A stretch of 50,557 nucleotides of DNA from Verrucomicrobiales bacterium (GTDB lineage: Bacteria; Verrucomicrobiota; Verrucomicrobiia; Verrucomicrobiales; V1-33). The stretch lies in NCBI GenBank assembly GCA_018003315.1, contig JAGNEJ010000029.1:1-50557 (forward strand), read 5' to 3'. The position numbers were made by a program, and so were the translations under genes. Numbering within the stretch: the stretch's first letter is position 1; every line of letters begins with the position of its first letter. Shown in pieces: positions 1 through 50,557 of this stretch. Under the pieces are notes generated by a model. That model saw only the letters and a list, made by a program, of their open reading frames with translations, made no database searches and had not been told where the DNA came from.

Positions 1-560
1 TCCGCCAGCACGGCAGCGGAAACATCGGGGCCACCAATGTCCTGCGAGTGCTGGGAAAAGGCATCGGCATTCCCGTTTTCCTGCTGGACCTGCTCAAAGG
101 CCTGATCCCGGTGCTGGTGACCAGGGAACTGGCAGACGGCAGCCAGGCGGCAGCCATTGCCTCCGGGCTTGGTTCCATCCTCGGCCACATGTTCACCTTC
201 TGGCTCGGCTTCCGCGGCGGAAAGGGCATCGCCACCTCCGCCGGGGTGCTTTTCGGACTCATGTGGCTGCCGGCGCTCATTGTCATTGGCGTGTGGATCG
301 CCGTGTTTTTCCTGACAAAATATGTGGCCGTGGCCTCCATTGCCGGCTCGGCGGTCCTGCCATTTGCCTGTTATTTTCTATGCCGCGGGCCGGAGGGGGA
401 GCGCCTGGGAGCCGGGCCGTTGTTCTGGTTCACGGTCGTCATTGCGCTGCTCGCAATTTTCCGCCACCGCAGCAACATCCAGCGGCTGCTCAACGGCACG
501 GAAAACCGCTTTGGAAAGAAGCCCGGCGGCGGGGAGAATGAAGGGGAGGTGCCGCCATGA
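1..560 (+). CDS. plsY: Acyl-phosphate glycerol-3-phosphate acyltransferase PlsY (5' end cut by window)
   Basis: PlsY is an inner-membrane enzyme that moves an acyl group from acyl-phosphate to the sn-1 position of glycerol-3-phosphate, the first committed step of phospholipid synthesis. The reading frame is open from the first base. Its first visible residues, RQHGSGNIGATNV, match the conserved glycine/asparagine motif of PlsY. A second family motif, GHMFTFWLGFRGGKGIATS, follows with four hydrophobic segments. About 185 residues are visible, close to full length, so only a short N-terminus is missing; the GTG at position 48 is internal, not the start. The stop overlaps the gpsA start (ATGA at 557-560), which indicates translational coupling to the gene that makes its substrate. 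The charged tail after the last membrane segment is ordinary. Confidence 0.95.
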   Translation, partial: RQHGSGNIGATNVLRVLGKGIGIPVFLLDLLKGLIPVLVTRELADGSQAAAIASGLGSILGHMFTFWLGFRGGKGIATSAGVLFGLMWLPALIVIGVWIAVFFLTKYVAVASIAGSAVLPFACYFLCRGPEGERLGAGPLFWFTVVIALLAIFRHRSNIQRLLNGTENRFGKKPGGGENEGEVPP

Positions 561-1552
561 CGCGGGTTTCCGTGCTGGGATGCGGGAGCTGGGGCACCGC
601 GCTGGCCTTTCTGGCCGCCCAGCGGCAGGCGGAGGTGATCCTGTGGAGCCGGGAGCCGGCGCAGGTGGAGGAAATCAACCTCCAGCGCACCAATGCACGG
701 TATCTGCCGGGAATCGTGCTGCCGGGCCAGATCCGCGCCACCACGAATCTGGCGGAGGCCGGGGACGCGGAAATGGTCCTATTCGTGGTGCCGTCGCGGG
801 CGGTGCGCATCGTGGCGGACCATGCCGTGCTGGCCGGACTGCGTCCGGACGCCATCCTGCTTTCCTGCACCAAGGGAATCGAACGCGACACCGGCCTGCG
901 CATGAGCGAAATCCTGGCCCATCATTTTCCGAACAACCCCGTCGCGGTGCTTTCCGGCCCGAACCACGCCGAGGAAATCGTCCGCGGACAGGCCGCAGCC
1001 GCCGTCATTGGCAGCAGCAATCCGGAGGCGGCCCGGCAACTGCAGCAGTTTTTCACCCTTCCATGGTTTCGCACCTATACCAGTGATGACGTGACCGGCA
1101 TCGAATGGGGCGCGGCGGCCAAAAACGTCTTTGCGATCGCCGCCGGCATCTGCGAGGGACTCGGGCTCGGTGACAATGCCAAGGCCGCACTGCTGACCCG
1201 GGGACTGGCGGAAATGGTCCGCCTCGGCGTAGCCGAAGGCGGGCGTCCGGAAACCTTCCAGGGTCTGAGCGGCATCGGCGATCTCATCGTGACCTGTTTC
1301 AGCCGCCACAGCCGGAACCACCGCGTCGGCCAATTGGTCGGCGAGGGAAAGACGGTGGCGGAAATCAGCGCCTCCATGCACATGGTTGCCGAGGGGGTTC
1401 CCAATGCGGAGAGCATCTACCTCGCCGCGCGCCGTCACGGCGTGCGCACTCCCATCATCGACCAGGTTTACTGCATTCTCCACCAGGGGAAACCCTGCGC
1501 CTCTGCCCTGGCTGAACTGCTTTCCCGGGACCTCCGGGCGGAGAACAGTTGA
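557..1552 (+). CDS. gpsA: NAD(P)-dependent glycerol-3-phosphate dehydrogenase GpsA
   Basis: Cytoplasmic enzyme that reduces dihydroxyacetone phosphate to sn-glycerol-3-phosphate, the acceptor used by the PlsY encoded just upstream. The N-terminus carries the dinucleotide-binding motif GCGSWGTAL. It is followed by SCTKGIE, SGPNHAEE and EWGAAAKNVFAIAAG, which contains the catalytic lysine, and the family signature GLSGIGDLIVTC..SRNHRVG. At 331 residues it has the normal length. The start is supported by a strong Shine-Dalgarno sequence (GGGAGGTG, spacing about 6) inside the end of plsY, one of the few clear ribosome sites in this window. The usual SGPS of the family reads SGPN here. Confidence 0.97.
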   Translation: MTRVSVLGCGSWGTALAFLAAQRQAEVILWSREPAQVEEINLQRTNARYLPGIVLPGQIRATTNLAEAGDAEMVLFVVPSRAVRIVADHAVLAGLRPDAILLSCTKGIERDTGLRMSEILAHHFPNNPVAVLSGPNHAEEIVRGQAAAAVIGSSNPEAARQLQQFFTLPWFRTYTSDDVTGIEWGAAAKNVFAIAAGICEGLGLGDNAKAALLTRGLAEMVRLGVAEGGRPETFQGLSGIGDLIVTCFSRHSRNHRVGQLVGEGKTVAEISASMHMVAEGVPNAESIYLAARRHGVRTPIIDQVYCILHQGKPCASALAELLSRDLRAENS

Positions 1553-1560
1553 AACCATGC

Positions 1561-1593
1561 AAAACCGGACGCCAGGCTTCCCCGGCGTCCGGT
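1561..1593 (-). terminator. Rho-independent terminator for the minus-strand isomerase gene
   Basis: A perfect 10-bp stem (ACCGGACGCC at 1564-1573 with GGCGTCCGGT at 1584-1593, 10-nt loop) lies between two convergent genes. Read on the minus strand the stem is followed by TTTTG, so it best fits the gene at 1625-2620; it may also slow transcripts from gpsA. Confidence 0.65.
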
Positions 1594-1624
1594 GATGAAA
1601 CGGCGGCAGCCGCACGCGGTCAGC

Positions 1625-2620
1625 TCACGCCTTCTCCGCGAACTGGGCGTCGAAAACGATGTTGGACGGGGGGAAGTCCAGCTTTTTGACAAAGGCGCAG
1701 GACTCGGTGGCACCGAATTCGCGGTCCATGCCGCCGTCCTCCCATTCCACGCTCAGTGGTCCGGTGTATTGGATGTCATTGAGGGCACGGATGATTTTTT
1801 CAAAGTCGATGCAGCCGCGTCCCACGCTCTTGAAATCCCAGTAGCGGTTGGGCCGGTGGAAATCCACATGGCCGCCGAACACGCCGGCTTCATCCCCCAG
1901 ATTCCACGCCACGTCCTTCATGTGAACGTGGAAAATGCGGTCATGGAACTTGTGGATGAATTTCACATAGTTCACTCCCTGATAACCAAAGTGGCTGGGG
2001 TCGTAGTTGAAGCCGAATGCCGGATGGTAGTCGAGCGCCTGCAGGGCGCGTTCCGCGGAGGCAATGTCGAAGGCGATCTCCGTCGGGTGCACCTCCAGGG
2101 CGTAGCGAATGCCAAGCTTTTGAAACTCATCGAGGATCGGCTTGAAGCGCTTGGCGAAGTCCGCATAACCGGCGTCGATCTGCCCCGGCGTGACCGGCGG
2201 GAAGGAATAGCAAAGGTGCCAGATGCTGGAACCGGTAAAACCGTTGACCACGCTGACTCCAAAGCGCCTGGCAGCCTGGGCGGTCTTGATCAATTCCTCC
2301 GCGGCCCGCTGGCGCACCCCTTCCGGACTGCCGTCGCCGTAGATGTAGTCCGGCAGGATTTGGGCATGCCGGGCGTCGATGTTGTCACACACGGCCTGGC
2401 CGACCAGGTGGGTGGAAATGGCAAGGCATTTCAGCCCCTTCTCCGCCAGCAGTTTGCGCCTGGCATCGCAGTAGGCCTGGTCGGCCTTGGGCACTTCGAA
2501 ATGGTCTCCCCAGCAGGCAAGTTCCACCCCGTCGTAGCCAAACGCCTTGGCCTTGTCGAGCATGTCGGTCAGTTTAAGGTCGGCCCACTGGCCGGTAAAA
2601 AGGGTGACGGGTCTTGCCAT
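1625..2620 (-). CDS. Sugar phosphate isomerase/epimerase-like TIM-barrel protein
   Basis: Xylose-isomerase-like (AP endonuclease family 2) TIM barrel of 331 residues, probably a cytoplasmic metal-dependent sugar or inositol-type isomerase or epimerase. Visible features are [24 protein letters not shown] near the N-terminus, [12 protein letters not shown] with a metal-type glutamate, [11 protein letters not shown] with an aspartate, HVHMKDVAW, and [12 protein letters not shown] with the last acidic ligand. The ATG at 2620 (protein MARPVTLF) is preferred: the frame is open 20 codons further upstream, but that stretch does not resemble the family. No Shine-Dalgarno is visible. The substrate cannot be told from the sequence. 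It stands alone between two convergent or tandem genes of unrelated function. Confidence 0.88.
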
Positions 2621-2808
2621 GGTTTTTTTCGAAGCGGTTATGGTTGGAAAAGCGGGCCGCCACCAGCCGACACACGACATGCTCCGGCACGGCGACCACG
2701 GAGCGGATGCTTAACGGGGAGCCTGACCGGCTGCAAGCGGATTCCGTTTACGCAAGCACCCGCCAGGCCTCCATCCGGAAGCCTGACGGGTCCACGCCTC
2801 ATTCCGCC

Positions 2809-2837
2809 GGCGGACACCGCGCCGTGCGGCGTCCGCC
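2809..2837 (-). terminator. Hairpin after the outer-membrane protein gene
   Basis: GGCGGAC (2809-2815) pairs with GTCCGCC (2831-2837). After one mismatch an inner CCGC/GCGG stem closes a 5-nt loop. It starts 10 nt beyond the stop of the minus-strand gene ending at 2848. No T-run follows, so it may be a weak terminator or a 3'-end stabilising structure. Confidence 0.4.
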
Positions 2838-2847
2838 AAAGGATTTG

Positions 2848-3600
2848 CTAGAATTTCACCGCGAGGCTGATGCCGGCCTGGAAGATGTCGTCCTCCACTC
2901 CGACGCCTTCGGTTGCTTCGAGGGCGAAATTGGCACCGATGTAGGGTGTGAGCGTCGCCGTCCGGCTCAGGGAGATCGGGAACCCCAGCCGGATGCCGAC
3001 GTGGTTGAAATCATCCACTTCGGAGTTGTAGCCGATGTTGTAGCCCAGACTGGAACTGGCCACGATGCTAAGGGTGTCGTTGACCTTGAATGTCTTGCCA
3101 ATGCCGAGTTCCAGGTAATGGCCGTCCACTTCAAAATCGTAGAAGTAGCTGAAATACACGTCCACCGGCAGTGTGGCGGAGGCAATGGTCACGAACGGCT
3201 CGTACTGGTTGTCGAGCACGGAACCGTCCAGATAGTGATACCAGGTAAACCCGGTGCTGACATTGACCGGTCCGGCCGCATAGGTCAGCCCGGCATACAG
3301 GTCGAGTTCGTTGTAGGTGTAGTCAAAGAGATGCCCGAACCACTGCCCCGCGGTGAGCGAGAGTTTGTCCGTCAACGGCATCGCAAACTCCAGTTTCTCC
3401 CAGAGCAACTGCTCCCCGACATTGACGCCGTGGAAAATGTAATGGGAATCAAAGCCCGTGCTCAGCGTGAACCCGAGCAGTTCGTCCGCGGGCGGCGGCG
3501 GCGGCACAGCGGCCTTGCCAGGAGCCTTGCCGGTGCCGGCCAGGGCGGCCCCGGTGCCCAGGAGCGTTACCGTCAGGAGGGAGGAAAGCGTTTTGGTCAT
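2848..3600 (-). CDS. Outer-membrane beta-barrel protein, TorF/porin-like
   Basis: A 250-residue exported protein. The N-terminus MTKTLSSLLTVTLLGTGAALAG is a signal peptide, followed by a short Pro-rich spacer. The rest consists of alternating amphipathic strands rich in Tyr, Phe and Gly (for example SHYIFHGVNVGEQ and NELDLYAGLTYAAGPV) and ends in VKF, the C-terminal phenylalanine typical of barrels recognised by BamA. It resembles the TorF putative porin family in the FHG..VGEQ and ELDLYAGL segments; this assignment is tentative. The start at 3600 is chosen because it opens the signal peptide; the frame is open 94 codons further up without protein-like sequence. A sigma-54 promoter sits about 75 bp upstream (3674-3690). 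The leader has no Shine-Dalgarno and reads CAAACCAAACCAATACAAAC. Confidence 0.8.
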   Translation of the reverse strand: MTKTLSSLLTVTLLGTGAALAGTGKAPGKAAVPPPPPADELLGFTLSTGFDSHYIFHGVNVGEQLLWEKLEFAMPLTDKLSLTAGQWFGHLFDYTYNELDLYAGLTYAAGPVNVSTGFTWYHYLDGSVLDNQYEPFVTIASATLPVDVYFSYFYDFEVDGHYLELGIGKTFKVNDTLSIVASSSLGYNIGYNSEVDDFNHVGIRLGFPISLSRTATLTPYIGANFALEATEGVGVEDDIFQAGISLAVKF

Positions 3601-3673
3601 GTTTGTATTGGTTTGGTTTGATGGTGGTGTCTCCAGGGCGGTATTGATGTCAGCCCCGGTCCGCTTTCCGTAG

Positions 3674-3690
3674 AGCAAATCGCGTGCCAA
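3674..3690 (-). promoter_or_regulatory. Sigma-54 (-24/-12) promoter of the outer-membrane protein gene
   Basis: On the minus strand the sequence reads TTGGCACGCGATTTGCT. This matches the sigma-54 consensus TGGCACG-N4-TTGCW at every conserved position, with the exact spacing between the GG and GC elements. The predicted start of transcription is near 3663, giving a leader of roughly 60 nt before the ATG at 3600. Confidence 0.75.
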
Positions 3691-3747
3691 AACTGCCGCC
3701 AGCGGTCTGCTTTCTGGAAAAATTTGTTTTTGCCTGCCTAGCCGCAC

Positions 3748-3759
3748 CCGACTTGTCGG
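3748..3759. promoter_or_regulatory. Palindrome upstream of the sigma-54 promoter, possible enhancer site
   Basis: CCGAC-TT-GTCGG is a perfect inverted repeat centred about 90 bp upstream of the predicted start site at 3663. That is the usual distance for an activator of sigma-54 RNA polymerase. An A/T-rich stretch (about 3717-3731) lies between it and the promoter and could bend. It could equally act on the divergent arsS gene. Confidence 0.35.
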
Positions 3760-3848
3760 CACGACCGTCGCTGTTGCAACCGCCGGGAAATCGCCTTGCT
3801 GGATGACGGAATCTGCTGCCCCAGTGTCAAAATTTCCGGTCCTTGCCC

Positions 3849-4826
3849 ATGCCTGACACACCATTGCTTTTCGCAGAGTCACTGGCCCGCAGCGGGCGCC
3901 TGCTGACCAGAGGCCAGCCCGAAATCCTGCAGCTCAACGTGGGCAAACGGTGCAACCTGACGTGCATCCACTGCCACGTCAACGCAGGGCCGAACCGCCG
4001 GGAAATCATCGCTCCGCACACGGTGGACCGGGTGCTGGGCTGGTTTGAAAGCGCCGGGCTGCCGGTGCTGGACCTGACCGGAGGCTCGCCGGAAATGGTT
4101 CCGGATTTCCGCCGCATCATCCGGACCGTGCGCCAGTTCTGCGACCGCCGCCGGATCATCGACCGACTCAATGCCACCATCCTGGATGAACCCGGTTATG
4201 ACTGGGTGGCGGAATTCCTCGCGGAACATGAGGTGGAAATCGTCGCCTCCATGCCGTGCTACGAACCGGCCAATGTCAACGCCCAGCGTGGCGACGGCGT
4301 TTTTGACCGCAGCATCTCGGCATTTCAAAAGCTCAATACCCTGGGCTACGGCACCCGTCCGGAACTGACATTGAACTTCGTTTACAACCCGAACGGCGCC
4401 TTTCTCCCCGGTCCCCAAGCCGAACTGGAAGCGGACTACCGCCGCGCCATGCGGGAGCATTTTGGCATTGAATTCAACCGGCTCTACACCATCACGAACA
4501 TGCCCATCAGCCGTTTTGCGGCCTGGCTGCGGCATTCCGGTCAGCTGGAGGCCTATCTGGAACTGCTGCGCGCGGCGTTCAATCCGCAGACGGTGGACGG
4601 ACTCATGTGCCGCAATACCATCAATGTCAGTTGGCAAGGGGAAGTGTTTGACTGCGACTTCAACCAGATGCTGGACCTGCACCCCACGGGACACGGCGAC
4701 CGCGAACCGCTCTTCCTCTGGGATGTGGATCCTGACAATTTTACCCGACTGCCCATCCGCACCGGAAATCACTGCTTCGGCTGCACCGCCGGCTGCGGCA
4801 GTTCCTGCGGCGGGGCGCTGGTGTGA
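3849..4826 (+). CDS. arsS: Radical SAM protein ArsS-like (arsenosugar biosynthesis family)
   Basis: A 325-residue radical S-adenosylmethionine enzyme. The [4Fe-4S] cluster motif CNLTCIHC (Cys35, Cys39, Cys42) follows LQLNVGKR and leads into HVNAGPNRRE. Further family blocks are DLTGGSPEMVPDFR, SMPCYEPANVNAQRG.GVFD.SI, LNFVYNPNGAFLPG, FNRLYTITNMPI and DCDFNQML. The C-terminus is Cys-rich: HCFGCTAGCGSSCGG. These blocks match the ArsS/rSAM-SeCys family, whose cyanobacterial members act after the methyltransferase ArsM in arsenosugar formation; some homologs carry selenocysteine, whereas here all positions are cysteine codons. The ATG at 3849 is preferred to the TTG at 3843. No arsM or arsenic regulator is in the window, so the substrate is uncertain. 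Confidence 0.85.
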   Translation: MPDTPLLFAESLARSGRLLTRGQPEILQLNVGKRCNLTCIHCHVNAGPNRREIIAPHTVDRVLGWFESAGLPVLDLTGGSPEMVPDFRRIIRTVRQFCDRRRIIDRLNATILDEPGYDWVAEFLAEHEVEIVASMPCYEPANVNAQRGDGVFDRSISAFQKLNTLGYGTRPELTLNFVYNPNGAFLPGPQAELEADYRRAMREHFGIEFNRLYTITNMPISRFAAWLRHSGQLEAYLELLRAAFNPQTVDGLMCRNTINVSWQGEVFDCDFNQMLDLHPTGHGDREPLFLWDVDPDNFTRLPIRTGNHCFGCTAGCGSSCGGALV

Positions 4827-4921
4827 TCATTTGTTCCATCCGGTTGCGCCCTGACACTTGAACTTGCCGGGCTCTGTGGCATCGGATTTCAGTATTCATT
4901 CCACCACCGCACCCCGCCGCC

Positions 4922-6793
4922 ATGCCACCGCCATCCTCCGTCGCCGAGCAGTTTGAAAAAGTGAAGACGCACATCTTCCCCCATGCACAGGACGCAGCCG
5001 TGGCGCTGGCAGCGGAAGTCAGGGATCTGATCGAAACCCGCAGCCGCGAGGGCAAACCCGCTGTCCTCGGCCTGGCAACCGGTTCCACCCCCGTTCCCTT
5101 CTACCGTGAACTGGTCCGGCTGCACCGCGAGGAAGGCCTGAGTTTCAAGAACGTCATCACGTTCAACCTCGACGAATACTATGGACTGAACCGCGAACAT
5201 CCGGAGAGCTACTGGCAGTTCATGCAGACGCAGCTGTTCCGCCACATCGACATTCCCGCGGAAAACATCCACCTGCCCGACGGCACCCTGCCGCTGGATG
5301 CGGTCTTCGAACATTGTGAGGAATACGAGCGCCGCATCGACGCCGTCGGCGGCATCGACCTGCAAATCCTCGGCATCGGACGCACCGGCCACATCGGCTT
5401 CAACGAACCCGGTTCCTCCCGCGACTCCCGCACCCGGCTCATCGCCCTCGACCATGTGACCCGGCGGGATGCCGCCAGTGACTTTCTGGGCGAAGAGCAT
5501 GTACCCAAATTCGCCATCACCATGGGAGTGGGCACCATTCTCCGTGCCAGAAAGCTGGTGCTCATGGCCTGGGGTGAAAACAAGGCGGCCATCGTGCGCG
5601 AAGCCGTGGAAGGGCCGGAAACCGAAAGCATTTCCGCCAGCTTCCTCCAAAGCCACCCCGACGCCCGGTTCTTCCTCAACCAGTCCGCCGCCTCCCAACT
5701 GACCCGCATCAAACTGCCCTGGCTGGTGGGTCCGGTAAGCTGGGGAAAAACCGAAAAACGCCGCGCCGTCTGCTGGCTCTCGCTCAAGCTGAAAAAGCCG
5801 GTCCTTAAACTTGTCAGCGAGGAATACAACGAAAACGGCATGGCTGAACTGGTGCCCGGCTACGACGGCGCCTACAGGCTGAACATTGAGATCTTCAACC
5901 AGCTGCAGCACACCATCACCGGCTGGCCCGGCGGAAAGGCAGGAGCGGATGACACCAACCGGCCGGTGAAGGCGACTCCGGCGCAGAAACGGGTGCTGGT
6001 CCTCGCCCCGGAACCCCAGGACGACGTGCTGTCGATGGGCGGCACCATCGAACGACTGGTGGCCCAGGGACACGATGTCGAAGTGGTTTACCTGACCACC
6101 GGAGACCTCCGCGTCACCGATGCCGAAGCCGAACGCTTTGCCCAGATCCTGCTGGACACCGCCAGCAAACGGCCCTCCTGGCAGGAACAGGCCGCCTACG
6201 CCCAGACCATCCTCGACGAAATCGAACGCAAAGGACCGTTCGGCGCCCCCAGCCCTGAACTGCGCAGCCTCAAGGCGCTCATTCGCCATGGCGAGGCCCG
6301 TGAAGCCGCCGGCTGCATCGGTGTCAAGAAAATCACCTTCCTCGACCTGCCATTTTACACCAAGGGACGCTACCGGAATTTCCTCCTCGAAGCAGCGGAT
6401 GTGGATGCCCTGACCGCTGTCCTGGACCGGGTGGAACCGCATCTCATTCTAACCACCGGCAACCAGGCGGACCCCAGCAGCGTCCAGGGCGTTTCATTCC
6501 GCGCCCTGCGTCTGGCGCTGGAAAAGCGCGCCCAGGCAGCCTGGACAGCGCGCTGCGGCCTCTGGGTCTGCCGCGGGCACCAGCAGGAATTCGAGCCGCA
6601 TGAAATCGACATGGCCGTCCCCATGAGTCCTGACCAGTTGCTGACAAAGCTCAATGCCGTGCGTAAATTCCATTCGCAGAACCTGCCAGGACTGCTCTCC
6701 GGCACCCAGAACAGGCAGACCGCCGAACTCTACAACCGCCTGGGCATGGCCGAATACGAAGCCATCGAAGCCTTCCAGCAACTGAGCCAGTAG
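4922..6793 (+). CDS. nagB: Glucosamine-6-phosphate deaminase NagB fused to a degenerate PIG-L/LmbE domain
   Basis: A two-domain 623-residue protein. Residues 1-285 are a NagB deaminase (glucosamine-6-phosphate to fructose-6-phosphate plus ammonia): LATGSTPVPFY, TFNLDEYYG with the catalytic Asp at about 84, and GIGRTGHIGFNEPGS with His157 and Glu162. The Asp of the E. coli ring-opening triad (Asp141) is Thr155 here. Residues 355-610 have a PIG-L/LmbE fold signature (RVLVLAPEPQDDVLSMGGTIERLV..GHDVEVVYLTTGD). However, the HPDD metal/catalytic motif reads EPQD (364-367) and the later DPHxxH motif reads DPSSVQ (517-522), so the N-deacetylase site looks lost. Similar fusions exist in Bacteroidetes. 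It lies 95 nt after arsS with no evident functional link. A role in amino-sugar catabolism or cell-wall recycling is likely. Confidence 0.88.
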   Translation: MPPPSSVAEQFEKVKTHIFPHAQDAAVALAAEVRDLIETRSREGKPAVLGLATGSTPVPFYRELVRLHREEGLSFKNVITFNLDEYYGLNREHPESYWQFMQTQLFRHIDIPAENIHLPDGTLPLDAVFEHCEEYERRIDAVGGIDLQILGIGRTGHIGFNEPGSSRDSRTRLIALDHVTRRDAASDFLGEEHVPKFAITMGVGTILRARKLVLMAWGENKAAIVREAVEGPETESISASFLQSHPDARFFLNQSAASQLTRIKLPWLVGPVSWGKTEKRRAVCWLSLKLKKPVLKLVSEEYNENGMAELVPGYDGAYRLNIEIFNQLQHTITGWPGGKAGADDTNRPVKATPAQKRVLVLAPEPQDDVLSMGGTIERLVAQGHDVEVVYLTTGDLRVTDAEAERFAQILLDTASKRPSWQEQAAYAQTILDEIERKGPFGAPSPELRSLKALIRHGEAREAAGCIGVKKITFLDLPFYTKGRYRNFLLEAADVDALTAVLDRVEPHLILTTGNQADPSSVQGVSFRALRLALEKRAQAAWTARCGLWVCRGHQQEFEPHEIDMAVPMSPDQLLTKLNAVRKFHSQNLPGLLSGTQNRQTAELYNRLGMAEYEAIEAFQQLSQ

Positions 6794-6862
6794 GCCCAAA
6801 AGCACCATCGGATGGGGTGTCCCCCCCGCACGGCGGCATTTATTTCACGGCATTACACGGCA

Positions 6863-7036
6863 TTAAATTGCCAGGTAAATTATCGAAAATAGCTTGCGGC
6901 GGGCGACTGTTCCAGAAATCCACCGAACCCGCCAATGCTTGGATTTGACGTTTGATGTTAAATTGCCAGGCATATTATAAAAAATACTTGCGGTGAGCGA
7001 GGAATGCACCGGTCTGGCCAGTGCGTGGATCCGCCT
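6863..7036. repeat. Two diverged direct repeats, period about 95 bp, in the sucC upstream region
   Basis: The 363-bp gap between nagB and sucC holds two copies of one unit. Copy A begins at 6863 and copy B at 6958, both with TTAAATTGCCAGG. The first 43-44 bp match at about 37 of 44 positions and end in CTTGCGGYGRGCGA. Similarity continues more weakly (CACCG..... TGGAT) to about 6945 and 7036, with an extra 8 bp or so in copy A. The repeated block is AT-rich compared with its surroundings. It may be a duplicated upstream regulatory segment or a dispersed intergenic repeat. No gene is seen in the gap. Confidence 0.6.
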
Positions 7037-7089
7037 TGCGTCGGCCTGCAACGCTGCACCGGGTTGCCTGTGAACGGGCGACTGCTTCC

Positions 7090-7117
7090 TTGACGGGTGG
7101 GTGGGGAGGCCTAGGTT
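7090..7117 (+). promoter_or_regulatory. Candidate sigma-70 promoter of sucC
   Basis: TTGACG (7090-7095) and TAGGTT (7112-7117) are separated by 16 bp. The -35 box matches 5 of 6 consensus bases; the -10 box keeps the first TA and the last T. The predicted start near 7124 leaves a leader of about 33 nt before the sucC ATG. Confidence 0.4.
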
Positions 7118-7156
7118 CCGGCGTTTTTCCACCCAGATCACTGCCAGACCACCCAC

Positions 7157-8344
7157 ATGAACATTCACGAATACCAGGCCAAGGAACTGTTTGTTAAATT
7201 CGGCGTGCCGACGCCCAAAGGAGCAGTGGCGGCGTCCGGCGAGGAGGCGGCGAAGGTGGCCGCTGAGTTGAAGGGCAAGGGGCTGGTGGTGAAGGCACAG
7301 GTCCACGCCGGCGGACGGGGCAAGGGTGTTTTCAAGAATGGGTTCAAGGGCGGGGTGCACCTGGCGGACACTCCGGAAAAGGCTGCGGAACTGACGGAGA
7401 AGATGGTGGGCCAGGTGCTGGTGACCCACCAGACTGGCGAGGCCGGCAAGCTGGTCAGCAGAGTGCTCATCGCTGAAAGCGTGGACATCACCAAGGAGTA
7501 TTACCTGGCGATTCTCCTCGACCGGGCCACGGAGCGGCCGGTCATCGTGGCGAGCCGCGAGGGCGGCGTGGAGATTGAAAAAGTGGCCGAGGAACATCCG
7601 GAAAAAATCATCCGCGAGCATATTCACCCCGCGCTGGGGCTGCAGTCCTATCAAACGCGAAAAATTGCAAAACTGCTGGGTTTGGGTTCCGACAAGCTGC
7701 GGGCGTTTGAGAAGCTGCTGGGTTCGCTGTTCCGGCTGTTCACGGCGTGCGACTGCTCGATGGTAGAAATCAATCCACTGGTGGAGACGCCTGCGGGCGA
7801 AATCCTGGCCTTGGATGCGAAGTTCAACTTTGACGACAATGCGCTCTTCCGCCATCCGGAGATCGAGGCGCTGCGCGACATCACCGAGGAGGATCCGCGG
7901 GAAGTGGAGGCGCACAAATTTGATCTCAACTACATCGGCCTGGACGGAAACATCGCCTGCATGGTGAACGGGGCGGGCCTGGCGATGGCGACCATGGACA
8001 TCATCAAGCATTACGGCGGCGACCCGGCGAACTTTCTCGACGTGGGCGGCAGCGCAAAGGAAGACCAGGTGCGCGAGGCGTTCCGCATCCTCTGCACAGA
8101 CCAGAAGGTGCAGGCGATTCTGGTGAACATTTTCGGCGGGATCATGAAGTGCGACGTGATCGCCCAGGGGATCATCAATGCGGCAAAGACCATTCAGCTT
8201 CGGGTGCCGCTGGTGGTGCGACTGGAGGGAACCAACGTGAACGAAGGCAAAAAACTGCTGCAGGAAAGCGGCCTGCCAATCATCACCGCTGCTGACCTGG
8301 CAGACGCGGCGCAGAAAGCGGTGTCCGCCGCACAGGCAGCGTAA
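7157..8344 (+). CDS. sucC: Succinyl-CoA synthetase (ADP/GDP-forming) beta subunit
   Basis: TCA-cycle enzyme subunit that with SucD converts succinyl-CoA to succinate with substrate-level phosphorylation. The N-terminal ATP-grasp domain shows [28 protein letters not shown] and [11 protein letters not shown]. The C-terminal CoA-ligase domain shows [30 protein letters not shown] and [13 protein letters not shown]. At 395 residues it has standard length. The start is fixed by the universal MNIHEYQ N-terminus. A plausible promoter lies directly upstream, behind a duplicated segment. Only 29 nt separate it from the next gene, so the two may be co-transcribed. The alpha subunit gene sucD, normally next to sucC, is absent from the window. 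Confidence 0.97.
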
Positions 8345-8373
8345 GATCATCACCGGCCTCCGCTGGTTTCACC

Positions 8374-9651
8374 ATGCGTTTCCGGTTTCTGTGGTTACCG
8401 CTCCTGCTGGCGGCCGCATGCCCGGCGGCACCCAACACAGATCCGTTTCCCCGCCCGCCAAACATCAAGGGGCTGCAGGTGCAGATGACGGACGATGCCC
8501 TGGCGCTGGGCATCCACCATGCCGGCGTCAACCTGAACCTGACCGCCCTGCTGGACCCGGCGAGGTTGCCGGAAAATCCCAAACGGACCGCCGCCGGGCG
8601 CGAATTCAGTTTCAGCGCCGACTACCTCGCGGCGCTGGACCGGCAAATCAAGCCGCTCTCCGACAAGGGCGTGGCCGTTTACCTCATCCTGCTGGCGTAT
8701 CCCTCCAGAGAACCGGCCCGCGACGCCATCGTCATCCACCCCGGCGCTCGGAAAGACTATCAATACAGCGTCGGCGCGTTCAACGCCGTCACCGAGGAGG
8801 GGCGGGCGCATTTGCAAGCGGTGACGGAGTTGCTCGCCGAGCGCTGGAGCGGCAGCGGCGCGGAGCATGGACGCGTCTGGGGGTGGATCGTGGGCAATGA
8901 AGTGAATTCCCACTGGCTGTGGTACAATCTCGGCAAATCACCTCTGGCCGGCGTGGTCCGTGACTACGAAGCCGCCTTCCGCATCGTCCACCAGGCGGTG
9001 CGGCTGTTTTCCACCCACGCCCGGCTCTACATTCCGTTCGACCACCACTGGTCCAGCAGCATGTCAGGCATCAGCGGCGAAGAAGCCACACCGGGAAAGG
9101 ATTTTCTCGATGCCTTCGCCGCCAGGGTGCGGGAGCAGGGGGATTTCGACTGGCACGTTGCGGCGCATCCATATCCGGAAGATTTGGGCAATCCCCGCGT
9201 CTGGGCGGACAAAGCCATCACGTTCGACGACAACAGCAACAAGGTGACATTCAAAAACCTCGAGGTGCTTTGCCGGCATCTGGACCGTCCGGAACTCCGC
9301 TGGCGGGGACAGCCGCGCCGAGTCATCCTGTCCGAACAGGGATTTCAAACCCTCCTGACGCCCGATGGCGAAACCCTGCAGGCCGCCGCCTTTGCCTACG
9401 CCTGGGAAAAATGCCGTCGCCTCCCGCTGGTCGATGCCTTCATCTATCACCGGCATGTGGACCACGCCCAGGAGGGAGGGCTGCGGCTTGGCCTCTGGCG
9501 AAATGCCCCGAATTCCATCGCCGATCCGCACAGCAAAAAGCGGCTCTACGAGCTGTTCCGCAAAGCTGGCACGCCGGAATGGGAGGAAGCCGCCAGATTC
9601 GCCCTGCCGGTGACGGGTTTGCAGTCATGGGACGATCTGCGTCCGAAATAA
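8374..9651 (+). CDS. Exported DUF5722 glycoside-hydrolase-like protein
   Basis: A 425-residue secreted or periplasmic protein. Residues 1-19 (MRFRFLWLPLLLAAACPAA) form a signal peptide; the Cys near its end could also be a lipobox, but the preceding residues fit poorly. The mature part matches the DUF5722 family, a TIM-barrel domain resembling clan GH-A glycosidases. WGWIVGNEVNSHWLWYNLGK (about residues 170-189) has the NE pair typical of the acid/base in that clan, and ILSEQGFQTL (about 320) places a glutamate where the nucleophile would be. DHHWSSS and AAHPYPEDL are also family-like. The substrate is unknown, probably a polysaccharide. It follows sucC closely, but nothing links the functions. 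Confidence 0.75.
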   Translation: MRFRFLWLPLLLAAACPAAPNTDPFPRPPNIKGLQVQMTDDALALGIHHAGVNLNLTALLDPARLPENPKRTAAGREFSFSADYLAALDRQIKPLSDKGVAVYLILLAYPSREPARDAIVIHPGARKDYQYSVGAFNAVTEEGRAHLQAVTELLAERWSGSGAEHGRVWGWIVGNEVNSHWLWYNLGKSPLAGVVRDYEAAFRIVHQAVRLFSTHARLYIPFDHHWSSSMSGISGEEATPGKDFLDAFAARVREQGDFDWHVAAHPYPEDLGNPRVWADKAITFDDNSNKVTFKNLEVLCRHLDRPELRWRGQPRRVILSEQGFQTLLTPDGETLQAAAFAYAWEKCRRLPLVDAFIYHRHVDHAQEGGLRLGLWRNAPNSIADPHSKKRLYELFRKAGTPEWEEAARFALPVTGLQSWDDLRPK

Positions 9652-9878
9652 TGCCGTCCCGCCATTCGCCTGATTCTTCCCCCCCTTTCTGCCGGTCAGT
9701 ATTTCCCGAATATTTCGGCGAGTTGCGGTGCTGCTTTTTTCTCTTGCAAAGGGCGAAGATGGGTGTTTGATCCCCGCTCCCCGCGAGCCCCTGCCAACTT
9801 GCCGTCGGTCTCTGTTCTCCGGTCTGTCGCCGGAGGTAGCTCGCCAGAGGTAACCCGGCAATATCCATCCACCATCCC
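9652..9878 (+). other. Leader region of rpoA with a short hairpin
   Basis: No gene in 227 nt. CTCCGG (9817-9822) and CCGGAG (9830-9835) form a perfect 6-bp stem with a 7-nt loop about 44 nt before the rpoA ATG. A short inverted repeat CCGAA-TAT-TTCGG lies at 9706-9718. No convincing promoter could be chosen. In most bacteria rpoA is controlled from upstream ribosomal protein genes, which are missing here, so this segment must carry the control signals. Confidence 0.35.
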
Positions 9879-10988
9879 ATGCCCGTTCGCCTAGCCCGTT
9901 TTGAACTGCCGAGTCGTCTGCAAAAGGACGAATCGACCGCCACCGACACCTATTCCCGCTTTGTCGCAGAACCCTTTGAAAGCGGTTACGGTTACACCAT
10001 CGGCAATTCACTGCGCCGTGTGCTCCTGTCCTCGCTGGAAGGAGCCTCCATCACCTCCGTCAAAATCAAGGGCGCGGCCCACGAATTTTCCACCCTCTCC
10101 GGAGTGGTCGAGGATGTCACGGACATTATCCTGAACCTCAAAAAGGTGAAGTTTTCCCACAGTGAACTGAAGGAGCCGAAAATTCTGCACCTGTCGGTGG
10201 AACGCGACGGCGTGGTCACTGCTGCCGACATCCGCGAGGACGCGCAGTATTCCGTCATCAACAAGGACCAGCACATTTGCACGCTGGACCGGAAGACCCG
10301 CTTTGAGGTCGAAATGGAAGTCCGCGTCGGACGCGGCTTTTCCTCCGGAGATGACAACAAGCGTCCGGACATGCCCATTGGCATCATTCCGATGGACTCG
10401 ATTTTCTCCCCGGTCACCCGCGTGCGCTACGGCGTGGAAAACACCCGACTCGGCATGAAGACGGACTTTGACAAGCTGGTGCTGGAAATCTGGACGGACG
10501 GACGCATCTGCCCGCATGATGCCCTGACCCAGGCCAGTTCCATCCTCCGCAAACACCTCGATGTGTTCGTCAACTACGACGACACCCAGGTGGAATTCGA
10601 AGCGGCTCCGGAAGCCCAGTCCGAGGAAAATGCCGAACTGCGCAAGCTGCTCAACATGAGCGTCAACGAGATCGAACTCTCCGTCCGCGCCGCTAACTGC
10701 CTGAACAACGCAAACATCACCAGCGTGGGCCAACTGGCCATGAAGACAGAGGCGGAAATGCTCAAATACCGCAACTTCGGCAAGAAATCGCTCAACGAGA
10801 TCAAGGAGAAACTCTCCGAACTGGGCCTGGGCCTCGGCATGAAACTCGATCCCAGCCTGCTCGAACCATTTGGCGGTGCAGTGCGTTCCACTTCCGCTTT
10901 CGGCGGCTACTACCGCGAAGAGGACGAACGCGGTGGCGGACTGGCTGATCTGATCAATCAAAACCTGAGCGACGGCGACAACGAATAA
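9879..10988 (+). CDS. rpoA: DNA-directed RNA polymerase alpha subunit
   Basis: Alpha subunit, which nucleates core polymerase assembly (N-terminal domain) and contacts promoter UP elements and activators (C-terminal domain). The N-terminal domain shows FVAEPFESGYGYTIGNSLRRVLLSSLEG, the alpha-dimer signature. VRYGVENTRLG and DKLVLEIWTDG follow. The C-terminal domain carries ELSVRAANCLNNANITSVGQL and KYRNFGKKSLNEIKEKLSELGL, the DNA-contact helices. At 369 residues it is about 40 longer than E. coli RpoA, the excess being mostly an acidic Gly-rich tail after residue 325. rplQ follows after 67 nt as usual, but rpsM, rpsK and rpsD are not upstream. Confidence 0.97.
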   Translation: MPVRLARFELPSRLQKDESTATDTYSRFVAEPFESGYGYTIGNSLRRVLLSSLEGASITSVKIKGAAHEFSTLSGVVEDVTDIILNLKKVKFSHSELKEPKILHLSVERDGVVTAADIREDAQYSVINKDQHICTLDRKTRFEVEMEVRVGRGFSSGDDNKRPDMPIGIIPMDSIFSPVTRVRYGVENTRLGMKTDFDKLVLEIWTDGRICPHDALTQASSILRKHLDVFVNYDDTQVEFEAAPEAQSEENAELRKLLNMSVNEIELSVRAANCLNNANITSVGQLAMKTEAEMLKYRNFGKKSLNEIKEKLSELGLGLGMKLDPSLLEPFGGAVRSTSAFGGYYREEDERGGGLADLINQNLSDGDNE

Positions 10989-11055
10989 GCCCGGCACCCC
11001 CACGCGTCTCCATTTCGCCCCTTTCCTTATCAACACCCATTTTTGAATTCAATCC

Positions 11056-11559
11056 ATGAGACACCGCCGCAAGACTGTCAAACTGCAGCGCGACGCCTCC
11101 CACCGGAAGGCGCTGCTCGCAAACCTCGTCGTCAGCCTCATCGAACATAAGCAAATCAAGACCACGCTGGCCAAGGCCAAGGCGGTGCGTCCATTGGCGG
11201 AAAAGATGGTCACCCTCGGCAAACGAGGAGACATCCACGCCCGCCGCCTCGCTCATGGTTACCTGCACAGCGACATCGCGGTAGCGGAGCTGTTCAGTTC
11301 CATCGCCCCCGCTGCCAAAGCGCGCCAGGGCGGCTACACCCGCATCACCAAACTGGGTCAGCGCCACACCGACTCTGCGCCCATGGCTTTCATCGAATGG
11401 GTGGACCAGGGCGCAACCGCGCCAGAAGCCCCCAAGGCCGAGGAAACCACCAAAGCCGAGAAGCCTAAAAAAGCACCGGCGAAAAAAGCTGCCAAAGCGA
11501 AGGGCGAGGGTGAAACCAAGGCCCCGGCGAAAAAGCGCGCCCGGAAAACTGAGGAATAA
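11056..11559 (+). CDS. rplQ: 50S ribosomal protein L17 with Lys/Ala-rich tail
   Basis: Large-subunit ribosomal protein near the exit tunnel. The core, residues 1-118, is typical L17: MRHRRKTVKLQRDASHRKALLANLVVSLIEHKQIKTT, KAVRPLAEKMVTLGKRGD and YTRITKLGQRHTDSAPMAFIEWV. Residues 119-167 are an extra low-complexity tail of Ala, Lys, Pro and Glu (KAPAKKAAKAK and so on) ending in RARKTEE. Such basic tails occur on ribosomal proteins of some lineages; I infer that it is flexible and binds RNA. The rpoA-rplQ order is conserved across bacteria. No Shine-Dalgarno is visible before the ATG. Confidence 0.96.
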   Translation: MRHRRKTVKLQRDASHRKALLANLVVSLIEHKQIKTTLAKAKAVRPLAEKMVTLGKRGDIHARRLAHGYLHSDIAVAELFSSIAPAAKARQGGYTRITKLGQRHTDSAPMAFIEWVDQGATAPEAPKAEETTKAEKPKKAPAKKAAKAKGEGETKAPAKKRARKTEE

Positions 11560-11874
11560 TTTCCCATCGGCCGGTTCCAGGGGCTGTTGTTTCGAGCCGG
11601 GCGTGCAGCCGGCTGGAATCCGTTGCCTACCCTGCGACGCGTGGTCGTGCGGCTGCGAATTCACGCCGCTCGCCGCTCCATGCCTTCGGGATCGCCCCTC
11701 GCCCGCGGAGGGGAATGCCCGCATGATGCATGGGGTTCCCGCAATTGCATTGGTCCAGACAAGCAGGCAGCCGCCGCAGTTCCAGCGGACGATGGCAAGC
11801 CGGGTTGGCCCGAGGAGGGAACCGTCCCAAGTGGAACGGTCTCTGCAAAAAGCGGTGAACCCGCCGCCAGGTTC
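11560..11874. other. Gene-free gap between convergent rplQ and metY, with hairpins
   Basis: The 315 nt contain no credible gene. Two perfect short stems are visible: AGCCGG/CCGGCT just after rplQ (about 11601-11620) and CCCCTC (11695-11700) with GAGGGG (11708-11713), loop 7 nt. Neither has a T-run, so they are only possible terminators for rplQ. The open frames crossing this gap are GC-driven shadows. Confidence 0.35.
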
Positions 11875-13191
11875 TTATTTTCTGGCAGCGGCGAAGCCAG
11901 TTTCCAGGTCGGCGATGATGTCGTCCACTGTTTCCAAGCCGACGGACAAGCGCACCAGGCCAGGCTCGATGCCCGTGTCGCGAAGCTCCTGTTCGTTCAT
12001 CTGCGAGTGGGTTGTGGACGCCGGATGAATGGCCAGACTGCGCACGTCGCCCAGATTCGCCACATGCTGGTGAAGTTCCAGGCCGTTGATGAATTTTTTC
12101 CCGGCTTCCAAACCGCCCTTGATCACAAAGGCCGGCAGGGAACCGTAGCCTTTGCCGCCGAACAGGCGGTTTGCCCGCTCGTGCCAGGGTGAACTCTTCA
12201 AGCCCGCAAACTTCACCTGCACCACCTGGTCATGCGCTTCCAGGAATTGGGCAACCTTCAGCGCGTTCGCATTGTGCCGCTCCATCCGCAAACTCAGCGT
12301 CTCGATTCCTTGAATCGTCAAAAATGCGTTGAAGGGCGAAATCGCCGCCCCCAGGTCGCGCAAGAGCTGAACGCGCGCCTTGATGATGTAGGCGCCGTGT
12401 CCCAAGGCCGGCCAGTAGTTGAGCCCGTGGTAGCTCGCATCCGGCTGCGTCAGGCCGGGAAATTTGTCGTTCTGGCCAAAATCAAAGGTTCCGCAATCCA
12501 CGATGACGCCGCCAATCGTCGTCGCATGGCTGGCCAGAAATTTGGTGGTCGAGTGGATGATGATGTCAACGCCATGCTCGCGCAGTTGCACCAGCCAGGG
12601 GGTCGCCACGGTGTTGTCCACGATCAGTGGTATCCCGGCTTCGTGAGCCACCTTGGAAACTCCTTCCAAATCTAGGATGTTCGCCTTCGGATTGCCGATG
12701 GTTTCGCCGAAAAATGCCTTGGTGTTCGGCCGCACCGCCTTGCGCCAGGAGTCCAGATCATCCGGATCCTCCAGAAACGTAAAGTCGATTCCCAGTTTCC
12801 GCAGGGTGTGGTGGAACAGGTTGTAGGTTCCGCCATACAAGGCAGCAGAGGCCACGATGTGGTCGCCTGCACCGGCCAGATTCAAAATGGCCATGGTGCT
12901 CGCCGACTGGCCCGAGGCCACCTGCAGCGCTGCGGGAAGCCCCACCGCTGTCGCCGGGGCTCCTTCCAGCGCCGCCACTTTGGCTTCCACCGCCTCCTGG
13001 GTCGGATTCTGAATGCGGGTGTAAATGTTCCCCATTTCCTTCAGCGCAAACAGCGCCGCCGCGTGATCCGCATCCCGAAATTGATAGGATGTCGTCTGGT
13101 AGATCGGCGTAGCCGTCGCTCCGGTGGCGGGATCAGGCCGGTGGCCTGCGTGAATTTGAGTGGTTTCGAAACCCCAGTTTTTCTTTGGCAT
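11875..13191 (-). CDS. metY: O-acetylhomoserine sulfhydrylase (MetY type)
   Basis: PLP-dependent enzyme of the Cys/Met metabolism family that forms homocysteine from O-acetylhomoserine and sulfide, a cytoplasmic step of methionine synthesis. The 438-residue length fits the long MetY group rather than MetB or MetC. Diagnostic segments are GFETTQIHAGHRPDPATGATATPIYQT, YTRIQNPTQEAVEAKVAALEG, SALYGGTYNLFHHT-type, VDNTVATPWL, HSTTKFLASHATTIGGV with the PLP lysine, and SIHPASTTHSQ-type near the end. The start at 13191 gives the standard MPKKNWGFET N-terminus. It is divergent from the methyltransferase at 13367. I looked for a SAM riboswitch upstream and found none. Confidence 0.95.
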   Translation of the reverse strand: MPKKNWGFETTQIHAGHRPDPATGATATPIYQTTSYQFRDADHAAALFALKEMGNIYTRIQNPTQEAVEAKVAALEGAPATAVGLPAALQVASGQSASTMAILNLAGAGDHIVASAALYGGTYNLFHHTLRKLGIDFTFLEDPDDLDSWRKAVRPNTKAFFGETIGNPKANILDLEGVSKVAHEAGIPLIVDNTVATPWLVQLREHGVDIIIHSTTKFLASHATTIGGVIVDCGTFDFGQNDKFPGLTQPDASYHGLNYWPALGHGAYIIKARVQLLRDLGAAISPFNAFLTIQGIETLSLRMERHNANALKVAQFLEAHDQVVQVKFAGLKSSPWHERANRLFGGKGYGSLPAFVIKGGLEAGKKFINGLELHQHVANLGDVRSLAIHPASTTHSQMNEQELRDTGIEPGLVRLSVGLETVDDIIADLETGFAAARK

Positions 13192-13200
13192 GGCGTGCGG

Positions 13201-13230
13201 AGGCTAGGTCCACCACTGCCCCTTGTGCAA
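13201..13230 (-). promoter_or_regulatory. Weak promoter candidate for metY
   Basis: On the minus strand TTGCAC and TAGCCT are separated by 18 bp. The -10 box has the same TAG..T form as the candidates before sucC and the bifunctional nuclease. The implied start is only a few nucleotides before the ATG, which would make the message nearly leaderless. Weak evidence. Confidence 0.25.
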
Positions 13231-13366
13231 GGAGAAATCGCGGCAGCGCGGTTGTTTGGCTCAAAACCCGCGGCCTCAACGGCATTCCTGTTCACGAAGC
13301 GTTGCGGCCGGCGTGCAGCAACATCCCGCAGTTGCATCTGGCAGAAATCGGCTGTCAGTGTTCCGG

Positions 13367-14251
13367 ATGGCAAAAGACGTGGAAAGCCTCAAGGAAAAAC
13401 TGCGGGAAGTCCGGGGGCAGCGCGACCGGCTGCGGCAGACCCGGGACATGCTGCGCGCGAAGCTGAGCGCCGCCCAACGCATGCTGGGCTGTTTGGGTGA
13501 CGACCACCTGGACCTCTGGCAGGCCCATGTCCTGCCGCAATTCGATTCAGCCGTTCCAGACGAGCGCATCGTGGAGCACATTGCCTATCGGCGTGACGCT
13601 GGACATTCCTCCGGAACCCGCCTGCTGCGTGAAGGCTGGATCGGCGCGCGGCAAATTGGAATACTCGCCGAGTCCGTCCTCGGACCCCAACCGCGGTTCA
13701 ACTCCGTGCTGGATTTCGGCTGCGGCTGCGCCCGCGTCACCCGCTACCTGACAAAATTCGTGGCTCCCGGCGGATCCTTGATGGGGTGCGACATCGACGC
13801 CAGCGCGGTCGAGTGGAATCAGGCAAACCTTCCGCACTCAGGCACCTTTTTTACCAGCGCCGATCATCCGCCGCTGCCCCTGCCGGTGGAGCGGCAGTTC
13901 GACCTGATCGTGGTGATTTCGGTGTTCACGCATCTGCCCGAGGCCATGCAGGACCGGTGGATGGAAGAACTCGTCCGCCGACTGACGCCCGATGGAATCA
14001 TGATCGCCACATTCCATGGCGACTACTTCAAGCGCTTTGTTCCGGCGGAATTACAGGCGGAATTCACCCGCAGCGGATTCTGCTACACCGACCTTGGAAA
14101 GACTCCCGACCTGCCGGACTATTACCTGACCGCCTTCCACACGCACGAATACATCACCCGGCACTGGGGGCAGTTCGGGGAAATCGTCCGGATTGAACCC
14201 ATGAGCGTCGGCCATCAGGACGCCGCGGTAGTGCGAAAGCACAAAAAGTAA
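13367..14251 (+). CDS. Class I SAM-dependent methyltransferase with N-terminal coiled coil
   Basis: A 294-residue cytoplasmic protein. Residues 3-40 (VESLKEKLREVRGQRDRLRQTRDMLRAKL, read in part) predict a coiled coil. From about residue 110 a Rossmann methyltransferase domain is clear: VLDFGCGCARVTRYL is motif I, LMGCDIDASAVEW is motif II with the acidic ribose-binding residue, and FDLIVVISVFTHLP is motif IV. Domains of this type methylate small molecules, lipids or glycans; the substrate cannot be deduced. The ATG at 13367 is used because the frame above it (open to 13223) is not protein-like. It is divergent from metY, the only hint of a link to methyl metabolism. Confidence 0.82.
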   Translation: MAKDVESLKEKLREVRGQRDRLRQTRDMLRAKLSAAQRMLGCLGDDHLDLWQAHVLPQFDSAVPDERIVEHIAYRRDAGHSSGTRLLREGWIGARQIGILAESVLGPQPRFNSVLDFGCGCARVTRYLTKFVAPGGSLMGCDIDASAVEWNQANLPHSGTFFTSADHPPLPLPVERQFDLIVVISVFTHLPEAMQDRWMEELVRRLTPDGIMIATFHGDYFKRFVPAELQAEFTRSGFCYTDLGKTPDLPDYYLTAFHTHEYITRHWGQFGEIVRIEPMSVGHQDAAVVRKHKK

Positions 14252-14348
14252 GCGCACCTGACTTGCCTGAGCCTGCGTCGATGCAGGGAACCGCTGCAAA
14301 CGCGACCGCCCTGCGTCGTCTGCGAGGCCCCGGACCGCCGACGGCGGA

Positions 14349-16034
14349 TCACTCGACGGTGAACCACTGGACTTCGACGCGGCGGTTGAGTTCTGGGGTG
14401 GATTTGCTCACTGGTCGATCCCAGCCTTTGCCATCCGTCTGGAGCCGGGAAGGGTCAATTTTGAATTTTTCCGCCAGGGGTGCTTTGACGGCGTTGGCGC
14501 GGTCCTTGCTTAGCTGAATGGCCTTCAGGCGCATTTCCTGATAGAACTTCGGTCCCTGCGCTTCGAATTCCTGGCGTCTGGCGTCATCTACGTGACCGAC
14601 GAGCAGGAGGACCGAGCCGGGACTCACCCTGGCAAGCCTGGCGACGTCCTCCATGCTTTTGAAGTTGGACTGGCCGTCCTTGGCAGCGGTATCCTGGATG
14701 AGGGTGGCGGAATTCGGATCGAAGAAAAAACGAATGTCCTTGGTCAGCAGCGGGTCGTTTTCCAAGGCACCCCCCCCGCTGGATTTGATGGGCGCCAGGC
14801 TGATCTTCTGCTCCGCAAACTTGCCAGTGCTGCGCAGTCCCTGAATGTGGGAGAGATCCAGAAAGCGCTCGAACGGTGGAGCGTCCGCAATGAGTTCCGG
14901 TCCGTAGGCCAGCACCGCACTTTGGTAAATGCTCCCAAAACTGCCAGCGGCATCGATGGCACCGGAGAAATACGCCTCGTTTTCCGGCAGGTTGGCGAGG
15001 TGCACTTTTTCGAGTTCCGTTTTGGTTTGATCCGCCGACCACTTGAATGCCTGGGAAATGACCGCAATTTGCGAGGAAGGATTTTCCCGCACCAGCCGGT
15101 TTCCCTCCAGCCAGCCTTCCACCAAACCGGAAACGATTTTGGGATTCTCCGTGGCGAATGATTTGTTCAGAACCAAAATGTCCGAAATGATGAGCAAATT
15201 GCGGTTCGTGGTCAGCAGCCGTGCCTTGCCTGCGCTTTTGTCCACCGTTTCCGATGTGGTGGGAGCCCAGGTGACGCAGCCGGCCAGCCGCCCCGCCCCG
15301 CCTAACTCCTCCAGGAATGCCGCTCCGGAAGTTTCCCCGTCCTTGGCGTAAACGAGATTGATCTTCTGCGCGTCTGGCGGGGTACCCAGGCTCGGCAGCG
15401 CCTGGATGCCAATGCCCGCCTCCTGCGCGAGGAAGCGGATGAAAAAGTCCGCCTCGGTGAACTGGATGCTGGCGACCACTTTGCCCTGCAGATTGTTGAG
15501 CCGCTTCACGTCGCTGCGGACCACGATGCCATCCGCCCCACGGCTGAATGCAATCAGCAGGGGCACTGCCACCTGGAACTGTCTTCCCAGCACGGCCAGC
15601 ACGTCCGTGGTGGTCACGGACGCCCCCACTTTTCCGGAGTTCAGCTTGTCCCAACTTTCTTCCTCGCTCATCTGGATGCGAACCTTGAAACCGTGGTTCT
15701 TGTAAAACAGGCTGTTTTCGGACGGCTGCAGGCCTCCGTTTGCGACGATCAGCCCGGCGTAGCCCGGGTATTCACTGATGTCCACATCCAGAATCCCGTC
15801 CTTCATGCGGTAGGGTCCTGCCGGGGAAAGCGTGGGCACCGCCGACTGGGTTTCCTCCAGTCCGGAGGGAAGCATGGAGGCGGGATTGTCCGAATTGACA
15901 GGCAACGGCCCGGTGCCTCCGCCTGCTTCGGTGGACTTTTTGTTGAACACCACCACTCCCACCACCAGCAAACCGGCAATGAGAACGCCTGAAATGATTT
16001 TCCCCAGCGGGGTGAGACCGGTTTCCTGATTCAT
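14349..16034 (-). CDS. Membrane-anchored substrate-binding protein/OmpA fusion
   Basis: A 561-residue protein with three parts. Residues 10-32 (LGKIISGVLIAGLLVVGVVVF) are a single membrane anchor. Residues 90-400 look like an ABC-type periplasmic binding protein of the NMT1/SsuA class: GYAGLIVANGGLQPSENSLF, ASVTTTDVLAVL, LNNLQGKVVASIQFTEADFFIRF and NPKIVSGLVEGWLEGN. Residues 430-561 are an OmpA C-terminal peptidoglycan-binding domain, with IRFFFDPNSATL, LLLVGHVDDA, LSKDRANAVKAPL and the closing NRRVEVQW. No ABC permease or ATPase is nearby, so transport is doubtful; ligand sensing tied to the cell wall is an alternative. The frame upstream of the ATG at 16034 is open for only 15 codons. A run of eight G lies between the two outer domains (14770-14777). 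Confidence 0.8.
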   Translation of the reverse strand: MNQETGLTPLGKIISGVLIAGLLVVGVVVFNKKSTEAGGGTGPLPVNSDNPASMLPSGLEETQSAVPTLSPAGPYRMKDGILDVDISEYPGYAGLIVANGGLQPSENSLFYKNHGFKVRIQMSEEESWDKLNSGKVGASVTTTDVLAVLGRQFQVAVPLLIAFSRGADGIVVRSDVKRLNNLQGKVVASIQFTEADFFIRFLAQEAGIGIQALPSLGTPPDAQKINLVYAKDGETSGAAFLEELGGAGRLAGCVTWAPTTSETVDKSAGKARLLTTNRNLLIISDILVLNKSFATENPKIVSGLVEGWLEGNRLVRENPSSQIAVISQAFKWSADQTKTELEKVHLANLPENEAYFSGAIDAAGSFGSIYQSAVLAYGPELIADAPPFERFLDLSHIQGLRSTGKFAEQKISLAPIKSSGGGALENDPLLTKDIRFFFDPNSATLIQDTAAKDGQSNFKSMEDVARLARVSPGSVLLLVGHVDDARRQEFEAQGPKFYQEMRLKAIQLSKDRANAVKAPLAEKFKIDPSRLQTDGKGWDRPVSKSTPELNRRVEVQWFTVE

Positions 16035-16053
16035 GGCTGCAATGAGGCGAAAC

Positions 16054-16225
16054 TTTCCGTTTTGTCGCGGAAATTGCAAAATGCTTGCGCTTTTTTCATG
16101 CCGACTTAACGGACTGCGGCGCAGATTGGAACCAATCCAGCCTCACGCCGTTACAAAATCCATTGATTTTTCGCATATCTTAACTTATTGTTGCTTCCGG
16201 ATGCTTGGTGAACGGAATTTCCGTT
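16054..16225. promoter_or_regulatory. Three inverted repeats in the divergent OmpA-fusion/ExbB control region
   Basis: The 228-bp gap between divergent genes holds TTTCCG-N8-CGGAAA (16054-16073), GATTGG-AA-CCAATC (16124-16137) and AACGGAA-T-TTCCGTT (16211-16225). The first and third share CGGAA/TTCCG half-sites in opposite order. The loops of the second and third are too short for RNA hairpins, so protein binding is more likely. One lies close to each start codon. No promoter boxes could be assigned with confidence. Confidence 0.4.
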
Positions 16226-16262
16226 TGCCCGGTGGACGGGTTTCTGTCTATCCTCAAGTGCC

Positions 16263-16964
16263 ATGTCTGAATTAATCAATCAAGGTGGCCCCCTTGTTTT
16301 TATTCTGCTGGGGTGCAGCCTGCTTGCGGTGGGGATTTTTTTGGAGCGGTTCTTCCATTTTCACCGCGCGAATGTTGGCGTTCAGGACCTTCTGCAAGGT
16401 TTGGCCAACCTCATTCACAAGAAAAACTTCGCTGAAGCGCTCCATGTCTGTGCGGGGACGCCGGGTCCGGTGGCCCGGGTGGTGCATGCAGCCATTGTGC
16501 GTCACGAGGCACCGCGCTCGGAATTGAAGGAGATCGTGCAGGAGGCGGGCCAGCTTGAAGTTCCCAAACTGGAGCGGTATCTGCCCGCACTGATGGCGAT
16601 TGCGTATGTGGCACCCCTGATCGGACTGCTAGGGTCGGTCCTCGGCCTCATTGATGCGTTCCACCCGGTTACCAGCAGCGGCTTTGCCTCCAGCCGGGAA
16701 CTGGCGGGCGGAGTCTATCGCAGTCTGGTTACCGGTGCCGTTGGCATGGCGGTTGCCATTCCCAGCTACATCCTCTACGCCTACCTCGCCACGGCGGTGA
16801 AAACGCTCATGCATGACATGGAGCGGGCCGGCATTGAGATCGTCAACCTCCTCACCGAATCGCGGCAGAATCGTGAAATCGTCGATTTCAAGGAAAGCGC
16901 CCTGCGGATGGCGGAGGATCAGCGGAAGAAGAAAGCAGCCGGCGGAACCACCCCCGCGAAGTAG
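16263..16964 (+). CDS. MotA/TolQ/ExbB-family proton channel protein
   Basis: A 233-residue inner-membrane protein of the ExbB/TolQ family, which with ExbD/TolR uses proton flow to energise TonB or Tol systems. There are three membrane segments: PLVFILLGCSLLAVGIFLERF (about 10-30), LMAIAYVAPLIGLLGSVLGLIDAF (about 108-131) and VTGAVGMAVAIPSYILYAYLA (about 155-176). The signature APLIGLLGSVLGLIDAF carries Ser where ExbB usually has the channel Thr. In the third segment the usual TT reads TG. No exbD/tolR gene follows and the next gene is a giant secreted protein 281 nt away, so the partner must be elsewhere. It is divergent from the OmpA-fusion gene. Confidence 0.85.
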   Translation: MSELINQGGPLVFILLGCSLLAVGIFLERFFHFHRANVGVQDLLQGLANLIHKKNFAEALHVCAGTPGPVARVVHAAIVRHEAPRSELKEIVQEAGQLEVPKLERYLPALMAIAYVAPLIGLLGSVLGLIDAFHPVTSSGFASSRELAGGVYRSLVTGAVGMAVAIPSYILYAYLATAVKTLMHDMERAGIEIVNLLTESRQNREIVDFKESALRMAEDQRKKKAAGGTTPAK

Positions 16965-17208
16965 AGCCGACGGTGCCCGGAAATGCGCAATGGAGCAAGC
17001 CCGTCGCACGCAACGCCGAACGTGCGACCGAAGCGGCGTGTGCCGCGGTCGATGAGCCGCTGGATTTGCCGGAACCACCCATGAATTGCTGACCTGGATC
17101 AATTCTCATTGACCTTTGGGAATGTATTCGTCACACTGGCCCACCGATTGCTTGATGTTGCTGCATTCACCCCATTCGGCAGTTTGCTTTCAAGCGCTGG
17201 CCAACCCC

Positions 17209-17224
17209 CAGGCGGTTCCGCCTG
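17209..17224. promoter_or_regulatory. Palindrome just before the CotH/lamin-tail gene
   Basis: CAGGCGG-TT-CCGCCTG is a perfect inverted repeat 22 nt upstream of the ATG at 17246. The 2-nt loop is too tight for an RNA hairpin, so it may be an operator. The rest of the 281-nt gap (16965-17245) shows no gene; TTGACC at about 17110 has no good -10 partner. Confidence 0.25.
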
Positions 17225-17245
17225 AACACGTTCTAACATTCCCTC

Positions 17246-20200
17246 ATGAAACAATCGATCTCCCCCTTGTGGTGGCTTGGAGTTGTCCTGGCGACATCGC
17301 CAGTAGCGGCAGCACCGGTGACCATCGGCAATCCCAGTTTTGAAATCCAGACTCCGGAGCTGACGTCGGGTCAATGGACCGACAATCTCGAACCGTCCTG
17401 GAAGGAAACCGGAGGGCCGAACAACCCGAATGCCTTCATGGAATGGCTCAATCTGACGGGTGAGGATGGGACGGATACTCTGGGCATGGTGCTGGGGCAT
17501 GACGTGTGGCAGGACCTCGGCGACACTTATCAGCCGAACACGCTCTACACGCTGACCGTAAAAGTGGGGAACCGGAATGCCACGTATACCTCGGCGGGAA
17601 ATCAGTCGGTTTATGGTCTGGCAACCACCGGCGGGATCCTGGCGGCCAGCACTGCCGTGGATGCCTCAACCTTTACGGCTTCCGGGAGCTTCTCGGATGC
17701 CCCGGCGCTGACATTCGACACCTACGCCGACCCCTGCATCAGCGGCCCCATCCGGGTGCTGCTCCAGGCGCGCGGAACGAGTCGCACGCATTTCGATCAC
17801 ATCCGGCTGGATGCCGTCGCTTCCGTGCCGGCTGGGCGTCCGGCGGGCACGCTCCAGGCGGTGACAGCCATCACGTCCAGCGGAGCACAGTTCAACGGAA
17901 CCGTGACCGACGTGGGCAGCGCGGACCCAGCGGTGACTTTTTACTATGACACGTCAGACAAGGGTGGAAACCCCGCAGCCTGGACGGGAAGCGTGGCGGT
18001 GCCCGGCACTCAGAGCGGGGCATTCAATGCGAGTGTTGCAGGACTGCAACCGGCCACGACTTACCATGTGCGGGCGCGTCTGACCAACGGTTCCGGCGCG
18101 GTGTGGGCGGCTCCCTGCGCAAGTTTCACCACGCTGGCAAACCCGGCGGTGGTAGCGAATGTGGCGGCCAGCAGTGTGGGAGGGTCCACCGCGACTGTGG
18201 GGGCCAACGTGACCAGCACTGGCGGTGCGCCCCCGGATGTCACCATTTACTATGGTGCGAGCGATGGCGGCACCACCATTGCCGCGTGGGCATCCAGCGT
18301 GAGCATCCCTGCGCTGAACGGCAGCGCCACGCGGTTACTGACGGGATTGGCCCCGGCCACACAGTATTTTTTCCGTGCCTATGCGGTGAATTCCGGTGGC
18401 GCTTCCTGGGCGCCGGTTTCCGACACGTTCACCACCATTCCCGTCACGCCTCCCACGGTGGAAAACCGGGGCACCGACGGGGTGACCGGCACCGGGGCGG
18501 AGATCTTTGGTGCAGTGACTTCTGCAGGCAATGACCCGCCCACCGTCACCATGTATTGGGGCACCAGCGACGGGGGCACCATTCCGGCATCGTGGGCTAA
18601 CAGCCGCGTCACGGGGCAGGCGACAGGCGACTTTTCCACCCTGCTCCAGGGACTTGCGCCGCTGACCACCTATTATTACACCTCGCGCGCGGTGAATGCT
18701 GCTGGCACCGTCTGGGCCACGCCCAGCCGCAGCTTCACCACCGGCACCGCGCTGCCAACCAGCGTGATCATCAACGAAATCAACTACGATCCCGCCGACC
18801 CGACCAAGCGCGAAGAGTTCATTGAATTCCACAACCCAACGGCTTCACCGATCGACATGACAGGCTGGAGTCTGGACCAGGGCGTGAACTTCGTCTTTCC
18901 ATCCACGACCATCGCACCCGGCGGCTACGTCGTGGTGGTGGAAAATGCCGCGGCCTTCGCCGCAAAGTATCCCGCCGCTCCGGCCCCAGCCGGTGAGTGG
19001 CAGACAGGAAACCAGCTTTCCAACAGCGGCGAAAACATTCGCCTGCGCGACAACGCCTCGAACACCATTGATGAGGTGAACTACGGCGTCGGCTTTCCAT
19101 GGCCAACGTCCGCCAAAGGCGGCGCTTCCAGCATTGAACTCATTCATCCGCACCTGAACAACGATCTCGGCGGAAGCTGGCGATCCTCCATCAATGCGCC
19201 CGACACGGTCATCATCCCGCGCGGTGCCTCCGGATGGCGCTACCGCGAAACCAAAAGCGAACCGCCCTCAACGTGGAAGGAATTCGGTTTCGACGACACG
19301 GGAGCCGAATGGGCGACGGGAACCATGCCCATGGGGTTCATTGGAGGCACTCCCTTCAGTCCGCCCGTCACCTTTGGCACCGCGCTGGGTTACGGGGGAA
19401 ATGCCAGTGACCGCACCCGGGCCTACTATTTTCGCAAGAAATTCACCCTCGCCACACCGGCAACGCTGAGCATCAACATCCGCCGCGACGACGGAGCCGT
19501 CGTCTGGATCAACAACGAGGCCACGCCCACGGTGATTTCGGCGGAGACGGCATGGAATCCGCCATTCCCCTACACCACGCTCGCTCCCAACGCCACCACG
19601 TCCGTGCCAGGACTGGCCACTTACGCCACCTTCACGATCCCTGCCTCCAAATTCGTGGCTGGAGACAACATCATCGCCATTCAGCTCCACCAGTCGTCCA
19701 TCTCTTCCAGCGACCTGCTGATCGATTTGGATCTCAGCATTCCAGGCCCCAAGGGCGGCAGCCCAGGCACCGCAAATACCAACCTCGCGACGGTCGTCTC
19801 CGATGCGCCGCCTGCCATTCGCAATGTCGTGCACACACCCAACATGCCGGCTTCCGGCCAGCCTGTGGTCATCAGCGCGCGCATCACCGATGCGGACAAT
19901 GTGGGCACCGTGAATCTCACCTATCAACTGGTCAATCCCGGCAGCTACATCCGCCTTCAGGATGCGGCCTACAATCTGCCCGCGAACTGGACAACGGTGG
20001 CCATGAATGATGGCGGGATCGACGGTGACGCCGCTGCCGGAGACGGCACCTTCAGCGCCACCATTCCCGGCAGCGTGCAGCAGCACCGCCGACTGATCCG
20101 TTATCGCATTACCGCAGCGGACGCCACCGCCCATGCCGTGACCGTACCCTACGCCGATGACGACCAGCCTAACTTCGCCTATTTCTGCTACAACGGCATT

Positions 20201-23182
20201 CCGGACTGGGCTGGTTCCTTCCGCCCGGTGTCTCACAGCGGATTTCCCGTCACTCCGGTCGTGAATTACCCCGCCTCGCTCGTCAACAGCATGCAGGCCC
20301 TGCACCTCATCGCACAGGATGGGGACGTGCTTTCCTGCATGTACACCGGCCCCGGAGACAGCACACCTTACCGCGCCACCCTGGTTTATGACGGCCACGT
20401 CTATGACCACATCACCTTCAACGTGCGGGGCATTGGTTCCACCCGGGTCAGCGGGAAAAACAAAATCTCCCTGAAATTCAACCGCGCCCACGATTTCCAC
20501 GCCCGGGACAACTGGGGTCGCCTTTTCAACGAAGACTGGAATTCGTTCGGCCTGGACGCCAACGCCAGCCCCTGGGCCGGGGTTCATCGCGGTTCCGCTG
20601 GAGTGGAGGACGCCGTGAGCTACCGCATCTTCGAGCTGGGCGGCATGCCCTCTCTGCGCACCACCTACACGCAGTTGCGCATCATCCGCAAAGCCCAGGA
20701 ATCCGCACCGGCTGGCACGTCCGTTTCGGATGCCACCATCGGTGGCACGGTGGATGGCCAGTACACCTCCGATCTCTGGGGTCTTTACATGATGCTGGAG
20801 CCCACGGAGGGGAATTTCCTCGATGAACGTGCCCTGCCCGACGGGAACATCTACGCCATTGAAGGCAACGGCGGCGACAAAAAACACCAAGGCGGCAGCC
20901 AGGTCTCCGACAGTTCCGACTGGAATTCCTACCGCACGGCCCGGACGGCCGCCGGACAGACCGAGCCGTGGTACCGCGCCAACATGGACCTGCCCAATCT
21001 TTACACCTACATCGGGCTCAGCCGCCTGATTGGCAATGTGGATGTGCGCGACGGCGACAATTACCGCTACTACCACCGCAGCAGCGACAACCGCTGGGTC
21101 ATCATGGGCTACGACCACGACATGCAGTTCATCGCTGCCAGCCACTGGGTGAGCCAGTCGCTCGTGGACGGCATCCGTTCCGCCGGCGTGCCCCACAGCT
21201 ATGCCGCGATCATGCGCCACGCCCCCATTGCCCTGGAATACCGCAACCGCTGCCGCGAACTCATCTCCCTCATCGCCAGCGACGCCGGCAACAATGGCGG
21301 CCAGATCGGCCAGTTGCTCGATGAATACGCGCAGATGGTGAATCCTGCGGGCCAGCCGCTGACCTGGGCGGACATTGATGCCGCCATGTGGAACCTGCAC
21401 CCGCGTTCCGCCGGTGCCGCTGGAACCAACAGCGGGCAGACCAACCACCGCGGCAATTTTTACCGGGCAGTGTTCACGGATGCCCGCGGGGCCGGAGGCG
21501 GTTCCATCGGCTCCACCTGGATCCGCAATCTCTCCGACCCGGACGCAGACGGATTTTCCGACCATGAGGGCCTCGTGCAATGGTTCAAGGACTTCGCCAC
21601 CAACACCTACCCTGCCGTCGGAGCCGGCGTGGTCCCGTGGACCCGCCGCCCCACCAATGCCGGACCGTCCGCGGCCGGCAGCGGAGGCGACACCTACGTC
21701 CACCGGCAGAAAGGCTACGGATGGAAGTACCTTGAGTGGGAATCCCTCTACGGCGGCCAGTTTAATTTCTCCACCAACCCGCCGCTTGGCGTCGCCATGG
21801 GCGACCTCACCGCCACCGGCGTTGCCCGGTATGTCAGCAGCGGCGATTCGCTCGCTGCGTTGAGCACCGGCAACTACGTTCTTTACCCTGACAAACCGGT
21901 CATTACATCCACCGGTTCCGCGGGCTTCCCGGTGAATGACGTGCTGCTCCACAGCAGCGATTACCGCGATCCCAACGGCGACGCCATCGCCGCAGTGCAG
22001 TTCCGCATCGGTGAAATTTCCGCCCCCGGCATTCCGCTTTATGATCCCTCCCAGCCGCGCATTTATGAAATCACGGACGTGTGGCGTTCCGCGGAAATTC
22101 CCACCGCCAGCGGGACCGGCATTCCGGATGTGCGCGTACCCGGCAGCGCACTGCGCAGCGGCCACACTTACCGCGCCCGGGTCCGCCACAAGGACAGCAC
22201 CGGACGCTGGAGCTTCTGGAGCGAGCCGCTGCAGTTCGTCACCAGCGCACCGGATGTCAGCGTTTATGCCAGCGCCCTGCGCATCTCCGAGATCAACTAC
22301 AATCCCGGTGCCGTCACGCCCGCGGAAAGCGCTGCACCCGGCTGGAATCCGCTCTGGAGCGAACAGGACTTTGAATTCATCGAGCTGCGCAATGTCGGTG
22401 ATGTCGCCCTGGACCTTACGGACATCCGCTTCACCAAGGGGATCGATTTCGACTTCCCGCCCGCCTTCACCCTGGCCGCCGGGGGCAATGCCGTGGTGGT
22501 GAAAAACCCCGCCGCCTTTGCCATCCGCTATCCCTCTGTCACCATCGCTGGCAGCTATGGTAGCGACAGCCTCGCCAACCGAGGGGAGGAACTTAAACTC
22601 AGTTTTGGTGCAGGCACTCCCATCATTCAATTCAACTACGAAGATGCCGCCCCCTGGCCATCATCGCCCGATGGCGACGGTCCCACCCTCGTGCTCAAGA
22701 CGCCGTCGAAGCCCGCGCTGGACCATGGCGACCCCGCCGAGTGGCGGGCGAGCTATCTGCCAAACGGCCAGCCTGGCGACAATGACTTCATGTCCTATGC
22801 CACCTGGGCGCTGTTGAACGCTGTCGCAGGAAATCCGGGGGACGATGCAGACCACGACGGCTACGACAACCGGCTCGAGTATGCCCTGATGGGGAACCCC
22901 GCGGAATCCTCCACCCAGCGGGCTCCGGTGGCGGAGTTTTCGGAGGTCAGCGGCCTTGGTTCGGACATTTATGCCCTGCTGACTTTTGTCCGCCGGGAGG
23001 AGGCTCCGGATGCAACTTTCACGGTGCAGTTCAGCACGGAACTGATGACCTGGAACATCCCGGCCACCCTGGTCAGCAGCACGGCAAACGGCGACGGAAC
23101 CCTCACAGAGGTCTGGCGCTCCAACGCCCCGGTGAGCACCCAAAACCGGCTCTTCGGCAGGGTGCAGGTCTCGAACCCCTGA
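17246..23182 (+). CDS. Giant secreted protein: FN3-like repeats, lamin-tail domains, CotH kinase domain
   Basis: An exported protein of 1978 residues with signal peptide MKQSISPLWWLGVVLATSPVAAA. Domains in order: an NPSFE-type beta-sandwich (about 27-195); three FN3-like repeats with the motif GL.P.T.Y..RA.........W (about 195-505); a lamin-tail domain starting SVIINEINYDPADP (about 508-660); a beta-sandwich with RDDGAVVWINNE (about 670-835); a CotH kinase domain (about 980-1345) with LWGLYMMLEPTEGNFLDE near 1177 and the metal-type motif GYDHDMQF near 1286; an acidic DPDADGFSDHEG loop; a third FN3-like region; a second lamin-tail domain from ALRISEINYNPG (about 1672); and a calcium-type loop DDADHDGYDNRLEYAL (about 1865). 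Such proteins are common in Verrucomicrobiota and Planctomycetes. Surface adhesion or protein phosphorylation outside the cell is inferred, not shown. Confidence 0.85.
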   Translation: MKQSISPLWWLGVVLATSPVAAAPVTIGNPSFEIQTPELTSGQWTDNLEPSWKETGGPNNPNAFMEWLNLTGEDGTDTLGMVLGHDVWQDLGDTYQPNTLYTLTVKVGNRNATYTSAGNQSVYGLATTGGILAASTAVDASTFTASGSFSDAPALTFDTYADPCISGPIRVLLQARGTSRTHFDHIRLDAVASVPAGRPAGTLQAVTAITSSGAQFNGTVTDVGSADPAVTFYYDTSDKGGNPAAWTGSVAVPGTQSGAFNASVAGLQPATTYHVRARLTNGSGAVWAAPCASFTTLANPAVVANVAASSVGGSTATVGANVTSTGGAPPDVTIYYGASDGGTTIAAWASSVSIPALNGSATRLLTGLAPATQYFFRAYAVNSGGASWAPVSDTFTTIPVTPPTVENRGTDGVTGTGAEIFGAVTSAGNDPPTVTMYWGTSDGGTIPASWANSRVTGQATGDFSTLLQGLAPLTTYYYTSRAVNAAGTVWATPSRSFTTGTALPTSVIINEINYDPADPTKREEFIEFHNPTASPIDMTGWSLDQGVNFVFPSTTIAPGGYVVVVENAAAFAAKYPAAPAPAGEWQTGNQLSNSGENIRLRDNASNTIDEVNYGVGFPWPTSAKGGASSIELIHPHLNNDLGGSWRSSINAPDTVIIPRGASGWRYRETKSEPPSTWKEFGFDDTGAEWATGTMPMGFIGGTPFSPPVTFGTALGYGGNASDRTRAYYFRKKFTLATPATLSINIRRDDGAVVWINNEATPTVISAETAWNPPFPYTTLAPNATTSVPGLATYATFTIPASKFVAGDNIIAIQLHQSSISSSDLLIDLDLSIPGPKGGSPGTANTNLATVVSDAPPAIRNVVHTPNMPASGQPVVISARITDADNVGTVNLTYQLVNPGSYIRLQDAAYNLPANWTTVAMNDGGIDGDAAAGDGTFSATIPGSVQQHRRLIRYRITAADATAHAVTVPYADDDQPNFAYFCYNGIPDWAGSFRPVSHSGFPVTPVVNYPASLVNSMQALHLIAQDGDVLSCMYTGPGDSTPYRATLVYDGHVYDHITFNVRGIGSTRVSGKNKISLKFNRAHDFHARDNWGRLFNEDWNSFGLDANASPWAGVHRGSAGVEDAVSYRIFELGGMPSLRTTYTQLRIIRKAQESAPAGTSVSDATIGGTVDGQYTSDLWGLYMMLEPTEGNFLDERALPDGNIYAIEGNGGDKKHQGGSQVSDSSDWNSYRTARTAAGQTEPWYRANMDLPNLYTYIGLSRLIGNVDVRDGDNYRYYHRSSDNRWVIMGYDHDMQFIAASHWVSQSLVDGIRSAGVPHSYAAIMRHAPIALEYRNRCRELISLIASDAGNNGGQIGQLLDEYAQMVNPAGQPLTWADIDAAMWNLHPRSAGAAGTNSGQTNHRGNFYRAVFTDARGAGGGSIGSTWIRNLSDPDADGFSDHEGLVQWFKDFATNTYPAVGAGVVPWTRRPTNAGPSAAGSGGDTYVHRQKGYGWKYLEWESLYGGQFNFSTNPPLGVAMGDLTATGVARYVSSGDSLAALSTGNYVLYPDKPVITSTGSAGFPVNDVLLHSSDYRDPNGDAIAAVQFRIGEISAPGIPLYDPSQPRIYEITDVWRSAEIPTASGTGIPDVRVPGSALRSGHTYRARVRHKDSTGRWSFWSEPLQFVTSAPDVSVYASALRISEINYNPGAVTPAESAAPGWNPLWSEQDFEFIELRNVGDVALDLTDIRFTKGIDFDFPPAFTLAAGGNAVVVKNPAAFAIRYPSVTIAGSYGSDSLANRGEELKLSFGAGTPIIQFNYEDAAPWPSSPDGDGPTLVLKTPSKPALDHGDPAEWRASYLPNGQPGDNDFMSYATWALLNAVAGNPGDDADHDGYDNRLEYALMGNPAESSTQRAPVAEFSEVSGLGSDIYALLTFVRREEAPDATFTVQFSTELMTWNIPATLVSSTANGDGTLTEVWRSNAPVSTQNRLFGRVQVSNP

Positions 23183-23209
23183 TTCCGCAGTGGCGGAAAG
23201 CCGCGGCAG

Positions 23210-24457
23210 TCACTCCACCGCAGGAAGCCATTCCCCGGAGAGGAACCGGACAATTTCCACCTGCCGATCCTCCTTGGCACCTTCCGGATAGCGAACCTCC
23301 AGCACCGCGGCGTGGGTCTCCTCCAGGCTGGTCAGCAGGCGCAGCTCCACGCCGGCTTCGGAATCCTGCGCAGCATAGGCAAACAGGCGGCGGTCCACCA
23401 GCGGGTATTCGAGTTCAAAACACTGATATTTCTGAGAGTCGGACCACTGGTAGTTGTAATAATTGCCGCGACTGACCCTGACATGAAGAATGGTGGGGGT
23501 GGTGGATTTTTCGGCAATGAACTTCTCCATGTGCTCAGCCTGGTAGAGGGTGCTGGAACGCCAGTCGATTTTGTAGGTTTTCCCATCCTGGACGAGGTTG
23601 AAGAAAAGATCTTTTTTCAGCGAGGGAATTTCGTAATGCACGCTGACGATGCCATGCCCGGTCATGCCGTGCCGGAGCACGCCGTCGGTGATCGGCTTGT
23701 CACTGTGAGTGCGGTAGTATTCCTGCAGAAGCGGGGTAGCGGCGGCGGAATCGCGCAGGTAGCTGCTTTTGCGAATCCAGCCGTCGGCGCGCAGAAACTC
23801 TCCCACCACTTCACCGGCACGCATGACTTCCAGGTCCATTCGGGACGGTGGCGGCGGGGCCTCGTCGCCGGAAAAATGCCGGACCGCCGCCGGTGTTCCG
23901 CGGTCGGTCATCAGAAATACAAACACTCCGATGATGCCGACCAGGGCGATGAAAAATCCGATCAGGGAACCGCGTTCGAGCCTGCCGTTGTCATCAAAGA
24001 ACCAGCGGGTGAGGGACGATGTTTGCAGGAAGACTTCGAGGGGATCCTGACGGAAATCCCGGCTGGTAGCGTGAGTTTCCTCCAGCAACCGCTCCCAATT
24101 GTCCGTGAACCGGGCCTGCACCGCCTGGGAAAAGGCAGCGGCGGCTTCCTCATGGCGCGGCTGTTCAATTCCGCCGTGCGATTCCAGAAAGGCGAAATAG
24201 CGTTTGCGCCACTGGTGGATGGAGGCCGGCGCAATGCCGAGCTGCCGGGCAGCGGCCTCCACAGTGATTCCGGTTTCCACCACCATTTTGACCGCCTCGC
24301 GAACGCGGTCCGAATCATCCTGCGGCGTTGCCGCGGGTTGGATCAGCCGCTGCTGAATCAACTCCCGCGGATTTTGCTCGAACGCATCCGCCAGATTCCT
24401 GCGGGGAGCCACGTCGGCTTCCGCAGAGCCAGCCGGAGAAGAAATCTCATCCATCAT
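23210..24457 (-). CDS. Membrane protein with cytoplasmic HTH and shared unknown C-terminal domain
   Basis: Unrecognised protein of 415 residues. Residues 48-92 (DRVREAVKMVVETGITVEAAARQLGIAPASIHQWRKRYF, read in part) form a helix-turn-helix like that of transposase OrfA or Tnp_1 proteins. A single membrane segment follows at about 166-188 (LIGFFIALVGIIGVFVFLM). The rest (about 205-415) is a domain also found in the neighbour at 24474-26093 and, more distantly, in the protein at 48937-50557: YYRTHSD, YKIDWRSS, VRVSRGNYYNYQWSDSQKYQCFELEYP, and LEVRYP..AKEDRQVEIVRF. The layout resembles a membrane-bound one-component regulator of ToxR type, which is inference. The start at 24457 lies 16 nt after the upstream stop; an alternative ATG is at 24454. 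The two genes are surely one operon. Confidence 0.7.
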   Translation of the reverse strand: MMDEISSPAGSAEADVAPRRNLADAFEQNPRELIQQRLIQPAATPQDDSDRVREAVKMVVETGITVEAAARQLGIAPASIHQWRKRYFAFLESHGGIEQPRHEEAAAAFSQAVQARFTDNWERLLEETHATSRDFRQDPLEVFLQTSSLTRWFFDDNGRLERGSLIGFFIALVGIIGVFVFLMTDRGTPAAVRHFSGDEAPPPPSRMDLEVMRAGEVVGEFLRADGWIRKSSYLRDSAAATPLLQEYYRTHSDKPITDGVLRHGMTGHGIVSVHYEIPSLKKDLFFNLVQDGKTYKIDWRSSTLYQAEHMEKFIAEKSTTPTILHVRVSRGNYYNYQWSDSQKYQCFELEYPLVDRRLFAYAAQDSEAGVELRLLTSLEETHAAVLEVRYPEGAKEDRQVEIVRFLSGEWLPAVE

Positions 24458-24473
24458 GCCTGGGGGAAAGGGC

Positions 24474-26093
24474 TCAAGGTGGGCTCGCCGGTGCTTTTGC
24501 GGCGTCACGTTCGTAATACCAAGAAGTGTGCACGATTTTTTCGATTTCCACCTGATCCCGTGAGATGGCCTCGGCTGGATACCTGACCTGCAGAATCAGG
24601 TTGGCTTCCAGCAGCAACTGTTTCACGAGGTCGTCGTAGAGCGCGGAGTCGCGCTTCACGTAGCCGATGAGTTCGAAGGTGTCATTGCCCGGATAGGTGA
24701 GTTGGTAGGATTGCCAGACTTTGTTGTCGGAGAAGCCATGGTTGTAGTAGTCATACGGGTTCACCCGGACCCTAAACGACATGGGCTCCCTGGGCTGCTT
24801 GATTTTGTAGTCGTAGAGTTCCATGGGCTGGTAGCCCTCGGTGGTCTCCCAGTCCAGCAGATAGCGGAAGGTGCCGTCCGTCTGGGGAATTTCCTCCACG
24901 GCGGCAAATTTCTGAACATGGTTTTCGCCGATGCGCAGGGCCAGGTAAACGTAGAATGCCTTTCCGGCGGTGCCTTTTCTTGCATCCTCCACTTCATGAA
25001 CCGGCATCGCGGCATCCGAGTGCGTTTGATACCATTTCTCCATCAACGGGGCCACCGCCTCGGCCCGCCGTACGAATTTGAGTTTCTCCTTCCAGTTGGG
25101 TGCTCCATAAAATGCCCGAACGACCTTTTCGGACTCAAGGATCGCATCCTGGGTGACCTGCACCCGGGTGGCTGCTTCCGCCTCGCTCAGCAGGCCGACG
25201 GGAACTGGATCCGACGGACGAACCTTTTCATAAAAAATCCTGGCCAGCCAGTAGAGACCAATGCCGGCCACCCCGGCCAGCAGTCCGAGGATGCCCCAAC
25301 GAACTCCCACGGTCATGCGGCGGAAAAACAACTGCACGCCCTGCACCAGCCTGCTTTTGCGGATGCGCTTGATCCGCTTCATGGATTTTCCATCGACGTC
25401 CACCCGGGTGACATACTCGCGGGATTCGCTGGCAATGACTTCCTCCGGAAGAATGCCGGAAGATGGGGCCGCCCATTCATCCGCGGCCAGTTCCGCTTCA
25501 GGAATGTGGTCGAGCACGGTATCCCAATCCGCCAACCGCACCTCGTCCTGCTCGAGACGCCGCCGCCGTCTCACCCGCAGCCGATCCAGACCGATGCCCT
25601 TGAGCTTTGCCTTGAATTCCTCGGAGAGTTCGTGATCGCCTGCGGTCACAATGCGCTTTTCCTCGCGGGGAACCGTTTTGGCCGATTCAAAACTCTTGGG
25701 CTTCACCTCGGGAAGACGCGACGGCTGCGAAAGGTCGGGCGGGGCGGCTTTTTCTTCCTGCAGCGCCGGTGTCGAGCGCTGTTTCGTCGGTGGGAGTGCG
25801 GCGGGACGAAAGGTTTTCGCTGGAGCCGCGGGCGGTGCCGCCTCACTGGGTGCCGGTGCCGGAGCAAGCGGTGGCGCTTTGAATACCGGATGGTTCGCCT
25901 CGTTTTCCAGCCCCCTCGCCGGCGCGGTTGGTTGCGGAATCTCCATGGCGATCGGCGCTTTGCACGACGGGCAGACGAGCGCCTTTCCGGCGAGCACGGT
26001 TTCCCGGCGGGCCTTCATGGTTTTTCCGCAGGCCGGACAGTCCGCGAGAATCCAGTTCAGCTGACCCGGAGTGGATGGAGTTGATGCCGACAT
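24474..26093 (-). CDS. Membrane protein with N-terminal zinc ribbon and shared unknown C-terminal domain
   Basis: Unrecognised protein of 539 residues. The N-terminus has a zinc ribbon (Cys19, Cys22, Cys41, Cys44 in CPACGK and CPSCKAP), followed by about 110 residues rich in Pro and Ala. A basic patch KAKLKGIGLDRLRVRRRRRLEQ and a membrane segment near 263-283 (GILGLLAGVAGIGLYWLA) follow. The C-terminal region (about 325-530) is homologous to the downstream gene: WYQTHSD, LLDWETTEGYQPMELYDY, RVRVNPYDYYNHGFSDNKVWQSYQLTYP, and LQVRYPAEAISRDQVEIEKI. Topology predicts the ribbon inside and the C-terminal domain outside the membrane. It lies 111 nt downstream of the pseudopilin operon on the same strand, so it may belong to that transcript. 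No function can be assigned. Confidence 0.7.
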   Translation of the reverse strand: MSASTPSTPGQLNWILADCPACGKTMKARRETVLAGKALVCPSCKAPIAMEIPQPTAPARGLENEANHPVFKAPPLAPAPAPSEAAPPAAPAKTFRPAALPPTKQRSTPALQEEKAAPPDLSQPSRLPEVKPKSFESAKTVPREEKRIVTAGDHELSEEFKAKLKGIGLDRLRVRRRRRLEQDEVRLADWDTVLDHIPEAELAADEWAAPSSGILPEEVIASESREYVTRVDVDGKSMKRIKRIRKSRLVQGVQLFFRRMTVGVRWGILGLLAGVAGIGLYWLARIFYEKVRPSDPVPVGLLSEAEAATRVQVTQDAILESEKVVRAFYGAPNWKEKLKFVRRAEAVAPLMEKWYQTHSDAAMPVHEVEDARKGTAGKAFYVYLALRIGENHVQKFAAVEEIPQTDGTFRYLLDWETTEGYQPMELYDYKIKQPREPMSFRVRVNPYDYYNHGFSDNKVWQSYQLTYPGNDTFELIGYVKRDSALYDDLVKQLLLEANLILQVRYPAEAISRDQVEIEKIVHTSWYYERDAAKAPASPP

Positions 26094-26204
26094 GGGTTGC
26101 AGGGGGGACGACAAAGCGGATCCAGTATAAACGCGCCAAGGGACTGGCGGCAACCACGACACGAAAGAAAAACAGGCGTTCCGTCAGGCAGGACTCCAGC
26201 GAAA

Positions 26205-27134
26205 TTACCGTCCGCGGCCACCTCCCCCGCCGCGCCCGCCACGGCCGCCACCCGGAGCATTGCCAAATCCCTGGTTGCCGCTGCGGCCTCCGCCACCGGG
26301 ACCGAAACCCCCGCGGTCACCCCGTCCGCCCCGGCCCGGAATGTTTCCATTGCTGCCCGGCGGTCCGCCGCCGGGATTGATGTTGATGGGAGGAACGCCG
26401 CCGGGCGGACCACCGCCGCCGGGCGGAACCCCTCCGGGTGGCGGCTGGGTTCCACCGGCACCACCTGTGAATTGCTGGGGATTGACCATGACGGGCACCC
26501 AAAAAATGAGCCGCAGCGGCTCGGAACCATCGGCCAGTTCCATTTCCATCCGGATGAGTGAGGGGCGTCGGGTGTTTTCCAGCGGCCAGTCGAAGGCCCA
26601 ATCCTGGGCGGTGTCGTCATAAAAGGACCAGATGAGGGAGCGGATGCCGTCCATCAACTCCAGCCTGCGCACCACGGGCAGACCGGTGTTTCGGTCCGTG
26701 GCGGTTTCATCGAGTCGGCCATTTTCGAAATCCTCCGTGCGGTCCTGGTCGAGGTAGAGCACCACGGCGGTGAAATTTCCCACCCGGTTGCGTTCAATGC
26801 GCAGAATGACCGACTTCGATCCCGCTGAAACCCCGGACCAGGAAAAGGCCAGCGGGTAGTCTTTCAGGTAGAGTTCACTGCCTCCGTCGCCACCGCGGGG
26901 CAGCAGCAGGTTGAGGCGTGCATTGCCGGGAACCTGTTCCAGATTTCTGCGGATCAACTCCACGAACGCATTCTGGCGCATGGAGATTTCCTGCTGTTCG
27001 GTCACCTCCCGGGAAACAATCAGCGCACCGCGCTGCACCGCAAATACTCCGCCCACCAGCAGCGCCAGCAATGCAATCGCCAGCATCACCTCGATGAGCG
27101 TGTAGCCGCGGTTCTGACGGGACGGAAATTTCAT
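26205..27134 (-). CDS. gspJ: GspJ-like minor pseudopilin with Gly/Pro/Arg-rich tail
   Basis: A 309-residue type II secretion pseudopilin. The prepilin peptidase motif is RG-YTLIEVMLAIALLALLVGGVF, with the cleavage glycine, Glu at +5 and the hydrophobic helix. The globular part to about residue 222 resembles GspJ: it is long, with a segment LELMDGIRSLIWSFYDDTAQDW similar to the conserved W.F.D region. Residues 225-309 are an unusual low-complexity tail, first PPG repeats, then GRGGRGDRGG-type RGG repeats ending in GRGR. The pseudopilin role is to form the tip of the pseudopilus with H, I and K. It is last in the G-H-I-J cluster, 9 nt after the preceding gene. Confidence 0.75.
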   Translation of the reverse strand: MKFPSRQNRGYTLIEVMLAIALLALLVGGVFAVQRGALIVSREVTEQQEISMRQNAFVELIRRNLEQVPGNARLNLLLPRGGDGGSELYLKDYPLAFSWSGVSAGSKSVILRIERNRVGNFTAVVLYLDQDRTEDFENGRLDETATDRNTGLPVVRRLELMDGIRSLIWSFYDDTAQDWAFDWPLENTRRPSLIRMEMELADGSEPLRLIFWVPVMVNPQQFTGGAGGTQPPPGGVPPGGGGPPGGVPPININPGGGPPGSNGNIPGRGGRGDRGGFGPGGGGRSGNQGFGNAPGGGRGGRGGGGGRGR

Positions 27135-27143
27135 GGCATGGGC

Positions 27144-27611
27144 TCACCGGACCCCCGGTGGAATGGCCGGTCCGCCCTGGGTCCGGTAGAGCGGCTGGTA
27201 GCGCCAGATTTCGGCATCCATCATTTCCGGTTCTGTCTTCCAGTCCACATGATAGAAGGCCTGGACATAGATACGGTAGAGCTGCGTCACTTCCTGCCCG
27301 TCCTCGTTGGTGATTTGCTTCATCTGCTCAACCTGCGTCACGGTCCAGACGCCGAGTTCGTCCGCTTCGGTGGTTTGCGTCTGTCCGTCCCATTCGGCGA
27401 GGTTGGTCAGCTTGCTGATTTCCGTCAGTTTGGACTGCAGGCGCATCTGCATGCGGGCGTCCATCTGGGATTCCACGGCCATCTGGGACGTTCTGGCCAG
27501 CGCCCGCACCAGCGGCACCACGGCCATGCCAAAAAGTGTCAGGGCCAGCAGCATTTCCAGCAGGGTAAAGCCGCGGCTCCGGACGTTTTGCAGTGCCAGG
27601 GTACTATTCAT
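27144..27611 (-). CDS. gspI: GspI-like minor pseudopilin
   Basis: A 155-residue pseudopilin. The N-terminus MNSTLALQNVRSRG-FTLLEMLLALTLFGMAVVPLV carries the prepilin cleavage site, Glu at +5 and the membrane helix. The rest is short, with a WTVTQVEQM strand and a C-terminal WRYQPLYRTQGG. Its place between H and J, and its size, fit GspI, a minor tip pseudopilin of type II secretion. The chosen ATG (27611) overlaps the stop of the previous gene in ATGAATAG, a coupling arrangement; the longer frame to 27677 lies inside that gene and is not credible. Confidence 0.72.
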   Translation of the reverse strand: MNSTLALQNVRSRGFTLLEMLLALTLFGMAVVPLVRALARTSQMAVESQMDARMQMRLQSKLTEISKLTNLAEWDGQTQTTEADELGVWTVTQVEQMKQITNEDGQEVTQLYRIYVQAFYHVDWKTEPEMMDAEIWRYQPLYRTQGGPAIPPGVR

Positions 27612-28131
27612 CGGATTCCTCCCGCTGCACCCCTGCGGTGAGGGGGTCAAACTGCACTTCGGTCCACCTGTTTTCACGCTCCACCCGGAACATCAGCGGC
27701 TCGCAAATGCCGCTGTGCTTGAACACCCAGTAGTCCGGCCGGGGCGTCTGCCATTTTTCTTCGCCGAACCGCCGCACCGCAAAGCTGATGTCCGCATCGA
27801 AGGTTTTGACCTCGATGCCAGAGTCCCGGCCCAGCTGCTTGTCCGCCGCATCCAGAAACTTCTGGTCCTCGCTGGCTGCAGCCTGTTTTGGGCGCAATTC
27901 CAGCGACCGCGGCTTGATGACGATTTCCCAGTCCCGCTGTTCGGCGATCGCCCGGTGCCACGCTTTTTTCGCCAGCACCTTCATTTCATCCAGCGGACGG
28001 CGCAGTTTGGCCGAGTCATCCCACGCCCCCATGCCCTTGGCGCCAATACCCACCAGCAGCACTGCGATCGCCATCACGATCATCAGTTCCAGCAGGGTAA
28101 AGCCGCCGCGGTTGTCGGGGGTGCGCTTCAT
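27604..28131 (-). CDS. gspH: GspH-like pseudopilin
   Basis: A 175-residue pseudopilin with MKRTPDNRGG-FTLLELMIVMAIAVLLVGIGAKGM, the prepilin peptidase site, Glu at +5 and the hydrophobic helix. The soluble part contains RPLDEMKVLAKKAWHRAIAEQRDWEIVI, similar to the conserved helix and strand of GspH/FimT proteins (family members often read ...A.L..AR..A...). The start at 28131 gives a short basic leader; the ORF to 28245 overlaps the upstream gene. It lies 10 nt after gspG and overlaps gspI by 8 nt, so it is inside one operon. Confidence 0.75.
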   Translation of the reverse strand: MKRTPDNRGGFTLLELMIVMAIAVLLVGIGAKGMGAWDDSAKLRRPLDEMKVLAKKAWHRAIAEQRDWEIVIKPRSLELRPKQAAASEDQKFLDAADKQLGRDSGIEVKTFDADISFAVRRFGEEKWQTPRPDYWVFKHSGICEPLMFRVERENRWTEVQFDPLTAGVQREESDE

Positions 28132-28141
28132 GCCTCCATGC

Positions 28142-28552
28142 TCATTCCTCCCAGTTGCCGACGTCATCGCCGGTGCCGTCCGCACCGTCGTCGCCGATGG
28201 AGTAGAGGTCGAACTTTTCTTTGCTGCGCTTGTTCGGCACGGCATACATGTAATCGTTGCCCCAGGGGTCCTTCATCATCGCCTCGGTGATCAAACCTTT
28301 GTCCATCAGTTGGCGCAGGCTGTTGGGCAGGCGTCCAGAGTGGGTATTCTGCCAACTTAAAACGAAACCGCTGAGGTTGCCGATGTCCGCCTTGGCTGCG
28401 GTCACCTTGCCCTGGCGCAGAATCGCCGGGCCGACTTTGGTTCCGGCGACGATGAGCAGGCCGATGATGGCCAGCACCAGCATGAGTTCCATAAGCGTAA
28501 AACCTCCCTGGCGCGCAGTGCGCAGGGCCTTCGGCAGTGTGGTGTATTTCAT
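28142..28552 (-). CDS. gspG: GspG-like major pseudopilin
   Basis: A 136-residue major pseudopilin of type II secretion. After a basic leader comes GG-FTLMELMLVLAIIGLLIVAGTKVGPAI, with the prepilin site and Glu at +5. The C-terminus has the GspG hallmark: DPWGNDYMYAVPNKRSKEKFDLYSIGDDGADGTGDDVGNW, containing the calcium-binding aspartates of the family. It is first of the four-gene G-H-I-J cassette, 137 nt after recF on the same strand. The genes for the secretion ATPase, inner-membrane platform, secretin and pseudopilin K are not in the window, so the machine must be completed from other loci. Confidence 0.88.
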   Translation of the reverse strand: MKYTTLPKALRTARQGGFTLMELMLVLAIIGLLIVAGTKVGPAILRQGKVTAAKADIGNLSGFVLSWQNTHSGRLPNSLRQLMDKGLITEAMMKDPWGNDYMYAVPNKRSKEKFDLYSIGDDGADGTGDDVGNWEE

Positions 28553-28689
28553 GGTGTCGAAAAATTGGGAAGTGGATTGGTGGAGGGGCCGACAGGGGGT
28601 CCGGCACGACCCAACCTGTCCCGCATTCATTCTTTCGTCAACGAAGCTGCCCGCCGCGTTCAAACAAACCACCCGCCGCCGCCGCATTC

Positions 28690-29763
28690 TCAGAGGGGCT
28701 GCACAACCCCTTCCGCCACCCGGAAAACAGCCTCCGGGATGAATTCCTCCTCCACCCAGCCCGGATGGGTGGTGGTGATGAGTCGCTGCGCCCCGCACGG
28801 CAGGGCGGAAAGCAGGGCGTTGCGCCGGAGCGGGTCCAGTTCGCCAAAGATGTCGTCCAGCAGCAGCAATGGGGCCGCGCCGCGGGCGGTTTGCAGCAGG
28901 GTAGCCTGCGCCAGCTTCAGCGCCAGGGCCAGGGTGCGCTGCTGTCCTTCCGAGGCAAATGGTGCCGCAGGGCGTCCGTTGAGTTCCAGCAGCAGCTCAT
29001 CGCGGTGTGGTCCGGTGAGGGTGACGCGCCTCCGCAGTTCGGACTCGCGCATCCGGCGCAGAGCGGCGGCAAAGTCCTCCCCGGCGCTGGTGTGGTAGGT
29101 GAGCGAAAGCTCCTCGGCCTGCCCGCTGATCCTCCCGTGGCCTGCGGCGGCGTGCGGCTGAATTTGGGCGGTCATTTCTCTGCGCAGCCGCATCAGGATT
29201 TCCCCGTGCTGCACCAGCAAGGTGCTGTAGGCATCCACCTGGCGCCAGTCGGGCACGGCGTCGCGTTTGAGCAGGAAATTGCGGGTCCGCAAGGCCTTTT
29301 CGTAGGCGGCGTGGGCCGGGCGATATTCCGGGAAAAGCTGGGTGCCCAGGAAATCGAGGTAACGCCGCCGGGCATCGCTGGCGCCGGTCACCAATTCCAG
29401 GTCCCCGTTTCCCATCCATACGACCAGACTGCCGGCAGCGAGATAGTCAGCGGTTTTGGCGGTTGCCGCGCCATCCACGCTCAGGGTGCGGACGCCGTTG
29501 GCAAAATCCTGCCGGAGTTCCCGTCCCGAAACGGTCCCACCCAGGCCGAATTCGCTGCCACCAAACTTCACCAGCTCTGCAGGCCGGGACGTCCGCGGGC
29601 TGTGCAGGCGCAGCAGCATGCAGATTGCTTCCAGCACGGAGGTCTTGCCCTGGGCGTTGTCTCCGATGAACAGCGCCGTTCCGTCCGGCAGCGGGCAGTT
29701 CAGCGAGGCAAAGCAGCGGAAATTCCGCAGGCGCAGCGAGGTCAGGGGCATGGCGGGAGCCAT
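28690..29763 (-). CDS. recF: DNA replication and repair protein RecF
   Basis: SMC-like ATPase that helps load RecA at gaps with RecO and RecR. The N-terminus SLRLRNFRCFASL is typical. Walker A reads GDNAQGKTSVLEAI, the ABC signature SEGQQRTLALALKLAQ, and Walker B LLLLDDIFGELD, followed by ITTTHP. TGPHRDELLLELNG is another RecF block. At 357 residues it is of normal length. The second Met (29751, MPLTSLRL) is an alternative start. It is not next to dnaA, dnaN or gyrB as in many bacteria; here it follows a DUF3820 gene and precedes the pseudopilins. Confidence 0.94.
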   Translation of the reverse strand: MAPAMPLTSLRLRNFRCFASLNCPLPDGTALFIGDNAQGKTSVLEAICMLLRLHSPRTSRPAELVKFGGSEFGLGGTVSGRELRQDFANGVRTLSVDGAATAKTADYLAAGSLVVWMGNGDLELVTGASDARRRYLDFLGTQLFPEYRPAHAAYEKALRTRNFLLKRDAVPDWRQVDAYSTLLVQHGEILMRLRREMTAQIQPHAAAGHGRISGQAEELSLTYHTSAGEDFAAALRRMRESELRRRVTLTGPHRDELLLELNGRPAAPFASEGQQRTLALALKLAQATLLQTARGAAPLLLLDDIFGELDPLRRNALLSALPCGAQRLITTTHPGWVEEEFIPEAVFRVAEGVVQPL

Positions 29764-29823
29764 ACGGTGGATTCCACAACCTTCAACCGGCCTTCCCCAC
29801 CCCGCGGTGGTGTCCGCGTCCGG

Positions 29824-30153
29824 TCAGTCCTCGAAAGTCCATGCGCGCCGCCGTTGCTTCCGCAAAGGATGCCGCCCGCCTGCCCGGTCGCGAAACGGCT
29901 GGAAGACGGCCTCCGCCCCGTCCTCCTTGATCTGGCACACCATCGCCAGCAATTCACCCAGGCGTCCGCGAGGAAATCCCTTCTGTCGAAACCACAGCAG
30001 GTATTCCACCGGCAAATCATACAACGGCACGCCCTGCGGCGGGCAACTCTGCGGCCCGAATTTGCCAAACGGCATGTGGCTGCGCCCAATTTCCTCCAGC
30101 GACTCGGCCAGTCGGCGCTGCCATTCCTCCATGCCATCCGCCGGGGCACTCAT
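29824..30153 (-). CDS. DUF3820 family protein
   Basis: A 109-residue cytoplasmic protein. The central block HMPFGKFGP...GVPLYDLPVEYLLWFRQKGFPRGRLGELLAMVCQIKEDG is the DUF3820 signature (MPFGKYKG..L.DLP..YL.WF...GFP.G.LG). In databases the family carries the label of a putative quorum-sensing-regulated virulence factor, and its biochemical role is unknown. It starts 7 nt after the stop of the cytochrome gene and ends 60 nt before recF, so the three are probably co-transcribed. Confidence 0.8.
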   Translation of the reverse strand: MSAPADGMEEWQRRLAESLEEIGRSHMPFGKFGPQSCPPQGVPLYDLPVEYLLWFRQKGFPRGRLGELLAMVCQIKEDGAEAVFQPFRDRAGGRHPLRKQRRRAWTFED

Positions 30154-30160
30154 GACGCGG

Positions 30161-31819
30161 TTATTTCGCCCCGGTGTTGATGTCCAGTCCCGGGATTTTG
30201 GACTGCAAGCCCGATGCCCCTGCCTGCGTCACCAGGGACTGCCAGGTATAAAGTTTTTTCAATTTCGGCAGGTTGCTCAAATGCTGCAGCCCGGCGTCGG
30301 TCACTTTGGTCTGGTAGAGGTTCAGAAACTCCAGGTTCGTCAACCCTTTGAGGTGAGTCATGCCGGCATCACTGACTCCCGTGCGGCTAAGCTGCAACTG
30401 GGTCAGGTTGACCATGGGAGCAACGTTTGCCAGGTCAGAATCGACAATTTTGGTGCGTCCGAGGTCGAGCTTGAAAATGTTGCGGACGATGGGTGCCAGG
30501 CGCTCCAGTTTGATGGCCCCCGGGCCGTAATCGGCATAACTGAACACCATTTCCAGCACCTTTCCATCCTTGGACACCGGCTTCACCACCACACCGTCCT
30601 TTGTCAGCGATTCCAGCAAGGCAGGGTCTGGCACGGGCAGGCTGCCCCCCAGTTCATCCACCGCAAATTTCACCTCGCTCCCGCTGGAGGTGGAAACGCC
30701 GTCCCCCATGTCGGCACCTTTCAAAATCCACTGGCGGATCATCTCCGCATCGCCCTTGGAAACACCATCTCCCTTCGGCGGCATGCGGTCTTCATCTCCC
30801 TGGGGCTTGATGATCAGGGTATAAAGGCTGCTTTGGTCCGGCTTTCCTGCCAGGACCACGCCTTTGCCCCGCACTCCCTGACGAATCCAGTCCGGTGAAT
30901 CCAGCCGCAAATCTCCTTTCTGCTTTTCCTCCCCGTGGCAGTTCACACATTTGCGCTGGAGGATGGGTCGGATTTTGGAAGCAAAGGCGCTGTTGCGGGA
31001 GATGGGCCGGGTATTCGCCGCGGCAGGCATCACCACCAGCGTCGGTGCGGTCGAAACTCCTGACATTTCCGGAGCGGCGGGGGGCGCGGGAGGAGGCGTG
31101 GTCGCCGGAGGTGCCTCCGGAGCGGGAGGCGTCGCGGGAGGCATCTCTGGCGCGGCGGGTGGCGGGGCCGCTGTCGGCGTCTCGGAATTTGTCGCTGCCG
31201 GCGGTATGGTAGCGGAGGGTGCAGGGGTCGCCGTCGGCTCCCCGGCAGGAGTCAGAACCGCTGCCGGATGAGTGTCCGGTTCCGGAGGGACCTGCTGCGC
31301 CACCGCTGGCGTCGCCGTTGCGTCTGTCGGCACTGCGGGCGATGCTGTTCCGGTGTTTTGGGCCGCCACCTCCGGTTTTGCCGGTTCATTGGTGACAAGG
31401 ATTCCTCCAAAATAAATGCCCGCCAGAGCGATCAGCAGGCCCATGCCCAGTGCCGTCCGGTAACCCATGATGAAGGAAGCCTGTCCGGGGACGCTCACCG
31501 GCGCATAGCTCCCCTGCACATAAAACCGGTCCTTCAATCGCAGCGCCCCGAGATTCCGCGCCTGTCGCTTGCACCAAAAGCCCACTGCTGCCAATCCCGC
31601 CACTCCCGCCACACACACCGCATACTCCGCCTTTCCCGTCAGCAAAAAATGCGCCCCAGCACACAGCAGGCTGACCCCCGTGGCGCAAAACAGCAGCCAC
31701 AACACGGCTGGCTCCACCTCGCGCCGGTCCTTCCACAGCACAAACAACTCCAACAGCACAGCCGCGGCCAGGATGCCAAACGGCAATTGCAAAAGCAGGG
31801 AGACAAATGGATTCGACAT
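30161..31819 (-). CDS. Membrane protein with Planctomycete-type cytochrome c and leucine-rich repeat domains
   Basis: A 552-residue protein. Residues 1-145 contain four hydrophobic segments, with the third and fourth separated by a basic loop (KRQARNLGALRLKDRF). Residues 150-265 are a Pro/Ala/Thr linker. Then comes a Planctomycete-type cytochrome c domain: IRPILQRKCVNCHGEEKQKGDLRLDS (heme motif CVNCH near 288), LVIIKP-type and EDRMPPKGDGVSKGDAEMIRQWI, with a distal Met. Residues 400-552 are leucine-rich repeats (VNLTQLQLSRTGVSDAGMTHLKGLTNLEFLNL). The heme and LRR parts would face the periplasm. Related proteins are typical of Planctomycetes and Verrucomicrobia and sit near sugar-degrading enzymes; their function is unproven. 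It is divergent from atpD across a CRP-like site. Confidence 0.82.
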   Translation of the reverse strand: MSNPFVSLLLQLPFGILAAAVLLELFVLWKDRREVEPAVLWLLFCATGVSLLCAGAHFLLTGKAEYAVCVAGVAGLAAVGFWCKRQARNLGALRLKDRFYVQGSYAPVSVPGQASFIMGYRTALGMGLLIALAGIYFGGILVTNEPAKPEVAAQNTGTASPAVPTDATATPAVAQQVPPEPDTHPAAVLTPAGEPTATPAPSATIPPAATNSETPTAAPPPAAPEMPPATPPAPEAPPATTPPPAPPAAPEMSGVSTAPTLVVMPAAANTRPISRNSAFASKIRPILQRKCVNCHGEEKQKGDLRLDSPDWIRQGVRGKGVVLAGKPDQSSLYTLIIKPQGDEDRMPPKGDGVSKGDAEMIRQWILKGADMGDGVSTSSGSEVKFAVDELGGSLPVPDPALLESLTKDGVVVKPVSKDGKVLEMVFSYADYGPGAIKLERLAPIVRNIFKLDLGRTKIVDSDLANVAPMVNLTQLQLSRTGVSDAGMTHLKGLTNLEFLNLYQTKVTDAGLQHLSNLPKLKKLYTWQSLVTQAGASGLQSKIPGLDINTGAK

Positions 31820-31950
31820 GATTACCGGAAAATGCTGAACGGCATCCTATTCACATTCCCCGCCGCGTCCACGATGGACTTCCATCCCATCCACCGTTTT
31901 CAGAACAAACGCACGCCGGTCCACGCCGCAATTTCCGGAGGGAATCCGCC

Positions 31951-33588
<1,638 letters not shown>

Positions 33589-33675
33589 GGCTTCCGCTGC
33601 CAAAACCCGCAACCGTCACGCTGCGGAATCCGCCCCGTCCCTCTGCCAGCGAGCACCTGAACCACCATCCCATTC

Positions 33676-34089
33676 ATGGCCCTCAAACTCGAAATCGTCA
33701 CCCCGGAAGCCCTGGTCTTTTCGGATGTGGTGTCCACCGTGGTCCTGCCTGGCAGCCTTGGTGAAATGGGTGTGCTCCCCAAACACGCTCCGCTCGTCAC
33801 CAGCATCACCCCCGGAGAACTACGTTACACCAAGGATTCCCACACCACCGAAATGGCTGTCGGCGAAGGATTCGTGGAGGTCACCGGAGATTCGGTCAAA
33901 GTGCTGACCGATCTTGCCATTGCTGAATCCGCCATTGACGAAGCCGCCGTCCAGGCCGCACTCGAACGTGCGCAGGACCGGCTCAAGCAGTCGGACAAAC
34001 TCGCCGCTGAAGAAGTGGCCGCGGTCGAAGCCTCGATCGCAAAATCGCTGGCCCAACTGCGCGTCAAGCGCAAGCGGCACCAGATCTAG
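33676..34089 (+). CDS. atpC: ATP synthase F1 epsilon subunit
   Basis: Central-stalk subunit that couples rotation and inhibits idle ATP hydrolysis, 137 residues. The N-terminal beta-barrel reads MALKLEIVTPEALVFSDVVSTVVLPGSLGEMGVLPKHAPLVT (shown only to identify the LPG..GEMGVLP.HAP motif of the family). The C-terminal part has two helices (AAVQAALERAQDRLKQ and AAVEASIAKSLAQLRVKRKR). It lies 87 nt after atpD and is surely co-transcribed. Confidence 0.93.
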   Translation: MALKLEIVTPEALVFSDVVSTVVLPGSLGEMGVLPKHAPLVTSITPGELRYTKDSHTTEMAVGEGFVEVTGDSVKVLTDLAIAESAIDEAAVQAALERAQDRLKQSDKLAAEEVAAVEASIAKSLAQLRVKRKRHQI

Positions 34090-34119
34090 AGGCTAAAAGC
34101 GGCCGGACACCCGTCGAAC

Positions 34120-34139
34120 GTGCTGGCATTCTCCGGCAC
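34120..34139. terminator. Hairpin between convergent atpC and purM
   Basis: GTGCTGG (34120-34126) pairs with CCGGCAC (34133-34139) around a 6-nt loop, one pair being G-T. It sits midway in the 74-nt gap between convergent stops. There is no T-run on either strand, so it is only a possible terminator. Confidence 0.3.
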
Positions 34140-34163
34140 CAATCGGCAGACCGCCGCGCAGTC

Positions 34164-35237
34164 TCACACCACGGTGACTGCTCCGCCGCTGGTGACTTCA
34201 CCGATGACCCAGGCGGCGTGCCCCGCACGCGATGCTGCCGATTTTATTTTCAGGGCGGCAGCGGGATCGCAGACAATGCACATGCCAATGCCCATGTTGA
34301 ACACCTCGTGCATCTCTGAAAAACTCACGTCACCGCTGCGGAAAAGATAGTCGAAAATGGGCAGGACCGGCCAGGTTCCCGAACGGATCACCGCACCGCA
34401 GCCTTCCGGCAGCACCCGTGGCAAATTTCCGGCAAAGCCGCCGCCGGTGATGTGACACAATCCAAAAACCGCATTGCCTTTCCTCACCTTGGAGGGTCCG
34501 GCATTGAATTTCCTGGCAAGCCCGAGCAGAAACGGACTGTAATTCACATGGGGCAGCAGCAGCAGGTCGGCCAGCGTCGCCTTCATGCCCGGCAGCTTGT
34601 CCGTGATCCGGTGTCCAAGGCGATCGAACAGAATGTTCCTGGCCAGACTGTATCCGTTGGTATGGAGTCCGTTGGAAGCCAGCCCGATGATGGCATCCCC
34701 GGCCCGCGCTGCCTGTCCGGTGAGAATGCGGCTCTTTTCCGCCATGCCGACAATGCAGCCAACCAGATCGTATTCCCCAGGTTGATAAAACCCCGGCATT
34801 TGTGCCGTTTCTCCGCCAATGAGCGCACAGTTCGCCGCACGGCAGGCCGCCTTCATGCCGTCGATCAGTTTGCCAAACACAGCGGGATCCAATTTTCCGA
34901 GACCGATGTAGTCCAGAAAAAACAGAGGCTCCGCCCCCATCACGGCAATGTCATTGACACAGTGGTTGACGATGTCCTGGCCCACGCAGGCGTGGCGTCC
35001 GGTCTCAAAGGCCAGTTTCAGCTTTGTGCCCACGCCATCCACGGACGAGACCAGCACCGGTTCCCGGTACTTCATGCGGGACAAATCAAACAGTCCGCCG
35101 AATCCGCCCACGGCTGCTAGCACCTCTGGCCGGCTGGCTGACTTCAGCTTCTTCTTCAGGCCACCTTTCACCTTGTCACCGAGGGCGATATCGACGCCGG
35201 CGGCGGCATAGGCGGACATGCGTTTTTTTGCGGACAT
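34164..35237 (-). CDS. purM: Phosphoribosylformylglycinamidine cyclo-ligase PurM
   Basis: Purine synthesis enzyme that closes the imidazole ring of aminoimidazole ribotide using ATP, 357 residues from the ATG at 35237 (MSAKKRMSAYAAAGVDI). Family blocks are AYAAAGVDI, PVLVSSVDGVGTKLKLAF, DIVNHCVNDIAVMGAEPLFFLDYIG, LIGGETAQMPGFY, ASNGLHTNGYSLAR and HITGGGFAGNLPRVLP. The start could also be the next Met (35219). It follows purQ by 13 nt on the same strand. PurQ supplies ammonia one step earlier, so the pair is a small purine operon; purL and purS are not here. Confidence 0.95.
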   Translation of the reverse strand: MSAKKRMSAYAAAGVDIALGDKVKGGLKKKLKSASRPEVLAAVGGFGGLFDLSRMKYREPVLVSSVDGVGTKLKLAFETGRHACVGQDIVNHCVNDIAVMGAEPLFFLDYIGLGKLDPAVFGKLIDGMKAACRAANCALIGGETAQMPGFYQPGEYDLVGCIVGMAEKSRILTGQAARAGDAIIGLASNGLHTNGYSLARNILFDRLGHRITDKLPGMKATLADLLLLPHVNYSPFLLGLARKFNAGPSKVRKGNAVFGLCHITGGGFAGNLPRVLPEGCGAVIRSGTWPVLPIFDYLFRSGDVSFSEMHEVFNMGIGMCIVCDPAAALKIKSAASRAGHAAWVIGEVTSGGAVTVV

Positions 35238-35250
35238 GCAGGGGGGGAAG

Positions 35251-36012
35251 TCAATTCGGTTGGTTCGAGGCCAGCAGGCGGCGACTTCCGCTGCATTCCA
35301 GCCAGATGGAATGAAAGAAGTAGTAGCCCCAGCCGTGAAGCGGATCACCCGCCCAGTCGGGATCGTAATGGTGTCGGCGGAAAAAGAACCGTTCCGGATG
35401 CGGCATGAGGCCGAACACCCGGCCGGAAACATCCTGCAGAGCGGCGATGTTCGCCGAGGATCCGTTCACGTCCTCCGTGTAAGCGAGTGGCACGAGGCCC
35501 TCCTGCAGGTAATTCTCCGCCATCCCCTCCGGCGCGACAAACCGCCCCTCCGCGTGGGCAATCGGCATTTCGATTTCGCATTCCTCGGGCAGTTCCTGGA
35601 GGAATGGATTCTGAGGATTGAGCACGCGCATGGCCACCCACCGGCACTGGAAGCGTCCGCTGGTATTGTCAATGAGGCTGCCAGCCGGCAGCAGACCGAG
35701 TTTGGTCAGGATTTGGAAGCCGTTGCAGATGCCCAGGACATGGCCGCCAGCGCTGACAAAATTGTTCAAGACTCCTGGCAGATTCTGCTGCGTGACCAAC
35801 TGGGCCACGCGTCCCGCCATGACGTAATCCCCGTAGCTGAAGCCGCCCGGAAAAACCACCAGCTTCGTGTCGGCAAAATGATGCGGAGCCGCCTGACTGA
35901 TGGGAATCGTCTCCACGGCAAACCCCACCCCGCTCAAGGACCGTGCCGTCTCCTCATCGGCGTTGGTTCCTGGGTATTTCAGAAGGATTGCCCTCGGATT
36001 CTGGATAAACAT
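35251..36012 (-). CDS. purQ: Phosphoribosylformylglycinamidine synthase glutaminase subunit PurQ
   Basis: Class I glutamine amidotransferase that releases ammonia for PurL, 253 residues. It has ILLKYPGTNADEETARSL, VVFPGGFSYGDYVMAGRVA, the nucleophile motif GICNGFQIL with Cys96, and LMPHPERFFFRR with the catalytic His. The length is slightly above the usual 220-230 residues, the C-terminal extra being DPDWAGDPLHGWGYYFFHSIW. The start at 36012 is the first Met before the conserved strand; the frame to 36102 has no family-like sequence. It is divergent from the cassette that begins at 36138. Confidence 0.93.
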   Translation of the reverse strand: MFIQNPRAILLKYPGTNADEETARSLSGVGFAVETIPISQAAPHHFADTKLVVFPGGFSYGDYVMAGRVAQLVTQQNLPGVLNNFVSAGGHVLGICNGFQILTKLGLLPAGSLIDNTSGRFQCRWVAMRVLNPQNPFLQELPEECEIEMPIAHAEGRFVAPEGMAENYLQEGLVPLAYTEDVNGSSANIAALQDVSGRVFGLMPHPERFFFRRHHYDPDWAGDPLHGWGYYFFHSIWLECSGSRRLLASNQPN

Positions 36013-36137
36013 GCTCGGTGAAATGGAAGGCACAACGACACGCAACACCCCGGTTTTGCAACCCGATTTTCCCCTGTTGCCCCCACCGTGGTTGACGGGC
36101 ATCTTGGCCGAGCGCTTTCCCCCCCCCTCTTCATCCC

Positions 36138-36341
36138 ATGAACCGTTACGGAGTCAAACTCACCAGTGGCAAAGTCGTCTGGATTCTGGCGGACGACGCC
36201 CGGGTTCTCGACGGCATGCTGGTTTTTGTCAGACAATCCCCCGGACCGACCACCGTCGCTGGATTCAACCTCAAGGAAGTGCACCATTTCGCCCTGCCTG
36301 AAGTGCTCGCCAACGCCACCCCGTCTGATCCTCAATCCTGA
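36138..36341 (+). CDS. Small protein of unknown function (67 residues)
   Basis: Not recognised. It is a short soluble protein beginning MNRYGVKLTSGKVVWILADDARV with a predicted beta-rich pattern (VWILADD, MLVFVRQ, TVAGFNLKEVHHF). It lacks a signal peptide. Support for coding: it lies 13 nt before the next gene on the same strand, and the hydrophobic alternation looks like a compact domain. A run of nine C lies 10 nt before its ATG (36119-36127), so a normal ribosome-binding site is absent. It heads a cassette of four unknown genes. Confidence 0.55.
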   Translation: MNRYGVKLTSGKVVWILADDARVLDGMLVFVRQSPGPTTVAGFNLKEVHHFALPEVLANATPSDPQS

Positions 36342-36354
36342 ATCATTTTTCCCC

Positions 36355-37053
36355 ATGAATCGAATGCTCCCCATCAAAGCGGCGCTCCTCGCCGGGTTCA
36401 CGATCCTGTGCTCGCATTCCCAACAGCCAGAACGCGGACCACGGCGGCAGGGACCGCAGCCCCGCACCGCCCTGCAGTCTGTCGAAGCCGCCCGCAAGGC
36501 AACTGGAAGCGACATCCGGCGCATCGTGGAAATGCTGGGACCCACCGGTGACCCCGCACCGGCCGGCTGGTCCATTCGCTTCCATGACCCGGCCAGTCCC
36601 TCGCAACTCAGCTTCCTGGAACCCGGAGAACGCGTTGCCCCAGCCCCCCAGGAATACGAGGAGGGTCGGGCTCCCGTGTATTTCGAGGCTTCACGCTTCC
36701 GGGTGGACAGTCCGGAAGCATTCAAAATCGCCGACCGGGAAGCGGCCTCGGCCAAGGTGGGCTTTGACACGGTGGACTATCAATTGCGAGGCCTCGAATT
36801 CAGCGGAGCCCCCATCTGGACGCTCCGGCTGCTGGATGCCGACGAGGAATTGGTCGGCATCATCGACATCTCCGCCGAAACTGGAAAAACTCTGCGCACT
36901 GTCTGGCTGCGGCGCGACAAGGAAACGGGCGCCATCCGCATCAGCGATTCCTCCACACAGCAGGATGGCCGCAACGATGCGGAAAACTCCGGCGCAGCAC
37001 CGCAGTCAGAGCCCGAGCCCAAAGCGCTTCCCTCCCCCCCAGGCAGCGAATGA
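36355..37053 (+). CDS. Exported protein of unknown function (232 residues)
   Basis: Not recognised. Residues 1-24 (MNRMLPIKAALLAGFTILCSHS) are a signal peptide, so the protein is periplasmic or secreted. The mature part begins with a basic Gln/Pro/Arg stretch. It contains two similar-looking alpha/beta segments (FKIADREAASAKVGFDTVDYQLRG and WTLRLLDADEELVGIIDISAETGKTLRTVWLRR); the latter resembles PepSY-type folds with a strand followed by a TGK turn, which is a guess. The C-terminus is acidic and Pro-rich. The ATG at 36355 is chosen because it opens the signal peptide. Confidence 0.62.
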   Translation: MNRMLPIKAALLAGFTILCSHSQQPERGPRRQGPQPRTALQSVEAARKATGSDIRRIVEMLGPTGDPAPAGWSIRFHDPASPSQLSFLEPGERVAPAPQEYEEGRAPVYFEASRFRVDSPEAFKIADREAASAKVGFDTVDYQLRGLEFSGAPIWTLRLLDADEELVGIIDISAETGKTLRTVWLRRDKETGAIRISDSSTQQDGRNDAENSGAAPQSEPEPKALPSPPGSE

Positions 37054-37114
37054 CCACGGTGGAACCACATCGCACTCCGGTCGTGACTTCCTGCTCATCA
37101 ACTCCGTGACCGCC

Positions 37115-37642
37115 ATGTTTCCCTTCAAAACCTGCATCGTCATCGGCGCGCTTTGTTTCCTGGTCGTGAAAAATCCGCCCTTGAGCGTGCGCTGGGCCAG
37201 CGCGCAGGATCTCGACGCCTACCAATGCGAATTCTATCCGCTGTCTTCGTTTCCGATGTATTCGGGCTTCGCCGACACGGAAATTTTTGTTTTCCTGACA
37301 GATGATCAAAACCAGCCCATCCGGCTGCACGATATGGACAACTGCCAGGCCTCCGCGCTGAAAAAAAACTACAAGGGTGCACTGACAAAACTGAAGCAGC
37401 GTCGGAAACTCAAGGGCTCCGTGCACGATCTGCCGGCGAACATCAAGGAAATCGCCGGCAAATGGGTTCTGCATGACATTCTCACCAACCGCTCACCCCA
37501 ATGGGCGCAGGCCAACCCGCACAAAACCATCACCCTGCAGGAAGGGATCATCCGCCTTGAAGATGGCGAAATTCGGGAACACATCACCCCGGTGACTTCA
37601 GGCAGCCTTGAGACCCTGAAGGGTTTTTCATCCGAATTATGA
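37115..37642 (+). CDS. Membrane-anchored/exported protein of unknown function, coupled to the next gene
   Basis: A 175-residue protein. Residues 1-20 (MFPFKTCIVIGALCFLVVKN) form a signal anchor. The following YQCEFYPLSSFPMYSGFADTEIFVFL has the YP..SFPMYS wording that I associate with exported partners of HTTM-type membrane proteins, a recollection and not a proven family. The remainder is basic (KLKQRRKLKG) and then mixed. Its stop overlaps the ATG of the next gene (ATGA at 37639-37642), which shows translational coupling and supports a joint function with that membrane protein. Confidence 0.65.
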   Translation: MFPFKTCIVIGALCFLVVKNPPLSVRWASAQDLDAYQCEFYPLSSFPMYSGFADTEIFVFLTDDQNQPIRLHDMDNCQASALKKNYKGALTKLKQRRKLKGSVHDLPANIKEIAGKWVLHDILTNRSPQWAQANPHKTITLQEGIIRLEDGEIREHITPVTSGSLETLKGFSSEL

Positions 37643-38697
37643 AGCGGCAGGCACGTCACGGCTGGACTTTTTTCTACCGCCCTGGAAAAGCGGTCTATTC
37701 CGAACTCGAATGGATCGTCATGAGGCTGATTCTGGCCTGGGTGGTCTTCTCCTCCTTTCAGGCAGCCGGGTATGATGCCCTCAACTGGTCCGGTTCGGTG
37801 GGCAGGGGATTTCATGGCGTGTCCACACCCCGGGGGATTGCGCAATTTGTGGATGTCACCTGGATCAGCCATCCGGCCAATGCGCCGATGATCGCAGGGA
37901 CGGTGGCCGTTTCCCTGGCATTGCTTGTCCTGGGCACTCTTCCCCTCCTGTCTTCCCTCGTCTTGTTTGTGCTGCATGTCTATGTCGGCACCCTGGAAAA
38001 TTCGCAAGGTCACAACGTCTATCACACCAGCCAGATCGTCTGCTTTGGCCTCCTTGGCATCATCCTCGGCTCCGTGTACGATCTGGCGCAAACCGTGCGC
38101 CGACACGGCATCCGTGGCTGGCTGCGCATGAGCACTCTCCGCTGGCAGTGGCTGCCTCACCTCACCAGACACCCCGCGGCACTCGTCAGGCGCGGAGCAA
38201 ACCACCTGGAACAGACCCTGGAACAAGGCCGGAGCAGGACCATTTTCACCGTCCAGCAGTTGATTGCCACAGCCTACGTGGTTTCCGGAATTTCGAAAAT
38301 GTGGATCACCAGCGGAGGGTGGATGTCCGAGGTGAAAAACATCGGAATCCAGTTCGTCAAAAATCAGCGCAATGAATACTATGAAACCCTCGCGCCGCCA
38401 CCCACCGTACCCTGGGCCGTCGATTTCGCACTGCACCATCCCACGGTAGCCTCCGGATTTTTTTCGATCGGTCTCTGGCTGGAGATTCTCTGCTTTGCCG
38501 CACTGTTGAACCGCGCCTGTCTGGCCATTTTCGGCATCGCGCTGATTCTGATGCACCATTTCATTGCCCAGTTCATGGCGCTTTATTTTGCCTACAACCA
38601 GTGGCTCCTCCTCGCCTTTTTCGTCAACGTCCCGTTCTGGCTGATACGCGGCGTGCGGACCCGTGGGCCAGCCGCCAGCCGTCCCTCGCAGCCGTAG
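37639..38697 (+). CDS. Polytopic membrane protein, HTTM-like
   Basis: A 352-residue inner-membrane protein with about eight hydrophobic segments, for example MRLILAWVVFSSFQAAGY, TVAVSLALLVLGTLPLLSS, IVCFGLLGIILGSVYDL, LIATAYVVSGISKMWI and AIFGIALILMHHFIAQFM. The central GHNVYHTSQ and the pair HH in LILMHHFIAQF recall HTTM proteins, the membrane part of vitamin-K carboxylase-like enzymes; the match is weak and DoxX-like membrane proteins are an alternative. The start is fixed by the ATGA overlap with the preceding gene. It ends 70 nt before the acyltransferase gene. Confidence 0.65.
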   Translation: MKRQARHGWTFFYRPGKAVYSELEWIVMRLILAWVVFSSFQAAGYDALNWSGSVGRGFHGVSTPRGIAQFVDVTWISHPANAPMIAGTVAVSLALLVLGTLPLLSSLVLFVLHVYVGTLENSQGHNVYHTSQIVCFGLLGIILGSVYDLAQTVRRHGIRGWLRMSTLRWQWLPHLTRHPAALVRRGANHLEQTLEQGRSRTIFTVQQLIATAYVVSGISKMWITSGGWMSEVKNIGIQFVKNQRNEYYETLAPPPTVPWAVDFALHHPTVASGFFSIGLWLEILCFAALLNRACLAIFGIALILMHHFIAQFMALYFAYNQWLLLAFFVNVPFWLIRGVRTRGPAASRPSQP

Positions 38698-38767
38698 CCT
38701 CGGCAAGGCGCAGGGAACCAGAGTTTCCGTTTGCTGCCGCAGTGCTTCGGCGTTTCATAGTGGGCCT

Positions 38768-40000
38768 ATGGCCATAGTCATCAAGATGCCGAAATTGAGC
38801 GATACCATGCAGGAGGGCACCATTCTCCGATGGTTGAAGAACGCGGGGGACAGCGTCTCCACCGGGGATGTGATTGCCGAAATCCAAACCGACAAGGCCG
38901 TCATGGAAATGACCGCGTTCGACGACGGTCTGCTGCACGAAATTTACGTCAAGGAAGGTCAAGCGGCACCGCTCGGCAAGCCGCTCGCCTTGATGCTGGA
39001 GGAAGGGGAAGCGCCACCCGTACCCGGTTCGACCCCCGTTGATCCTCCCGCATCGGATGGACCGCCGGCGAGGCCAGCAGCCTCCGTCAAAATGGATCGC
39101 CCCGCGCCAAGGCTTGCCGATGGTGCTTCCGTCCGCATCAAGGTTTCGCCACTGGCACGCAAGATCGCCCGAAAACACGGCGTGAACCTGGCCACGATCA
39201 CTGGATCCGGCCCCGCAGGCCGCATTTTGCATCGGGATGTCGAAGCCGCCCTGCTCGAGGCTGCTCCTGTCAACCGGACCGCTCCGTCCGCGTCAGTCAT
39301 CCGCCCTGTGGTCGGACCTGCTGACCAGCGAACCCCCCTGTCGCCCATCCGAAAAATCATTGCGGAGAGGCTGCTCGCTTCGAAAACCCAGATTCCCCAT
39401 TTTTACCTCAATCTGGAAATTGATGCAGGGAAACTGACGGCCCTCCGCCAGCAGATCAACGAATCCAGCAAGAACAAATTGACCGTCAATGATTTCATTT
39501 TAAAAGCCGCCGCCGAGGCTGCCGTGCTGACGCCCGCCATCAACGCATCGTTTGACGGGGACAGCATCGTGCGTTTTGCGTCGGTAAATATTTCCGTAGC
39601 GATCGCCATTCAGGACGGTCTGGTGACACCCGTCATCCGGGATGCCGGCAAAATGGGCCTGCCGGACATCAGCCGAACGGTTAAGGACTTCGCGGAAAGG
39701 GCTCGCAACCTGCGTCTGACTCCGGAAGAATTCCAGGGCGGCACCCTCACCGTTTCCAATCTGGGCGGGGCGGGCATTGATCATTTTGCCGCGATCATCA
39801 ACCCTCCGCAGGCGGCGATTGTTTCCGTCGGGGCGATCAAGAAAAAACCCGTGGTCAATGATCTGGGTGAAATCGTCGTGGGCGAGCGCCTCTGGCTGGG
39901 CTTGAGCTGCGACCACCGTGTCATCGACGGTTCCGAAGCAGCCAGTTATCTCGGAACTCTCAAGAAATTGCTGGAAAACCCGACAGCCTTGATCCTCTGA
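38768..40000 (+). CDS. pdhC: Dihydrolipoamide acetyltransferase (E2) of pyruvate dehydrogenase type
   Basis: E2 core of a 2-oxoacid dehydrogenase complex, 410 residues. The lipoyl domain (1-78) reads VIKMPKLSDTMQEGTILRWLKNAGDSV, with lipoylation at Lys43 in EIQTDKAVMEM. A Pro/Ala linker leads to the E1/E3-binding domain (about 122-160: VSPLARKIARKHGVNLATITGSGPAGRILHRDV, read in part). The catalytic domain has TPLSPIRKIIAERL, SNLGGAGIDHFAAIINPPQAAI and the active-site motif LSCDHRVIDGSEAA. The TMQEG N-terminus points to the pyruvate rather than the oxoglutarate complex. The ATG at 38768 is the family start. E1 and E3 genes are not adjacent. Confidence 0.92.
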   Translation: MAIVIKMPKLSDTMQEGTILRWLKNAGDSVSTGDVIAEIQTDKAVMEMTAFDDGLLHEIYVKEGQAAPLGKPLALMLEEGEAPPVPGSTPVDPPASDGPPARPAASVKMDRPAPRLADGASVRIKVSPLARKIARKHGVNLATITGSGPAGRILHRDVEAALLEAAPVNRTAPSASVIRPVVGPADQRTPLSPIRKIIAERLLASKTQIPHFYLNLEIDAGKLTALRQQINESSKNKLTVNDFILKAAAEAAVLTPAINASFDGDSIVRFASVNISVAIAIQDGLVTPVIRDAGKMGLPDISRTVKDFAERARNLRLTPEEFQGGTLTVSNLGGAGIDHFAAIINPPQAAIVSVGAIKKKPVVNDLGEIVVGERLWLGLSCDHRVIDGSEAASYLGTLKKLLENPTALIL

Positions 40001-40132
40001 AAATTGGACGCAGCAGGATCGGACGGAGAGAAATCGAATCCTCAGCATCAGACCATGATGCCATCATCCGGCCCGCCCTCAACCCCATGCATCAGGTGCG
40101 GCAAATTGTCAGGAACTGCAATCCGGGATTTC

Positions 40133-40696
40133 CTAAGCCCGTCCGAGATAGGAGCCGTCCTCTGTCTTGACGCTGATCTTTTCCCCCGGACCGATGAACA
40201 ACGGCACCTGCACGACCAGACCGGTTTCCATGGTCGCCGATTTGAACACATTGCTGGAGGAGTCTCCTTTCACTCCTTCGGGTGAGTCCTTGACGAGCAT
40301 GATCATCGACGGCGGGAGATCAATCGCGGCGACGGTGTCATCGGTCAGCACCAGGGTGTAGTGCTGGCTTTCGATGAGGTAGTTTTTGATGGGACCGACC
40401 AGATCCTCACCCAGGACGATGTCCTCGTAGGTTTCCGGATGCAGGAAATGATAGCCGCCGCTGTCCTTGTAGCTGTATTCATATTCCTCACGGTTGAGGT
40501 TGACGGACTCGAGCGATTCATTGGAGGTCATCCGCAGGTTGTGCACGCGTCCGGTGGCGATGCTTTTGATCGACATCTGGACGTAGGACGCCATCCGCGG
40601 AGGCGTTTTCAGTTCCATGTCGGTAACGACGCAAACGTCGTTGTTGTAGCGGACGGCGTGTCCGCGGCGGAGATTGATGACGGGTGTGCTGGCCAT
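40133..40696 (-). CDS. efp: Elongation factor P with arginine at the tip position
   Basis: Translation factor that rescues ribosomes stalled at proline runs, 187 residues. The three beta-barrel domains fit EF-P: INLRRGHAVRYNNDVCVVTDMELKTPPRMASYVQMSIKSIATGR, HPETYEDIVLGEDLVG, and the C-terminal signature GLVVQVPLFIGPGEKISVKTEDGSYLGRA (blocks listed to locate domains). In the tip loop (TPPRMASY) the residue aligning with E. coli Lys34 and with Pseudomonas Arg32 is Arg34. The ATG at 40696 gives the normal N-terminus; the longer frame overlaps the preceding gene region. It lies 47 nt downstream of the FMN/ferredoxin gene and may share its transcript. Confidence 0.9.
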   Translation of the reverse strand: MASTPVINLRRGHAVRYNNDVCVVTDMELKTPPRMASYVQMSIKSIATGRVHNLRMTSNESLESVNLNREEYEYSYKDSGGYHFLHPETYEDIVLGEDLVGPIKNYLIESQHYTLVLTDDTVAAIDLPPSMIMLVKDSPEGVKGDSSSNVFKSATMETGLVVQVPLFIGPGEKISVKTEDGSYLGRA

Positions 40697-40743
40697 GGGA
40701 CTGCCCGCTTTATCCCGAATCCGCCGGAGTGCAACTGGACAAT

Positions 40744-42438
40744 TCATCCCGATATCCCGATAAAACCCATGGGAAACCGGGCCTCCCATGCATGCCGCCA
40801 TACCAGGGTCACCATCACGGCGACTACGGACAAAACCAGTGCGGCCCAGTCGCGTTTACCAAATCGGTCGGCGGTGCCCGGGGTGCGCAGGAAACGCAAC
40901 AGCGCTCCGGTGGGACAGCCATAACGACAGTAGGCTTGGGGGATGAAGCACGCGGCCGCCAGCCCGGCAACCGCGATGCCCAGCGAGCCCCAGGCTCCAG
41001 CACGCAGCACCCACGCGTCGAATGGTTCCCATGCCGCGAGATTCACGGTCGCCCCGGTCAGCAGCAGCAGAACGGCCCCCGCAAGGAGCACCGCGGGAAG
41101 CTTTTCCAGCCACGGCCCAAGTCGTTCCGGAGGAGACCATTTTTTGCGCCGCAGCAGACCCACCCATTGCTGGACCGCTCCGTGCGGGCAGAGGTGGTGG
41201 CAGTAAATCTGACGGCGAAATGCCCAGGGGACGGCCAGCGACACAGCGGCCAGCAGCAGCAGTCCGGGAGCCGTCTGCCAGGGAACGCCATGCTGCGCCC
41301 AACCGGCCAGCAGGGCCAGGGAAAGCAGATCGCCACCGGTCAGCCCCAGGAGCAGAACCAGCCCAGCCTGCCAGACCAGCCGCAGCCGCGGCCAGCCGCG
41401 CAGGGGGGAGAATCCGAGCACACAAGCCCCGGCGAGGAACGCCGCGAGAGTGAAATCCCGCCGACTCCAGCGCCACGCTTCCACCGTGCCGGCCGAGCGG
41501 GCGGAGGTGGCCAGGCGACTGCGACGGCGGATGGATTCCGCCACCGCATAACTTGTCAAGGTGGCTCCGCTGACTCCTTCGACGCCCTCCTTTTCAAAGT
41601 CCATGCCTGCGAGGGTTTCCACCGTCCGTCCGGCGAAAAGTTGCAGATACGCCGGGTCTTCCCGCACCTGATCCACGTAGGAAGCAGTGTCGAAACTCTT
41701 CCGCACCGCCACCTGGAGGACCTGCCGCCCATCCGGAGTGAGCGCCAGCAGGCATTCCGTGGGGCCGCGGAAACCGGAAACATTGTCGCCCGCCGGAGAG
41801 GTTCTCCACAACTGCCCTAACACCTCGCCGCTGGCATTGCGCACCCGGCCTTCACTGTCCAGCGCGGCGGCCTGCGGGAAAAAACCGCGCGCCTCTGCCA
41901 GGGTGAGCGGTTCCGGAAAGCGCAGGGAGGGCGCCGCCCCCAGCAGCCGGGTCTCCACCGTTTCCGCCATGGCGAGGCTGGTCAGCGTGGCTCCGCTCAC
42001 GGCATCGATTTCGGGCAGCGGATCCTGTCCGGGCCGCCAGCCTGTGAATGGGGCAAAAAAACCGGATTGCTCCCTCACCATGGCAACATGTTCCGGCGTG
42101 TCGCCGCTGGAGAGAATGACGATGCCGCGGACGGCTCCCGCCGCATCCAGCCCCAGCAGCAGGCGGCTGGGGCCGGAATAGCCGACAACATGGTCGGCCT
42201 GCGGCCAGGTCACCAGCACGGTGCCGATTTCCTCCCCCGAGGCGGAAAGCACCCGGTGCGATTGCCGGTGCAGCCCTTCGTTTGTTAGGGTTGCAGCATT
42301 GGGGAAAATGGACCTCACCTGGTCGAGGGACACGGTGACGGCACGCTGTCCAGCAAACCAGGCGGATTGATCCCGCAGGAGCCAGACGAGGCCGCCGAGC
42401 ATGCAGAGTCGGTAGAGGCGCAACAGCCAGCCGTTCAT
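40744..42438 (-). CDS. Tandem FMN-binding, NosR/NapH-like membrane polyferredoxin
   Basis: A 564-residue electron-transfer membrane protein. It starts with one membrane segment (LCMLGGLVWLL). Two extracytoplasmic FMN-binding domains follow; each has the covalent flavin attachment motif SGAT.T (AVSGATLTSLAM near residue 150 and GVSGATLTSYAV near 290). Then about five membrane segments hold two CxxxCP motifs of NosR/NapH type (IYCHHLCPHGAVQQW near 411 and YCRYGCPTGALLRFL near 506). Unlike full NosR it lacks a C-terminal cytoplasmic ferredoxin domain. The family moves electrons from quinols or ferredoxin to periplasmic reductases via flavins; the acceptor is unknown. The ATG at 42438 is preferred to a TTG at 42450. 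No nos genes or flavin transferase ApbE are present. Confidence 0.85.
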   Translation of the reverse strand: MNGWLLRLYRLCMLGGLVWLLRDQSAWFAGQRAVTVSLDQVRSIFPNAATLTNEGLHRQSHRVLSASGEEIGTVLVTWPQADHVVGYSGPSRLLLGLDAAGAVRGIVILSSGDTPEHVAMVREQSGFFAPFTGWRPGQDPLPEIDAVSGATLTSLAMAETVETRLLGAAPSLRFPEPLTLAEARGFFPQAAALDSEGRVRNASGEVLGQLWRTSPAGDNVSGFRGPTECLLALTPDGRQVLQVAVRKSFDTASYVDQVREDPAYLQLFAGRTVETLAGMDFEKEGVEGVSGATLTSYAVAESIRRRSRLATSARSAGTVEAWRWSRRDFTLAAFLAGACVLGFSPLRGWPRLRLVWQAGLVLLLGLTGGDLLSLALLAGWAQHGVPWQTAPGLLLLAAVSLAVPWAFRRQIYCHHLCPHGAVQQWVGLLRRKKWSPPERLGPWLEKLPAVLLAGAVLLLLTGATVNLAAWEPFDAWVLRAGAWGSLGIAVAGLAAACFIPQAYCRYGCPTGALLRFLRTPGTADRFGKRDWAALVLSVVAVMVTLVWRHAWEARFPMGFIGISG

Positions 42439-42485
42439 GGGCGGGAGCAAAGCACGGTTTGCCTGGATGCGCGAAGCAAATGCCC

Positions 42486-42514
42486 TTGCCGCTCCCCATC
42501 GGTGGAACTAGGCT
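42486..42514 (+). promoter_or_regulatory. Candidate promoter of the bifunctional nuclease gene
   Basis: TTGCCG (42486-42491) and TAGGCT (42509-42514) are separated by 17 bp, with a predicted start near 42521 and a leader of about 23 nt. The -10 box has the same TAG..T form as the sucC candidate. Confidence 0.35.
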
Positions 42515-42543
42515 CGGGACAATTCAAACATCGATTCCATTCC

Positions 42544-43047
42544 ATGCCGAAATCCCCCGTCATCCGCATTGAAGTCAAAAGCGTGCTGCGCACGAGCGGC
42601 GGCTACGCGGTTTTTCTGGGAAATGATGCCAAGGTGTTTGTGATCCACATCGACCACAGCGTCGGCGTCGCCATCACCATGGCCCTGCGAGAGCTGCCGC
42701 GGCCCCGTCCGCTGACCCATGACCTGATCATGCACATCTTCCAGGCCACCGGAATCAAGCTGGACCGGGTGGTGATCAACAACATGGAGGACGGCGTGTT
42801 TTTCGCCCGCCTTCTGCTGTCGATGGAAAACGAACTCTATCAACGCAAGATCATGGAACTCGACGCCCGCCCCAGCGACAGCATTGCCCTGGCGGTGCAG
42901 GCCAGGGCTCCCATCTTTGTCAGCCAAAACGTGTGGAACGGAACCGAAGACATGAGCGAGGCGCTCCGAAAACTGGAGGAAGAAGCCTTATCCGACGGGG
43001 AGGATGACTCATCGGAAAGTGGGAGCGACTTCCCGGATCTCAAATAG
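42544..43047 (+). CDS. Bifunctional nuclease family protein (DUF151)
   Basis: A 167-residue soluble protein of the BFN/DUF151 family, known in plants and some bacteria as a nuclease acting on both DNA and RNA. Conserved blocks are VFLGNDAKVFVIHIDHSVGVAITMAL (acidic and His positions), RPLTHDLIMHIFQATGIKLDRVVINNMEDGVFFARL and LDARPSDSIALAVQARAPIFVSQNVW. The C-terminal 25 residues are acidic (SDGEDDSSESGSD). The start at 42544 matches the family; the ORF to 42367 overlaps the divergent gene. It is followed after 27 nt by the sensor kinase gene and may be co-transcribed with it. Confidence 0.9.
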   Translation: MPKSPVIRIEVKSVLRTSGGYAVFLGNDAKVFVIHIDHSVGVAITMALRELPRPRPLTHDLIMHIFQATGIKLDRVVINNMEDGVFFARLLLSMENELYQRKIMELDARPSDSIALAVQARAPIFVSQNVWNGTEDMSEALRKLEEEALSDGEDDSSESGSDFPDLK

Positions 43048-43074
43048 CCACACCCCTGCCCCGTCATCGTGCCA

Positions 43075-45087
43075 ATGCGAGCCACTCTCCGCCGCGGTCT
43101 TCTGCTTTGCAGCCTGCTGGGCGGCGCGGCGGCCGGGCATGCCTTGGCGGCTCGCGGCGGGGAAGACGACAGCCTGCCTGACCGGATGGTGGCCTATTTC
43201 AGCCGGGATCTGCGGCAGCTTGATGACCATGTCACCCGGTTGAAACAGGAACTGACTGAACTTCCGGTGCCGCCGCGCAACCAACTCACGGGGCGGCTCG
43301 GCTACCAGGGCCGCATCGATAGCAAGGACCCGCTGCGCTGGGTGCAGCTGGATCTTGGCAAGGTGGAGGAATTCGATTCCGTGGTGCTGGTGCCGATGGA
43401 TGTGGGCTGGCTGGACTGGCCCGGCCCCGGATACGGATTTCCCGTGCAGTTCAAGCTGGAAACCGCTTGGAATGCGGATTTTTCCGACCGGGACGTCATG
43501 GCGGAATACATCGACAAGGATTTTCCCAATCCCGGAAGCTACCCCGTGGTGATCGAAACGCCGGGCGTCCGCGCGAGATATGTCAGGATCGTTGCGACCA
43601 AGCTCTGGTCCCGCACGGACAAAAAGGGCGTAGCCATCGGACAAAAACGGTTCGCACTCGGTGAAATCATGGTTCTGCGCAATGGTCTGAACCTTTCCGC
43701 AGGCATCGCCCCGGAACGGGTCACCGCATCGGATTCCCAGGAGGATCCCATCACCTATTCAAAGGCCAATCTCGTGGACGGACAGAGCGTGCTAGGGCCG
43801 CCGATCTCCGGCGAGGGCGGGCCGAACGGCTGGCAGAGTGACCCGTCCGACCGGCGGGACATCCCCGCCTGGGTGCAGATCGACCTGCTGACGCCGCAGC
43901 CCATTCAGGAAATCCGCCTTTATCCCGTGCGGCCCTACGACAATCCGGAACTGCGCGGATTTGGATTTCCGCAGCGGGTGAAGGTGGAAATTGCAGACGA
44001 CGCCAAATTCACGGATCCGAGCCTGATCGGCGAATGGACCCTGACTGCCAACCCCTACGAAAATCCCATCAGCATCCGCGGCAATGATGCCGTGGGGCGT
44101 CACCTGAGAGTCACCGGAATCAGCCTGCCCCGGATCGGCAAGGGATTCAGTATGGCGCTGGCGGAGGTGGAAGTCTATTCCGGCGATGTCAATGTGGCGC
44201 ATGGAAAGCCGGTAAAGGCTTCCAGCACCCGGGATCGCAACCAGTATGAGCTGAAAGCCCTGGTGGACGGCATGACCAGCCAGGGGCGCATCGTGGACTG
44301 GCAGACTTGGCTGCGGGGCCTGGAGCGGCGACAAAATGCGGAAGTCGAGCTGCAGGAAGCCATCCGGCGGCGGGATGAAATGTCCACTCAGGTTGTCGGC
44401 ACCACCGTCCGTTCCGCAGCCTACGTGCTGGGCGCCCTGGTGCTCTTTGGAATTCTGATCAGCCTGCGTTCCAACGTAAAAAAGCGCCGGGCGCTGGAGG
44501 CGCTGCGCACCCGCATTGCCAGGGACCTGCATGACGAAATTGGCAGCGGCCTGGGAACCGTGTCCCTGCTCAGCCAAATGGCGCAGGACAGTGAACCGGA
44601 TGAAGCCCGGCAGGATCTGGTGGAAATTCACAAGATTTCCGTCGGACTGGCAGAAGCCATGCGGGACATTGTCTGGTTCAACCGCACCGACGTGGATACC
44701 GTGCGCGATCTGCTCATGCGCATGCGTGAAACCGCCGAAACGATGCTGGCCCACCAGGAAGTTCAATTTGAAACGGTGGGCGAGGAATTTGTGAAACCCA
44801 TCTCGATGGAACGTCGACGGGAGGTGTTCCTCATTTTCAAGGAAGCGCTGCACAACATTCTGAAGCACGCCCAGGCCACCACCGTAAACATCCGCGCAGG
44901 GCTGGAAGGAGGGCATTTCGTGCTGATGATCCGCGACGACGGGAAGGGTTTCGATGCGGAAAAGCGCTCGTCCGGCGCCGGCATGGGCAGCATGAAAAAA
45001 CGCGCGGAGAGCCTGCGCAGCGAAATCAAGATCGAGACCACTCCGGGCAGCGGCACCACCCTTTCACTGGCCGCAAAACTGCACTGA
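43075..45087 (+). CDS. NarL-type sensor histidine kinase with discoidin-like sensor domains
   Basis: A 670-residue membrane sensor. A signal peptide (about 1-26) is followed by two extracytoplasmic discoidin/F5-8C-like domains: WVQLDLGKVEEFDSVVLVP to GVRARYVRIVATKLW (about 70-205), and WVQIDLLTPQPIQEIRLYP to RHLRVTGISLP (about 255-375). A short coiled segment and one membrane helix (YVLGALVLFGILISL, about 447-465) follow. The cytoplasmic HisKA_3 domain contains RIARDLHDEIGSGLGTVSLLSQM with His486. The ATPase domain has FKEALHNILKHAQAT, MIRDDGKGF and GSGTTLSLA. The GTG at 43069 is an alternative start. NarL-type kinases pair with LuxR-type regulators; none is adjacent, and the regulator at 47442 is of the PhoB class. 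Confidence 0.88.
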   Translation: MRATLRRGLLLCSLLGGAAAGHALAARGGEDDSLPDRMVAYFSRDLRQLDDHVTRLKQELTELPVPPRNQLTGRLGYQGRIDSKDPLRWVQLDLGKVEEFDSVVLVPMDVGWLDWPGPGYGFPVQFKLETAWNADFSDRDVMAEYIDKDFPNPGSYPVVIETPGVRARYVRIVATKLWSRTDKKGVAIGQKRFALGEIMVLRNGLNLSAGIAPERVTASDSQEDPITYSKANLVDGQSVLGPPISGEGGPNGWQSDPSDRRDIPAWVQIDLLTPQPIQEIRLYPVRPYDNPELRGFGFPQRVKVEIADDAKFTDPSLIGEWTLTANPYENPISIRGNDAVGRHLRVTGISLPRIGKGFSMALAEVEVYSGDVNVAHGKPVKASSTRDRNQYELKALVDGMTSQGRIVDWQTWLRGLERRQNAEVELQEAIRRRDEMSTQVVGTTVRSAAYVLGALVLFGILISLRSNVKKRRALEALRTRIARDLHDEIGSGLGTVSLLSQMAQDSEPDEARQDLVEIHKISVGLAEAMRDIVWFNRTDVDTVRDLLMRMRETAETMLAHQEVQFETVGEEFVKPISMERRREVFLIFKEALHNILKHAQATTVNIRAGLEGGHFVLMIRDDGKGFDAEKRSSGAGMGSMKKRAESLRSEIKIETTPGSGTTLSLAAKLH

Positions 45088-45101
45088 CAAAACCACACCG
45101 G

Positions 45102-45605
45102 CTACGCCACCGCCAGCAGGCTGCCTTCCAGTTCCAGCAGCAAGCGCTTGCGCTCCAGGCCCCCGCCATACCCCGTCAGGGTGCCATTTTTTCCAATGAC
45201 CCGGTGGCAGGGGATGAGGATGGCAATGGGATTGCGTCCATTGGCCGCGCCGACAGCGCGGCTGGCAGCAGGCTGGTGGATTTGTGCTGCCAGTTCGCCA
45301 TAGGAGCGCGTCGCCCCGTGCGGGATGGAGCACAGCGCACGCCACACCGTTTGCTGGAAGGCGGTGCCCTGCGGAGCCAGTGGGATGCTGAAGCGGCGGC
45401 GGGTTCCGGAAAAGTATTCCGCCAACTGCCGCGCCGCTTCTGCAAACTGCTGCGGAGCTTCGACCCAGTCAGCCTCCGGTTGCGGAGCCTCGCCGCCATC
45501 GAACCGGTCGAAATATAAACCCGTTAGGGAAATGCCATCTCCAGTCAGCAGGAGCGTGCCCAGCGGGCTGTGCAGGCGTGAAAAAAAGACGGGCCGGGTG
45601 TTCAT
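45102..45605 (-). CDS. ogt: Methylated-DNA--protein-cysteine methyltransferase (Ogt type)
   Basis: Suicide DNA-repair protein that removes methyl groups from O6-methylguanine, 167 residues. The active-site motif is IPCHRVIGKNGTLTGYGGGLERK with Cys133. The DNA-binding helix segment TAFQQTVWRALCSIPHGATRSYGELA and the arginine finger region SRAVGAANGRNPIAIL are typical. The N-terminal ribonuclease-like domain begins at VFFSRLHSPLGTLLLTGDG. The ATG at 45605 is used; the frame above it to 45779 is not protein-like. It ends 14 nt from the convergent kinase gene. Confidence 0.94.
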   Translation of the reverse strand: MNTRPVFFSRLHSPLGTLLLTGDGISLTGLYFDRFDGGEAPQPEADWVEAPQQFAEAARQLAEYFSGTRRRFSIPLAPQGTAFQQTVWRALCSIPHGATRSYGELAAQIHQPAASRAVGAANGRNPIAILIPCHRVIGKNGTLTGYGGGLERKRLLLELEGSLLAVA

Positions 45606-45712
45606 GGGAACTTGGGAGACGCACCATTCTCCACCCCGGCGGGGAATTGGGCAACCCGCAAAACCAGCCACCCATCCGGTCCACGTTTTCGCGGGGATCA
45701 GCAACGCATTTG

Positions 45713-45729
45713 CAAGCGGTTCCCGCTTG
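45713..45729. promoter_or_regulatory. Operator-like palindrome between ogt and the oxidoreductase gene
   Basis: CAAGCGG-TTC-CCGCTTG is a perfect inverted repeat with 7-bp arms, flanked by TTG on the left and TGCAA on the right. It lies 60 bp before the oxidoreductase ATG and 108 bp before the ogt ATG. The form resembles operators of LacI-type sugar regulators, which is only an analogy. Confidence 0.35.
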
Positions 45730-45788
45730 TGCAACAGCCTGCGGCACCGCATGCTTGCAGCGTCATTCCAGCCACCCATTCCAAACTC

Positions 45789-47099
45789 ATGATCTCATCC
45801 CGCCGTCAATTTCTGAAGCACAGCGCCCTGCTCGCCGCCCCGGCCTTCATCCCGTCGCTGCGCGCCGCCTCCCCCAATGGAAAAATTCGCCATGCCAGCG
45901 TCGGCGCCAACGGACAGGCCTGGGGGGATTTGGTGAGCTTTGCCTCCCACAAGGATTTTGAACTGGTGGCGGTGGCAGACGTGGATTCCCGCAACCATGC
46001 CCAGGTGAAAAGCCGCTTTCCCAACGCCCGCTGCTATCAGGACTGGCGGGAGATGTTCGAAAAGGAAAAGGAACTCGACTCGGTGAACGTCTCCATCCCG
46101 GATCACATGCACGGACTGGTCACCGTCACGGCGCTCAACCGTGGTCTGCACACCTACACCCAAAAGCCGCTGACCCAGAACCTCTGGGAATGCCGCGAAC
46201 TCATGCTCAAGGCCCGGGAGAAAAAGGCCATGACCCAGATGGGAATCCAGATTTCTTCGGCCTTCACCGAACGCTGGGCGGTGGACTACATCCGGTCCGG
46301 TGTCATTGGAAAAGTGAAGGAAGTGCACACCTTTTCCAGCAAGACCTGGGGTGATCCCACGCCAAGACCCGACACCCGCGACACCCCGCCTGCGGACTTC
46401 GACTGGGACCTCTGGCTCGGCGTCGCCCTCGACCGCCCGTTCATCGGACACGGTTATTACCATCCCGGAAACTGGCGCAAGCGCCGCGATTTCGGCACCG
46501 GCACCCTCGGCGACATGGGCTGCCACATGTTTTCCGGCTGGTTCCGGGCGCTGGACCTCAAAAGCATTCTCAGCGTCAAATCCACCGGCCCTGAAGCCGG
46601 AAAAGACAACTGGGCGATCAATGGACAGGTCCAGTATGTTTTCGAAGGCACCCAGTACACCGAAGGCAAGACCGTTCCAGTGACGTGGTATGACGGCAGC
46701 CAGCGCCCGGCCAAGGAAGTCCTCGATCTCATCGGTGGAAAATTCCCCGACCAAGGCAGCATCTACCTTGGAACGGACGGTGTGCTGCTGGCCCAGCACA
46801 TGAGCACGCCCATGCTGTTCCCCAGGGAAAAATTCGCCGCAAAACGCCCGGCCAAACTGGAACCGCGCGACCATTACCACGAATTTCTCAACTGTGTGAA
46901 AAATGGCGGCGACAAGCCATCAGCCAATTTCGATTACGCCTCACCGCTGACCGAAGCGGTGCTGCTGGGCTGCCTGGCAAGCGTCTTTCCCAACGAAACG
47001 CTCGCATGGGACACCGCCAAACTGGAATTCCCCAAGCACGCCGACGCCACCAAACTGGTCCGGCGAAACTACCGCAAGGGCTGGGAGTGGCCGGCCTGA
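45789..47099 (+). CDS. Tat-exported Gfo/Idh/MocA-family oxidoreductase
   Basis: A 436-residue NAD(P)-dependent sugar oxidoreductase-like protein. The N-terminus SSRRQFLKHSALLAAPAFIPSLRAA is a twin-arginine signal, so it is exported folded with its cofactor. The Rossmann part has IRHASVGANGQAWGDL (a modified G.G...G), LVAVADVDSRNHAQ, and VNVSIPDHMHGLVTVTALNRGLHTYTQKPL, where the usual EKP lysine motif reads QKP. The second domain contains RDFGTGTLGDMGCHMF with the DxGxH-type catalytic residues, and GTDGVLLAQH. Many such proteins occur in Planctomycetes and Verrucomicrobia beside TIM-barrel isomerases; the nearest here is at 1625, far away. The ATG at 45789 opens the Tat signal. Confidence 0.92.
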   Translation: MISSRRQFLKHSALLAAPAFIPSLRAASPNGKIRHASVGANGQAWGDLVSFASHKDFELVAVADVDSRNHAQVKSRFPNARCYQDWREMFEKEKELDSVNVSIPDHMHGLVTVTALNRGLHTYTQKPLTQNLWECRELMLKAREKKAMTQMGIQISSAFTERWAVDYIRSGVIGKVKEVHTFSSKTWGDPTPRPDTRDTPPADFDWDLWLGVALDRPFIGHGYYHPGNWRKRRDFGTGTLGDMGCHMFSGWFRALDLKSILSVKSTGPEAGKDNWAINGQVQYVFEGTQYTEGKTVPVTWYDGSQRPAKEVLDLIGGKFPDQGSIYLGTDGVLLAQHMSTPMLFPREKFAAKRPAKLEPRDHYHEFLNCVKNGGDKPSANFDYASPLTEAVLLGCLASVFPNETLAWDTAKLEFPKHADATKLVRRNYRKGWEWPA

Positions 47100-47201
47100 T
47101 GTCACCTCCCTGTAGCGGCGGAATCGTTTGATTCGACCATTGCTTCGCTTTCATTTTTCCAAATGGCAGGCTCCTTGGAAATGGTCCATCATGCCCGCAT
47201 G

Positions 47202-47226
47202 AAGGCGATGCTCAAACCATCGCCTT
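47202..47226 (+). terminator. Hairpin about 100 nt after the oxidoreductase gene
   Basis: AAGGCGATG (47202-47210) and CATCGCCTT (47218-47226) form a perfect 9-bp stem with a 7-nt loop, followed by TAAC. The weak T content makes it a moderate terminator candidate for the gene ending at 47099. Confidence 0.4.
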
Positions 47227-47286
47227 TAACCCCCAACGAGGGTCCGGTGATTTTGGAGAGCCACCGGGCAATCGGTTGAGCAGACG

Positions 47287-47329
47287 GGGTCGGCTGCGTT
47301 GACTGGCATGCAGCCGACCCTATTGTTTT
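47287..47329 (+). terminator. Strong hairpin with U-rich tail
   Basis: GGGTCGGCTGC (47287-47297) and GCAGCCGACCC (47310-47320) form a perfect 11-bp stem with a 12-nt loop. TATTGTTTTG follows on the plus strand, giving a good intrinsic terminator. It lies about 190 nt after the stop at 47099, so either the transcript has a long 3' region or an unannotated short RNA ends here. Confidence 0.55.
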
Positions 47330-47375
47330 GATGGGGGCGCACCAATGCTGTGATCCTCCGTGGTTTTTCCCAGAT

Positions 47376-47419
47376 GGCTGCACCGAGGCGGGCACTCCTC
47401 CCGATGGTGCCGTGCAGCC
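47376..47419 (-). terminator. Nested hairpin after the response regulator gene
   Basis: GGCTGCAC (47376-47383) and GTGCAGCC (47412-47419) are perfect 8-bp arms. Inside them GGCAC and GTGCC (47407-47411) also pair. It begins 22 nt past the minus-strand stop at 47442. No clear T-run follows on the minus strand. The remaining part of the 342-nt gap 47100-47441 shows no gene. Confidence 0.4.
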
Positions 47420-47441
47420 AAGCGGGCGGGCAACGCCGGGT

Positions 47442-48149
47442 TTACCCGGAAACAGCCAAACCTGCTGCCGGACTGCGAACAAACCGATAGCCGATCCCTC
47501 GCATGGTTTCGATTTGGGCGGCACGAGTACCCAGTTTTTCCCGAAGCCGCTTGACGTGGGTGTCCAGCGTCCGTGTCAGGATGGCATCCGAGTAGCCCCA
47601 GACTTCACGCAGCAGCACCTCCCGTTCCACCGGAGTGCCGGCGGACTCCATCAGGAGCCGCAGCAGTTTGAATTCGGTCGCAGTCAGCTCCACCGGATTT
47701 CCCGCCAGAAACAGCTTCAACGCATTGCGGTCGATCAGAAAGTCCCCGTCCCGCAGGCTGGCGTCCACCACCACCCGTTTGGTGCGTTTGAGCAGAGCCT
47801 TGACGCGGAGCATCAGTTCCTTCGGGCTGAACGGCTTGGTCACGTAATCATCCGCTCCCTGTTCCAGCCCGGCAATGCGGTCGCCCAGCGCCCCCTTCGC
47901 GGTGAGCATGAGCACGGGGATGGACTGTGTGCGGCTGTCCATCCGCAGCGCTTTCATCACCGCAAACCCGTCCTTGCCGGGAAGCATCAAATCCAAAATG
48001 ATGAGGTCGGGAAGGTGCAATCTGGCAGCGTCCAAGCCAGAGTTCCCGTTGTCGGCAGTCAGCACGGTGTAGCCACCCTGACGTTCCAGATTGAGGCGCA
48101 CCAGTTCGCAGATGTCCGACTCGTCTTCGATCACCAGAATCGTTTGCAT
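47442..48149 (-). CDS. OmpR/PhoB-family response regulator
   Basis: A 235-residue two-component regulator. The receiver domain (1-120) has ILVIEDESDI, the phospho-acceptor Asp53 in LIILDLMLPGKDG, LMLTAKG, and YVTKPFSPKEL with the conserved Lys. The winged-helix DNA-binding domain has ELTATEFKLLRLLMESAGTPVEREVLLREVWGY and THVKRLREKLG, ending in IETMRGIGYRFV, all typical of PhoB. The ATG at 48149 is the family start. No histidine kinase is adjacent; a strong terminator separates it from the copper-protein gene upstream, so it has its own promoter within 48150-48272, where no clear boxes were found. Confidence 0.94.
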   Translation of the reverse strand: MQTILVIEDESDICELVRLNLERQGGYTVLTADNGNSGLDAARLHLPDLIILDLMLPGKDGFAVMKALRMDSRTQSIPVLMLTAKGALGDRIAGLEQGADDYVTKPFSPKELMLRVKALLKRTKRVVVDASLRDGDFLIDRNALKLFLAGNPVELTATEFKLLRLLMESAGTPVEREVLLREVWGYSDAILTRTLDTHVKRLREKLGTRAAQIETMRGIGYRFVRSPAAGLAVSG

Positions 48150-48272
48150 GGGAAATTGGCAGGCACCTAGCACCATGCAGCAAGCCTGCCGCACACTCAA
48201 CCGGAGCAGTGTGACAAAATCGTCTCCAATTTGCCGCTGCAATCCCGACTTGGACCGTGGTTTCCGACGGCA

Positions 48273-48301
48273 AAAAGCCGCGGCACTGCGCCGCGGCTTT
48301 T
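48273..48301. terminator. Bidirectional rho-independent terminator after the azurin-like gene
   Basis: AAAAGCCGCGGC (48273-48284) and GCCGCGGCTTTT (48290-48301) form a perfect 12-bp stem with a 5-nt loop and T-runs on both strands. It lies 26 nt beyond the minus-strand stop at 48328. Confidence 0.88.
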
Positions 48302-48327
48302 CACTCAAAATATTGACAACAGGCTGC

Positions 48328-48834
48328 TTACTTCACAACCTTCATGACGCCGTTCATCAGGCGCCAGTGACCTGGGAAGGTGCAGATGTAAGGATAATCT
48401 CCGGGTTCTGCCGGAGCGGTGAATTCGATGAGGTCACTCTGTCCCGGGCCGATCAGCTTGTTGCCCTTGATGAGCACGTCGTCAGAGGCCGGAACATAGT
48501 GGTTCTTCAAGGCGTTGGGATCGGTCAGCATTTTGTCTGCTTCGGCACCAACCTTGTCCTTCGAGCCGGGTTTGCAGATGATGATGTTGTGCTGCAGCGG
48601 GCATTTCTCGTTGGCGAAAAGCAGCATCACTTTCTGTCCGGCCTTCACTTCAAATTCCGCTTTGTCGAATTTCATCACCGCAGGAATGACGCCAAGCTTC
48701 ACTTTGGCCACATCTCCAGCAGCTGCTTTCTCTCCAGCAGCAGGGGCTCCGGCGGGAGCATCCTTCTTTTCCTCGGCATAGGCAAAGCCGGTCACAGCGA
48801 CCACGGCAGTCAACAACAGGTATTTGTTCATCAT
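48328..48834 (-). CDS. Azurin/plastocyanin-like blue copper protein
   Basis: A 168-residue exported electron carrier. Signal peptide MMNKYLLLTAVVAVTGFAYA is followed by a flexible Lys/Ala/Pro stretch (21-43). The cupredoxin domain carries the type 1 copper ligands His82 (CPLQHN), then Cys151, His156 and Met160 in ICTFPGHWRLMNGVM, which matches the azurin C-FPGH-xxxM loop exactly. VPASDDVLIKGNKLIGPGQSDLIEF is also azurin-like. It would shuttle electrons in the periplasm, possibly between respiratory complexes or to an oxidase. The leader lacks a Shine-Dalgarno and reads CCAAACCAATCGAACCAAAC, like that of the outer-membrane protein at 2848. The second codon is also ATG, so 48831 is an alternative start. 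Confidence 0.93.
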   Translation of the reverse strand: MMNKYLLLTAVVAVTGFAYAEEKKDAPAGAPAAGEKAAAGDVAKVKLGVIPAVMKFDKAEFEVKAGQKVMLLFANEKCPLQHNIIICKPGSKDKVGAEADKMLTDPNALKNHYVPASDDVLIKGNKLIGPGQSDLIEFTAPAEPGDYPYICTFPGHWRLMNGVMKVVK

Positions 48835-48936
48835 GGTTTGGTTCGATTGGTTTGGGATCGGGGCTCGAAACTTCCATGTTTTCCGGGGACGTCAACCCCG
48901 TAAAACGGAACGCAGGAAGGGTCGGAAAAGCCGCCG

Positions 48937-50557
48937 CTATTCGGCTTCCCGCCGCCAGACCCAACGCAAAACCCGGGTCAGCTCGACATGCTGTCCGCCG
49001 CCTGCATGGGGAACGTGGGAAAAGGCGGCCACGGCAAAATATTTCTTATCCCAGTAGATTTTCTGAGTCACCATGCGTCCAAGTTCGGACTCCTTGGGGA
49101 CGAAGGCAAAGAAGGGATCGTCATCCGGATTGGGGGAGGTTGCCTTGAGGCATTCAAAGTGGTCGATTTCGGGCACGTCGGATTCAAAATAATGCGCCCG
49201 CTGGAGCACCACGTAAAAGGTTTGGGCGGCGGCCTGCGGGTTGGGCCAGAACCGGGCCATCGCCCGGTCTTTGCATTGCACAAACGCTTCCCAGTCGATT
49301 TTATAACCATCCGGCGTTTCCTCTGTGCTGACGGGAAACCCCTGTTCACGGTCCGGTGAACGAACCCGGAACAGATAGGCGCGCCCATTGGTGGCCGGAA
49401 TCCGGGCACCGGAATCGAAAACGATGCCGTCAAATGGCACCTGCTGCGGCTTTTGGCCGGAGTAATAGGCCTGAATGGCCGGGGCGAGCGTTTTGGGGTT
49501 GTGCACCAGTTCGAGGATGCGGTCCACTGAGTTTGCCTCCAGGAGATGCTGGACCGCTTCCCGGGCCTTTTGCTGTTCGACACCTTCCGCACCAGCGGGT
49601 GAAGCATCGGGCGGCGCATCCGCTTCGACAGGAAGCTCCGGAAGCTCCAGCGCCGCCCGCACCTCCATCGTGGGCTTCACACTGGCAACCAACGGAGCCA
49701 CCGGGGCAGCGTCACCCAGCGACGGAAGCGGCGGACTGGCATCCAGGGTGGTGCGCTGCGGATGGTCCTTGGTTAAATCGGTATTGGGAAATGGATCCGG
49801 CGGGCTGGTGCTGGCTTTAGCCACCCCATCGGCGGGAGCTTTTTTGACGGCATCGACCGGACTTTTTTCTTGGGGAAGCGGCGGTTTCGGTTCCGGCGAT
49901 GGGGGCGCAGCGGTTTCCACCGTGGAGGGAACGGGCAAGGATGACGGTGCGGCCGAACCAGCAGCCACAGGAGGTGGACGGACGGGTGCTGGCGTGGGCG
50001 GCGATGCGGGAAGGGATTCCAAATGGAGCCGGGAGGAAGCCCGCTTCTGAGGCAACCGCCCCTGCCACCAGTCGAGGATCGACTCAGAATAATACCAGCA
50101 CAAGCCCGCCCCGACGCCGAGCAGGAGCAAGGCCATCAGTTTTGGCCAAATTCGCGAGGGAGTTGCATTCGTTTCGGTTCGAAAAACCGGCGCTGGAGCA
50201 ATGTCCAGTCTGGGCTGTTCTACCTCGGGGATCTGAAAGGAATCCGCCTCCACGGACGCAGAAGGAAGCGCCGACGCCACCTTGGCAGCAGCCGACTCCA
50301 GAGCGGGCTGAACTCCTGGAGACACCACCCTAATCACAGGCAATTCCGTGGCAGAAACCGAATTTTCAGCGCTCAGGGGCGTGGCGGTTTCCTGATGCTG
50401 CTCGCCCAACACCACCGGCGGGGAAGCCGGAACGGTCACAGGAACGGAGGCCGATTGCGCTGCGGCGAATTGCCAAATTTCCTCCGGTGAGAGCGTGGAA
50501 AGGTCCTCGGTTGGGTGTGTTTCCGGCTGAGCAGTAGTCGAAGGTGCAATTGGAATC
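48937..50557 (-). CDS. Membrane protein with Pro-rich linkers and shared unknown C-terminal domain (5' end cut by window)
   Basis: Unrecognised protein; the frame is open to the window edge, so the N-terminus is missing. About 540 residues are visible. The first part is low-complexity, with LSPEEIWQFAAAQ near its start. A single membrane segment follows (LMALLLLGVGAGLCWYY, about 50130-50090). Next is a long Pro/Ser/Ala linker, then a helical stretch SVDRILELVHNPKTLAPAIQAYY and a domain with YKIDWEAFVQCKDRAMARFW and YFAVAAFSHVP. This matches, more distantly, the C-termini of the proteins at 23210 and 24474 (YKIDW/LLDWE; LAPAIQAYYS against VAPLMEKWYQ). The GTG at 50439 is not needed as start. 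It ends 102 nt before the azurin-like gene. Confidence 0.7.
   Translation of the reverse strand, partial: IPIAPSTTAQPETHPTEDLSTLSPEEIWQFAAAQSASVPVTVPASPPVVLGEQHQETATPLSAENSVSATELPVIRVVSPGVQPALESAAAKVASALPSASVEADSFQIPEVEQPRLDIAPAPVFRTETNATPSRIWPKLMALLLLGVGAGLCWYYSESILDWWQGRLPQKRASSRLHLESLPASPPTPAPVRPPPVAAGSAAPSSLPVPSTVETAAPPSPEPKPPLPQEKSPVDAVKKAPADGVAKASTSPPDPFPNTDLTKDHPQRTTLDASPPLPSLGDAAPVAPLVASVKPTMEVRAALELPELPVEADAPPDASPAGAEGVEQQKAREAVQHLLEANSVDRILELVHNPKTLAPAIQAYYSGQKPQQVPFDGIVFDSGARIPATNGRAYLFRVRSPDREQGFPVSTEETPDGYKIDWEAFVQCKDRAMARFWPNPQAAAQTFYVVLQRAHYFESDVPEIDHFECLKATSPNPDDDPFFAFVPKESELGRMVTQKIYWDKKYFAVAAFSHVPHAGGGQHVELTRVLRWVWRREAE

Follow-up and report, generated by a model that had tools for sequence, protein, structure and literature searches.

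Among the closest described systems is the amine porin BCAL3473 of Burkholderia cenocepacia, which is raised under nitrogen depletion and is needed for use of arginine, tyrosine, tyramine and putrescine as nitrogen source (PMC10117139). According to the accessible parts of that report, BCAL3473 is additionally subject to a small RNA and a LysR-type regulator. In the accessible text of other papers, chaperone genes are placed under sigma 54 in Planctomycetota and Bacteroidota (PMC12316311), as is hrcA-grpE in Chlamydia (PMC8762339, PMC7482065). For a verrucomicrobial methanotroph, NtrC-type regulators are listed and amtB expression was higher on nitrate (PMC5623727). A survey presents sigma 54 as a controller of the bacterial exterior; its main text, as accessible, names neither Verrucomicrobia nor a porin (PMC3162934).

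Here we describe a putative porin gene in a window of 50,557 nt (the whole stretch of DNA analysed), which is contig C62 of a 5.09-Mb Verrucomicrobiales genome in 155 contigs. Both this gene and BCAL3473 carry sigma-54-like elements; the spacer is too long in BCAL3473 (PMC10117139, in its accessible parts), whereas it is canonical here. We propose that a sigma-54 promoter would hold the porin gene silent until the RNA polymerase complex is opened by an AAA+ activator. The likeliest trigger would be nitrogen limitation, and the channel would then pass small nitrogen compounds across the outer membrane under ammonium shortage.

The porin-like gene and its upstream site

The predicted 250-aa protein has no Pfam or NCBIfam match of its own, and the TorF and Gcw_chp models are unmatched at E values up to 1. 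Six of its 21 aligned relatives match the TorF putative porin family (TIGR02001, best value 4e-11) and five of the 21 match Gcw_chp (PF09694). The label TorF-like, rather than member, is used because the protein itself matches no family model. By eye, it has a signal-peptide-like start and a C-terminal Phe. An AlphaFold model built from two sequences has 10 strands at a pLDDT of 35, and a profile search of the PDB returned no solved relative. On the evidence of its family, the protein is likely an outer-membrane barrel. A hairpin at the stop codon and the divergent gene for an arsenosugar biosynthesis protein are included in Table 1.

Table 1. Positions of the features discussed, numbered from the first nucleotide of the window.
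Feature	Position	Strand	Basis or remark
Hairpin at porin stop codon	2795..2850	-	14 pairs, -33.8 kcal/mol, z -4.7, no U tract
TorF-like putative outer-membrane porin gene, 250 aa, stop codon included	2848..3600	-	Family matches of relatives
12-nt direct repeat CGGTCCGCTTTC / CGGTCTGCTTTC	3657-3668 and 3703-3714		92%; flanks promoter, 46 nt apart
Predicted transcription start	3663	-	Placed from position of -12 element
13-mer CTCTACGGAAAGC	3663..3675	-	Sole other exact genome copy in glnII leader
Predicted sigma-54 promoter, -24 TTGGCACG, spacer CGAT, -12 TTGCT	3674..3690	-	12/12 consensus bases; matrix score 22.98
A/T-richer stretch, palindrome to promoter	3713..3738	.	62% A+T; window 61% G+C
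Palindrome CCGACTTGTCGG, most likely chance	3748..3759	.	Sequence; dyad counts
ArsS, arsenosugar biosynthesis radical SAM protein, divergent from porin	3849..4826	+	TIGR04167, 413 bits (cut-off 300)

The initial annotation had read the upstream site as agreeing with the -24/-12 consensus at every conserved base, and this is borne out: TTGGCACGCGATTTGCT (minus strand, 3690-3674), 89 nt upstream of the porin gene start, has all 12 conserved bases of TGGCACGN4TTGCW. Thus, the GG of the -24 element and the GC of the -12 element are present at the fixed spacing of a sigma-54 promoter. The predicted +1 is placed near 3663 because the C of the -12 element is at 3675; this is the start proposed earlier, and it is 63 nt upstream of the ATG at 3600. 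The 13-mer CTCTACGGAAAGC occurs twice in the genome, once across the predicted start of the porin transcript and once at G000:C77:5306-5318 (plus strand), 48 nt upstream of the glnII ATG. Among the upstream regions of other relatives examined, no full copy of the 13-mer occurs.

Recurrence of the site in Verrucomicrobiales

By count alone, the perfect site is not in excess of chance. There are two perfect matches to TGGCACGN4TTGCW in the genome, where about 1.4 are expected from base composition, and 36 places with at most one mismatch versus 55 for a reversed-pattern control. Two looser patterns gave 5 places versus 8 and, for TTGGCAYN6TGCW, 7 versus 4; a pattern with wrong spacing (one extra N) gave 7 versus 9 for its control. 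Raw genome-wide enrichment was rejected as a line of evidence, as the looser patterns are not clearly above the reversed control. We judge the promoter to be more than chance because it is sited before a gene start and recurs before homologous genes.

The second perfect match in the genome is 57 nt upstream of dnaK. A match with one mismatch is found 136 nt upstream of a glnII-type glutamine synthetase gene, and a further match (matrix score 20.6) precedes glnK-amtB. Of the seven TTGGCAYN6TGCW places, four (these three and the porin site) are at promoter distance from a recognisable gene, and three are not.

Genes for glnII were identified in 41 of 57 Verrucomicrobiales genomes and dnaK in 34 of 37. 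Among the best 30 loci of each, one dnaK locus being too short, a -24/-12 match of at least 10/12 occurs within 300 nt of the start in 21/30 glnII upstream regions (0.76 in Markov shuffles) and 25/29 dnaK upstream regions (0.63 in shuffles). A matrix was constructed from 55 distinct sites of glnII and dnaK orthologues, with zero porin sites in the training set. The porin site scores higher (22.98) than all 55 training sites (range 6.1 to 22.2).

The matrix was applied to the 90 best-scoring loci of the porin family among the matches listed, from which L070, L201 and L232 were dropped for short upstream regions, leaving 87. A score of at least 12 was found before 32 of these 87 best-scoring genes, compared with 7 of 373 upstream regions of other genes in the same stretches (two of the seven being glnK and a porin paralogue). 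When porin upstream regions were read on the other strand, 4 of 84 reached this score. The shuffle expectation at score 12 is 0.55, a value from an earlier set of 84 porin upstream regions. Distances from site to gene start range from 52 to 317 nt and are at most 104 nt for 16 of the 32.

The remaining 55 of the 87 best-scoring family members among the matches listed have no such site. The closest orthologue (in genome G001, 63% identity) has only a degenerate site, with a score of 11.3, and its upstream region aligns to that of the porin with a score of 35 (200 shuffles: mean 23.5, maximum 42). On the family tree, presence of the site requires 21 changes, at least 13 of them forced by well-supported branches, compared with 26.2 in shuffles, 9 of 500 of which were as low. 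From these changes, we infer that sigma-54 control was often gained or lost in the porin family.

It is this comparative evidence that, in our reading, decides the promoter's reality. We consider the promoter almost certainly real and of sigma-54 type, with its use in vivo as a prediction.

Candidate activators and the likely signal

The earlier reading survived a search for the sigma factor itself: the genome encodes one complete RpoN, with activator-interaction (AID), core-binding (CBD) and DNA-binding (DBD) domains. Four response-regulator-type proteins with strong or split matches to the sigma-54 activator domain were identified. Enhancer-binding protein genes had been named as something to look for, and two of the four (on contigs C15 and C107) have a GAFTGA-type contact loop, in the form GSFTGA, while the two on C71 are without it. 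That this loop contacts sigma 54 is established (also PMC6389857). The gene for one C71 activator-like protein lacking the loop (L079:2332-4684) immediately precedes a further small gene for a putative outer-membrane barrel. The proposed sigma-54 control of a porin-like protein is therefore well supported, by rpoN, the two GSFTGA activators, the top site score and the family-wide recurrence.

The order appears to have a small sigma-54 regulon that would comprise glnII, glnK-amtB, dnaK (then groES-groEL) and many porins of this family. In this genome glnII and glnK-amtB, which are classical nitrogen targets, carry the promoter type of the porin. Nitrogen genes also occur beside some relatives. 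In G115, a sigma-54 porin gene adjoins genes for allophanate hydrolase, urea carboxylase, UAAP1, UAAP2 and a NikR-like regulator; a gene for a urea-type ABC binding protein (match below the curated cut-off) comes after the porin gene. Sigma-54 porins of G089 and G038 are by similar urea carboxylase/allophanate hydrolase clusters, as judged by eye, G089 and G115 being near copies. Most of the sigma-54 porin neighbourhoods read contain no nitrogen gene. A sigma-54-like site was also observed 28 nt before the predicted start of the NikR-like gene by urea carboxylase (L084:6985-7446, minus strand, and L083:5405-5866, plus strand; scores 14.5 and 13.2).

Two observations make nitrogen the likeliest signal: the promoter type common to glnII, glnK-amtB and the porin, and the placement of three related sigma-54 porins next to urea carboxylase operons. 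Given a real promoter, we consider it somewhat favoured. Among the signals offered by the initial annotation, nitrogen status is thus the best supported, and an envelope signal or a two-component reading ranks below it. For the reading as a whole, a sigma-54 promoter with nitrogen limitation as trigger for the porin, we estimate a probability of about 0.55. Sequence comparison provides the promoter and its recurrence, the rpoN gene and the two activators; use in vivo, signal, cargo and choice of activator are predictions.

The two activators with a contact loop differ in form. The C107-type protein has orthologue-level matches in 56 of 57 genomes, and retains the phospho-acceptor Asp and a Fis-type HTH match in 11 of 11 sequences. 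A PAS histidine kinase is encoded nearby in 7 of 11 neighbourhoods, though no such kinase was observed next to the copy in this genome. On these sequence features, the C107-type protein is the natural candidate for activator of dnaK, and it may control dnaK, glnII, glnK-amtB and the porin alike.

The C15-type protein (G000:C15:5024-6409, L076, and 11 relatives) has Glu at the phospho-acceptor position in all 12 sequences, and its C-terminal Fis-type HTH is recognised in 3 of the 12 at E 0.1. Group g5 (13 genomes) lacks it throughout, as it does glnII, and G010 and G014 lack it too. Presence of glnII and of the C15-type agrees in 52 of 57 genomes, a count in which the g5 co-absence represents one event, since g5 is one lineage. 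The sigma-54 site is retained at each of the four dnaK loci of g5 that were examined, and dnaK can therefore do without the C15-type protein. This leaves the C15-type protein, by exclusion, as a candidate for glnII, glnK-amtB and the porin, and we favour this pseudo-receiver protein as candidate activator of the porin and nitrogen genes. A third activator may also lie in the part of the genome that is missing (completeness 96%).

Upstream motifs distinguish the dnaK promoters from the others. The tandem motif GNCAN3TGNC is present in 23 of 28 dnaK upstream regions, in 47 copies where 1.28 are expected, versus 1 of 26 sigma-54 porin upstream regions (these from the earlier set of 84, in which some starts and tandem copies are wrong) and 0 of 30 glnII upstream regions within 300 nt of the ATG. 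In the genome studied, dnaK has two copies, the porin and glnK have none, and glnII has one (GGCAAACTGGC) in a longer stretch. Motif discovery upstream of the porin and glnII sites returned nothing clearly above shuffled maxima, and no enhancer common to the porin and glnII promoters was found. A conserved enhancer would be unnecessary for an activator with weak DNA binding, which the C-terminus of the C15-type protein suggests. The dnaK site itself is at L080:9073-9088 (G000:C121:73072-73087), with groES and groEL as the genes downstream of dnaK; upstream regions of relatives are L150-L179.

These motifs bear on the strongest alternative, in which the promoter is real and the porin responds to a signal of stress or from the envelope, rather than to nitrogen, through the C107-type two-component protein, the most likely activator of dnaK. 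The conserved sigma-54 promoter of dnaK in the same genomes speaks for it, as do the near-universal presence of the C107-type protein, its normal receiver and HTH and the frequent nearby PAS kinase. In addition, sigma 54 serves hrcA-grpE and envelope genes in Chlamydia, in the accessible text of PMC7482065 and PMC8762339. However, the motif that marks dnaK upstream regions is nearly confined to them relative to the sigma-54 porins, and there is none before the porin studied. We regard the stress or envelope reading as possible and, on balance, unlikely.

A wider proposal extends the nitrogen reading to a single sigma-54 regulon that is split. A phosphorylatable two-component activator would act on GNCAN3TGNC arrays for the dnaK operon. 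A pseudo-receiver activator with fixed Glu and an eroded DNA-binding end, and with no fixed enhancer, would serve nitrogen assimilation and the porins, whose promoters were gained and lost many times. We offer this as a tentative and rather doubtful model.

The palindrome had been described as centred near -90, with an A/T-rich segment between it and the promoter, and both features are present (Table 1). It had further been taken for the enhancer, and this we reject. An enhancer-binding protein acting on CCGAC-TT-GTCGG at -90 would fit a dyad that is perfect and at the usual enhancer distance, and CCGACNNGTCGG occurs once in the window where 0.12 is expected. Inverted repeats with a loop of exactly two also number one versus 0.29 expected in the 247-nt intergenic region. 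Yet over loops of 0-8, dyads with 5-nt arms are at chance frequency in the same region (2 seen versus 2.5 expected), and no copy of CCGACNNGTCGG was seen in the 25 other sigma-54 porin, 30 glnII and 28 dnaK upstream regions examined. It is also a single copy, whereas enhancers are commonly present in two or more. The palindrome is probably a chance sequence, and a role as enhancer is very improbable.

Least credible is that the site is a chance resemblance and another promoter drives the porin: the expected number of perfect matches and the degenerate site of the nearest orthologue would allow this, but the excess over control genes and a score above every training site argue against it, and no sigma-70-type promoter was found in 2600-3900.

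Comparison with known systems

The preferred reading of nitrogen-responsive sigma-54 control resembles the Ntr regulon (glutamine synthetase, P-II and AmtB) in that glnII and glnK-amtB have the same promoter type as the porin. It differs in that neither glnII nor the porin was found to have an NtrC-type enhancer upstream, and in that the candidate activator is without a phosphorylatable Asp. To our knowledge, such a porin is not among the classical Ntr targets.

The sigma-54 regulon of Chlamydia CtcC also includes chaperone-operon and outer-membrane-protein genes under an activator without a DNA-binding domain (PMC7482065). That domain is entirely missing from CtcC, whereas the C15-type protein retains a weak remnant of it and carries Glu in the receiver. 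The accessible parts of that report name no nitrogen genes among the Chlamydia targets.

Within the open-licence literature searched, as far as its texts were accessible, we found no description of sigma-54 control of this porin family, nor of glnII, glnK-amtB and dnaK as sigma-54 targets in Verrucomicrobiales. The sites described here provide a testable list of sigma-54 targets for a widespread and mostly uncultured bacterial order, and would link a large unnamed family of outer-membrane proteins to nitrogen supply. Cultured relatives could serve to test both the conserved dnaK promoter of sigma-54 type, which has an enhancer motif of its own, and the activator that has no phosphorylatable aspartate. 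Judged against the accessible open-licence literature, the kind of control is known, and the gene family and the lineage are new for it.

Follow-up and report, generated by a model that had tools for sequence, protein, structure and literature searches.

Three genes on the minus strand of a 50,557-nucleotide stretch of DNA from a Verrucomicrobiales bacterium, the whole of which we call the window, encode membrane proteins whose C-terminal regions, judged by sequence comparison, are homologous and make up a single family; we name them here by their lowest coordinates, 24474, 23210 and 48937. The ectodomain family is new, and the kind of protein that carries it, a bitopic protein with an outer domain and an inner module, is known. 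Among the genomes sampled, the family is near-universal in, and restricted to, the Verrucomicrobiales, and we tentatively read its members as bitopic envelope sensors or adaptors of an order-specific family, some of them working with PBP1A.

The open reading frames lie where a preliminary description of this DNA had put them, with the correction that those at 24474 and 23210 overlap by 35 bp. Their features, with the evidence for each (model 1 being an AlphaFold2 prediction of the 24474 ectodomain and model 2 a prediction of the full-length 23210 protein), are as follows.

23210..24508, minus strand: gene of the helix-turn-helix (HTH) member, 432 aa (open reading frame, Pfam, BLASTP, ortholog conservation, model 2)
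24182..24319, minus strand: HTH, transposase/homeodomain-like, residues 64-109 of the HTH member (Pfam HTH_Tnp_1, E 6.5e-7; HTH_23, E 4.7e-6)
23906..23971, minus strand: transmembrane (TM) helix of the HTH member, about residues 180-201 (hydropathy)
23534..23842, minus strand: predicted NTF2-like half of its ectodomain (alignment to the modelled zinc-ribbon member; element order in model 2)
23225..23545, minus strand: predicted OB-fold half of its ectodomain (structural alignment with the AsnRS OB domain)
24474..26162, minus strand: gene of the zinc-ribbon member, 562-aa open reading frame, a start near 26096 being equally likely (open reading frame, BLASTP)
25956..26039, minus strand: zinc ribbon CPAC...CPSC, residues 42-69 (motif; NCBIfam zinc_YnfU_fam, E 1.1e-5, below cut-off)
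25248..25310, minus strand: TM helix of the zinc-ribbon member, about residues 285-305 (hydropathy)
24837..25160, minus strand: predicted NTF2-like half of its ectodomain, model 1 residues 1-108 (AlphaFold2 and structural alignment)
24513..24836, minus strand: predicted OB-fold half of its ectodomain, model 1 residues 109-216 (structural alignment; conservation)
48937..50556, minus strand: gene of the third member, its frame running on into the contig end, which leaves the N-terminus missing and the inner part incomplete (open reading frame)
50089..50151, minus strand: TM helix of the third member
49594..50088, minus strand: Pro-rich spacer of the third member, on the outer side between helix and ectodomain
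48940..49593, minus strand: family ectodomain of the third member (profile, E 2.7e-75; BLASTP homology)

The relationship between the C-terminal regions, proposed earlier from shared sequence blocks, is borne out by whole-protein BLASTP, in which the HTH protein matches the zinc-ribbon protein at E 6e-20 over 269 columns and the 48937 protein at E 8e-9. Since the zinc-ribbon and 48937 proteins match each other at only E 0.006, 48937 joins the family through the HTH protein and through a profile; this one profile recovers all three genes from the genome at E < 1e-65, the three window rows having helped to build it, so that the pairwise BLASTP values are the independent test. All three blocks of the preliminary description can be located, namely YYRTHSD, WYQTHSD and YYSGQKP for the first, KIDW, LLDW and KIDW for the second and VEIVRF, VEIEKI and VELTRV for the last, but the first, of YY..HSD type, is not conserved in 48937. 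To these can be added a conserved DYYNxxFSD block, missing from that list, which falls in the loop between the first two OB strands.

Each of the three proteins has a single hydrophobic segment, in keeping with the one membrane helix ascribed to it before. The 23210 protein runs from a disordered N-terminus with an FEQNP motif through the HTH and a juxtamembrane NWER...FLQTS stretch to one TM helix and the ectodomain; the HTH, recognised earlier by eye and now matched by Pfam, appears in model 2 as three helices of low confidence. The zinc ribbon of 24474 likewise holds on its motif, the ribbon models of Pfam and NCBIfam matching below cut-off only. The Pro-rich part of 48937, in contrast, had been taken for a cytoplasmic module, but it comes after the membrane helix and before the domain and is thus an outer spacer. 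Orthologs of 48937 in two related genomes (L114, L135) have no ribbon in their inner part. Their N-termini start with a glycine-zipper-like hydrophobic stretch, and very long Pro/Ala-rich regions lie on both sides of the helix.

This architecture was surveyed across 127 non-redundant members from 50 genomes. Exactly one membrane segment precedes the domain in 118 of the 127 and none has a segment in or after it; a median of three residues separates the end of the domain from the C-terminus, a ribbon lies on the inner side in 85 members, and long Pro-rich spacers (19% Pro) occur in 23. The distribution of positive charges favours an N-in orientation in 56 of 85 and opposes it in 16. That the domain would be extracytoplasmic is further argued by rare members in which a probable lipoprotein anchor, an HTH or a kinase is swapped in: L159 carries a lipoprotein-like signal (LNSC) on the family domain, L168 is a fusion of the domain with DUF7133/HEAT/cytochrome c, and the two sequences are independent signs of domain export. 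In genome G032, L158:6691-8670 (+) encodes an intact-looking Ser/Thr kinase (HRDIKPEN, DFG; Pkinase, E 5.9e-51), a TM helix and the family domain, the kinase part matching the PknB model at 4e-80, below that model's whole-protein cut-off. The same genome also has L158-related paralogs of lipoprotein-like (L159) and ribbon (L157) type. The idea of a shared outer domain combined with different inner parts stands, and their range is broader than the window alone shows: a ribbon, an HTH, a Ser/Thr kinase, a probable lipoprotein anchor or no module at all.

No named domain had been recognised in the shared region, and we find none either: the ectodomain has no match above cut-off among Pfam and NCBIfam models or PDB sequences, and literature searches found no account of the family. 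Its fold, by contrast, proves to be predictable as familiar. Model 1, built from five alignment rows, has a mean pLDDT of 83 and a pTM of 0.74, and its first half shows the element order HHH EEEE with good confidence, which places this predicted model, by fold only, in the NTF2-like superfamily, whose mark is a strongly curved mixed beta sheet with helices packed against it. For residues 1-111 the best match is PBP5 of E. faecium, in its N-terminal NTF2-like domain (Z 10.0, rmsd 2.8, 95 residues); PBP2a, Pgp2 and TcpC (3ub1) align with this half as well, as do many NTF2-like chains at Z 8-10 and rmsd of about 3; no sequence similarity to the MecA_N-type NTF2 domain was detected. Residues 109-216 resemble the OB domain of TtNRS (Z 9.3, rmsd 3.5, 94 residues), and the five-strand barrel with a helix between strands 3 and 4 that marks the OB fold is found, as EEE H EE, in both models. 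Model 2 is poor overall (pLDDT 58.5); a comparison of C-terminal folds, proposed earlier as a check, nevertheless gives the same order of elements in both, with lower confidence in the NTF2 half of model 2, for which no NTF2 match is among the matches listed, and a match of its OB half to the AsnRS OB domain (Z 10.2, rmsd 2.9, 93 residues; VIA-align). Folds were assigned half by half, Foldseek with the full chain of either model giving no match at E < 0.001. The ectodomain is accordingly predicted to be an NTF2-like and an OB domain in tandem, each fold being common and the tandem in this family new. Among its conserved positions, mainly aromatic or structural, neither a pocket nor a set of catalytic residues is evident.

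In the source genome, a protein search that starts from the 23210 domain gives ten loci, and a ten-row profile raises this to twelve paralogs, of which the weakest, a C44 match at E 7.7e-4, is no more than probable; a contig search with the single 24474 domain matched L053 only. This count, which the preliminary description had suggested making together with the inner modules, comes from six-frame profile searches, and at least one CxxC...CxxC ribbon lies before the helix in nine of the twelve, an HTH in one and neither in two. Genes in relatives were called by a simple codon-usage caller, so their starts may be misplaced. Across the order, 173 of 192 sampled genomes and all 41 genera have the family, at 1 to 25 copies per genome, a number that varies between related genomes; 16 of the 19 genomes without it are small (2.0-2.7 Mb) and belong to one genus, g5. 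All matches in the phylum sample (240 genomes) and the class sample (189) fall within the Verrucomicrobiales, with none, at the sensitivity used, in the roughly 210 and 155 genomes of these samples outside the order. Members in G314, G369, G276, G032, G207 and others contain one in-frame stop codon, and may be pseudogenes or assembly errors.

At least nine genomes of f1, the family of the source genome, retain the zinc-ribbon/HTH tandem of the window, with differing flanks. The f1 orthologs of 23210 share the FEQNP motif, the HTH with its W/R/Y recognition-helix pattern and the juxtamembrane stretch, and across families f1, f3 and f4 there are conserved ortholog groups that share their ribbon signature. 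The domain tree places f3 proteins in the 24474 clade (ultrafast bootstrap 99) and the f1 HTH clade as the sister of that clade (ultrafast bootstrap 100), which suggests that the pair arose by duplication. The two proteins would work as a pair, perhaps as a hetero-complex. Four pseudopilin-like genes lie in a run just upstream (26205-28798, minus strand). A link of the pair to type II secretion was considered and rejected, this adjacency being local, because the genes beside the pair are different ones in relatives (superoxide dismutase, ispE, regulators).

Most paralogs are without a conserved neighbour, but some are linked to a cell-wall gene. In 15 genomes from nine genera (five of family f2, four of f3), a gene for PBP1A is followed in the same direction by a zinc-ribbon member touching it or at most 64 bp away, and in most of them a methyltransferase gene of Methyltransf_28 type diverges from the PBP1A gene. 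The linked protein, a class A PBP, has both a transglycosylase and a transpeptidase domain. The next gene in f2 is usually a conserved one with the motif FAEIGAGQE, and in f3 a second family member follows, which in G035, G305 and G355 groups with the window's 24474 (ultrafast bootstrap 99). In G369 the pair behind PBP1A is a zinc-ribbon gene and then an HTH gene whose product matches 23210 at E 3e-13 over most of its length, HTH included, although in the domain tree this protein falls outside the f1 HTH clade; G314 has an HTH gene that begins behind the linked member and runs into the contig end. PBP1A is not adjacent to family members in f1 (the source genome included), f4 and several f3 genomes read. 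A source-genome paralog on C120 groups with a PBP1A-linked f2 protein (bootstrap 92), and an NlpC/P60-like gene, L075:8522-9292 (-), which scores below cut-off (E 0.024) but has the DCSGF motif, starts at the stop of the C120 paralog. The PBP1A linkage in f2 and f3 points to the cell wall. All 192 order genomes have PBP1A, and the reduced g5 genomes keep it with no family member, so PBP1A does not need the family.

Several neighbours were recorded in passing. A gene with the motif YGTFAEIGAGQE, or one close to it, lies directly after the family member in f2 and f6 genomes (L072:7999-9387 (-), L189:6398-7807 (+)) and recurs at L064, L065, L066, L162, L184, L188 and L190-L192; it has no NCBIfam match and, in Pfam, a weak cytidylyltransferase match only. 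An exported helical protein of about 270-350 aa is conserved beside one family subgroup in four f1 genomes (L077, L121, L126, L134); it has no Pfam or NCBIfam match, and no function could be drawn from it. The tRNA-modification genes miaA, mnmA and mnmE and the rplM-rpsI genes, which flank some members, were judged to be housekeeping context.

Our preferred reading, of envelope sensors or adaptors some of which work with PBP1A, would have the shared C-terminal part exported, its NTF2-like domain first and its OB-fold domain second. This ectodomain would bind a periplasmic partner, in at least one lineage most likely the class A synthase PBP1A or its product, and the variable N-terminal part in the cytoplasm would relay or localise the effect, through a zinc ribbon serving as a protein-binding tag in most members, an HTH in 23210 and a kinase in one. 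The analysis establishes the homology, the architecture and the taxonomic range, the folds as predictions, and the existence of exported variants and of the operon-like PBP1A linkage in other families; we infer the contact with PBP1A or peptidoglycan, the direction of the signal, the function of the ribbon and a cell-wall role kept by the window pair, which is without the linkage. Likeness to NTF2 and OB folds carries no information on the ligand. That the family consists of order-wide membrane adaptors which, with an NTF2-OB ectodomain, swappable inner modules and up to 25 copies per genome, couple the periplasmic state of peptidoglycan synthesis by a class A PBP to the cytoplasm is a rather doubtful proposition.

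It is less probable again, in our estimate, that these proteins are membrane-bound one-component sensors like ToxR or CadC, reading a periplasmic signal and acting on DNA or transcription through the HTH or ribbon, with the PBP1A linkage incidental. The Pfam-level HTH match, the recognition-helix pattern kept in f1, the many paralogs per genome, which suit many signals, and the outer-sensor arrangement of L158 are consistent with this; against it, the HTH is seen in no members beyond a single orthologous group and a few genes of f3, the ribbon stands alone in most, and the PBP1A linkage recurs in nine genera. A membrane HTH, moreover, need not bind DNA: RodZ, a bitopic protein of the elongasome, has an XRE-type HTH that binds MreB instead (PMC6946637). 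RodZ and 23210 have in common a cytoplasmic HTH, one TM helix, a folded outer beta domain and a tie to cell-wall synthesis, whereas the 23210 HTH is transposase/homeodomain-like with no match to a RodZ model and its ectodomain is, by model, NTF2-OB. The HTH of 23210 may therefore bind DNA or, by analogy with RodZ, a protein, and the one-component regulator suggested earlier is one option.

We consider it unlikely, too, that the family provides structural scaffolds like GltJ or VirB8, in which the ectodomain builds or docks on an envelope complex and the ribbon recruits cytoplasmic parts, with no signalling. One TM helix and an NTF2-like ectodomain are typical of such proteins, TcpC being among the structural matches, the long Pro-rich spacers could span the periplasm and the tandem pairs suggest hetero-complexes; yet copy number swings from 1 to 25 in related genomes with no accompanying gene cluster, and the kinase and lipoprotein variants are more easily reconciled with a binding domain than with a fixed scaffold. 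VirB8 and TcpC share with the family a short inner part, one TM helix and an NTF2-like outer domain, and lack its OB half and zinc ribbon; no conjugation, type IV secretion or other secretion genes were recognised beside members in the neighbourhoods read. GltJ, of gliding motility, likewise has an inner zinc ribbon, Pro-rich linkers and one TM helix, all shared with the family, which is without the TonB-like end, and the NCBIfam gliding_GltJ model finds one paralog only, through the linker region (E 0.055; 12.5 bits against a cut-off of 450). Finally, that these are lineage-specific paralogs under weak or dispensable selection, common folds drafted for unrelated small tasks with no unifying mechanism, would fit their fast divergence (about 20-30% identity between paralogs), mostly unconserved neighbourhoods and absence from reduced genomes, but is highly improbable given a family found in every genus sampled, ribbon signatures constant across f1, f3 and f4 and the conserved operon-like order with PBP1A.

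Among cell-wall proteins, the adaptors we favour compare in part with several known systems. The fold closest to the first half, MecA_N of PBP2a and PBP5fm, also sits on the outer side directly after a membrane anchor, but the family has an OB fold next and no transpeptidase. The PknB/PASTA receptor kinases share the order kinase, TM helix and outer domain with L158, which has the NTF2-OB domain in place of PASTA repeats. LpoA and LpoB are lineage-restricted partners of class A PBPs, for which their authors expected unrelated counterparts in other phyla (PMC3060616); a lineage-restricted gene association with a class A PBP is likewise seen here in two families, though the f1 and f4 genomes read do not show it. 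The Lpo proteins occur only in gamma-proteobacteria and are lipoproteins of the outer membrane, whereas the present family is bitopic in the inner membrane with inner modules and has one probable lipoprotein (L159).

The family is nameless in the libraries searched, and the cell-envelope biology of its host order has been little studied. Its operon-like order with PBP1A raises the question of whether class A PBPs may be controlled by inner-membrane adaptors rather than by outer-membrane lipoproteins, and the kinase, HTH and ribbon variants form a natural module-swap set with which to ask what signal the ectodomain would read.
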